Origin: a virus
Strand: one strand, 5' to 3'
IMG/VR virus record: IMGVR_UViG_3300017598_000429
Location: 1 to 33,927 of that record
Length of the DNA: 33,927 nt
The position numbers and the translations under genes are program-made. Shown one piece after another: positions 1-33,927 of this stretch (position 1 is the stretch's first letter; the number at the start of each line of letters is the position of its first letter). Below the pieces are notes generated by a model. It did not search any database. It was given only the letters and a program-made list of their open reading frames with translations, and was not told where the DNA came from.

Positions 1-1
1 A

Positions 2-1465
2 AGAAGGCAGCTGCTAAACCTGGGAGGGTGGCAATTATTTATTGTTTGCAACCTGTTTGGATGGGTTGACGAGAACAACTTCAGAAGATTTAGAAAGGCT
101 TATTTAAAAATACCTAGAAAAAATGGCAAGTCATTGCTTGCCGCCGCCATTGGACACTATATGTTTTCAAAAGATGGCGAGTACGGTGCTGAAGTTTACA
201 GCGGTGCAACCACTGAAAAGCAAGCATGGGAAGTATTTGCGCCAGCCCGACTAATGGCGAAGAAAACCGAGGCATACACTGAACATTTTGGCATAGAAGT
301 CAACGCCAAAAACATGAATATAGCGGCAAACGCTTCAAAGTTTGAACCATTAATAGGCAAGCCAGGGGACGGGGCAAGTCCTTCATGTGCCATTGTTGAC
401 GAATACCACGAGCATGACACGGATGATTTTGTGGAGACAATGGAAACAGGGATGGGGGCAAGGGAACAACCCTTACTTTTAATGATAACCACAGCCGGAT
501 CGAACGTTTCAAGTCCTTGTTATGATATGGAGTCTGAATGTAAAAAAATGCTTGAAGGTGTTTTTGATGACAACCGTATTTTTGCCATGATTTACGGCAT
601 TGATGAAAATGACGATTGGACAAGCATTGACATATTAAAGAAAGCAAACCCTAACTTTGATGTCAGCGTTTCGGGTGAATTTCTAATTGCACAACAAAAC
701 GAAGCCATTAGAAATGCGTCCAGGCAAAACGCTTTTAAAAGAAAACATTTAAATCAATGGGTTGGCGCGCATACGGCGTGGATGAATATGGAAACCTTTA
801 ACAAGTGTGCAGATACAAACTTAAAATTAAACAATTACAAGGGAATGGATTGCATCATCCCCGTTGATTTAGCGTCACGCATAGACATCACCGCCATTTT
901 AAAGGTGTTTATTGAGGAAATAGAGGGCAAAACACACTATACAGCCTTTTCAAGATTCTATATTCCAGAAGAAACCGCCTTTGATACTAAGAACCACCAC
1001 TATCAACGGTGGGTAAATGAGGGTTGGTTGACGGCAACGGATGGCAATGAGATTGATTTCAATGAAATACAACGGGATATAACCGAAGTATTGAACGAAT
1101 TTAATGCTAAAGAAGTGACATATGATCCCTGGCGCGCAACACAACTGGCGCAAGGACTGCAAACCGAAGGCGCAAACATAGTTGAGTTTAGGAATACGGT
1201 GGCAAATACGTCTCCGGCTATGTACGAGCTAGAGGCGGCGGTCAGTTCAGGGCGTTTTCACTTTGATGGCAACCCGATACTAACCTGGATGATGTCAAAC
1301 GTTGTCGCAAAGATTGACGCGAAGGATAATATATACCCACGCAAGCAAAAACCCGAACAAAAAATTGATGGTGTTGTTGCATTAATAATGGCAATAGGCC
1401 GCGCAATGGTATACGAGGAAACCATGAATATTAACGACTTTATAAATGATCCAATTAGCTCATGA
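2..1465 (+). CDS. terL: Terminase large subunit, 5'-truncated by window edge
   Basis: This is the packaging ATPase/nuclease that drives DNA into the prohead and cuts it. The frame is open from base 2, upstream of the first ATG at 134, so the gene starts outside the window; 487 residues are visible. The upstream part matters: it encodes FGWVDENNFRRFRKAY followed by the Walker A motif PRKNGKS (bases 113-133), a signature of HK97-type TerL. A Walker B-like AIVDEYHEH lies near base 390. The C-terminal RNase H-like nuclease shows acidic positions in PVDLASRID (about 862-888), YDPWRA (about 1121-1138) and KIDGVVAL (about 1360-1385). It overlaps the portal start by ATGA. The small subunit is expected just left of the window. 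Confidence 0.96.
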   Translation, partial: RRQLLNLGGWQLFIVCNLFGWVDENNFRRFRKAYLKIPRKNGKSLLAAAIGHYMFSKDGEYGAEVYSGATTEKQAWEVFAPARLMAKKTEAYTEHFGIEVNAKNMNIAANASKFEPLIGKPGDGASPSCAIVDEYHEHDTDDFVETMETGMGAREQPLLLMITTAGSNVSSPCYDMESECKKMLEGVFDDNRIFAMIYGIDENDDWTSIDILKKANPNFDVSVSGEFLIAQQNEAIRNASRQNAFKRKHLNQWVGAHTAWMNMETFNKCADTNLKLNNYKGMDCIIPVDLASRIDITAILKVFIEEIEGKTHYTAFSRFYIPEETAFDTKNHHYQRWVNEGWLTATDGNEIDFNEIQRDITEVLNEFNAKEVTYDPWRATQLAQGLQTEGANIVEFRNTVANTSPAMYELEAAVSSGRFHFDGNPILTWMMSNVVAKIDAKDNIYPRKQKPEQKIDGVVALIMAIGRAMVYEETMNINDFINDPISS

Positions 1466-2700
1466 ATATATTTAACACAATTGGCGGGTGGTTTGGCGGC
1501 AACGCGAACACACAGCGCACAGGTACACAACAAACTCAACCCTCATCTGTAGCGCATGAGGACGCGCCGACAATAGGTGTCGATGGTGCATTGCAAGTTT
1601 CAACTGTTTGGGCCTGTGTAACATTGTTAGTGGAAACTATCTCCAGCTTGCCCTTGGTGGTTTATAAAAAAACCAAAGGCGGTCGAGAGGTGTATAAGGA
1701 TTATTTACTTTACAATGTTTTACACGACTCGCCGAACAAACGACAAACATCCATTCAATTCTGGTCAACAATGATTTTAAACCTGACGTTAAGGGGCAAC
1801 GCTTATGCGCGTATCATCAGAAGTAAGGCGGGCGGGGTCGCGGAATTGTGGCCTTTATCAGCCGATCAGATCAATGTTATTCAGGCGGAGGATGGTAGTC
1901 TAATTTATGAATATAAAAGGGATACCACATCGCTGGTTTATACGGAAAACGATGTATTACACATCCAAAGCATGGGTAATGGTGTTGTAGGCATGTCCCC
2001 ACTTGATTATATGCGGGCAAGTGTTGGACTGGCAATTTCAGCACAAGATCATACAAATAAAACATTCCGCAAAAATGCACGAAGGCCTGGGATATTAATG
2101 TCAAACAGTGTTTTGACACAGGAACAACGAAAGGCACTAAAGCAAAATTTTGGAGACATAACCACAGGGGCAAGCAAAGAACTTTATATATTAGAGGCAC
2201 AGTTTAAATTTGATCCTCTCGGAATGTCACCCGCTGACATCCAACTTCTTGAGTCCAGGCAATTTGCGGTTCAGGATTTGGCGCGGTGGTTTGGTGTTCC
2301 TTCTGTGTTAATTAATGATAATGCAGAAACAACTACCCTCGGATCAAGTGTTAATGAAATTATTCAGGCATTTTATAAACTGAGACTTGCGCCAAAACTG
2401 GAACTTATCGAACAGGCTATTCATAAAAGCGTATTAACTGAACAGGAACGGTCAGAGGGCATCACCGTTGAGTTTAATCTTGACGCACTATTGCGGGCAA
2501 GTGCAATGGATCGCGTGGAAATATTTGCTAAGGCGGTACAAAACGGGATCAGAACCAGAAACGAATGCAGGGCCAAGGATAATCTTCCGCCGATTAAAGG
2601 CGGCGATGTGTTAACCGCGCAATCAAATCTTTTGCCACTTGATAAACTAGGGGAACAAGTTACAGGTGGCAATGTTCCGCCTGAACCAATACAACAATAG
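1462..2700 (+). CDS. HK97-family portal protein
   Basis: The portal forms the dodecameric ring at the capsid vertex through which DNA enters and to which the tail attaches. The 412 residues are the usual length for the HK97 portal family. Typical stretches are VSTVWACVTLLVETISSLP near the N-terminus, LWPLSADQINV, and VQDLARWFGVPSVLIND in the C-terminal half. The start overlaps the terminase stop as ATGA, implying translational coupling. The position between TerL and the protease is the canonical HK97 order. The last 25 or so residues are polar and probably disordered. Confidence 0.96.
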   Translation: MNIFNTIGGWFGGNANTQRTGTQQTQPSSVAHEDAPTIGVDGALQVSTVWACVTLLVETISSLPLVVYKKTKGGREVYKDYLLYNVLHDSPNKRQTSIQFWSTMILNLTLRGNAYARIIRSKAGGVAELWPLSADQINVIQAEDGSLIYEYKRDTTSLVYTENDVLHIQSMGNGVVGMSPLDYMRASVGLAISAQDHTNKTFRKNARRPGILMSNSVLTQEQRKALKQNFGDITTGASKELYILEAQFKFDPLGMSPADIQLLESRQFAVQDLARWFGVPSVLINDNAETTTLGSSVNEIIQAFYKLRLAPKLELIEQAIHKSVLTEQERSEGITVEFNLDALLRASAMDRVEIFAKAVQNGIRTRNECRAKDNLPPIKGGDVLTAQSNLLPLDKLGEQVTGGNVPPEPIQQ

Positions 2701-2708
2701 GTGACATA

Positions 2709-3500
2709 ATGAAGAACTGGTACTCAGTAAGTAACAAAAACGAAAATATAGTAAACATCTCCATTCATGATGAGATTGGTTTATTTGGTGTTAATGCGGC
2801 AGATTTTATTGCTGAATTACGGGGGTTTCCTGATGCAAAGGTTATCAATCTTTCAATTCATTCACCAGGCGGCAATGTTCTCGATGGACTAGCTATGTAC
2901 AACGCATTAAGCGCTCATCCTGCAAAAATATATGGACACGTTGAGGGCATTGCGGCTAGTGCTGCATCATTCATATTGATGGCTAGTGACTCAATAAGTA
3001 TGCCTGAAGATTCGTTTTTAATGATCCACAACGCGCACGGCGGCGTTTTTGGTGATGCCGAGGATATGCGAGAAATGGCTGATATTGTGGACAAGCTGCA
3101 AAATTCAATTGTTAACATTTACGAAAAGAAAACAGGTTTAAGTCGTGACGACATTACAAGCATGATGGCTGATGAAACTTGGATGAACGCAAGCGATGCG
3201 ATGAGTTATGGTTTTATTGACACCGTAACAGACGCGGTTGATGTTGCTGCAAAAATAAATATTTTTGATAAATATTTCAAAACAATGCCAGTCAATACAA
3301 GTGAGGGCATTGAAAATATTGAAAATTTAAAAGATTGTGAGAAATACCTATGTGATGTAGGTGGTTTTTCCAGGCGGCTGGCGAAAGCGTTAACCAGCCA
3401 GATCAAAAAGAATTTGCAGCGTGATGTTGTAGATGATAATGGTCAAGATTTTGCGAGGGCTGAAATGGCGATGATGTCATTGCTGACAAGTATAAATTAA
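2709..3500 (+). CDS. Head maturation protease, ClpP/S14-like
   Basis: This serine protease would process capsid and scaffold during prohead maturation. The ClpP fold is visible as INLSIHSPGGNVLDGLAMYN (residues 46-65), the nucleophile motif GIAASAAS with Ser84, and MIHNAHGG with His107. The 263 residues are typical of phage S14 proteases. The roughly 70 residues after the protease core may act as scaffold, because no separate scaffold gene is seen; that is inference. It starts 8 bases after the portal stop. An intrinsic terminator lies between this gene and the capsid gene. Confidence 0.93.
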   Translation: MKNWYSVSNKNENIVNISIHDEIGLFGVNAADFIAELRGFPDAKVINLSIHSPGGNVLDGLAMYNALSAHPAKIYGHVEGIAASAASFILMASDSISMPEDSFLMIHNAHGGVFGDAEDMREMADIVDKLQNSIVNIYEKKTGLSRDDITSMMADETWMNASDAMSYGFIDTVTDAVDVAAKINIFDKYFKTMPVNTSEGIENIENLKDCEKYLCDVGGFSRRLAKALTSQIKKNLQRDVVDDNGQDFARAEMAMMSLLTSIN

Positions 3501-3520
3501 AAGTTAACGCATTCTACAAG

Positions 3521-3541
3521 CCGCGATTTCGCGGTTTTTTT
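3521..3541 (+). terminator. Intrinsic terminator upstream of the capsid gene
   Basis: The hairpin CCGCG-ATTT-CGCGG is followed immediately by seven T residues. It sits in the 66-base gap between the protease and capsid genes, so it lies inside the structural operon rather than at its end. Confidence 0.75.
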
Positions 3542-3566
3542 ATACCTAAATTTTAAGGGAATTAAC

Positions 3567-4724
3567 ATGACAATAGAAAGACTGATCTCCCAGGTCGAGG
3601 GGATTGAAAACTCAATGACGGCCTTCCAAAAAAAGGCAGAGGAAGAAATTAAAAATGTAGGGCAGGCAAGTGCAGATTCAGAAAAAGCACTGGAAAACCT
3701 GGGTAACCAACAGCGAGAAGTTGCTGAGCGCCTACTGGCAATTGAAAGATCAGGTGTCAATCATTCTGATCATGAACCGGTTGCCTCAATGGGTAAACAG
3801 TTCACGGATTCAAGTGCTTACAATAATTTCGTGGACGGTAGCGCACAGAAGGCGCGTTTTGAGGTTCAAAACAACACATTAACCGGCGGCGATTCAACAG
3901 TTGCACCTGATAGGAAACCTGGAATTGTGGGTGGCGCATTTCAACCACTTACGCTGGAGTCTATTTTTCCTTCACTTCCAACGTCAAGCAACGCAATTGA
4001 ATTTACAAAAGAGGCTTCTTTTACAAATTCAGCAGCAGAAGCGGCAGAATCAGCGGAAAAAGCTGAGTCAGCAATTACATGGTCGCTCGTTAATATGCCG
4101 ATTTCCACCGTTGCACATTGGATCAAAATATCCAGACAATTAGCCGGTGACGCTCCAGCGCTTGCGGCATACGTTAACAGTCGTATGGTGTACGGTGTTA
4201 ATAACCGAGTTGAAACCCAGCTTGGGGCGGGCAACGGAACTGCGCCAAATATATCCGGCATTTTGGATACTGGCAACTTTACAGCACACGGTTATGCAGC
4301 GGCGGCTCTTGGATCAACATTAACCAAGGCCGTTCTGATCCGCAAGATGATCGCGGATTTGTGGGCTGCTGGTTATCCTGCTGATGCCATAGTGATGAAT
4401 CCGGCTGATGCTGCTCAACTTGAAATTGATTTATTTACATCAACTTCAAACGCAGTACGGATGAATGTCAATGCGGCAGGTCAACAAACGTTGTTCGGTT
4501 TACCAATTGTTCAAGCCATTGGTATGACTGCGGATAACATTGCAGTTGGCGCATTTGCACAGGCTGGCACAATCCACAACCGCGAGGGTGTTATTGTTGA
4601 ATTATCTGATTCAGATGATGACAACTTTACAAAGAACCTGGTAACAATCCGGGCTGAGCGCCGACTGGCACTTGCCATTGAACGCCCGGCTGCGATTCTT
4701 GCGGGTGATTTAACGCCAGCATAA
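3567..4724 (+). CDS. HK97-fold major capsid protein
   Basis: This is the shell protein of the head. Residues 1 to about 65 are highly charged and helical (IEGIENSMTAFQ-type heptads) and resemble the HK97 delta domain, which is normally removed by the protease encoded just upstream. The rest matches the HK97 core pattern: a TLTGGDSTVAPDRKPGIV segment, an alanine-rich SAAEAAESAEKAES stretch, WIKISRQLAGDAPALAAYVN, and a late GLPIVQAIGM followed by VELSDSDDDNFTKNLVTIRAERR. At 385 residues it is of usual size. The ribosome binding site AAGGGA precedes ATG at 3567. Terminators flank the gene on both sides, suggesting a discrete high-level transcript. Confidence 0.96.
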   Translation: MTIERLISQVEGIENSMTAFQKKAEEEIKNVGQASADSEKALENLGNQQREVAERLLAIERSGVNHSDHEPVASMGKQFTDSSAYNNFVDGSAQKARFEVQNNTLTGGDSTVAPDRKPGIVGGAFQPLTLESIFPSLPTSSNAIEFTKEASFTNSAAEAAESAEKAESAITWSLVNMPISTVAHWIKISRQLAGDAPALAAYVNSRMVYGVNNRVETQLGAGNGTAPNISGILDTGNFTAHGYAAAALGSTLTKAVLIRKMIADLWAAGYPADAIVMNPADAAQLEIDLFTSTSNAVRMNVNAAGQQTLFGLPIVQAIGMTADNIAVGAFAQAGTIHNREGVIVELSDSDDDNFTKNLVTIRAERRLALAIERPAAILAGDLTPA

Positions 4725-4740
4725 CCATTGCAACAATGTT

Positions 4741-4774
4741 AACCCGATCAGGATGTTTCTGATCGGGTTTTTTT
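4741..4774 (+). terminator. Strong intrinsic terminator after the capsid gene
   Basis: A perfect 11-bp stem (AACCCGATCAG paired with CTGATCGGGTT) with a 7-base loop runs into a T tract ending at 4774. It lies 16 bases after the capsid stop codon. Confidence 0.9.
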
Positions 4775-4785
4775 ATGGGTGACTT

Positions 4786-4959
4786 ATGAAAAAAATTAAA
4801 ATTTTAAAGGATTTCCCCACAACACATTTCGGTTATTTGAACCGGGGCCAGATCATAGAGTGTCATGATGGTTTTGCTGATTATGTTGTTGATCGCATGG
4901 AGGCTGGCGAGATCGTCAAAGCGACACGCAAAAAACCAATTAAAAAGGTTAACAAATGA
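4786..4959 (+). CDS. Small unknown protein between capsid and connector
   Basis: This 57-residue basic protein begins MKKIKILKDFPTTHFGYLN and ends in a lysine/arginine-rich tail (ATRKKPIKKVNK). I do not recognise a family. Its ATG lies just after the capsid terminator and its stop overlaps the next ATG as ATGA, the same tight coupling used by the structural genes around it, so it is probably translated. Small genes at this position between capsid and head-tail connector are common in HK97-type phages and may encode head decoration or adaptor factors; no such role can be read from the sequence. Confidence 0.75.
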   Translation: MKKIKILKDFPTTHFGYLNRGQIIECHDGFADYVVDRMEAGEIVKATRKKPIKKVNK

Positions 4960-5498
4960 ACCCTTTAAGAATAATAGACGCTGATTATGAGGCTATTGGT
5001 CGCAATGAGGCAAAGGGATATTTGCGGATTACTGAAAGTGATGACGATGATGAAGTTAATTTATTTATTACAGCGATGCGTCACAAAACGGAAACACATC
5101 TGGGAAAAACACTTATTACTTCAACCTGGCAGTACAGACTGGATTGTTTTGATGATATTGTTTTACCAATGCCACCAGTTCAATCAATAACGTCCATTCA
5201 GTATGTTGATACTGACGGTATAACACAATCATTTTCTGATTATCAATTTGATGTTAACGGGCGCTTAATGCCGAGTTACGGAAATTCCTGGCCCGCGACA
5301 CGCGATCAGATGAACGCCGTGACAATAACATATATTGCAGGCGAATCAGATATTTTGCCTGATATAAAATTTGCAATGTTGTTGTGGATTGGAGCATGTG
5401 ATGTTGCCCGTGAAGACACAACAATTGGAACAATTGTAACCAGCATTCCAGAAAATGCGCGGGATATTTTAGCCCCACACCGGATTATAAACGCATGA
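4956..5498 (+). CDS. Head-tail connector (gp6 / phiE125 gp8-like)
   Basis: The protein would form the adaptor ring beneath the portal. Its 180 residues follow the pattern of the gp6-like/phiE125 gp8-type family: an N-terminal helical part with EAKGYLRITESDDDDEVNLFI and RHKTETHLGKTLITSTWQYRLD, then a central beta part with VLPMPPVQSITSIQYVDTDG, and a helical C-terminus ending RDILAPHRIINA. The start overlaps the 57-residue gene and the end overlaps the next ATG (ATGA). Genomic order supports the call. Confidence 0.85.
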   Translation: MNPLRIIDADYEAIGRNEAKGYLRITESDDDDEVNLFITAMRHKTETHLGKTLITSTWQYRLDCFDDIVLPMPPVQSITSIQYVDTDGITQSFSDYQFDVNGRLMPSYGNSWPATRDQMNAVTITYIAGESDILPDIKFAMLLWIGACDVAREDTTIGTIVTSIPENARDILAPHRIINA

Positions 5499-5812
5499 GA
5501 AGCGGAACTTTACGCCATAAAATAACATTTTTGCAACCGTCAACTGCCACCAACGCAATTGGTGAGGGGATTGATTCTTGGGTGTTATTTAACACAGCAA
5601 GAGCGCAAATAATACCGATAAATGGCAAGGAATATTTTTCCGCATCACAGGTTCAATCCCAGGTGACGCACAAAATCAAAACGCGATTTTTACCTGGATT
5701 GACCACTGATATGAGAATTTCATTTAATGACAGGATTTTTGATATTCAATCAATTATTAACTTTCAAGAAAGAAATTCGGCGCTTGTATTGATGGCTATA
5801 GAGGATGTCTGA
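5495..5812 (+). CDS. Head closure / head-tail adaptor (SPP1 gp16-like)
   Basis: This 105-residue protein opens with MRSGTLRHKITFLQPS, the characteristic N-terminus of the phage head-tail adaptor family that plugs the connector after packaging. A later GKEYFSASQVQSQVTHKIKTR followed by FNDRIFDIQSIINFQERN completes the small beta-barrel pattern. It overlaps its upstream neighbour by ATGA and the downstream gene by 8 bases. Confidence 0.88.
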   Translation: MRSGTLRHKITFLQPSTATNAIGEGIDSWVLFNTARAQIIPINGKEYFSASQVQSQVTHKIKTRFLPGLTTDMRISFNDRIFDIQSIINFQERNSALVLMAIEDV

Positions 5813-6242
5813 AACATTTAAAATTGAAGGGCTTAGAGAATTATCCAAGCAACTGTCAAGATTAGGAAAGTCCACTGGTTCAAAAGTATTGCGATCTGCT
5901 GCAATGACTGCAACGTTACCTGTTGTGAAAGCAGCAAAAGCAGACATTCAGAAGGGAAGCAGGGCGCACAAAACGCATACGGGCAGACTGGTTGCGCCTG
6001 GATTTGCTTCCAGAAATGTTGCAAGAAGATCATCTCTTTCCAGAGATAAACGGACTGCATACGTTTCTATAGGCGTTAAAAGAGAGGCATTTTATGCGGT
6101 AAGTTTTTTAGAACTTGGTACTAAGTATATTCAAAAACGGCCCTGGTTAACAAAGGCGCTGGAACGGGAACAAAAGAATGTTGTTTCAAGGTTTGGCAAA
6201 GCGCTTAAAAAGAAAATAGATGTCGAAGCGAGGAAAAAATGA
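5805..6242 (+). CDS. HK97 gp10-like neck/tail completion protein
   Basis: This 145-residue basic protein has the HK97 gp10 pattern: an N-terminal IEGLRELSKQLSRLGKSTG with a following AAMTATLPVVKAAKADI, a central arginine/lysine-rich part with HKTHTGRLV, and YAVSFLELGTKYIQKRPWLT near the C-terminus. It acts at the head-tail junction. Overlaps of 8 bases upstream and 4 bases downstream show it belongs to the coupled connector cluster. Confidence 0.88.
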   Translation: MSETFKIEGLRELSKQLSRLGKSTGSKVLRSAAMTATLPVVKAAKADIQKGSRAHKTHTGRLVAPGFASRNVARRSSLSRDKRTAYVSIGVKREAFYAVSFLELGTKYIQKRPWLTKALEREQKNVVSRFGKALKKKIDVEARKK

Positions 6243-6616
6243 TAAGGGAAAAAATTTATACAGTTTTAAATGACGCACTAGGTTCAACTGTAAACGCAAT
6301 AAGGCCGCTAGTATTAAAGCAAAAGGACGAACTTCCGGCAATTACTTATGATGTAGAAATCGATCATGATGTCACTTTTGAGGGGAACACAAGTTTTAAG
6401 AAAGCGACTTTAGAAATAAATATTTTTACAAATTCACTGGTTGACGCAACAGGCATCAATCGCAGTTTAAAAACGGCAGTTGCAACGGTTGCCGGTGTTT
6501 ATACCGGGATAACTATTTTTAATATTTACATTGTGCGTGAGATTGAGTTGTTTGAAAGCGAGGAGCGTGAATACAGGATAAATACACAATTCATTGTTAA
6601 CTATAGCGAGTATTAA
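6239..6616 (+). CDS. Tail terminator protein (DUF3168-like)
   Basis: This 125-residue protein caps the tail tube and fixes the end of tail assembly. It begins MIREKIYTVLNDALG and includes LKQKDELPAITYDVE, DVTFEGNTSFKKATLEINIF, and a C-terminal ESEEREYRINTQFIVNYSEY, in keeping with the DUF3168/gpU-type family. It overlaps gp10 by ATGA. It is the last gene before an internal terminator and the tail-tube gene, as expected for this order. Confidence 0.85.
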   Translation: MIREKIYTVLNDALGSTVNAIRPLVLKQKDELPAITYDVEIDHDVTFEGNTSFKKATLEINIFTNSLVDATGINRSLKTAVATVAGVYTGITIFNIYIVREIELFESEEREYRINTQFIVNYSEY

Positions 6617-6652
6617 CAAAATCAAGTAGCACAACAAAATTTTAAATACAGG

Positions 6653-6675
6653 CCGCATTTTTTGCGGTTTTTTTT
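6653..6675 (+). terminator. Intrinsic terminator upstream of the tail-tube gene
   Basis: The hairpin CCGCA-TTTTT-TGCGG is followed by eight T residues, 34 bases before the tail-tube ATG. It is the third internal terminator in the structural region. Its stem and T tract exclude a start for the tail-tube gene upstream at 6662. Confidence 0.72.
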
Positions 6676-6709
6676 CGCCTGTAAAAAGGCATTTCAAGAG
6701 GAAAAAAAA

Positions 6710-7126
6710 ATGAGTTTTACATCTGGATTGGTTCTGAAAAGGGGTGATGGTGCTGGTACTGAGGTTTTCACAGCAGTCACAAAAGTATTTTCAATGTCGG
6801 GACTTGGAGCAGCTAACCCGACAATTGACGTAACAAACTGGGACAGTTCTGCAAAGGAATACATTGCAGGATTAGCCGATGGTCAGGAGGTGACAATTGA
6901 AATGAACCGTGTCTTATCAGATACGCAGCAGGAAGGTCTAATTTCTGATGTTACCAGCAAATTAAATAGAAATTTTGAATTAACTATGTCAGACGGTACA
7001 TCGACTGAGACATTCAGTTTTGCAATGTCAATGTCAGCATGGGTAATAAATCCGGCGAACGAAGACAAACACACGTTATCAATTACCGGCAAAATATCTG
7101 GAGCAATTACTAGGGCTACAGCTTGA
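6710..7126 (+). CDS. Major tail tube protein
   Basis: This 138-residue protein is the likely tail-tube subunit. It starts MSFTSGLVLKRGDGAG and contains the conserved-style VTNWDSSAKEYIAGLADG (residue 40s-60s), in which tail-tube proteins of this type describe the target of small-difference beta strands, then SFAMSMSAWVINPANEDKH. I chose ATG at 6710 because AAGAGGA lies just upstream and the earlier in-frame ATG at 6662 falls within the terminator T tract. Its stop overlaps the chaperone ATG by 4 bases. It is the first tail gene after the connector cluster. Confidence 0.88.
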   Translation: MSFTSGLVLKRGDGAGTEVFTAVTKVFSMSGLGAANPTIDVTNWDSSAKEYIAGLADGQEVTIEMNRVLSDTQQEGLISDVTSKLNRNFELTMSDGTSTETFSFAMSMSAWVINPANEDKHTLSITGKISGAITRATA

Positions 7127-7467
7127 TGAGTGGCCTAGTTGATGATCTTGATATTGATGAATCTGAGTATCAATTACCCAGTGGAAAAGTCCTGCGAATA
7201 GTGGGACTCGATATATTCCAGCGCGTTGAAATTCAACGCGCACTTAAAGAAATCAAAGATGGAGATGAAATTGCAAAATCAAAAGTATTCAAAGAAGTTG
7301 TGCGCCTTGCAGTTGTTGACGATGATTTAGAACCCTGTTTAAAAAAGGGTGAATTAAATAAATTATCACGGGTAAACGATGGCGAGATACTATTTAATAT
7401 TTTTAATGAGGCAATGGCGCTGTCAGGCGCAAATGTTGAAAGCGCTGAGACTGCAAAAAAAAAGTAA
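7123..7467 (+). CDS. Tail assembly chaperone, short form (gpG-like)
   Basis: The 114-residue product is the short tail assembly chaperone. It is acidic, with LDIDESEYQLPSGKVLRIVG at the N-terminus and helical segments following. The gene ends in GCA AAA AAA AAG TAA, so the stop codon directly follows a slippery run. Position between tail tube and tape measure is exactly that of lambda G. A fraction of ribosomes would slip -1 to make the longer GT product with the next frame. Confidence 0.85.
   Translation: MMSGLVDDLDIDESEYQLPSGKVLRIVGLDIFQRVEIQRALKEIKDGDEIAKSKVFKEVVRLAVVDDDLEPCLKKGELNKLSRVNDGEILFNIFNEAMALSGANVESAETAKKK
7458..7464 (+). other. Programmed -1 frameshift site A-AAA-AAG
   Basis: Nine consecutive A residues (7455-7463) followed by G place the heptamer A AAA AAG in the zero frame immediately before TAA. 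After slipping -1, reading resumes at GTA (7464) and continues VRDPNLVIMM into the second chaperone frame without a stop. I see no strong downstream stem-loop, so efficiency is unknown. Confidence 0.85.
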
Positions 7468-7781
7468 GAGATCCAAATCTTGTAATAATGATGCAGCTGG
7501 CTCTCGATATGGGGGCCACTTTGCAGGAATTAAATGCGAGAATGACGAGCAAAGAATTTTCCCTGTGGTCAGCACTTCATCAACAACAGCCGCGAGGCGT
7601 TGAGCGTGACAATTACCACTCAGCAATTATTGCAACACTAATTGCAAATACAAACGCGCCGAAAGGTAAATCATTTAATGTTAACGACTTTATGCACGAA
7701 GATCCAGAAGTTAAACGGGAAAGGGAAAGCAGGGCCTTTCTTGCACGAATGCGATCATTATCAACTGAGGTGAAAAAATGA
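7464..7781 (+). CDS. Tail assembly chaperone, frameshift extension (gpT-like)
   Basis: The -1 frame is open from 7464 and adds 105 residues to the short chaperone, giving a GT fusion of about 219 residues. The extension contains LALDMGATLQELNARMTSKE followed by FSLWSALHQQQPRG, resembling the gpT/DUF4035 pattern. An internal ATG at 7488 has no convincing ribosome binding site, which supports production by frameshifting rather than independent initiation. The C-terminal part would recruit the tape measure protein, encoded immediately downstream with an ATGA overlap. Confidence 0.82.
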   Translation, partial: VRDPNLVIMMQLALDMGATLQELNARMTSKEFSLWSALHQQQPRGVERDNYHSAIIATLIANTNAPKGKSFNVNDFMHEDPEVKRERESRAFLARMRSLSTEVKK

Positions 7782-9937
7782 CAGACCTGGCAAAACTTGT
7801 CGTAAAACTTGAAGCGCAAACCGGCAAATTCCAGAAAGATTTAGACCGGGCTAATAAAAAGGTTGATCGATTTGGTAAACGAACAAAAAAGAGTTTAAAG
7901 GGTGTTCAGGGACTTTTTGCCGGGTTGGCTATTGGCGCATTAACCAAGAAAATTATTGATGCTACTGCAAAGCAAGAACAGGCATTTGCTCAACTTGAAC
8001 AGGGCATTAAGTCCACGAATCAGGCAGTAGGTTATTCTGCAAAAGAACTGGCAAATTATGCAGGACAATTGCAAGCTGCCACAACATTTGGTGACGAGGA
8101 TATAATTGCCGCACAGTCGCAGCTTATAACTTTTACAAAAATAACTGGTGATGAGTTTCAGAAAACAACTGAACTAGCTCTTGATATGTCTGCGCGTTTT
8201 GGAACAGATGTTAAATCATCAGTGCTTCAGTTAGGTAAAGCCCTCAATGATCCAGTTGCCAACCTTTCAGCATTAAGCCGCGCGGGCATTCAATTCTCGA
8301 AAGATCAAAAAGACATGATCAAAAGCCTGATCGAATCAGGCGATCAGGTTTCAGCGCAAAAGATTATTCTGCAAGAATTAGAAACTCAATTTGGCGGCTC
8401 AGCCAGAGCAGCCCGTGACACTTTCGGGGGCGCACTTCAGGCATTGGGAAATTCATTTGGCGATCTACTTGAAGGTGGATCAGGGTTAAATGAAGCCAAA
8501 GGCAGCATTGAAGAACTTACCACTTTATTATCCGATCCAAAAACCATTGAGGCCGCAAACAAACTGACATCCACATTAATTGTTGGATTTTCAAAACTCA
8601 TTGAAGTTATGGCAAAAGTTCCAGACTTTGCAACCTGGTTGGGCGAGTCTGCGGCTGCGGCTGTTGGCGGCGCTGGCGATGTAGTTAGACTAAATGAGGA
8701 ACTTGCTGGATTAGGCGCCAGGTTTGAATGGTTATCAGGTCAGCTAAGGTCAGCAAAAGCAGAATACAATGAAAACGGTGATACCTGGTTTGGTGTTAGC
8801 GAGGAGGATATACAAAGAATTGCTGAAAGACTTAACACTGTTGTAGAAGAATACGCAAAAACAGAAGCAAAAATAAAAGCCATTACTAAAATAAGCACAC
8901 CACTTACGCCTCCGCCTGAAACATCTGTGTCAGAAGCAGACATTCCAGCGCCAGGTATTCAGCAATATTCAATGTCAGGCAGCGATTCGCTGGCTGAAGA
9001 TGATTTATTTACTGAAATCAATGCGGAGGTTGACGCTGCAATTGCAAGGGTTGATTCGATTGTTAGCGAAACAATGCCGAAGATTGAACAGGTAAAGATT
9101 AAAATTGCCGAAACAATTAGTCTTTTTTCCCAGGGTTTAATGGGTGAGGACGTATATCAGCAGGCAATGGCTTTTTATGGTACGCAATTATCTGAAATTG
9201 AAAACAAGGACATTGAAGCGTTTGAGAATAAAATAGCGCGAATGGAGGAGCAATTTTTAACTGAATATGATCTTCTTGATGCACAAAAGGTCGAACGCAT
9301 GGCAATGTTGGATGATAAACTTGCTAAAGAAAGAATGACAGAGGAACAGATTGCCGCGTTAAAATTAAAAATTAATGAAAAATATATTAAGGATAAATCG
9401 GCATTAGATAAAGCTGCCTCACAAGCTGAAATGAGAACAGCGCTGACGGTGGCGCATGGTGTTTTGGGTATAATGTCGGCTTTTGCTGGAAGATCAGTTA
9501 AAGCACAAAAAGCCTTGGCGATTGCTGAAGGCATTATAAATATTACTGCGGGTATTACAAAAGCATTAAACAATCCTTATCCAGCAAATTTAGGTTTCGC
9601 TGCAAATGTAGCTGCACAAGGGGCGGCGCTATTATCAACCATTAAAGGTACAAACCTGGGTTCCAGTTCAAACATTCCAACGGGTTCAACCGGTGCAACA
9701 TCTTCCAATTATGCAACACCATCAGCAGCGGCCCCTGTTGATGTGCCGAGTGACGAAATTGAAATAAAAACACCTGAAAAAAGGGTGGTTATTGAGGTTC
9801 ACGGGGACATCCATTCAAATGATGCAGAACGGTTGCTGGGCGACTTGAGAACGTTGATTACTGAAAATGATGAAGTTCTGATTGATAGTGGTTCGCGAAA
9901 CGGTCAGGAGATAGCAGCAATAGGTGGAGGAATATAA
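7778..9937 (+). CDS. Tape measure protein
   Basis: This 719-residue, mostly helical protein sets tail length and is ejected into the host at infection. The N-terminus (AKLVVKLEAQTGKFQKDLDR, then KKVDRFGKRTKKSLKGVQG) is the standard opening of tail-length tape measure proteins. Residues about 60-220 contain the conserved block with ALDMSARFGTDVKSS, LGKALNDPVANLSALSRAG and DTFGGALQALGNSFGDLLEG. A long charged coiled-coil segment covers about 430-560. A hydrophobic stretch around 555-630 includes TALTVAHGVLGIMSAFAG and ANLGFAANVAAQGAALL, perhaps the membrane-interacting part. Confidence 0.93.
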   Translation: MTDLAKLVVKLEAQTGKFQKDLDRANKKVDRFGKRTKKSLKGVQGLFAGLAIGALTKKIIDATAKQEQAFAQLEQGIKSTNQAVGYSAKELANYAGQLQAATTFGDEDIIAAQSQLITFTKITGDEFQKTTELALDMSARFGTDVKSSVLQLGKALNDPVANLSALSRAGIQFSKDQKDMIKSLIESGDQVSAQKIILQELETQFGGSARAARDTFGGALQALGNSFGDLLEGGSGLNEAKGSIEELTTLLSDPKTIEAANKLTSTLIVGFSKLIEVMAKVPDFATWLGESAAAAVGGAGDVVRLNEELAGLGARFEWLSGQLRSAKAEYNENGDTWFGVSEEDIQRIAERLNTVVEEYAKTEAKIKAITKISTPLTPPPETSVSEADIPAPGIQQYSMSGSDSLAEDDLFTEINAEVDAAIARVDSIVSETMPKIEQVKIKIAETISLFSQGLMGEDVYQQAMAFYGTQLSEIENKDIEAFENKIARMEEQFLTEYDLLDAQKVERMAMLDDKLAKERMTEEQIAALKLKINEKYIKDKSALDKAASQAEMRTALTVAHGVLGIMSAFAGRSVKAQKALAIAEGIINITAGITKALNNPYPANLGFAANVAAQGAALLSTIKGTNLGSSSNIPTGSTGATSSNYATPSAAAPVDVPSDEIEIKTPEKRVVIEVHGDIHSNDAERLLGDLRTLITENDEVLIDSGSRNGQEIAAIGGGI

Positions 9938-10321
9938 ATGTTTTTAGAGTGGACACCATCGCGTCACTTGATCGGCACGGGTTCCAATGGAAAAATTGAA
10001 CCAACGATGATCAGTTATGACAGATTAAATAAATCAATAATGAAAGAGGCGCGATCACTAGATGGTAGTACTGAAACAGTGCTGCATAGAATTGATGTTA
10101 TTTACAACATAGGAATTGCGCCCACTAGGGGAACAGTAACACGGGATAAAATGCGAGAGTTTGCTGCAAGTGTTGCGGCTGGTGAATCATTTGTTCTTGA
10201 TGCACTTGGCACAGAGGCCGCGCCTGTTGATGCCGTAACAGTAAGCATGGCTCCAAACAGTTACCGCGAAACGTATCTTGGGGATAGTATTTTTTCTTAC
10301 AGTTTCAAAGTTAGACTATGA
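9938..10321 (+). CDS. Minor tail protein, unknown family
   Basis: This 127-residue protein follows the tape measure directly with a good ribosome binding site (GGTGGAGG). It begins MFLEWTPSRHLIGTGSNGK and is predicted by eye to be mostly beta and soluble. I do not recognise a named family. Genes at this place in siphoviruses encode distal-tail or tail-tip components that bridge the tube to the baseplate hub, and its 4-base overlap with the large tip gene supports that role. The function is inferred from position only. Confidence 0.7.
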   Translation: MFLEWTPSRHLIGTGSNGKIEPTMISYDRLNKSIMKEARSLDGSTETVLHRIDVIYNIGIAPTRGTVTRDKMREFAASVAAGESFVLDALGTEAAPVDAVTVSMAPNSYRETYLGDSIFSYSFKVRL

Positions 10322-13300
10322 AAATTAATACCGATAATTTTAATGCAGCAAACAATGCTGTTAACAAAGAGTTGCGGTTGGTTGTCAAAATAGCGTTTGA
10401 CACAAACGCTGATATTTTTTTTACATCACACTCAGACATTACAATTTCTGGTGAAACAGTTGTGTCTAATGTCCTTCGTAAAACATCATCTACAACACAA
10501 CGTATTGATCCTAACAACGCCAGAGCAACGATAGGCGCAATTAATTTTGAACTGATCGATGTTGCCGAGGCTGTTACCACCGTTTTCAGGGATCAGCTTG
10601 ATGATGACAACGGACTCAGGGGAAAAACAGTAGAATTATATCTGGGCTACATTGATCTTGGCTGGAATGATTTTCGGCTTGAGCAAACGCAAATTATAGA
10701 TAAATCAATGTCATATAAAGATGGTGTTTATCGCGTCCAGTGCCGGGATATTCAGCGAGAAGCGCGAAAACAGATATTTGAAATTCCAAAAACGAGACTC
10801 GCCGCTGATGTGTCAATTGGTGATAGCACTATTGATGTTTTTGATGCTTCAGGTTTTGAACCAGTGACACACGGGACAAGTTACACACAAGATCCATCGA
10901 CATCTATTTTCTATTTTAAAATAAAAAAAGGAGATGGGTTTGAGATTTGCAGCGCCACAGGCGCAACTGCGACCAGTTTTACCGGTGTTTCCAGGGGCCT
11001 TTTTGGTACTGATGAAACAACTCACACAATAAAAAACAGCGAAAACTCATCGCCAGAAATCACCGAGTATATATATTTAGAAATGCCTGCTGTTAAGCTA
11101 ATATATGCACTTTTAACAGGTGTGCTTGTTAATGAATCGGCAAGTTTGCCTGATCATTATCATTTAGGCATACAGGAAGATTGGGTTGATCTGTCAGCAT
11201 TCACTGGAATTGGTACTGATCTTTATGATCATGAGGATGATCAAAACGGCCTGGTTACCAGGTTTCAGGGTTTAACCAAAACGGACGGAAAAAGATTTAT
11301 AGAGCAGCAACTTTTATTGTTGTCAGGATGCGTTACTCCAATTTTGCCGAATGGAAAATTATCTTTAAAAAAGGTCGGATCAGTCCTAACCGGGGCCAGT
11401 TATGTAGATGAGCTGGATGAGTCAAATATTGTTAATTATTCACCTGTTAATTATGATCTATCTAACATAAAAAATAATCTTGACATTTACTGGTCATATC
11501 TGGAATTGCAAAATGGTGAAAAAGATTTTTACAGAATTAATCGCATAATAGACAGTGATTCAATTACACGTTACGGCGAAACAGCAGCGAAGCCAATGAA
11601 ATTTTACGGGCTGCACGGCTCGCGGCACACAATAGCCATTATTAGCCATATTTTTGACGTATTCCGTGATCGTGTTGCCGGTGCAGCGGCTCGGCTAACC
11701 TTAAACGTTTTACCATCAATGAATAACATCGAAGTTGGTGACATTGTTAATGTTAATTTGCAGGCATTACGAGATCACACTGGATTAAATACTTTTAACA
11801 GATCAATGGAGGTTCAGGCAATAACGATTGATCAGTTAACGCAAAGTGTAAAATTGACATTATATGGATCAACACAAGGTGCGGGTATTATTGAATACGG
11901 CGAAGAAACAACGCTTCCTGATGAGTGGTATTGTGACGAAAGCGCCACAGAAATGACGGATTTGTCTACGGTGTTAACAATAACCGGCGGGGTAGTAACG
12001 ACAAGCGGAACAATTACAGGTCATTCCAACCATGAGGACGCAATTTATTATTATACAGGTGACCTAACGATTAATGCGGGTGTAAATGTTGCTTTCACAG
12101 GCAACGTGCAACTTAGAATTAGAGGTCATTTAACAGTCAACGGAACAATTGACGGTCAAGGGAATGGATTAGCCGCGACAACTGACAGTTATCATGGAAT
12201 GCCCGGTGCATTTGGCAGAACGCGCCAAACGGGCGGGGTAATTAATTACACTAACAGTAATTATCCAAGTATTCTTGCAGCATCGACACCTAACCAAGTT
12301 ACATCAGGCACTTATCAAGATTTATCCTCTTTTTCAATTGTTAACAATGCGGGGGTTTTGTCGGGCTGGCCCACTGACCTTAGAGGAACATCAGGAGCAG
12401 AGGGAAGTGGTACATCATTTGGTGATGGAGCGCCTGCCGCAATGCAGGATGGCGGCGCTGGTGGCGATGGTGGCGCTGGAATTGTGATCGTATGCAGGGG
12501 AATGTCATTCGGTGCTGCTGGCACTTTAAACGCCAGCGGTAACGATGGCGGCGCTGGCGTTGTGCATCCGAATGGTTACACCTATTCAGGCGGCGGCGCG
12601 GGGGGAGCATCGGGCGCAGTATATTTGCTACTCGATGGCACAGATTCAGTGATGCCAATTAAAACTGGCAATATTATTACCAACCAGGGATCAAGCACTG
12701 ATTACGGCAATAGATTCGGCGTTACTATTTTATCAGATCCAGATCCCGATACCATTCTTGTCAATGAACCAGGACATTCTTACTTTGAAGCCTATAGCGG
12801 CGGTCATACTGATGTCGTAAAAGTTGAATATGTTCCGTCAACTACCAGCACTTATCCTGTTTTTTCATGCGGTAGTGGTGGCGGCAGCACAAATCCCGAT
12901 TGGGAATGGAGATTAGATGAAACAACAGGGTCGGTGTGTGCTGACTCTCTTGGAAGTGATGATCTGACGTATTGGAACAACTACTCACCTGCAACCGTTG
13001 AATCATTTACCAACCCAAGTTTTCCTTTTGATATTGAGTCATCAAGTCCCAATTGGACAGGCAGGGCGAAAAATTTCGCAATAAATGGTGCAAACATTAG
13101 AGACTCAGCTCCATTAGGATCAAGAACAATTGGAAACTTTAGCGGTTCTGATTTTACAATTGAATTTCCATTTGCAACTAAATTTGCATACTCAAGTGGC
13201 GAACAAACATTTCTCACAAAGAGAATTGAAGCTGATGGAGGTTGGAGATTCGGAACGAACTCTGCAGAGGCCGTTTTTTTATATCTTCATCAGTCAGACC

Positions 13301-14223
13301 TAACTTTCCGCAATATAACTTTAACAGCTGGGTTGCAGACTGAAGGTATAACAGATGCAAGCGGTTGGCACTGGATGTCCTTAAGGATGGATTACTCAGG
13401 CACTGGAATATTAGATTGCCGTGTTGATGATGTTGAGTTAGGCGATGAGGATGTCAGTAGTTGGTCAGGCACATGGTATACATCATTAAATAGTATTCTG
13501 CAAATTGCGCGCTATGGCACAGGGAATAACTGGCAAGGGAGGTTGGACAATATTAGATTTTACCAATCAGCACTATCTAGCGATGACAGAACTGCGAATT
13601 ATGAGGAATGGTTAAACGGAGCGCCAACGCCAACAGTGCCAACCGTTGCAATTGATCCAGCGGGTATAACAGAAAACGCAGCAAATGGTTCACACACCAC
13701 AGCAAGCGTGACAGCAACGCCAACTGACATAACACCTGTTAATTGGTCATGGACACGGGTGAGCGGAAGCCTGGGAATAATGGCAACGACACCATCAGCA
13801 GCAACTACAACATTCAACTCAAATAGTTCAGACACAACGTTGTCAACGACATTTCGAGTCACCGCTACAGATGTTAATAGTTATACAGCGTCAAATGATA
13901 TCACCATCACCATTACACATGGTCACGAGGTAATTATAACGCCATCGGCTTTTGGGCAGTCTCTTGCAAATGGTACGCAAACCACAAACAGTGTAACAGC
14001 AAGTCATTTTAACATGATTGAAACGGTATCTTATTCCTGGTCGAGGGTGAGCGGAATGACATCAATTACCATTGATTCACCATCCGCAGCAACCACAACA
14101 TTCACAAGTACAGGCACGAATATGGAGGCATTCGCCACATTCAAAGTGACAGCAACAGACGCCAACAATGATGTTGGGGAGAAAGCAATTACAGTGTATT
14201 TGGAACACGGGACACCGCCGTGA
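10318..14223 (+). CDS. Large tail tip / receptor-binding protein with LamG and Ig-like domains
   Basis: This 1301-residue mosaic protein probably combines the tail hub with a host-binding extension. Residues 1 to about 530 resemble phage hub proteins (GVYRVQCRDIQREARKQIF, EVGDIVNVNLQALRD). Residues about 690-770 are glycine-rich (QDGGAGGDGGAG, GGGAGGASGA). Residues about 862-1100 form a LamG/concanavalin-like domain, seen in WEWRLDETTG and RLDNIRFYQSALSSDD. Two tandem Ig-like repeats of about 95 residues end the protein (about 1103-1300), sharing SAATTTF and VTATD. Surface-glycan or outer-membrane recognition is the likely role. The gene ends the plus-strand structural block next to attP. Confidence 0.88.
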   Translation: MKINTDNFNAANNAVNKELRLVVKIAFDTNADIFFTSHSDITISGETVVSNVLRKTSSTTQRIDPNNARATIGAINFELIDVAEAVTTVFRDQLDDDNGLRGKTVELYLGYIDLGWNDFRLEQTQIIDKSMSYKDGVYRVQCRDIQREARKQIFEIPKTRLAADVSIGDSTIDVFDASGFEPVTHGTSYTQDPSTSIFYFKIKKGDGFEICSATGATATSFTGVSRGLFGTDETTHTIKNSENSSPEITEYIYLEMPAVKLIYALLTGVLVNESASLPDHYHLGIQEDWVDLSAFTGIGTDLYDHEDDQNGLVTRFQGLTKTDGKRFIEQQLLLLSGCVTPILPNGKLSLKKVGSVLTGASYVDELDESNIVNYSPVNYDLSNIKNNLDIYWSYLELQNGEKDFYRINRIIDSDSITRYGETAAKPMKFYGLHGSRHTIAIISHIFDVFRDRVAGAAARLTLNVLPSMNNIEVGDIVNVNLQALRDHTGLNTFNRSMEVQAITIDQLTQSVKLTLYGSTQGAGIIEYGEETTLPDEWYCDESATEMTDLSTVLTITGGVVTTSGTITGHSNHEDAIYYYTGDLTINAGVNVAFTGNVQLRIRGHLTVNGTIDGQGNGLAATTDSYHGMPGAFGRTRQTGGVINYTNSNYPSILAASTPNQVTSGTYQDLSSFSIVNNAGVLSGWPTDLRGTSGAEGSGTSFGDGAPAAMQDGGAGGDGGAGIVIVCRGMSFGAAGTLNASGNDGGAGVVHPNGYTYSGGGAGGASGAVYLLLDGTDSVMPIKTGNIITNQGSSTDYGNRFGVTILSDPDPDTILVNEPGHSYFEAYSGGHTDVVKVEYVPSTTSTYPVFSCGSGGGSTNPDWEWRLDETTGSVCADSLGSDDLTYWNNYSPATVESFTNPSFPFDIESSSPNWTGRAKNFAINGANIRDSAPLGSRTIGNFSGSDFTIEFPFATKFAYSSGEQTFLTKRIEADGGWRFGTNSAEAVFLYLHQSDLTFRNITLTAGLQTEGITDASGWHWMSLRMDYSGTGILDCRVDDVELGDEDVSSWSGTWYTSLNSILQIARYGTGNNWQGRLDNIRFYQSALSSDDRTANYEEWLNGAPTPTVPTVAIDPAGITENAANGSHTTASVTATPTDITPVNWSWTRVSGSLGIMATTPSAATTTFNSNSSDTTLSTTFRVTATDVNSYTASNDITITITHGHEVIITPSAFGQSLANGTQTTNSVTASHFNMIETVSYSWSRVSGMTSITIDSPSAATTTFTSTGTNMEAFATFKVTATDANNDVGEKAITVYLEHGTPP

Positions 14224-14319
14224 TCAAACGCCTGACCTTGTCACATGATGCCCTGAAATATTCGCAGAATGAAGGGGGATTAGGCCAGGCGCTGGTCTAA
14301 TTCTGGCCTATTAAGCAAA

Positions 14320-14351
14320 AAGGGTTAGCAACCACTTTGGCGCTAACCCTT
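14320..14351 (-). terminator. Terminator at the end of the attP-proximal cassette
   Basis: A perfect 10-bp stem (AAGGGTTAGC with GCTAACCCTT) has a 12-base loop. On the minus strand it is followed by a run of T residues, so it best terminates leftward transcription from the 14491-15517 genes. On the plus strand it could also act, weakly, at the end of the tail operon. Confidence 0.75.
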
Positions 14352-14359
14352 GTCTTTAT

Positions 14360-14412
14360 TGGCTCCCCGAGCTGGGCTCGAACCAGCGACAAACGGATTA
14401 ACAGTCCGTTGC
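14360..14412 (-). other. Attachment site attP core: 3' half of a tRNA-Asn gene
   Basis: Read on the minus strand, this segment contains the complete anticodon arm ACGGA-CTGTTAA-TCCGT (anticodon GTT, Asn), a variable loop, a T arm GCTGG-TTCGAGC-CCAGC, the 3' acceptor strand TCGGGGA, discriminator G and encoded CCA. No D arm or 5' acceptor strand precedes it; the flanking bases are unrelated. That is the form expected of a phage attP that restores the host tRNA gene on integration. The integrase gene lies about 1.2 kb to the right. Confidence 0.88.
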
Positions 14413-14428
14413 AATATCCAGTGTTTAT

Positions 14429-14477
14429 AGGGGTTTGAGGGGTATTGTTAGGCCACCAACAGGCCAATTTCAGGGGT
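14429..14477. repeat. Three AGGGGT repeats beside the attP core
   Basis: The hexamer AGGGGT occurs at 14429-14434, 14438-14443 and 14472-14477 in the same orientation, immediately right of the tRNA fragment. Short direct repeats on the integrase side of a core are the usual form of integrase arm-type or excisionase sites, but binding is not shown. Confidence 0.4.
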
Positions 14478-14490
14478 AAATATCAATAAC

Positions 14491-14721
14491 TTAGGTACTG
14501 TCTGGCCTAGTTTTCAGCGACTCAACAAACTCTATTAACTCAGGCTTTTTACTAGCCGGTATCCAAGACTCTACCCGTACATGGCCCTGTTTCTTCATGC
14601 GCTCTTTAAATGTAGCTTGGCGCTCTCTTGATGTTTTTGGTTTGTGACACATAGAGCAAAACCCACTGAATTTTTCAATGGGGTACTCTAACTTATTATC
14701 GCACTCGAAACAAATGCTCAT
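14491..14721 (-). CDS. Small zinc-finger protein, attP-proximal
   Basis: This 76-residue protein has two CxxC pairs (CFEC at residues 4-7 and CSMC near 22-25), a likely four-cysteine zinc ribbon. The second half is basic, with ERMKKQGHVRVESWIPASKK, which resembles the RMKEQGxxRVExWIP segment seen in some short ribbon-helix-helix regulators. Together these suggest a small DNA- or RNA-binding regulator. Its ATG overlaps the upstream stop (ATGA). It is the last gene of the four-gene minus-strand cassette and ends about 80 bases from attP, so in a lysogen it would lie at the prophage edge. Confidence 0.72.
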   Translation of the reverse strand: MSICFECDNKLEYPIEKFSGFCSMCHKPKTSRERQATFKERMKKQGHVRVESWIPASKKPELIEFVESLKTRPDST

Positions 14722-14975
14722 TGAGTTTTTATGCTTGCGTATGCTGTGCCGTCATCGCACGTAGTTATTATACAATCAACATGGTTAGTAGATGGGCAAT
14801 TATTAAATTGTCTGGTTACAGCCGATTTTGCCGACCGTATAGTTTTGTAAGACCAAGACCCCTCCGGATACCAATCTGTATAACCCTTTTTTAAGTTATT
14901 ACCCTTTTCATACTCGCTATTTAAGCGCTCTAATGTAATTACTGTGTAGCTGTAAGTGGTTTCTGTGTTTGACAT
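14718..14975 (-). CDS. Unknown 85-residue protein of attP-proximal cassette
   Basis: I do not recognise a family. The protein starts MSNTETTYSYTVITLERLNS and includes a tryptophan-containing KKGYTDWYPEGSWSYKTIRS and two cysteines (NNCPSTNHVDCIITTCDDG gives three). It is soluble and probably alpha/beta. AAGGAG lies at good distance before the ATG, so it is likely translated. Its stop overlaps the zinc-finger gene. Function may be sought together with its three cassette partners. Confidence 0.7.
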   Translation of the reverse strand: MSNTETTYSYTVITLERLNSEYEKGNNLKKGYTDWYPEGSWSYKTIRSAKSAVTRQFNNCPSTNHVDCIITTCDDGTAYASIKTQ

Positions 14976-15039
14976 TTTCTTTCTCCTTGTTGTGTTGACT
15001 CTCCACCCCGAATTTTTCTAGCTGTTGTTTTGATTATGC

Positions 15040-15234
15040 TCATTTTACCACTTCCTGTTTTAACTCGTTTGCAAAAACCTCAAGTGAAGAAACTTTTTCA
15101 ATTACATCTGACTGACCATCTCGAACCCTGTACAACTCTTGAAGTTCTATTTCAACAATACCAAGCATTTCAGTTAGCGATTGCTTGCTTGCTGTTTTTA
15201 AAAACTCTTTCATTACTTGGGCTGAGTCAGACAT
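15040..15234 (-). CDS. Unknown 64-residue helical protein of attP-proximal cassette
   Basis: The product is short, acidic and almost wholly helical (EFLKTASKQSLTEMLGIVEI then ELQELYRVRDGQSDVIEKV). It could form a coiled coil. AAGGAAA precedes the ATG. It lies 10 bases after the 90-residue gene and 64 bases before the next, so all four are probably co-transcribed. A plus-strand frame overlapping it (15030-15248) is a shadow. No family recognised. Confidence 0.65.
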   Translation of the reverse strand: MSDSAQVMKEFLKTASKQSLTEMLGIVEIELQELYRVRDGQSDVIEKVSSLEVFANELKQEVVK

Positions 15235-15244
15235 TCTTATTTCC

Positions 15245-15517
15245 TTAGCTTCTTGCTAATATTTGTTTGGTTTGCTCACTTACTATTATGTCGTATGCTT
15301 TGCCGCGCTTACCGAAAGATGCTGTTGCAAAAGCATGCGCGCTTTTTACTGTTGCTACTATTTCGTTTGTGGCTCTCTTGTTTGTTTCTAAAGTTAAAGA
15401 GAAATCTTCATTTAATTTTTTAGCAGCGTTTATAGCCATTCCTAATTCCCAGTTAATTCTAATGCTGTGCATTTGGTTTTCGTTAGGTTGGTTTATGTAG
15501 TTTTTTGTGATTTTCAT
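15245..15517 (-). CDS. Unknown 90-residue protein, first gene of attP-proximal cassette
   Basis: This protein (MKITKNYINQPNENQMHSI start) has a helical middle (WELGMAINAAKKLNEDFSL) and a basic C-terminal part with FGKRGKAYDIIVSEQTKQIL. No family recognised and no membrane segment seen. It is the promoter-proximal gene of the cassette, about 29 bases from the predicted transcription start. The antisense plus-strand frame 15267-15500 looks hydrophobic but has no ribosome binding site or promoter and is taken as a shadow. Confidence 0.65.
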   Translation of the reverse strand: MKITKNYINQPNENQMHSIRINWELGMAINAAKKLNEDFSLTLETNKRATNEIVATVKSAHAFATASFGKRGKAYDIIVSEQTKQILARS

Positions 15518-15552
15518 TTTGCTGCCTTTGTTTCTTAATTTTCAATATAGTT

Positions 15553-15582
15553 ATTATTGCACGTTACCGGTAACGGTGTCAA
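15553..15582 (-). promoter_or_regulatory. Cassette promoter with an embedded palindromic operator
   Basis: On the minus strand a perfect -35 box TTGACA (15577-15582) and -10 AATAAT (15553-15558) are separated by 18 bases. The spacer contains the 14-bp perfect palindrome CGTTACCGGTAACG (15562-15575). A protein bound there would block RNA polymerase. The promoter points at the four small genes 15517 to 14491. Confidence 0.75.
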
Positions 15583-15648
15583 GCGTATTTGGTTAAATAA
15601 ATGAAATTAATTTAAAGTTTTTCTTTTAAGGGTTTTGGGTGAAGAAAA

Positions 15649-16623
15649 TCACCACTCTATTAACTTGTTTTCAAGTGCCATAACTTCATCGACACTCACG
15701 TTATAACCTTCAGCCATTATTGCAGATTTATGACCGCTAAATTCTCTCTTGTCACCTTCAAAGTCTGAAATCGACTTTTTCTTAACATCGTGAAAAGTAA
15801 AGTCAATGCCGACACTTTTCCTCAACCTATAAAATACACTCTCGAAGCCCGTTACTGTAAATTTCTGCCCGCTGTCGTTAAGTACCAGGTATTCACTCTT
15901 AAACCGTTTAGGGTGGTTTATACACCTTTCTACTGCTATTTTTAACCGCTTACTAAACAATTTAAGTTGCTCTTTACCGGTTTTGCTCTGCTGTATATAA
16001 ACGCCCTTGTCGGTAACGTCATTTAGTTTAATGTTAATAACGTCACTTAACCTTGCAGCACATAAGTAAGCTATTTCCATTGCACACTTAATTGAATATG
16101 AAGCAGCCTGGAATACCTTGTAATATTCTTCGTCCGTTATATACCGCTTTCTGGGTTTTAGTTTAAAGGGCAATACTTCTTGCATGGGTATGGTTTGAAT
16201 TTCAACGTGGTACTGTCTGGCCCACTTATAACATTGTATAAAAACTGTACGTTCATAATTAGCCTGACGTTTAGAAGTAAGGCCGCGTTGCTTCATGTAA
16301 CGGGCGAAACTTTGAATAGTTACCTTTTCAGGTGGGAAGTGTCCGTATACCCTGCAAAGCATATTGGCGCATTTAATGTAGTCACTTTGGGTACGAGGCC
16401 GCAATTCAGAAAACCTTTCACTTTCTAACCATTCTTTAAATATGTCGGTAACAGTGAGGGTGGTTTTGTGGAAGTCGTCATATGCTGCCCAGAGGGTTGG
16501 CAAGTCAGCATTCTTTGAGCAGAGTCTGATGCGTTTACGCTTGCCATTGTCAATAATACGTATGACATAGTATTTGCCGTATATGCTTACTTGTGGGGGA
16601 GTAAGTCCAGTCTTTCGTCCCAT
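15649..16623 (-). CDS. int: Tyrosine recombinase integrase
   Basis: This 324-residue site-specific recombinase would integrate the phage at the tRNA-Asn gene. The N-terminal 60 residues form a small basic domain (VSIYGKYYVIRIIDNGKRKR), followed by a helical core-binding domain with SELRPRTQSDYIKCANML. The catalytic domain has the first Arg in AYLCAARLSDVINIK, a Lys in QSKTGKEQ, HDVK (His278, Lys281), SGHKS (His298) and Tyr307 in MAEGYNV. The usual HxxR arginine is Lys281 here. The start lies within the end of the excisionase-like gene, a 37-base overlap, so the two are probably translated together from the leftward early transcript. Confidence 0.94.
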   Translation of the reverse strand: MGRKTGLTPPQVSIYGKYYVIRIIDNGKRKRIRLCSKNADLPTLWAAYDDFHKTTLTVTDIFKEWLESERFSELRPRTQSDYIKCANMLCRVYGHFPPEKVTIQSFARYMKQRGLTSKRQANYERTVFIQCYKWARQYHVEIQTIPMQEVLPFKLKPRKRYITDEEYYKVFQAASYSIKCAMEIAYLCAARLSDVINIKLNDVTDKGVYIQQSKTGKEQLKLFSKRLKIAVERCINHPKRFKSEYLVLNDSGQKFTVTGFESVFYRLRKSVGIDFTFHDVKKKSISDFEGDKREFSGHKSAIMAEGYNVSVDEVMALENKLIEW

Positions 16624-16787
16624 TCGCTTTTCCTTCTGTTTAAAACATTGTCAACAGCCACTAGAGTTGTTATGAGGCCATTTTCGGTTATTAAGTAGGG
16701 TAGTGTATTCCTGTCACACCATTTTTGCAGACTGGCTTTAGTTTTAATACCAGTAGCATCCTTTAATTCCACTTCAGTTATTAGCAT
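16587..16787 (-). CDS. DUF4224-like protein, putative excisionase
   Basis: This 66-residue protein opens MLITEVELKDATGIKTKASL and continues QKWCDRNTLPYLITENGLIT, the pattern of DUF4224-type proteins usually found directly upstream of phage integrases. The fold is a winged-helix-like DNA binder in known excisionases of similar size. The 37-base overlap with int and the upstream location support a directionality-factor role, which is inferred. No conflicting candidate for excisionase is seen in the window. Confidence 0.75.
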   Translation of the reverse strand: MLITEVELKDATGIKTKASLQKWCDRNTLPYLITENGLITTLVAVDNVLNRRKSEWDERLDLLPHK

Positions 16788-16927
16788 TCTGTTTTACCCT
16801 TTGCTTTATTGCATTCCTTGCATTTATTAACTCTACCACCATTCATTTGATTGTGCTTGTAAAAGTCAGTGCGCGGCTTTTCATCACCAGCCAGCAAATC
16901 GCAATGATAATCCTCAAAATAATTCAC
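16781..16927 (-). CDS. Zinc-ribbon-like micro-protein (48 residues)
   Basis: A GTG start at 16927 overlaps the end of the PAPS-reductase-like gene, and the frame runs to a TAA overlapping the excisionase ATG. The product ends VNKCKECNKAKGKTEC and has an earlier EKPRTDFYKHNQMNGG, matching the form of phage zinc-ribbon proteins with a KPxxxFYK core and CxxC at the C-terminus, though the first cysteine pair is reduced to a single Cys. The start has no clear ribosome binding site and may depend on coupling. Moderate certainty. Confidence 0.5.
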   Translation of the reverse strand: MNYFEDYHCDLLAGDEKPRTDFYKHNQMNGGRVNKCKECNKAKGKTEC

Positions 16928-17659
16928 CTTCTGCTATTTGACAAAAAACGCCACACTGAATGTCAACGCTGTCATCCTGCATAGGTATATGCGAGGGTAT
17001 TTCATCTAATTTATAACGCATAACTTCACCATTTACAGTGCATTTAAGTAAATTTACGTTTAATAGCTTTTCATAACTATTCATTTTTGCACTGGCTTCA
17101 GCGTAATGTTTTTGCATTAACTTATGGTAACCAGCACCACCTTTCACGCATGGTATACATTTGTTGTTCTTAAAACCCTGTTTATAAAGTGTCGGCAACC
17201 CAATGCCAGCATCTTGCACAATTGCAAGACAGTCTTGTTTAGTTAAACCTCTGTCTATTAATGGTGTAATAATTTCAACATCGTTATTAGCATCAATAAA
17301 CCTGTCAACTCTGTGCTGCTCCTCAGACGTATAACCAAACACCTGAATGTCACCAGGCTTTTCATATTGCTTCCTAACCTCTTTTTTTAATAACCTGGTA
17401 CAAGCGGCCCCACCGACACCGGCCATATATTTAGTTTGTTTAAATACTTCAAATATACTCCGGTTGTATTTGTCGTTACCTACAGTTTTTATTTTCTGCC
17501 CAAACCACTTTTCACAGTCAGACAGAAAACGTTTATTGTCAGGATGCTCCTCTTTAATCTCAATATTGACCACATCGACTTTTTTATGATCTTTAATAGC
17601 TAACATGGTCGAGACTGCCGAAGCTGCGCCTGCGCTGTACCAAGAAATAATCCTCAAAA
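16907..17659. repeat. 13-bp direct repeats bounding the PAPS-like gene
   Basis: ATAATCCTCAAAA occurs at 16907-16919 and again at 17647-17659. Both copies cover the end of a gene (stop TGA preceded by a Phe codon) and the first one on the minus strand also carries the TTG start of the PAPS-like gene. Recombination between them would remove the gene cleanly. Confidence 0.8.
16914..17657 (-). CDS. PAPS-reductase-like (PP-loop) protein
   Basis: This 247-residue protein belongs to the phosphoadenosine phosphosulfate reductase-like group found in phages. The PP-loop is ISWYSAGAASAVS (residues 3-15), a variant of SGGxDS. Other typical parts are KEEHPDNKRFLSDCEKWFG, GVGGAACTRLLKKEV and the C-terminal KCIPCVKGGAGYHKL, with paired cysteines possibly for metal or iron-sulfur. 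Such proteins activate substrates with ATP and handle sulfur, but phage members are uncharacterised; nucleic-acid modification or sulfur metabolism are options. The start is TTG overlapping the previous stop, and no ATG is available. A 13-bp direct repeat bounds the gene exactly. Confidence 0.85.
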   Translation of the reverse strand: MRIISWYSAGAASAVSTMLAIKDHKKVDVVNIEIKEEHPDNKRFLSDCEKWFGQKIKTVGNDKYNRSIFEVFKQTKYMAGVGGAACTRLLKKEVRKQYEKPGDIQVFGYTSEEQHRVDRFIDANNDVEIITPLIDRGLTKQDCLAIVQDAGIGLPTLYKQGFKNNKCIPCVKGGAGYHKLMQKHYAEASAKMNSYEKLLNVNLLKCTVNGEVMRYKLDEIPSHIPMQDDSVDIQCGVFCQIAEGELF

Positions 17660-17962
17660 CGGAATATCATCATCAAAGGTCGGTGCGTCAACAGCCTGAC
17701 CGGGGACCGTTTGAATAGGCTGGACGTTGCTTTCTTCACGCCAGAAGATTTTTCCATTGCCTAATATTGCACCCTGTCCACCGGCTTGCCTTTCTTGTTT
17801 GGTTTGGGACTGAGTTATCATTCCATGATTCCCGTACTGATCCGCATCGATCAGGTTGACAAATATTTGTGCGTCAAGGTAAACGCCTTTTTTGCCCTTT
17901 ATTAACTTACTCTTGTCTATTTTGCTCACGTCAATTGTAAGCCCGATTCCCACTTTACCCAT
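17654..17962 (-). CDS. Small ssDNA-binding-like protein with SSB acidic tail
   Basis: The 102-residue protein ends in TFDDDIPF, identical over FDDDIPF to the tail through which E. coli SSB recruits repair and replication partners. The body (KGKKGVYLDAQIFVNLIDAD and a beta-rich GGQGAILGNGKIFW) could be a small beta-barrel, but I do not recognise an OB-fold family with certainty. ATG at 17962 is preferred over one at 18004 because AAAGGAA precedes it. Its neighbours, ERF and YqaJ, make a role in phage recombination likely: it may coat ssDNA or bridge to host SSB partners. Confidence 0.75.
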   Translation of the reverse strand: MGKVGIGLTIDVSKIDKSKLIKGKKGVYLDAQIFVNLIDADQYGNHGMITQSQTKQERQAGGQGAILGNGKIFWREESNVQPIQTVPGQAVDAPTFDDDIPF

Positions 17963-18230
17963 GATGTTTTCCTTTGATTGATTCAGCGTTAATATGCGCC
18001 ACACACGGCGCTATTTTATCGAGTTTGTCCATCACCCGCCGGAGTTTTAATGTATCCAGCATACTCTGCTTTTCTACATACTTTATATGCTCAAGCTGCT
18101 CCGCTGTGCTGGCACACCATTCACATGGTGTTTGTTCTGCTTTTTTTAGTCTAACTTTTAGAGCATTATTTTCTTTTTCAAGCCTGGTAATTTCCCAACC
18201 GGCCTCACCGAAGTTATCCCAATAGCTCAT
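17955..18230 (-). CDS. Unknown 91-residue coiled-coil protein
   Basis: A helical protein with GWEITRLEKENNALKVRLKK (heptad pattern, residues 11-30), a CEWC pair and a second helical part with YVEKQSMLDTLKLRRVMDKL. It overlaps the exonuclease stop (ATGA) and the SSB-tailed gene by 8 bases, so it is firmly in the recombination operon. The coiled coil suggests an oligomer or a partner of YqaJ or ERF; no family is recognised. Confidence 0.68.
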   Translation of the reverse strand: MSYWDNFGEAGWEITRLEKENNALKVRLKKAEQTPCEWCASTAEQLEHIKYVEKQSMLDTLKLRRVMDKLDKIAPCVAHINAESIKGKHHG

Positions 18231-18847
18231 ACTGCCTCCATGTGCATTTTTTCAGAAATAATGCCGCGTTTTATCAAAATGTTTTGAATAAAAGTGCGTA
18301 TTAGTTTATTAAAAGCATTCTGCCAATTTTCATCAGCGCTGACATTAATCAGCAGCGGCGGCAATTCGGGGTGAAATGAAAGAAAATCCCACTGTGTTAA
18401 ACCAGTTACATACATTGATCCTTGGACCTGGGCAATGTATTTAGCTGGTAGTTTGTCAGCCAGTAAATACTCAATGTGAGTATGCGGGGCAGGACATTTA
18501 ATTTCCAAACCCCTGTCATTTGATAGGCCATCAGGACTGCACGACAGCATTTTTGAACTGTCCTTGTAGACAATTCCAACCTCATTAATTTCAATGTCTG
18601 AGACAAACGAATAATAAGATCGCGCCTGGGGCTCCAATTCAATTCCGCGTGTCATCCATTCATTTTGCTCAACAGAAATTTTATCCTGCAAAAAATATTC
18701 AGCGACCAGTTTATTGGCATACGCCCTAGACTGTGTTGATGCTTTGCCAGTGGATGTTATTATTTTATCGAATGATGATGCGGTGGGGATGCCAGTTCTG
18801 GCCCTCATCCATTCATCACTACCCTGCTCAACATTTAAGATGATCAT
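18227..18847 (-). CDS. YqaJ-type phage exonuclease
   Basis: This 206-residue protein is the lambda-Exo-like nuclease that would resect double-strand ends. Its features are GSDEWMRARTG (residues 9-19), MTRGIELEPQARSYY (65-79), SPDGL with Asp106, LEIKCP with Glu115 and Lys117, and YIAQVQGSMYVTG. These are the D-ExK catalytic centre of the YqaJ/PD-(D/E)XK fold. The adjacent ERF gene encodes its annealing partner; the two overlap by 4 bases. Confidence 0.93.
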   Translation of the reverse strand: MIILNVEQGSDEWMRARTGIPTASSFDKIITSTGKASTQSRAYANKLVAEYFLQDKISVEQNEWMTRGIELEPQARSYYSFVSDIEINEVGIVYKDSSKMLSCSPDGLSNDRGLEIKCPAPHTHIEYLLADKLPAKYIAQVQGSMYVTGLTQWDFLSFHPELPPLLINVSADENWQNAFNKLIRTFIQNILIKRGIISEKMHMEAV

Positions 18848-19410
18848 GTCTTGTTCCTTTTTTTGCTGAGTTTTGCAACTGCATCCTCTGCCTGGGTAAA
18901 TGACATTTCACTGACACTGGCAACGTTATAGGCATTGTAAAATAGCGGAACATTAACAACCTTTGTTTTCAACAATGAATTTATTGCCCGTTTCTGTTTT
19001 GCCGTTGACTTGTCGGGCGGCTGTTTGGATGCCGTGACACCATCATCATCAACAGAGGGGCAGCCAGTCATTGCCTGGAGTCCGTAGCGTTTGCCGTATG
19101 TGATGGCTGATGTGTGTCCATGAATATCCTGTTTAGTCGGCGGAAGATATACCGTCCCCTGTATCCATTCGCCTGATTTGTGCATTATTCTGGTAGTAAC
19201 ACTGATGCTGCTGTGTTTGATAGATGGTGACTGAACAAAACTTAAACCATTATCTGCAAAAGGTTTTGCTATTGCCTCCATTACGGCGGTTAAATCAGAA
19301 TATTTTGACTTGAAAAACGGATTATCACTTCCTTTTGTAGCGCCTGTCATTTGTTTCTGTGCCGCACATAATGCCGCAGCAATTTCCTTGATACTTTCCG
19401 ATGTTTTCAT
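18844..19410 (-). CDS. erf: ERF-family single-strand annealing protein
   Basis: This 188-residue recombinase anneals complementary single strands generated by the exonuclease. The ERF core is residues about 1-140: IAAALCAAQKQMTGATKGSD, NPFFKSKYSDLTAVMEAI, the GEWIQGTVYLPPTKQDIHGH segment and AITYGKRYGLQAMTGCPSVD. The C-terminal 55 residues are basic and likely contact other proteins. It is expressed from the leftward early promoter. ERF, YqaJ and an SSB-like protein together can circularise or repair phage DNA independent of host RecA. Confidence 0.93.
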   Translation of the reverse strand: MKTSESIKEIAAALCAAQKQMTGATKGSDNPFFKSKYSDLTAVMEAIAKPFADNGLSFVQSPSIKHSSISVTTRIMHKSGEWIQGTVYLPPTKQDIHGHTSAITYGKRYGLQAMTGCPSVDDDGVTASKQPPDKSTAKQKRAINSLLKTKVVNVPLFYNAYNVASVSEMSFTQAEDAVAKLSKKRNKT

Positions 19411-19419
19411 TTTTATTCC

Positions 19420-19512
19420 TTATAAGATCCAAAACTCAGCGCCAGCCAGGGCGGCAAAAAACACACACCAGCCAGCAACTAGCGCTATATCTATTAAACG
19501 CCTAAATCTCAT
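19420..19512 (-). CDS. 30-residue single-pass membrane micro-protein
   Basis: A short frame starting with ATG overlapping the previous stop (ATGA) encodes a basic RFRR start followed by a hydrophobic helix (LIDIALVAGWCVFFAALAGA) and FWIL. It fills most of the gap between ERF and the 92-residue gene. The positive N-terminus predicts N-in topology. Ribosome binding is weak (GGGA) and would rely on coupling. Function unknown. Confidence 0.5.
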   Translation of the reverse strand: MRFRRLIDIALVAGWCVFFAALAGAEFWIL

Positions 19513-19787
19513 TCCCAATCATCCTCCGATGCTTCAATGTAATAACGGAGGTATTGATCAATTTTTGCTTTTAAAATAGGGGTTTTATCAACAACAGACG
19601 TAAATGAGGCCCAAAAGCAGGGCCATTCATCTTGTTCAATCGCATCTATAGCACATTCCAATATTATTTTAGAGGTGCAGCTTCCATCATCATTTCGCCA
19701 GAAATGGTCAACGCGGGCTTTAATATATTCCTCTGTTATGTCGTTCTGAAAAAATTCAGGAGAATTGTAAAATCCTGGTGCATCCAT
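19509..19787 (-). CDS. Unknown 92-residue acidic protein, first gene of leftward operon
   Basis: The protein is acidic and tryptophan-rich (HFWRNDDGSCTSKIIL, IEQDEWPCFWASFTSVV, ending ASEDDWE). AGAGGT lies at good distance before the ATG. It is the first gene after the leftward early promoter, a place where phages often encode host-takeover or RecBCD-inhibitor proteins; acidic DNA-mimic proteins are one possibility, but no family is recognised. Confidence 0.65.
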   Translation of the reverse strand: MDAPGFYNSPEFFQNDITEEYIKARVDHFWRNDDGSCTSKIILECAIDAIEQDEWPCFWASFTSVVDKTPILKAKIDQYLRYYIEASEDDWE

Positions 19788-19813
19788 TAATAGTACCTCT
19801 AATTGAATGTTAT

Positions 19814-19842
19814 ATAGTATACAGCAATATACACGTAGTCAA
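19814..19842 (-). promoter_or_regulatory. Leftward early promoter PL with operator OL
   Basis: On the minus strand TTGACT (19837-19842), a 17-base spacer and TACTAT (19814-19819) form the promoter. The operator GTATACAGCAATATAC (19817-19832, GTATA-N6-TATAC) fills the spacer and reaches into the -10 box. The downstream operon is 19787 to 15649. The same -35 to operator distance of 4 bases is found at the two promoters beside cro. Confidence 0.78.
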
Positions 19843-19874
19843 CACCGGTATTATTTATATTAATATTTTTTCGG

Positions 19875-19890
19875 AAATATATATATATTT
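19875..19890. repeat. 16-bp AT palindrome between divergent promoters
   Basis: AAATATATATATATTT is a perfect palindrome in an extremely AT-rich stretch between PL and the plus-strand promoter at 19916. It could ease melting or bind a host nucleoid protein. An imperfect operator-like site, ATATA-GTAGTT-TATAG, follows at 19897-19912. Confidence 0.5.
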
Positions 19891-19915
19891 GTCGTTATAT
19901 AGTAGTTTATAGATA

Positions 19916-19944
19916 TTGACAATATTGAGGGTAGGCTACAAAAT
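19916..19944 (+). promoter_or_regulatory. Plus-strand promoter towards the repressor 3' end
   Basis: TTGACA (19916-19921), a 17-base spacer and CAAAAT (19939-19944, 4 of 6 to consensus). It has no GTATA-N6-TATAC operator in its spacer, unlike the three other control promoters. It would transcribe the 62-residue frame at 19981 and continue antisense to the repressor gene. Confidence 0.5.
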
Positions 19945-19980
19945 AAACATGGAAATCAACTTTATACAAAGGAAATGTAT

Positions 19981-20169
19981 ATGGAATGCTGCAAATTTGA
20001 AACGGAATTAAATAATTTCAGAAAGATTCTGGAAATAACGGAACGGGCGGAACGGGCTGGACGTATGGCTGTTTTTATTGAGTGGATTGACTCAGCAGAA
20101 TTTCAAGCATTGCCTGTGCCGGAGATCTCCCTTTCAGCGCGGCCTGATACATCGCAATTAAAACGCTAA
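19981..20169 (+). CDS. Small unknown protein convergent with the repressor gene
   Basis: ATG at 19981 has AAAGGA at ideal spacing; an ATG two codons earlier is too close to that site. The 62-residue product begins MECCKFETELNNFRKILEIT and has an amphipathic charged helix (ERAERAGRMAVFIEWIDS). Its last 32 codons are antisense to the end of the repressor gene. It could be an antirepressor-like regulator, or the transcript itself may act as antisense RNA; both are guesses. The promoter and ribosome binding site argue for translation, the overlap argues for caution. Confidence 0.45.
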   Translation: MECCKFETELNNFRKILEITERAERAGRMAVFIEWIDSAEFQALPVPEISLSARPDTSQLKR

Positions 20170-20524
20170 TCTTTACATCCCGACTAAACTCCGTAGAACC
20201 TAGCAGGATAGCGTCCTCATAAAGTTTGTAAACGCTACTAAATACCGCGATATCAATGCCATTAGGCGCATCCGATGAGGCATCCATTGCACCCTCACCA
20301 GTCGCAAGCCACCGGGGATCAGCGTTCAAACAATCGCTCAATAGAAAAACAACCTCTGCGTTCGTTATTTTTGTTCGCCCGGTTTCGTAGTGGCTGATAC
20401 TCTGTTTAGATACCTGGCCGCCAGTTAACTGACTCAATTGTTCCTGCCCCAGGCCGCGATTATCTCGCGCCAGTTTTAATCTATCGCCAAATTCGACATT
20501 CAAACATTCATTAGACACGTGCAT
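20075..20524 (-). CDS. CI-like phage repressor without protease domain
   Basis: The repressor that would maintain lysogeny. Residues about 12-70 form an XRE-type helix-turn-helix: FGDRLKLARDNRGLGQEQLS, then GGQVSKQSISHYETGRTKIT. Following NADPRWLATGEG is the typical end of that domain in phage repressors. The remaining 75 residues are helical and lack any S24/LexA-type catalytic serine or lysine motif, so RecA-stimulated self-cleavage is not expected. The protein is 149 residues, against well over 200 for cleavable repressors. It is transcribed leftwards from the promoter at 20601-20629. The predicted targets are the GTATA-N6-TATAC sites. Confidence 0.88.
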   Translation of the reverse strand: MHVSNECLNVEFGDRLKLARDNRGLGQEQLSQLTGGQVSKQSISHYETGRTKITNAEVVFLLSDCLNADPRWLATGEGAMDASSDAPNGIDIAVFSSVYKLYEDAILLGSTEFSRDVKISVLIAMYQAALKGRSPAQAMLEILLSQSTQ

Positions 20525-20542
20525 TCCATTTTCGTATTTTCG

Positions 20543-20571
20543 TTGACTAAGGGTATATAGTTTTATACAAT
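20543..20571 (+). promoter_or_regulatory. Rightward early promoter PR with operator OR1
   Basis: TTGACT (20543-20548), a 17-base spacer and TACAAT (20566-20571). The operator GTATATAGTTTTATAC (20553-20568) fills the spacer and overlaps the -10. It drives cro and the replication operon. The predicted start at about 20578 points at the leftward promoter, so the two face each other. Confidence 0.78.
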
Positions 20572-20600
20572 ATATTCAATTACTACATACAATTCAGGAT

Positions 20601-20629
20601 ACAGTATAGCAAAATATACTGTTTGTCAA
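20601..20629 (-). promoter_or_regulatory. Repressor promoter with the most symmetric operator
   Basis: On the minus strand TTGACA (20624-20629), a 17-base spacer and TACTGT (20601-20606, weak; TATACT at 15 bases is an alternative). The operator is a perfect inverted repeat, ACAGTATA-N6-TATACTGT, at 20601-20622, with GTATA-N6-TATAC as its core. The transcript would read into the repressor gene. Confidence 0.65.
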
Positions 20630-20654
20630 ACTTTAACAAGCATTGGGTTTACTA

Positions 20655-20852
20655 ATGACATTCAAACAGCTTTTAAAATACTTCGGAACTCGCCGCGCAA
20701 TTTACCAATCACTGAAACCACCGATCACAAAAGGCGCACTAACAGACTGGCCCGTTACCGGTGTTCCCGAATTGCGGCAGCGCCAATTTGAGGAGGTAAC
20801 CAACGGGGAATTAAAAATGGATAAGAAATTTCACCAGGGAAACAATAAATAA
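20655..20852 (+). CDS. Cro-like regulator
   Basis: This 65-residue protein resembles the compact Cro family: KQLLKYFGTRRAIYQSLKPP as the start of the helix-turn-helix, then TKGALTDWPVTGVPELRQRQ and FEEVTNGELKMD, matching the VPExRQxQxExxTxGxLK pattern. ATG at 20655 is chosen over an in-frame TTG at 20643. It is the first gene after the rightward promoter and lies opposite the repressor, so it would favour lytic growth by occupying the shared operators. The basic tail KKFHQGNNK is probably flexible. Confidence 0.88.
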   Translation: MTFKQLLKYFGTRRAIYQSLKPPITKGALTDWPVTGVPELRQRQFEEVTNGELKMDKKFHQGNNK

Positions 20853-20909
20853 ACTCCAGAAGTGTTTTTATTAACTCTCTGTAACTGGGGGGTAAAAGGG
20901 GAACAATAA

Positions 20910-21158
20910 ATGGATGCAAGAAAAAAAACCGACAAAGCCATAAGGCTAATGATTTCCGTTATTAATTGCGGCATTCCAGCCAATTTAAAAAACGACAATA
21001 TTGAACCTCCAAGCGTAACTAGCTTAGTAACTGGTAAAAGCGTTATTTGTTTTGACAAATACGACTTATGGGAAAACGAGTTTACACCTAAAAAATTAGG
21101 CGCAACCCAGGTAGAGGCAATTGATTGGCTAACAGGAGAAGATGTTAAATGGAATTAG
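20910..21158 (+). CDS. Unknown 82-residue early protein
   Basis: It follows cro with AAAGGGGA before the ATG. The sequence (MDARKKTDKAIRLMISVINC start, then PPSVTSLVTGKSVICFDKYD and FTPKKLGATQVEAIDWLTGE) has no known family to my eye. It is probably cytoplasmic. The gene overlaps the methyltransferase start by 10 bases. At this place lambdoid phages carry a CII-type activator, but no helix-turn-helix is evident here, so I do not call it one. Confidence 0.68.
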   Translation: MDARKKTDKAIRLMISVINCGIPANLKNDNIEPPSVTSLVTGKSVICFDKYDLWENEFTPKKLGATQVEAIDWLTGEDVKWN

Positions 21159-22138
21159 CAAGGTATGAGGAGGCACGTCACGCTTTGCAGGCTTGCGCTA
21201 CAGTTGATGAAGCAAAAAATATAATGGACAAAACAGCAGCGTTAAGCGCATACGCCAGACAGGTTAACGACAAAGATATGGAGTGCTGGCTTGCTGAAAT
21301 GAAAATGAGAGCTATGAGAAGGGTTGGAGAGTTAACAAGTGAAATCAAAACCACACAGGGTGCAAGAAATGAACTTAGTACTAGCGGTGGTACTAAGTCA
21401 AAAACAGAGCAACTAAAAGCGGCAGGACTAACAAAGCAAACTGTTGGTAGGTATGAAAAATTAGCCAAAGTGCCAGAAGATGAATTTGAAACTGTTATTA
21501 ACGCGGCTAAAAAGAAAACCGAGTCAGTTACATTCGCTTCGTTTGATCGCCCTGAAAAAGCAAAAGAAAACAAAAAAGCGAGAACTGAAAGTATTAACGA
21601 AATTTCAAAGGGCAACGAACAACTAAATACTTCAAAAAAATACCCTGTTATATATGCAGATCCACCCTGGCAGTACAACCACTCGGAAACAGACTCAAGA
21701 AAAATTGAAAACCATTACCCAACCATGTCGTTGAATGATATTTGTGACATGCCAGTTAATGATCTGGCGGCAAAAGACTCAATACTGTTTTTATGGACAA
21801 CCAGTCCAAAGCTAGAGGACGGGTTGAAGGTATTAAACTCATGGGGTTTCAAGTACACAACTTGTGCGGTATGGGATAAACAGAAAAAAGGCTTAGGTTA
21901 TTACTTTAGACAAAACCACGAATTATTATTAATAGGAAAAAAAGGTAGTATTCCAACGCCAGACCCAGAGAATCGTCCTGACTCAGTGGTGAGTATACCT
22001 AAAAGCAACCATTCGGCAAAACCTACAGAATTTCACAAAATAATCGAGCGCATGTACCCAGAATTTTCGCGGATCGAATTGTTTTGCAGGAAGCCACAAA
22101 AAAAATGGGAAGTATGGGGGAATCAAAAAAATGGGTGA
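21149..22138 (+). CDS. MT-A70-type adenine methyltransferase with N-terminal extension
   Basis: Residues about 163-325 are an MT-A70 (N6-adenine methyltransferase) domain: YPVIYADPPWQYN with the catalytic DPPW at 171-174, IENHYPTMSLNDICDMPV, LFLWTTSPKLEDGL, GYYFRQNHELLLIGKKG, and a final WEVWGNQ. Residues 1-155 are a helical domain (DEAKNIMDKTAALSAYARQV, then RAMRRVGELTSEI and TKQTVGRYEKLAKVPEDEFE) of the type found in phage ParB-like/DNA-associated proteins and likely gives DNA contact. It probably methylates phage DNA against host restriction. It ends 8 bases into the PD-(D/E)XK-like gene. Confidence 0.9.
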   Translation: MELARYEEARHALQACATVDEAKNIMDKTAALSAYARQVNDKDMECWLAEMKMRAMRRVGELTSEIKTTQGARNELSTSGGTKSKTEQLKAAGLTKQTVGRYEKLAKVPEDEFETVINAAKKKTESVTFASFDRPEKAKENKKARTESINEISKGNEQLNTSKKYPVIYADPPWQYNHSETDSRKIENHYPTMSLNDICDMPVNDLAAKDSILFLWTTSPKLEDGLKVLNSWGFKYTTCAVWDKQKKGLGYYFRQNHELLLIGKKGSIPTPDPENRPDSVVSIPKSNHSAKPTEFHKIIERMYPEFSRIELFCRKPQKKWEVWGNQKNG

Positions 22139-22655
22139 AGTACACCAGTTTAATAAAAGTTTAGAAAATGCCAATGAAGATCAAAAGCTACCTATATGGG
22201 AGGCTCTTTATAGCCAATGGTTCCCTGATATGGTTTCTATGATAGCTCACCCAAAAGATGGCTGGCATCAGCGTGGTGGAATTGATCGCAGTATTATTCT
22301 AAGCAACAGCAAAGTTATAACGCTTGATGAGAAGTTAAGGGATGATAATTTTACAGATATTGCTCTGGAATACATTAGCGCCACTAGCAGCAACTCACCA
22401 GGGTGGGTATGTAAAAGCCTAGCTTGTGACTACATAGCTTACGCATTTAAACCTACAAATAAAGGCTACTTATTGCCAGTCATTCAACTCCAAAGCGCAT
22501 GGGAGTTGAAAGGTGAAACGTGGAAAGTGGAGTATGGAGTTAAGGCAGCAAAAAACAAAGGCTACAACACAATGTTTTGCCCTGTGCCAGCGGCAACAGT
22601 TTATAAAGAAATTACCCGTCAATTAGTAGTTAACCCTAATAAGGAAAATAAATGA
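22131..22655 (+). CDS. PD-(D/E)XK nuclease-like protein paired with methyltransferase
   Basis: This 174-residue protein has an arrangement like the PD-(D/E)XK fold: QRGGIDRSIILSNSK with Asp52, then TLDEKLRDDNFTDIALEYIS with Asp66-Glu67-Lys68, followed by PGWVCKSLACDYIAYAF and GYLLPVIQLQSAWELK. Those are the beta strands and helices expected after the active site. The specific family is not recognised; candidates are restriction-like endonuclease, DNA end processing, or an inactive relative. It overlaps the methyltransferase by 8 bases, so both are made together. It may act on unmethylated host DNA, but that is inference. Confidence 0.72.
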   Translation: MGEVHQFNKSLENANEDQKLPIWEALYSQWFPDMVSMIAHPKDGWHQRGGIDRSIILSNSKVITLDEKLRDDNFTDIALEYISATSSNSPGWVCKSLACDYIAYAFKPTNKGYLLPVIQLQSAWELKGETWKVEYGVKAAKNKGYNTMFCPVPAATVYKEITRQLVVNPNKENK

Positions 22656-22699
22656 ATAACGGCTTTATAAAACTACACAGAAAAGGCTGCATGAAATGA
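22652..22699 (+). CDS. 15-codon leader frame, possible initiator remnant
   Basis: A frame of 15 codons (MNNGFIKLHRKGCMK) begins with ATG overlapping the previous stop, has a strong ribosome binding site (AAGGAAA), and ends overlapping the initiator ATG. NNGFIKLHRK is the typical start of other phage replication initiators, so this looks like the fossil N-terminus of a replaced gene that still couples translation. Confidence 0.5.
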   Translation: MNNGFIKLHRKGCMK

Positions 22700-23463
22700 A
22701 ATGGTTTAAACATGACAGCAGCGCCAATTCAGATGCAAAACTAAAGCGTTTACGGATGAAATATGGACTTCAGGGCTATGGTTTGTACTGGTATATTTTA
22801 GAAATGATCACAGGCAATTCATGTACTGAGAAACTTACATTTGAACTGGAACATGATGCTGAGATATTAGCTTTTGACACTGGTATTCATTTCGAATTAG
22901 TGCAGGAAATGATGCAATATATGGTGGATTTAGCGTTGTTTGAAAACAACGGTGGAAAAATAACGTGTTTGAAACTTTTGAAACGCCTTGATCAAAGTAT
23001 GACTTCTAACAAAAACACCAGGGCATTGATTTATAAGGCAAAATTAAAAAACAACCTTTTAGAAAACAACGAAAGTCATGACGGAGTCATGACGATACCT
23101 GACGCAGTCATGCAAGATGTAGATGTAGATGTAGATGTAGATGTAGATATAAATAATAACGTGCAATTTGATACTTTTTGGGATCTCTATGACAAGAAGG
23201 TAAATGTTGCAAAATGCAAAAATAAATTTAACAAGTTAAAAGACTCAGACAAAAAATTAATTTTTTTAAACTTACCAAATTATCTCGCAGTAACACCTGA
23301 TAAACAATTTAGAAAAGATCCACTTACTTACCTCAATAATGAAGGTTGGAATGATGAAATTATTAAACCTGCATTAACTGGAAAACCGTTAAAAGAATTT
23401 AAAACCGAAGAAATTAACTGGAACTCAACAGGATGGAGTAAACCTCATGCAGAATTTAGCTGA
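22696..23463 (+). CDS. Replication initiator, Lin1244/Lin1753-type N-terminal domain
   Basis: This 255-residue protein probably initiates phage replication. The N-terminus (MKWFKHDSSANSDAKLKRLR, then KYGLQGYGLYWYILEMI) is the Lin1244/Lin1753-type winged-helix domain of phage initiators. A linker with DVDVDVDVDVD, encoded by GATGTA repeats at 23116-23145, separates it from a C-terminal domain (FDTFWDLYDKKVNVAKCKNK and DPLTYLNNEGWNDEI) like those that contact helicase loader. The linker DNA may be the origin. The P-like gene overlaps its end by 17 bases. Confidence 0.83.
   Translation: MKWFKHDSSANSDAKLKRLRMKYGLQGYGLYWYILEMITGNSCTEKLTFELEHDAEILAFDTGIHFELVQEMMQYMVDLALFENNGGKITCLKLLKRLDQSMTSNKNTRALIYKAKLKNNLLENNESHDGVMTIPDAVMQDVDVDVDVDVDINNNVQFDTFWDLYDKKVNVAKCKNKFNKLKDSDKKLIFLNLPNYLAVTPDKQFRKDPLTYLNNEGWNDEIIKPALTGKPLKEFKTEEINWNSTGWSKPHAEFS
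23074..23170. other. Candidate replication origin inside the initiator gene
   Basis: Three copies of AGTCATG start at 23074, 23085 and 23106, i.e. 11 and 21 bases apart, close to one and two helical turns; the first two extend to AGTCATGACG and include the palindrome GTCATGAC. Then come five perfect GATGTA repeats (23116-23145), one GATATA, and an AT-rich stretch. This order of iterons followed by AT-rich DNA inside the initiator gene is like lambda ori in O. Confidence 0.55.
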
Positions 23464-23854
23464 ATACAAACAAGTAGAGCAAACTGGTAGTGAATATGTT
23501 TTAAACGTTGTTTTAACCTCTCTAAAGGGCATTTTCCCAGGCTGGCGTGGTGCAATTAAAACGCAGGCTGATCTGGATGGTATCAAAAAAGAATGGTTAA
23601 CGGCATTTGTTGAAAACAACATAAAAACTGACACGCAAATTCAGCGTGGCCTGACGCAGGCCAGGAAAAAAACCTCGGCATTTTTGCCATCGGTGGGGCA
23701 ATTTGTTGAATGGTGTAAATCGCCACATGAGAGTCACCGGCTATTAACTGGCATTGAATACAATGAGGCAAAAGTGTCTGCTGAACGAATTGCTGAATTA
23801 AAAAACATGACGAATGATGAACTGCGTGAGGTTTTGAATGCGAAACTTTACTAA
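23447..23854 (+). CDS. Replication protein P-like helicase loader
   Basis: This 135-residue protein has the pattern of phage replication protein P, which brings the host helicase to the origin. Supporting stretches are LKGIFPGWRGAIKTQADLDG, KKEWLTAFVENNIKT, QIQRGLTQARKKTSAFLPSV and GQFVEWCKSPHE. It is shorter than lambda P and probably corresponds to the conserved part. The start overlaps the initiator end by 17 bases. The pairing with an O-like initiator upstream is diagnostic. Confidence 0.83.
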   Translation: MQNLAEYKQVEQTGSEYVLNVVLTSLKGIFPGWRGAIKTQADLDGIKKEWLTAFVENNIKTDTQIQRGLTQARKKTSAFLPSVGQFVEWCKSPHESHRLLTGIEYNEAKVSAERIAELKNMTNDELREVLNAKLY

Positions 23855-23874
23855 ATACCCGGCCCATAAAACCA

Positions 23875-24078
23875 GTGATTTCAAAGCAGCAGGCAAGGGC
23901 AGCAATCCACAGGGCAACAAAAGGCGCAACGTGTCCGATGTGCAACAGCAACCTGGCGAAAAGTATACAAGTGATTCGCGGTAGATACCGGCCTCTGCCT
24001 GATGGTTATTTGTCATGTACTAACCTGGCTTGCAGGCTAGTGGTAAACACTAAAACGGGTGAATACGGAAAAATATGA
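23875..24078 (+). CDS. Small zinc-ribbon protein
   Basis: A GTG-initiated frame of 67 residues has CPMC (residues 20-23) and a second cysteine pair in YLSCTNLACRL, with a basic IQVIRGRYRPLPDG between, a likely zinc ribbon resembling small phage transcription activators or nucleic-acid binders. Its stop overlaps the next ATG as ATGA, which supports translation. No in-frame ATG exists upstream. A competing 48-codon frame (23838-23984) overlaps the first half and has the better ribosome binding site, so the start is uncertain. Confidence 0.6.
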   Translation: MISKQQARAAIHRATKGATCPMCNSNLAKSIQVIRGRYRPLPDGYLSCTNLACRLVVNTKTGEYGKI

Positions 24079-24383
24079 AACGTACACAGCAACAAAATAA
24101 ATGCCTGCATTCGTATCTAGGACAAATAGCCACTGAATTAAACGAAGCAGGGTACGACTTTAAGCAAGTGGTTAAGCTACCAGTGACATTCACAACTGAC
24201 AACATGAAAGAATATTTATTCAAACCAGTAATGAATTTAATGTTTCCAGACATTGAAAGCACTACCGAATTAACAACTAAACAACTTCAAGAAGTATATG
24301 AAGTATTTAACGCAGCTATTGCCGACAGGTTTTCTGTTTCTGGTGACTGGCCTAATTATGAAAACAAAGGGGAAATACAATGA
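24075..24383 (+). CDS. Phage replication/recombination-region protein, 102 residues
   Basis: It opens MKRTQQQNKCLHSYLGQIAT, a pattern typical of a phage protein of unknown function found near nin-type genes, then YDFKQVVKLPVTFTTDNMKE and TELTTKQLQEVYEVFNAAIA. It is soluble and probably binds nucleic acid or a recombination protein in the manner of NinB, but it is not clearly NinB itself. Overlaps of 4 bases on both sides show tight operon structure. Confidence 0.7.
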   Translation: MKRTQQQNKCLHSYLGQIATELNEAGYDFKQVVKLPVTFTTDNMKEYLFKPVMNLMFPDIESTTELTTKQLQEVYEVFNAAIADRFSVSGDWPNYENKGEIQ

Positions 24384-24466
24384 TTGATCTAATGGCTTCA
24401 GTTGTTTTTGGGGTGGCATTGGCTGTGCTAATTTTCGCTGCGCTAATGACTAAAGACGATGATTGA
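24380..24466 (+). CDS. 28-residue single-pass membrane micro-protein 1
   Basis: ATG overlaps the previous stop and GGGGAAA lies at good spacing. The product is one hydrophobic helix (MASVVFGVALAVLIFAALMT) followed by KDDD, so its acidic end probably lies outside the membrane core. It is the first of three tandem micro-proteins with the same plan. Function unknown. Confidence 0.55.
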   Translation: MIDLMASVVFGVALAVLIFAALMTKDDD

Positions 24467-24554
24467 ATATATTTGCGGCGTATTGACTGGCGTATTGATA
24501 ACCCTGGTTGTCATTTATTTTATGATGGCCCGGCAGGCCGACAACCATGATTAG
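24459..24554 (+). CDS. 31-residue single-pass membrane micro-protein 2
   Basis: It starts ATGATT inside the end of micro-protein 1 (8-base overlap) and encodes MIEYICGVLTGVLITLVVIY followed by FMMARQADNHD. It has one membrane helix with a positively charged residue after it. The shared start ATGATT and overlapping layout suggest a family made as a set. Function unknown. Confidence 0.52.
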   Translation: MIEYICGVLTGVLITLVVIYFMMARQADNHD

Positions 24555-24633
24555 CATTGCCCTGCATTTAATTGCTATAGCAGCAATATTTGTTGCCGGT
24601 GTCATTTATACCATGTTAATGAGGCGCGGTTAA
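24547..24633 (+). CDS. 28-residue single-pass membrane micro-protein 3
   Basis: It starts ATGATT inside the end of micro-protein 2 and encodes MISIALHLIAIAAIFVAGVI followed by YTMLMRRG. The stop overlaps the HNH gene start as TAATG. A single helix with a basic C-terminus predicts the reverse orientation to micro-protein 1. Function unknown. Confidence 0.52.
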   Translation: MISIALHLIAIAAIFVAGVIYTMLMRRG

Positions 24634-24908
24634 TGCAAAAAGAAAAACCGTTTCGCTGCAAAAAATATTTAAAGCGCGTTGCTGAATTGGGTTGTGTTAT
24701 TTGCGGTAATGAGGCAGTAGCACACCACGTTATAGGCAGTAAACAAAGCGGAATGGGTATGAAAGTTTCTGACAAATTAACTTTCCCGTTATGTGTAGCG
24801 CATCACCACGACTTTCACCAGTACGGTTATAAGACGTTTGAGCATAAATTCGGACACCAGGCTGATTTTATACGACAAACACAGGAGGCGCTGAATGAAA
24901 AATTATAA
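24633..24908 (+). CDS. HNH-type nuclease-like protein (Ref/RecA-dependent nuclease-like)
   Basis: This 91-residue protein has CVICG (residues 21-25) followed by AVAHHVIGSKQSGMGMKVSD, FPLCVAHHHDFHQYGYKTFE and FGHQADFIRQT. The CxxC and HH-containing core fit an HNH-like fold and closely follow the Ref (recombination enhancement) pattern known from phage P1. It may cut DNA at RecA-made joints or displacement loops. Its place between replication and Q genes corresponds to the nin region of lambdoid phages, which has recombination functions. Confidence 0.78.
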   Translation: MQKEKPFRCKKYLKRVAELGCVICGNEAVAHHVIGSKQSGMGMKVSDKLTFPLCVAHHHDFHQYGYKTFEHKFGHQADFIRQTQEALNEKL

Positions 24909-25044
24909 AAGCATGAACAAGGCGACTGCTGACAAAATACGCGACTTATATTTTAACCAGGGTATTAAACAAACTTTACTAGCTAAACGTTTTAGTATGT
25001 CACAACCAGCAGTTAGCAGAATAGTTTCGGAGCATGTCTGGTGA
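24895..25044 (+). CDS. Small helix-turn-helix protein, 49 residues
   Basis: ATG at 24895 has a near-perfect AGGAGG. The protein (NKATADKIRDLYFNQGIKQT, then LLAKRFSMSQPAVSRIVSEH) is a compact helix-turn-helix of the resolvase/homeodomain-like type, with AKRFSMSQPAVSRI as the recognition unit. It starts inside the HNH gene and its stop overlaps the nuclease start as GTGA. It probably regulates transcription or DNA binding in this cluster. Confidence 0.75.
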   Translation: MKNYKSMNKATADKIRDLYFNQGIKQTLLAKRFSMSQPAVSRIVSEHVW

Positions 25045-25373
25045 GTATTAACCGCTTTTCTAAACGCAGAGATTTTAATGAGCCGGAAATAATAGCCAGG
25101 TTTAAAGAGCTAGGTTGCACCGTTTACCGCATCGATTTGCCCTGTGATTTATTAGTATTCAAAGACGGCACTGTAAAACTCGCCGAAGTTAAACAACCGA
25201 ACGGCAGTTTAAATGCTAAACAAAAGGCGTTCTGGGGACAGTTTGAGGAATACGGCGAGGTCGTACGCACAATTAAAGAAGTTGACGCGATGGTTGATAA
25301 ACATTTTACAACTGACAATGCAGAAATTATTGCAGCAATGGAGGACACTGTTGATGGACAAAACATACCCTGA
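25041..25373 (+). CDS. VRR-NUC-type nuclease
   Basis: This 110-residue protein has a compact PD-(D/E)XK centre: NEPEIIARFKELG with Glu14, DLPCDLLVF with Asp36, and VKLAEVKQPNG with Glu49 and Lys51, followed by LNAKQKAFWGQF. That is the VRR-NUC pattern, thought to include Holliday-junction resolvases. No RusA-type resolvase is found in the window, so this may take its place. Start is GTG; the first four residues overlap the HTH gene stop. It overlaps the Q gene by 20 bases. Confidence 0.82.
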   Translation: MSINRFSKRRDFNEPEIIARFKELGCTVYRIDLPCDLLVFKDGTVKLAEVKQPNGSLNAKQKAFWGQFEEYGEVVRTIKEVDAMVDKHFTTDNAEIIAAMEDTVDGQNIP

Positions 25374-25710
25374 GGCTCACAGGCGTTTGGAATTGTGGGG
25401 AAATTGGGCGCATGAGGTTACAAATTTAGGCTACCCGAAAATGTCCCTGGAGCAAATGGCGGCAGACGGCAACGGCATTAACACCAGGGGCAGTGGGTTG
25501 AAAGTGATTCCCGAATGTCCTGTCCCGGAGGTTGACGTTATTTTAACGGAATTGAAAAAACAAAAACCCACCATATACACGGCAATTTCAAATTATTACC
25601 AGCTTAAAAACATAACCATTCGCGGCTTAAATAGGCGCACTGGCGTAGGCAGAGCGAGAATAAAAAACATGCTACTGATTGGCTGCGAATTTGTTAATCA
25701 GAGGTTATAA
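25354..25710 (+). CDS. Q-like late antitermination protein
   Basis: This 118-residue protein opens MDKTYPEAHRRLELWGNWAH and continues with LGYPKMSLEQMAADG, as in Phage_antitermQ proteins (LExWGxW, LGYP). The C-terminal half has a helix-turn-helix (SNYYQLKNITIRGLNRRTGV). I chose ATG at 25354 because GGAGG precedes it; a start at 25213 would lie inside the nuclease gene without a clear site. The late promoter and a terminator follow immediately, which is the expected place of Q action: polymerase modified at the promoter passes the terminator. Confidence 0.83.
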   Translation: MDKTYPEAHRRLELWGNWAHEVTNLGYPKMSLEQMAADGNGINTRGSGLKVIPECPVPEVDVILTELKKQKPTIYTAISNYYQLKNITIRGLNRRTGVGRARIKNMLLIGCEFVNQRL

Positions 25711-25733
25711 CTACTTGTACAACTACTACTTGC

Positions 25734-25763
25734 TTGACTAGGGAGCCACTAATAGGGTAAAAT
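25734..25763 (+). promoter_or_regulatory. Late promoter downstream of Q
   Basis: TTGACT (25734-25739), an 18-base spacer and TAAAAT (25758-25763). The start would be about 25770, roughly 20 bases before the terminator hairpin. CATAAT at 25768-25773 is a possible secondary -10 that could cause the promoter-proximal pause needed by Q-type factors. Confidence 0.7.
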
Positions 25764-25789
25764 CAGTCATAATAGAGATTTTTGACTAA

Positions 25790-25816
25790 AGCTGCCGTTG
25801 AGGTGGCTTTTTTTTT
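25790..25816 (+). terminator. Early terminator after the late promoter (tR'-like)
   Basis: A 7-bp stem, AGCTGCC with GGTGGCT (two G-U type pairs), loop GTTGA, followed by nine T residues. Placed between the late promoter and the first lysis gene, it fits a terminator that Q overrides. Confidence 0.72.
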
Positions 25817-25825
25817 GGGTGAAAT

Positions 25826-26206
25826 ATGGCAGATGTAACAAGGAGCGCGCACCAGTGGACGTTAGATCTATTAAAAGAAGTCGGGCTGCCCGGTGCATTG
25901 CTGTTTCTACTGCTGTTCGGTGTTTACAAGTTATTTGAACCGCTAGTCGGTGTCGCCATTCACGGCATAGAGCGACAAACCGAATTAATAAAAGACATTT
26001 CTGACAACATGCAAAAGCAGACGTTAAGTATCCACACCACTGAAAAACTAATACATTACATGGCAGCAGACTCAAAACAAACGCGCCTTGTTGTGGAAAA
26101 AGATGCCAGCGAGGACAAATTGTTGCTTCTGCGTGAGATAAAAAAGGCACTCGAGGAGCATAACAGGCGATATTCTTTATGCCTGAAAAATGAGGGCGCG
26201 AATTGA
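25826..26206 (+). CDS. Membrane-anchored coiled-coil lysis-region protein
   Basis: This 126-residue protein has one hydrophobic segment (PGALLFLLLFGVYKLFEPLV, residues 22-41) and then a long charged coiled coil (KDISDNMQKQTLSIHTTEKL and LLLLREIKKALEEHNRRYSL). The plan resembles BhlA-type holins, an N-terminal helix followed by a charged tail. It is the first gene of the late transcript. The stop overlaps the TTG start of the next gene. A holin role is inferred; other possibilities include a membrane partner of the endolysin. Confidence 0.6.
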   Translation: MADVTRSAHQWTLDLLKEVGLPGALLFLLLFGVYKLFEPLVGVAIHGIERQTELIKDISDNMQKQTLSIHTTEKLIHYMAADSKQTRLVVEKDASEDKLLLLREIKKALEEHNRRYSLCLKNEGAN

Positions 26207-26586
26207 TATTTATTCGTAGATGGTACAGTTTAGATTGCGTCATAGGCCGTCTTTATCTGGGGGGATTTCAATGTTTTACACTCGAATTGCCGCAGTTAGA
26301 CAACAGGAGAATGTTTTCCTGCATTCCCGAGGGGACTTACGAATATTTCCCGAAAATCAGCGCGACCAACGGGAATGTACTGGAGTTGAAAAACGTACCC
26401 GGCAGAACTTTTATACAACTACATGCCGGTAACTACACCAGTAACACCCAGGGCTGCATTTTAGTCGGTGATGGTGTCAAATGGTTGAATAACGACAGAA
26501 TCCCCGACATCACCAATTCAAAAGCAACGTTAAAAAAAATATTAAAATTAACCGAGCATGGGCAAATTAAAATTACTGGTAAATAA
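26203..26586 (+). CDS. DUF5675-type protein, candidate endolysin
   Basis: This 127-residue protein matches the DUF5675 family pattern: LDCVIGRLYLGGFQCFTLEL, SCIPEGTYEYFP and GRTFIQLHAGNYTSNTQGCI with His74 and Cys85. The HxGN-TxGC motif resembles the His/Cys centre of L,D-transpeptidase-type folds. It lies between membrane and spanin genes, and no lysozyme, amidase or transglycosylase is found in the window, so it may be the cell-wall enzyme. It starts with TTG after GAGGG. The activity is inferred from position and motif. Confidence 0.75.
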   Translation: MIFIRRWYSLDCVIGRLYLGGFQCFTLELPQLDNRRMFSCIPEGTYEYFPKISATNGNVLELKNVPGRTFIQLHAGNYTSNTQGCILVGDGVKWLNNDRIPDITNSKATLKKILKLTEHGQIKITGK

Positions 26587-26778
26587 ATGAACGACTGGCT
26601 GAGTAAAATTAATAAATGGCGAAAATCAAAGGGCATGACGCTGGCGTTATTGGTTGTGATACTCGGTATATTTCAGCCATACGTTGAGTCATTAAATAAC
26701 CCGAATTGGACATTAATCATCGGCCTCGCTATTGGCGTTGTGCGTTTTTACACCAATCAGCCGTTAAGTGAAAAATGA
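26587..26778 (+). CDS. Two-helix holin-like membrane protein
   Basis: This 63-residue protein has a positively charged start, a first hydrophobic helix (MTLALLVVILGIFQPYV, residues 17-33) and a second (WTLIIGLAIGVVRFY, 41-55), with a short polar end. Size and plan fit a class II holin. It follows the DUF5675 gene after no gap and overlaps the next ATG (ATGA). Confidence 0.7.
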   Translation: MNDWLSKINKWRKSKGMTLALLVVILGIFQPYVESLNNPNWTLIIGLAIGVVRFYTNQPLSEK

Positions 26779-27044
26779 ATATATTCGGGTTTGATGCATT
26801 AACACTACTGCCCTGGTTAACGACCCTCGCCGGTATTGTTTGGGGTTTTTTTGCACACACTGGAAAACAAAAGGCAAAAGCGGAAGCCGCGCACGAAAAA
26901 TTGAGGGCTGACGGTGAAAAAAGCCGGGCAGAGGTGAGCGAAAAAATAGCCAACACAGTGATTAATTTACAACGCAGCAATGAAAAGGTGGTTAATGATG
27001 CCGTTAAAGAGGCTATGGATGACAGGGGTTATTTTAGCGATTAG
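26775..27044 (+). CDS. Rz-like inner-membrane spanin
   Basis: This 89-residue protein has one N-terminal membrane helix (LTLLPWLTTLAGIVWGFFAH) then a charged coiled coil (KQKAKAEAAHEKLRADGEKS and EVSEKIANTVINLQRS). This is the i-spanin plan, anchored in the inner membrane with a periplasmic coiled coil. The o-spanin-like gene starts within its last 50 bases in another frame, as in Rz/Rz1. Confidence 0.75.
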   Translation: MNIFGFDALTLLPWLTTLAGIVWGFFAHTGKQKAKAEAAHEKLRADGEKSRAEVSEKIANTVINLQRSNEKVVNDAVKEAMDDRGYFSD

Positions 27045-27249
27045 CGCCTGCTGCACAACTGAATACATACCAACGCCCGTTGTAATACCCATTTTGCCAT
27101 TACCAGAATTGCCGCAATTAACACCGGAGCAGGACAAGGCGTTACCGACAGAGGTTTACGAAATTCTCGTCAGGCGTGAGCAAATCTTGTTACAAACCGT
27201 TTTAAACCAGCGAACATTAATTGAAATAAATAACGAGGAAACAAAATAA
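26995..27249 (+). CDS. Rz1-like outer-membrane lipoprotein spanin
   Basis: ATG at 26995 is chosen because AAGGTGG precedes it; a start at 26980 lacks a site. The first 18 residues are a signal sequence (LKRLWMTGVILAISA) with lipobox ISAC and Cys19 as the lipidated residue. A proline-rich segment follows (PTPVVIPILPLPELPQLTPE), typical of o-spanins. It starts inside the Rz-like gene in a different frame. Together the pair would fuse inner and outer membranes at lysis, which fits a Gram-negative host. Confidence 0.8.
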   Translation: MMPLKRLWMTGVILAISACCTTEYIPTPVVIPILPLPELPQLTPEQDKALPTEVYEILVRREQILLQTVLNQRTLIEINNEETK

Positions 27250-27722
27250 TGGCTAATTTGGTGTTTAACATTGCGAAGGGGCGTGTTGCCGAACTATACA
27301 ACCGGGTTGACACTAACGATCCCACAAACGCAGCATTGATTGTTGTTGCAATAGCCACAACCGACACAGATGCAGACATAAAAGATGTCGACACGTTGAG
27401 TGCATTGCTCGCATTAAGTTCAACCGCCGAGGCCACGAATAGCAATTATGGGCGGAAAGCGTTGACGGATTCCGACCTCAGTGCAATTTCACCCGATGAT
27501 ACAAACGATAGAATGGATCTGGATTTTGACGATCTAACCTGGTCAAGTGTTGGCGCAACGGGCGGAGCGTGGACGGATTTAGTTATTTGTTACGACAGCG
27601 ATACCACAGGTGGCACTGATGCCAATATCATTCCTTTGACGCTGCATGATTTTAGCGTAACACCAAACGGAGGCGACATTACCGCAGAACTCAGTGCAGA
27701 CGGATTTTATAGAGCAAGTTGA
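27249..27722 (+). CDS. Tail appendage accessory protein A
   Basis: This 157-residue acidic protein starts one base into the Rz1 stop with GAGGAAA before it. The C-terminal half (DLDFDDLTWSSVGATGGAWT, then DLVICYDSDTTGGTDANIIP) resembles a beta-sandwich and shares plan with the product of 32757-33170, notably a T-W turn followed by VLxYDSDxxxxxxLI. It is probably an appendage or adaptor for the beta-helix proteins next to it. No family name can be given. Confidence 0.65.
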   Translation: MANLVFNIAKGRVAELYNRVDTNDPTNAALIVVAIATTDTDADIKDVDTLSALLALSSTAEATNSNYGRKALTDSDLSAISPDDTNDRMDLDFDDLTWSSVGATGGAWTDLVICYDSDTTGGTDANIIPLTLHDFSVTPNGGDITAELSADGFYRAS

Positions 27723-29245
27723 TGGCTACTGTTGCTGATTGCCATTTATCTGACTGGTATAGACAAAGCTCATCTCCGTTCCTGGACGGCAACTATCCGC
27801 ACACGCCGAGAGTAAGAACCGGGGATTGGTTTGTGTCTACCACAGGTTCAGACAGCAACAGTGGGATGACAAGTGATACAGCTTTTCTAACCTTTGCTCA
27901 CGCAGAGAGTGCAGCAGAAACTGGCGATACGATATTAGTTGTCAACGGTACATATTCAGAGGCACTCGAACCCACCAAGTCAAGCATTACATGGATGGCA
28001 CAGACTATCGGTGGTGTGACAATTCAAAAAACCTCTGATGGTGCTGCAATAGATATTTATTCAGACACAGGCACAACCTACAGCTACATTACCGTTGACG
28101 GGTTTATTGCACGAAGTATGGGCGAGTATGCAGCCATACGCCTAAACTCGCAGGATAATATAGTTGAAGCATCCATGACGAATAACATCACATTGCGAAA
28201 TTGTGGTGCATTTGGCTCAGCTAACTTGACCAATACGATGACAATAGGTGTTTCCAGAGTGAGGGATTCACTGATGGAGGATTGCTTTAGCTATGGATTC
28301 GGACGAAAATCTATCCAGATTTACGGCTCACATCGCATCACCTCCAGGCGCATTGTAGCACGATACGACTATTGGGATGGTGGGGGTTATAAACCCGGTG
28401 ATCCTCGCCATAGTTTTGCGATTTACAACAGTCTCGATTGTATCAGTGAGGACATTATATTGCTGGATGCAGCACCCGATCCAGTGGGCAGGGTGTCAGC
28501 CACACGTTCCGCAGTAGCGATTGAGGGTAATACCGGCGACACCACAACCATTACAGGCGCGAGTGACAACGAATTTCACAACATTATCACGATTAATAAT
28601 ATAGGCCGTGGTCTTTACTCATCCGGTTGGAGTGGTGGTAATAACGACAACAATGTGATTAATAACTTTATTAGCTACGAAAACCAGGATAATGGCTTTA
28701 TTTTACACGCATACACAACGGATACCACAATATCAAACCTGACAATCGGTGAAGCATTGTTTGCAGGGATGAGGGTTAACAACGATAATGTTAACGGTGT
28801 CGCCATAGATAAAACAGTTCTCTGGAATAACACCACTTATGCTTTTATAATGGACGGCTATGACGGTTATGAGGGTCTGAATATATCGGTTACTAATACA
28901 TCCGTAGACGGTAACCCTTCAAGTTCAGATATCGAGGCAGCGTATACACCGACCTTCGATTACCTGGTTGACCCCACGATGGTTAGCGGTCACGAGAGAG
29001 GGGCGGTTATAACCAAGCGTTCAGTAAACGGTGTTCTAACTGACGTTGATTTATGGCCGTTCCCTAATGAAGATTTGATTAAAGAGCACATGCTCAATTC
29101 AACCGATCTAATAGCATGTAACAGGGTGGCATCAGGGGGCGCGTACTGGCAGCCGGGATGGGACGCAGCAGACACCACGTTAACTCGATATATCTGGGAA
29201 TATTTAGGCAACACTATCCCTGATTCTGTGTACGGAGCAAGCTGA
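27722..29245 (+). CDS. Right-handed beta-helix tail protein 1
   Basis: This 507-residue protein has a parallel beta-helix plan. The opening GDWFVSTTGSDSNSGMTSDT and LTFAHAESAAETGDTILVVN with GTY is the standard start of pectate-lyase-like proteins. Rungs rich in Asn and Ile/Val follow (ITLRNCGAFGSANLTNTMT, IITINNIGRGLYSSGW, NNVINNFISYENQDNGFILH). ATG at 27722 overlaps the upstream stop as TGATG. It is probably a tailspike or side-fibre for surface polysaccharide, possibly an enzyme; no active-site residues are assigned. Confidence 0.82.
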   Translation: MATVADCHLSDWYRQSSSPFLDGNYPHTPRVRTGDWFVSTTGSDSNSGMTSDTAFLTFAHAESAAETGDTILVVNGTYSEALEPTKSSITWMAQTIGGVTIQKTSDGAAIDIYSDTGTTYSYITVDGFIARSMGEYAAIRLNSQDNIVEASMTNNITLRNCGAFGSANLTNTMTIGVSRVRDSLMEDCFSYGFGRKSIQIYGSHRITSRRIVARYDYWDGGGYKPGDPRHSFAIYNSLDCISEDIILLDAAPDPVGRVSATRSAVAIEGNTGDTTTITGASDNEFHNIITINNIGRGLYSSGWSGGNNDNNVINNFISYENQDNGFILHAYTTDTTISNLTIGEALFAGMRVNNDNVNGVAIDKTVLWNNTTYAFIMDGYDGYEGLNISVTNTSVDGNPSSSDIEAAYTPTFDYLVDPTMVSGHERGAVITKRSVNGVLTDVDLWPFPNEDLIKEHMLNSTDLIACNRVASGGAYWQPGWDAADTTLTRYIWEYLGNTIPDSVYGAS

Positions 29246-32200
29246 TGGCAACGATGCCCATTGGGGTTCCTGATCCCGGTTTTGGTATTGATGATGTCAT
29301 ACCATCCCGACCGGGGACATGGACGAGTGAGGTTGCGGGGTATTACTACGTTGATAACGACAACGGTACAGATTCAGGACGCACTTACGGAACACCGGCA
29401 GCTCCCAGAAGTACAATTCCCGATCCGATTCCAGCCGGTGCTTATATCGAGGTTGAGAACGAATATAATGAATTAACTTCTGGTGCTATTCGGCTGGATT
29501 CGTCTGGCACATCTGGCAGTCCTGTCTGGATAACAGGCAGCAAAGAAAGTGGGGCAACCCACAGTTTCACAACAACCCGTATCCGTGTAAGGGGCAGTCA
29601 CCTCTACCTTGACGGATTAGAGATTAATAATGGCGGCAGGATATATGTCGGCGATACTGTAAGTGGTTGGGCGGCTGACCATATTGTAGTTAGAAATTGT
29701 AATATCGAGGGAGTCACTACCGACACATCAGGTGCAACTATGCTTGCAGCGCGTGGTTATAGCAGCTCGTCAAAAATCACGCAGATGGTTTGGTATAATA
29801 ACCATATATGGAATAGTGGCCTCATCAGCTCACCGAATGATGATGATTGTCACGCAATGAACACTCTTGGCGTGACTGATAATATTTGGATACTGAACAA
29901 CACGATACATGATTGCAGCGGTTCAGGGTTACAAGTTAATCATTCAGGGATGGGTTACAATATTTATGCTGGTTTCAATGAGATTTACAATGTCAGGCAG
30001 TCGGGCTTGTGGGTTAAAAACGGCACTGACGTTATATTTTCACAGAATTATATTTACGATATTATAAGCACACCCTGGTCAGAGTCCAAGGGTATGGGGG
30101 GGCAGAACTACCCCATTAGTGTTTGGTATATTTATAATAGAATCAGAAATTGTGAATATGGCTGTCGGTTTGTGTCCACCGATGGTGTAGGTGGTTACGA
30201 ACAATATGTTATTGGTAATATTTTCGAGGACATCGGAGGCTCTGTTTCTGGCTCATCAGGGTGGGAAGATAACGGGGTACAATGCGGAGGTGAGAGCAGC
30301 CATTGGATTTATAACAATGTGTTTTACGATTGCTCGCACGGGGTTACTGTAGTAGATCCGTCTGTTGAGACTAACATTTATAATAATATATTTGTTGATT
30401 GCAAAAACACGACAAATGGCACACACATCTGGTGTGCAGATACCAGTGATATTAATACTGACAATAACCTGTTTTATCAAACAGGCGGCACTGAGGTTCT
30501 AAGGTGGGGTAGTACGAGCTATAACCTGTCGGGGTTTCAGTCAGCTACAGGGAAAAACCTAAATTCTCATGTCGGTGACCCGGATTTCGCTAATACATCA
30601 ACTGGTGATTTCTCCCCGTCAGACACAACCCATACCCTCGATAATGGCGCAAGCATTGCCAGTTTACAAAGTACGTTTTATTCGACTTTCGGTACAACGT
30701 TAGATGTAGACTACAACGGCGATGCGCGAGTACAGGGCGATAACATCGACATCGGTGCTTATGAGTCAGGTGACTCAGGTGTAACTTCCTTATCTTTAGC
30801 AACAGAGACAGACACGGCGCACGAACTGACTGTCAGTTATGAACCGCAGGATGGTTGGGCAGTTGTTGAGATAAGCAACGCATCTACGGAAGAAGGGAGT
30901 GTTTTTGAAGATTTTGTAGGGACGGTTGAAGACGGTTGTCAGATTTACTACAGCACAGCAGACAACACAAATATTACACCGTCTGGCGTACTGACAACAG
31001 ATAGCACAGTCAGTATGGACTGTCAGTTCTACGATGTCTCAGATAGCAGCTGGAAACAGTTCACTATTATTATAAATCCTCTTGTCGGATTAGTGACAGA
31101 GACAGACACAGCGTTAGAAATACAGTCTAATATGACTGTGCAAGAAGGTTGGCAATTGCCAACTGATAATTATGTCAGCCAACGGATGCCACTTAATTTA
31201 GTTTATCCGCGTCCGGATTCGGAGACACAGACACACGCACGACATCGGTTAATGCACACGGTGATGCCCTATAGAATCCCGATTGGTATCCAGGGTGGCG
31301 CGTGGCCCTTTAAATACGAGTTAACAACCTATCCAGCAGGCGCAACGATAGGTGAGACTCACGGAACATCTGATTACGGTGTTGTCAATTGTCCGGGGTT
31401 GACCAGTGGCACACATTCGTTTGTTGTGCGCGTAACCGCGCAGGACGGCAATTACATTGATGTTGAGTGGAGCGCTGTTGTTGATGATAGTAAATTTACA
31501 TTTATTGAGGACGGTTATTCCGGGACAAAAACAGGCACTATTACACAGCCATTAGAATCATGGGCAGACTGGTATCAGGGCGATAATAATGATTCTACCT
31601 ATGCCAATCAGGTTATCGTATTTCGCGGAGGTGATTACACGGCAGTTGGTGATCTCGGTGATAATTACAATTGTGAAATTAACACAGGCATTAAAACACC
31701 GTCATTAATAGGCTATCCAAATGAAACGCCTGTTGTTGATATGTCAGGTTGTAAAATACTTACCCGCAGCGGCTCAAATGTTAATGATGTTTTTGTTTCC
31801 AGTATCAGGTGGGAGAGCGCTAGGCAGGATGTAAACAACGCCCACTTCATTTGGGCAACGGGAGATGTTAATCGCTGCACATGGTTTGACAACTATTTTT
31901 ATGATTTCGGTGCAGGCACAGTTGGCACTGACAACAATTGCGCGGTGTTTATATCATCGAAAACTTCGCATAAACACTATTGTTACTATGCAGAGAATAC
32001 ACATGATGATTTTTGGAACAATTCATCCAACGGCTCTTATTGCGATTTCTATTATTTATCTGACGTTGTTGTTGAGCGTAACACTGTAAAGGATTCCCGT
32101 GCTACATACGGGTTCTGGATGAAAGGGACTCGTTCAAATGTTACGGTACGGGCTAACAATATATATGACAACGTAACCAGAATAGGCATCTCGGTTGGTT

Positions 32201-32739
32201 ACGGTACGGGTGAGGTTGGCGCAATTCCGCACGACCATGAGGTTTGTTGGAATAGAATCAGTGCAAGCGCGGATTGTTTGCTATGGGCTGGCGCAACATC
32301 ATCACAATATCAACACTACGATAACTATATATATAGAAATACATTTTATGGTGACTCGCCTTGGATTCGATTTGTTGGTGCTGAGAATTACGAGGTACAG
32401 GGCAATGTAGTTGTCAGCGATAACCTGTCGCAGTGGGATACATCTATCATGGATGTACCGGAGACTAACATCACGGGTAGTACGTCAGCAGGAATAACAG
32501 ACAGCACAGGTCTATTGATTGGCGCAAGCCGTGTGGATTATCTCGGCACAAAGGGTTTTGAGGTCGCAGGGGGCATCGAGGCCCTTGGCATTGCAACTGA
32601 AACCGATGCGGCACACATTATTTCCGTTTTAAATGCGGGTATTATATTAACAATTGGACAGGCTGAAGAAGTTAATGCCGCGCGAAACATTAGCATTGGA
32701 AACGATGATATCGCGTATTTACGTTATACAAGAATCTAA
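29245..32739 (+). CDS. Large dual beta-helix tailspike/fibre protein
   Basis: This 1164-residue protein has two right-handed beta-helix parts. The first spans residues about 30-510 (GYYYVDNDNGTDSGRTYGTP and many NNxI rungs). A middle part, about 512-760, contains ETDTAHELTV and ETDTALEIQS repeats and a beta-sandwich. The second beta-helix spans about 770-1090 (FIEDGYSGTKTGTI start, ERNTVKDSRATYGFW rungs). The end has ETDAAHIISV and a degenerate fourth repeat (AEEVNAARNISI). It overlaps the gene before it and probably trimers as a receptor-binding spike. Confidence 0.8.
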   Translation: MATMPIGVPDPGFGIDDVIPSRPGTWTSEVAGYYYVDNDNGTDSGRTYGTPAAPRSTIPDPIPAGAYIEVENEYNELTSGAIRLDSSGTSGSPVWITGSKESGATHSFTTTRIRVRGSHLYLDGLEINNGGRIYVGDTVSGWAADHIVVRNCNIEGVTTDTSGATMLAARGYSSSSKITQMVWYNNHIWNSGLISSPNDDDCHAMNTLGVTDNIWILNNTIHDCSGSGLQVNHSGMGYNIYAGFNEIYNVRQSGLWVKNGTDVIFSQNYIYDIISTPWSESKGMGGQNYPISVWYIYNRIRNCEYGCRFVSTDGVGGYEQYVIGNIFEDIGGSVSGSSGWEDNGVQCGGESSHWIYNNVFYDCSHGVTVVDPSVETNIYNNIFVDCKNTTNGTHIWCADTSDINTDNNLFYQTGGTEVLRWGSTSYNLSGFQSATGKNLNSHVGDPDFANTSTGDFSPSDTTHTLDNGASIASLQSTFYSTFGTTLDVDYNGDARVQGDNIDIGAYESGDSGVTSLSLATETDTAHELTVSYEPQDGWAVVEISNASTEEGSVFEDFVGTVEDGCQIYYSTADNTNITPSGVLTTDSTVSMDCQFYDVSDSSWKQFTIIINPLVGLVTETDTALEIQSNMTVQEGWQLPTDNYVSQRMPLNLVYPRPDSETQTHARHRLMHTVMPYRIPIGIQGGAWPFKYELTTYPAGATIGETHGTSDYGVVNCPGLTSGTHSFVVRVTAQDGNYIDVEWSAVVDDSKFTFIEDGYSGTKTGTITQPLESWADWYQGDNNDSTYANQVIVFRGGDYTAVGDLGDNYNCEINTGIKTPSLIGYPNETPVVDMSGCKILTRSGSNVNDVFVSSIRWESARQDVNNAHFIWATGDVNRCTWFDNYFYDFGAGTVGTDNNCAVFISSKTSHKHYCYYAENTHDDFWNNSSNGSYCDFYYLSDVVVERNTVKDSRATYGFWMKGTRSNVTVRANNIYDNVTRIGISVGYGTGEVGAIPHDHEVCWNRISASADCLLWAGATSSQYQHYDNYIYRNTFYGDSPWIRFVGAENYEVQGNVVVSDNLSQWDTSIMDVPETNITGSTSAGITDSTGLLIGASRVDYLGTKGFEVAGGIEALGIATETDAAHIISVLNAGIILTIGQAEEVNAARNISIGNDDIAYLRYTRI

Positions 32740-32756
32740 CAGAGAGGATAATAAAC

Positions 32757-33170
32757 ATGGCACTTTATCACAAATTCAATGATTTTGCTGAACAGGTGGG
32801 ACTTGGAACGCACAATCTTAACAATGACACGTTAAAAATTTATTTAACAAATGCAGCTCCGGCGGCAACTGACACAGCATTTGGAACACCGGCTGAAATA
32901 AGTGCCGGTAATGGTTACACAGCAGGCGGTGAGGATGTAACAAATGTCTGGACTGAATCCCCGGCAGGTACAGGTTCAATGTCCTGCACTGACGTAACCT
33001 GGACAGCAACAGATGATTCAATAGGGCCTTTTCGTTATGTTGTTTTATACAACGACACAGCAGCGGGAAATAACCTGATTTCATGGTGGGATTACGGATC
33101 AAGTATAACGTTGGATGAAAATGAGTCGTTTACAGCGGATTTTGCAGCGACTACTCTAACGATTAGCTAA
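32757..33170 (+). CDS. Tail appendage accessory protein B
   Basis: This 137-residue protein follows the large spike with AGAGAGG before its ATG. It begins MALYHKFNDFAEQVGLGTHN and has TLKIYLTNAAPAATDTAFG, then VTWTATDDSIGPFRYVVLYN and LISWWDYGSSITLDENESF. It appears to share a fold with accessory protein A (27249-27722). Beta-sandwich appendage proteins at this place often form part of tail fibres. No enzyme motif is seen. Confidence 0.7.
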   Translation: MALYHKFNDFAEQVGLGTHNLNNDTLKIYLTNAAPAATDTAFGTPAEISAGNGYTAGGEDVTNVWTESPAGTGSMSCTDVTWTATDDSIGPFRYVVLYNDTAAGNNLISWWDYGSSITLDENESFTADFAATTLTIS

Positions 33171-33171
33171 A

Positions 33172-33927
33172 ATGAGTCTCGTACAAAGTGTTGGTGATTA
33201 TGACAACAATACCAGCATAACGGTAACACTAGACTCGACAGCAGTTAGCGGTAATTTATTAGTATCATTTATTGGTTACGATAAAGATCCTGGCACAATT
33301 ACCGCGCCCTCTGGGTGGTCAACTGCAATTGTTGAAAAGGCCGACACTTCAACTGCCCTTGCTTTTGCTTGGAAAATAAGTGATGGCACAGAAACATCAC
33401 TAACATGGGCGTGTACAGTTGCAAAAGGTCACCGGTGTTATGTTGAGGAATGGGATGATTTTGATGGGGCCACGTTGGATGTTTATTCAACTAATAATTC
33501 AGGTTCTTCAAGTGTAACATCGCAAAGCACAGGGACAACCTCAACGACAACCGATGCTGATGCTCTAGCTTTTGCAGGAATGGCATCCGATACGGGCGGC
33601 AATACTGAAGATGGCAGGGCATGGTCAAATAGTTTTACAGAAGTACATTATGAAATTGCTAATGCCGGATTAAGTGTTGCGCGTAAAACGCTAACCTCGA
33701 CAGGTACTGTTGAAACAACGTTTAGTTGTACGGATACCGGGGATCAAATCGCAGCCGGTGTATTTGTATTTGTTGAGGGCGCAAGCGGCACAGCATACAC
33801 ACTGGAATTGGATTCTGGCAATTATGATCTAGTGGGTTCGGTATTACCTGGATTTAGGCATTACAGAAAACCATTATTTTCTGGGAATTATGATTTAACG
33901 GGTTCGGTATTACCTGGATTTAGGCAT
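33172..33927 (+). CDS. Repeat-containing tail protein, truncated by window edge
   Basis: A frame open from ATG at 33172 to the window end gives 252 codons (MSLVQSVGDYDNNTSITVTL start). It is rich in Thr and Ser with beta-sheet character (LLVSFIGYDKDPGTITAPSG; GDQIAAGVFVFVEGASGTAY). The end consists of tandem 22-residue units (SGNYDLVGSVLPGFRH then SGNYDLTGSVLPGFRH), the SGxYxLTGS type of repeat common in phage tail proteins. The gene must continue past the edge. Confidence 0.8.
   Translation, partial: MSLVQSVGDYDNNTSITVTLDSTAVSGNLLVSFIGYDKDPGTITAPSGWSTAIVEKADTSTALAFAWKISDGTETSLTWACTVAKGHRCYVEEWDDFDGATLDVYSTNNSGSSSVTSQSTGTTSTTTDADALAFAGMASDTGGNTEDGRAWSNSFTEVHYEIANAGLSVARKTLTSTGTVETTFSCTDTGDQIAAGVFVFVEGASGTAYTLELDSGNYDLVGSVLPGFRHYRKPLFSGNYDLTGSVLPGFRH
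33814..33927 (+). repeat. 66-bp tandem repeat at the window end
   Basis: Two copies of a 48-base unit at 33814-33861 and 33880-33927 have a period of 66 bases (22 codons). Their last 28 bases are identical. The window stops precisely at the end of copy 2, which suggests an assembly break in a longer repeat array. Confidence 0.8.

Follow-up and report, generated by a model that had tools for sequence, protein, structure and literature searches.

Control of several switch promoters through operators shared by the repressor and Cro is a textbook principle. In phages lambda and P22, divergently oriented repressor (CI or C2) and cro genes are governed by shared palindromic operators over PL, PR and PRM, with three operators per region and with PR and PRM back to back. 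Lambda's compact back-to-back form with shared operators has been contrasted with the switches of P2 and 186, in which the lytic and lysogenic promoters face each other, 40-60 bp apart, and the second regulator, Cox or Apl, has direct-repeat sites of its own (PMC7498355). In the telomere phages PY54, N15 and phiKO2 (immB), 16-bp palindromic operators are located between divergent repressor and cro genes and a highly specific Cro site is found at the repressor promoter (PMC4488713). The Qin prophage and its relatives, e.g. phiES15, have the DicA/DicC pair, in which a P22_Cro-type protein accompanies a repressor that is short (135 aa), is not cleaved and controls PR-like and PL-like promoters (PMC10448788). 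The DicA operator Oc is a 20-bp inverted repeat, TTGTTAGTCATAACTAACAA, of the form TTGTTAG-N6-CTAACAA, and from this site DicA reportedly activates its own gene (PMC3441716).

The locus described here lies in a window of 33,927 bases, the entire virus record, and resembles each of these systems in part. As in lambdoid switches, an HTH repressor gene and cro are divergent and common palindromes are found at three predicted promoters, PL, PR and PRM; the Cro protein belongs to the P22_Cro family. Unlike in lambda and P22, however, there is one operator per promoter, the operator sequence is different, PR and PRM are predicted face to face, and the repressor is short and has no matched cleavage domain. 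The short repressor, its P22_Cro-type partner and an operator palindrome of similar size recall DicA/DicC, but the DicA operator sequence differs from the GTATA-N6-TATAC of the window, where lambda-style activation of PRM from the PR operator is moreover unlikely. Facing promoters, with predicted starts 16-18 bp apart, constitute a likeness to P2 and 186; instead of Cox or Apl with separate sites, on the other hand, the window has a P22_Cro protein and one palindrome at both promoters. PY54, N15 and phiKO2 likewise have 16-bp palindromes between the divergent genes, but these have another sequence, their arrangement is described as lambda-like, and they were not shown to be common to a PL promoter at the geometry of the window. 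The window appears to pair facing promoters with a shared palindrome and Cro, a combination found in no described phage in a literature search of limited scope.

Genes of the control region and the neighbouring operons

The repressor and cro genes are located on either side of the PR and PRM sites (Table 1), and their family matches support the repressor/Cro pair of the original prediction. In the related IMG/VR record 3300025133_007499 (11.9 kb), hereafter L001, ATA replaces the ATG at 20524, but the GTG at 20518, which is in frame and preceded by GGA at a distance of 6-7 bases, is kept. Translation of the repressor thus probably begins at this GTG. No cleavage or peptidase domain was matched in the repressor by Pfam. 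The structure model of the protein was of low confidence (mean pLDDT 59) and uninformative on DNA binding, and a PDB search with it gave no match at E ≤ 0.001. The nearest named NCBIfam models were DicA and DicC (26.2 vs. 101 bits and 17.9 vs. 130 bits); by these models the system is not a member of the DicA/DicC group, as both scores are far under the NCBIfam cut-offs. The operators of the window also differ from that of DicA. The repressor is 21% identical to that of phiES15 (E = 0.066). An antirepressor is a known route to induction without a cleavable repressor (PMC10448788); none was identified in this genome.

Leftward, the PL operon comprises a gene of 92 aa, the Erf-type protein and an exonuclease-like protein. 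Rightward from PR follow cro, an 82-aa ORF, an MT-A70 methyltransferase gene, replication genes (a P-like one among them) and a gene for a Q-like protein, with a weak NinB-like match in the same operon. Both are gene sets of lambdoid switches, and together with the terminase, portal, head and tape-measure genes in the window they indicate a lambda-like temperate phage genome.

Table 1. Positions and properties of the proposed operator sites, predicted promoters and genes of the control region
Feature	Position	Strand	Description
Site at PL	19817..19832	-	Top-strand letters GTATACAGCAATATAC; - strand reads GTATATTGCTGTATAC; 5-bp arms; exact match
Site at PR	20553..20568	+	GTATATAGTTTTATAC; 5-bp arms; exact match; identical in L001
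Site at PRM	20601..20622	-	ACAGTATA-N6-TATACTGT; 8-bp arms; arms identical in L001
Site at PRM, 16-bp core	20604..20619	-	GTATAGCAAAATATAC; exact match
Predicted PL	19814..19842	-	-35 TTGACT 19842-19837; leads to 19787-19509 and the Erf and exonuclease genes
Predicted PR	20543..20571	+	TTGACT-N17-TACAAT; start ~20578; into cro; rank 4
Predicted PRM	20601..20629	-	-35 TTGACA 20629-20624; start ~20594-20596; leftward into repressor gene
Repressor (CI-like) gene	20075..20524	-	149 aa from ATG 20524 or 147 aa from GTG 20518; HTH_3
cro gene	20655..20852	+	65 aa; P22_Cro, PF14549 39.7 bits vs. cut-off 30.2; PHROG 409
First gene of PL operon	19509..19787	-	92 aa; no family
Erf-type single-strand annealing protein, PL operon	18844..19410	-	Family match

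Copies of the proposed operator and predicted promoters

Exact copies of GTATA-N6-TATAC number three in the window, at precisely the positions originally predicted. The whole-window count, which had been set beforehand as the refuting test, returned no further exact copy and no copy with one mismatch in the 33,927 bases, whereas 18 copies with two mismatches are dispersed over the window. Based on dinucleotide shuffles, the expected number of exact sites is 0.037 for the window and 0.003 for the 2.8-kb control region; of 2000 shuffles of the latter, none contained three sites. Because the motif had been chosen by eye, all palindromes with 5-bp arms and gaps of 0-15 were enumerated; GTATA-N6-TATAC is the only one with three copies inside 1 kb. 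As predicted, TTGAC(T/A) is located exactly 4 bp upstream of all three sites, a coincidence of offsets with P ~7e-7 at the TTGAC frequency of the window (40 offsets allowed) and P ~8e-6 at the higher local frequency. The long arms noted at the repressor's own promoter were also confirmed, 8 bp in length compared with 5 bp at PL and PR. Very probably, the 16-base palindrome is where this phage's repressor, its Cro or both bind.

Promoters were scored at 338,950 positions in the window using an approximate sigma70 matrix. The original prediction placed a -10 box 17 bases from each -35 box (TACTAT, TACAAT and TACTGT). All three hexamers are present at this spacing, but at PRM the -10 box is probably shifted by 2 bp: TTGACA-N15-TATACT (20608-20603), with a preceding TG (TGC TATACT), ranks first of the 338,950 positions, compared with rank 42 for TACTGT (20606-20601), which matches the -10 consensus at three of six bases. 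TATACT with its TG is the more likely -10 box of PRM on these scores, while conservation favours neither register, since TATACTGT is identical in L001. At PL, TATACT (N15, 19821-19816) ranks 9 and TACTAT (N17, 19819-19814) ranks 22.

The facing orientation of PR and PRM was missed by the original prediction. By sequence, the lambda-like back-to-back arrangement is not found here, as the best-scoring promoters face each other and the matrix scan gave no - strand promoter of similar score at the position that a back-to-back PRM would occupy. The PR operator corresponds to about +26 to +43 of the predicted PRM transcript and, being downstream of the predicted start, is unlikely to support activation of PRM in the manner of lambda, insofar as the promoter predictions hold.

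RNA folding predicted a hairpin of the PRM palindrome in the PR leader (z -2.6), which was set aside as a distinct function because it is expected from the palindrome itself. At 19916 (+), the promoter-like sequence TTGACA-N17-CAAAAT ranks 10 in the window and is kept in L001. Downstream of it is a 64-aa ORF (19975-20169, +), convergent with the 3' end of the repressor gene; this ORF is also kept in L001 and matched no family.

Conservation in L001 and occurrence elsewhere

The repressor and Cro of L001 are 97% and 100% identical, respectively, to those of the window. The block shared by both records (19802 to 20916, ~1.1 kb, 96% alignment identity) begins at the PL operator and ends just past cro, while on both flanks, beyond the PL operator to the left and beyond the block's right end, L001 is far more divergent or different. 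Repressor, Cro and operators thus occur together in both phages although the neighbouring genes differ, as if the immunity cassette had been swapped between them as a single module. L001 contains exactly three copies of GTATA-N6-TATAC in the whole record, all in register with those of the window.

Noncoding control DNA (19802-19860 and 20525-20654) was compared between this one pair of closely related cassettes. No changes are found among the 48 bases of the arms and -35 boxes, against 20 of 141 elsewhere in these stretches (one-sided Fisher P = 0.002). Sequence varies but length is constant in the N6 (3/18 changes) and in the 4-bp spacer (3/12); at the PL site of L001, the arms are kept and both N6 and spacer are changed. 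Such fixed arms and -35 boxes at a fixed spacing are what an operator lying within a promoter should show. Absence of the motif elsewhere in the window and its conservation in L001 both agree with the claim of a specific recognition sequence.

No DNA relatives of the window were found among 50,697 phage records, nor relatives of the repressor in genomic contigs. More distantly related repressors (35-47% identity in the part that aligns) come with visibly different control regions, as they should if operators are particular to each immunity type. The exact site is missing from 24 of the 25 phages with a related terminase or Erf. The remaining one, G005 (terminase 67% identical to that of the window), has two exact sites (G005:16913 and 19249; L226: 2414 and 4750), one of them with TTGACT 5 bp upstream; no HTH_3 protein or relative of the window's repressor was detected in it.

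A viral scan for TTGAC-N5-GTATA-N6-TATAC gave at least 119 stretches; the 120 matches that were analysed represent 74 distinct sites, mostly away from HTH genes. In four unrelated contigs (L009, L011, L016 and L033), TTGACT-4-GTATA-N6-TATACTAT is located upstream of small HTH regulator genes, with the geometry of the window and with regulators unrelated to its repressor. These cases look like separate adoptions of a handy word rather than signs of common descent, probably because a -10 box can take its first bases from TATAC. Similar layouts of promoter and palindrome adjoin non-repressor genes in other contigs, never three together.

Two sites 21-50 bp apart occur in 87 stretches in 2.9 million viral contigs and in at least 116 stretches of genomic contigs. 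Facing -35 boxes at the right distance were found only in the L001 record among the viral stretches, and in none of the genomic matches listed; the cassette is rare in the data searched. Four genomic contigs (L355, L360, L377 and L428; Peribacillus, Robertmurraya and Lysinibacillus are represented) carry paired GTATAC-N4-GTATAC palindromes, 37-38 bp start to start, with TTGAC exactly 4 bp from one member of each pair.

Proposed switch and competing readings

We consider it highly probable that the region is a lambda-like lysis-lysogeny control region in which GTATA-N6-TATAC is the operator of the repressor, and probably of Cro too, and occludes PL, PR and PRM. This proposal is supported by three exact sites, each in a high-scoring predicted promoter at a constant offset and with none elsewhere in the window, by the lambda-like gene sets to which PL and PR lead, and by L001, which keeps all three sites and holds no others. 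The placement of the sites in three predicted promoters also supports the originally proposed sharing of one operator, and the site at the repressor's own predicted promoter supports a potential for autoregulation. A dimer of the repressor, and probably Cro as well, would at each promoter cover the spacer together with the first bases of the -10 box, so that RNA polymerase would be kept off. PL and PR would be shut in the lysogen, while PRM would be restrained by its own product, the repressor, and/or closed by Cro during lytic growth. The facing PR and PRM are so close that polymerases on the two promoters should get in each other's way, and repressor bound to the PR operator, some 26-43 bases into the PRM transcript, could form a roadblock but would hardly act as a lambda-type activator.

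Somewhat more speculatively, and with slightly less than even confidence, we propose that the locus is a natural hybrid switch that unites shared operators of the lambda type and a Cro of the P22 type with facing promoters of the P2 type, with mutual hindrance of polymerases, no positive autoregulation, and bistability arising from mutual repression and interference. It would then be a compact natural case in which lambda-type shared operators are seemingly joined with facing promoters and, if the facing layout is true, would help to weigh repressor self-activation against promoter interference in lysis-lysogeny switches. The recognition sequence is ready for testing in this uncultivated phage.

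Of the competing readings, a division of labour deserves the most weight, and about one chance in three seems appropriate to us: the PRM site with its 8-bp arms would be chiefly Cro's, the repressor would act chiefly at PL and PR, and autoregulation would be minor. The outer bases set the PRM site apart from those at PL and PR, and PY54 Cro binds only a single 16-bp palindrome, which lies upstream of the repressor gene and whose outermost base pairs determine specificity (PMC4488713). The original prediction was that the 8-bp-arm site would bind the repressor most strongly; by likeness to OR3 of lambda and of PY54, it may instead be the main target of Cro. Against such a division, the 16-bp core is equal at all three sites, with no sign of two recognition sequences.

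It is improbable that the switch is back to back as in lambda, with the true PRM being a weaker - strand promoter left of PR, activated from the PR operator, and the PRM predicted here minor or inactive. A weak candidate does exist (CTGAAT-N17-TATATT, start ~20562, rank 173), weakness is common among activated promoters, and the reported self-activation by DicA provides a precedent (PMC3441716). However, the PRM candidate with its perfect TTGACA has the top score in the window, and both its -35 box and its arms are identical in L001.

Binding of the sites by a protein other than the phage's repressor and Cro, e.g. a host regulator, is very improbable, even though other contigs carry the motif after TTGAC next to unrelated HTH genes, and G005 combines two sites with no detected repressor relative: all three sites are at immunity promoters, they form one block with repressor and cro in two phages with different flanking genes, and nearly all terminase- or Erf-related phages are without the site. 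That AT-rich promoter DNA is palindromic by accident is scarcely credible, as the shuffle and all-palindrome controls largely refute chance and, while the TATAC arm overlaps the -10 box and makes the motif partly promoter consensus, the GTATA arm is no promoter element and yet is identical at all three sites in L001.

Elsewhere in the genome, two large adjoining late genes (27719-32739, +; 508 and 1164 aa) have no PHROG match; the longer gives a weak beta-helix match (PF13229) and could encode a tail spike or fibre-like protein. The leftward operon includes a gene for a PAPS-reductase-like protein (16914-17657, -) that matches the PADLOC SspD model (E=5e-11), and a tRNA-Asn (GTT) gene (14360-14434, -) separates the tail genes from the integrase gene.
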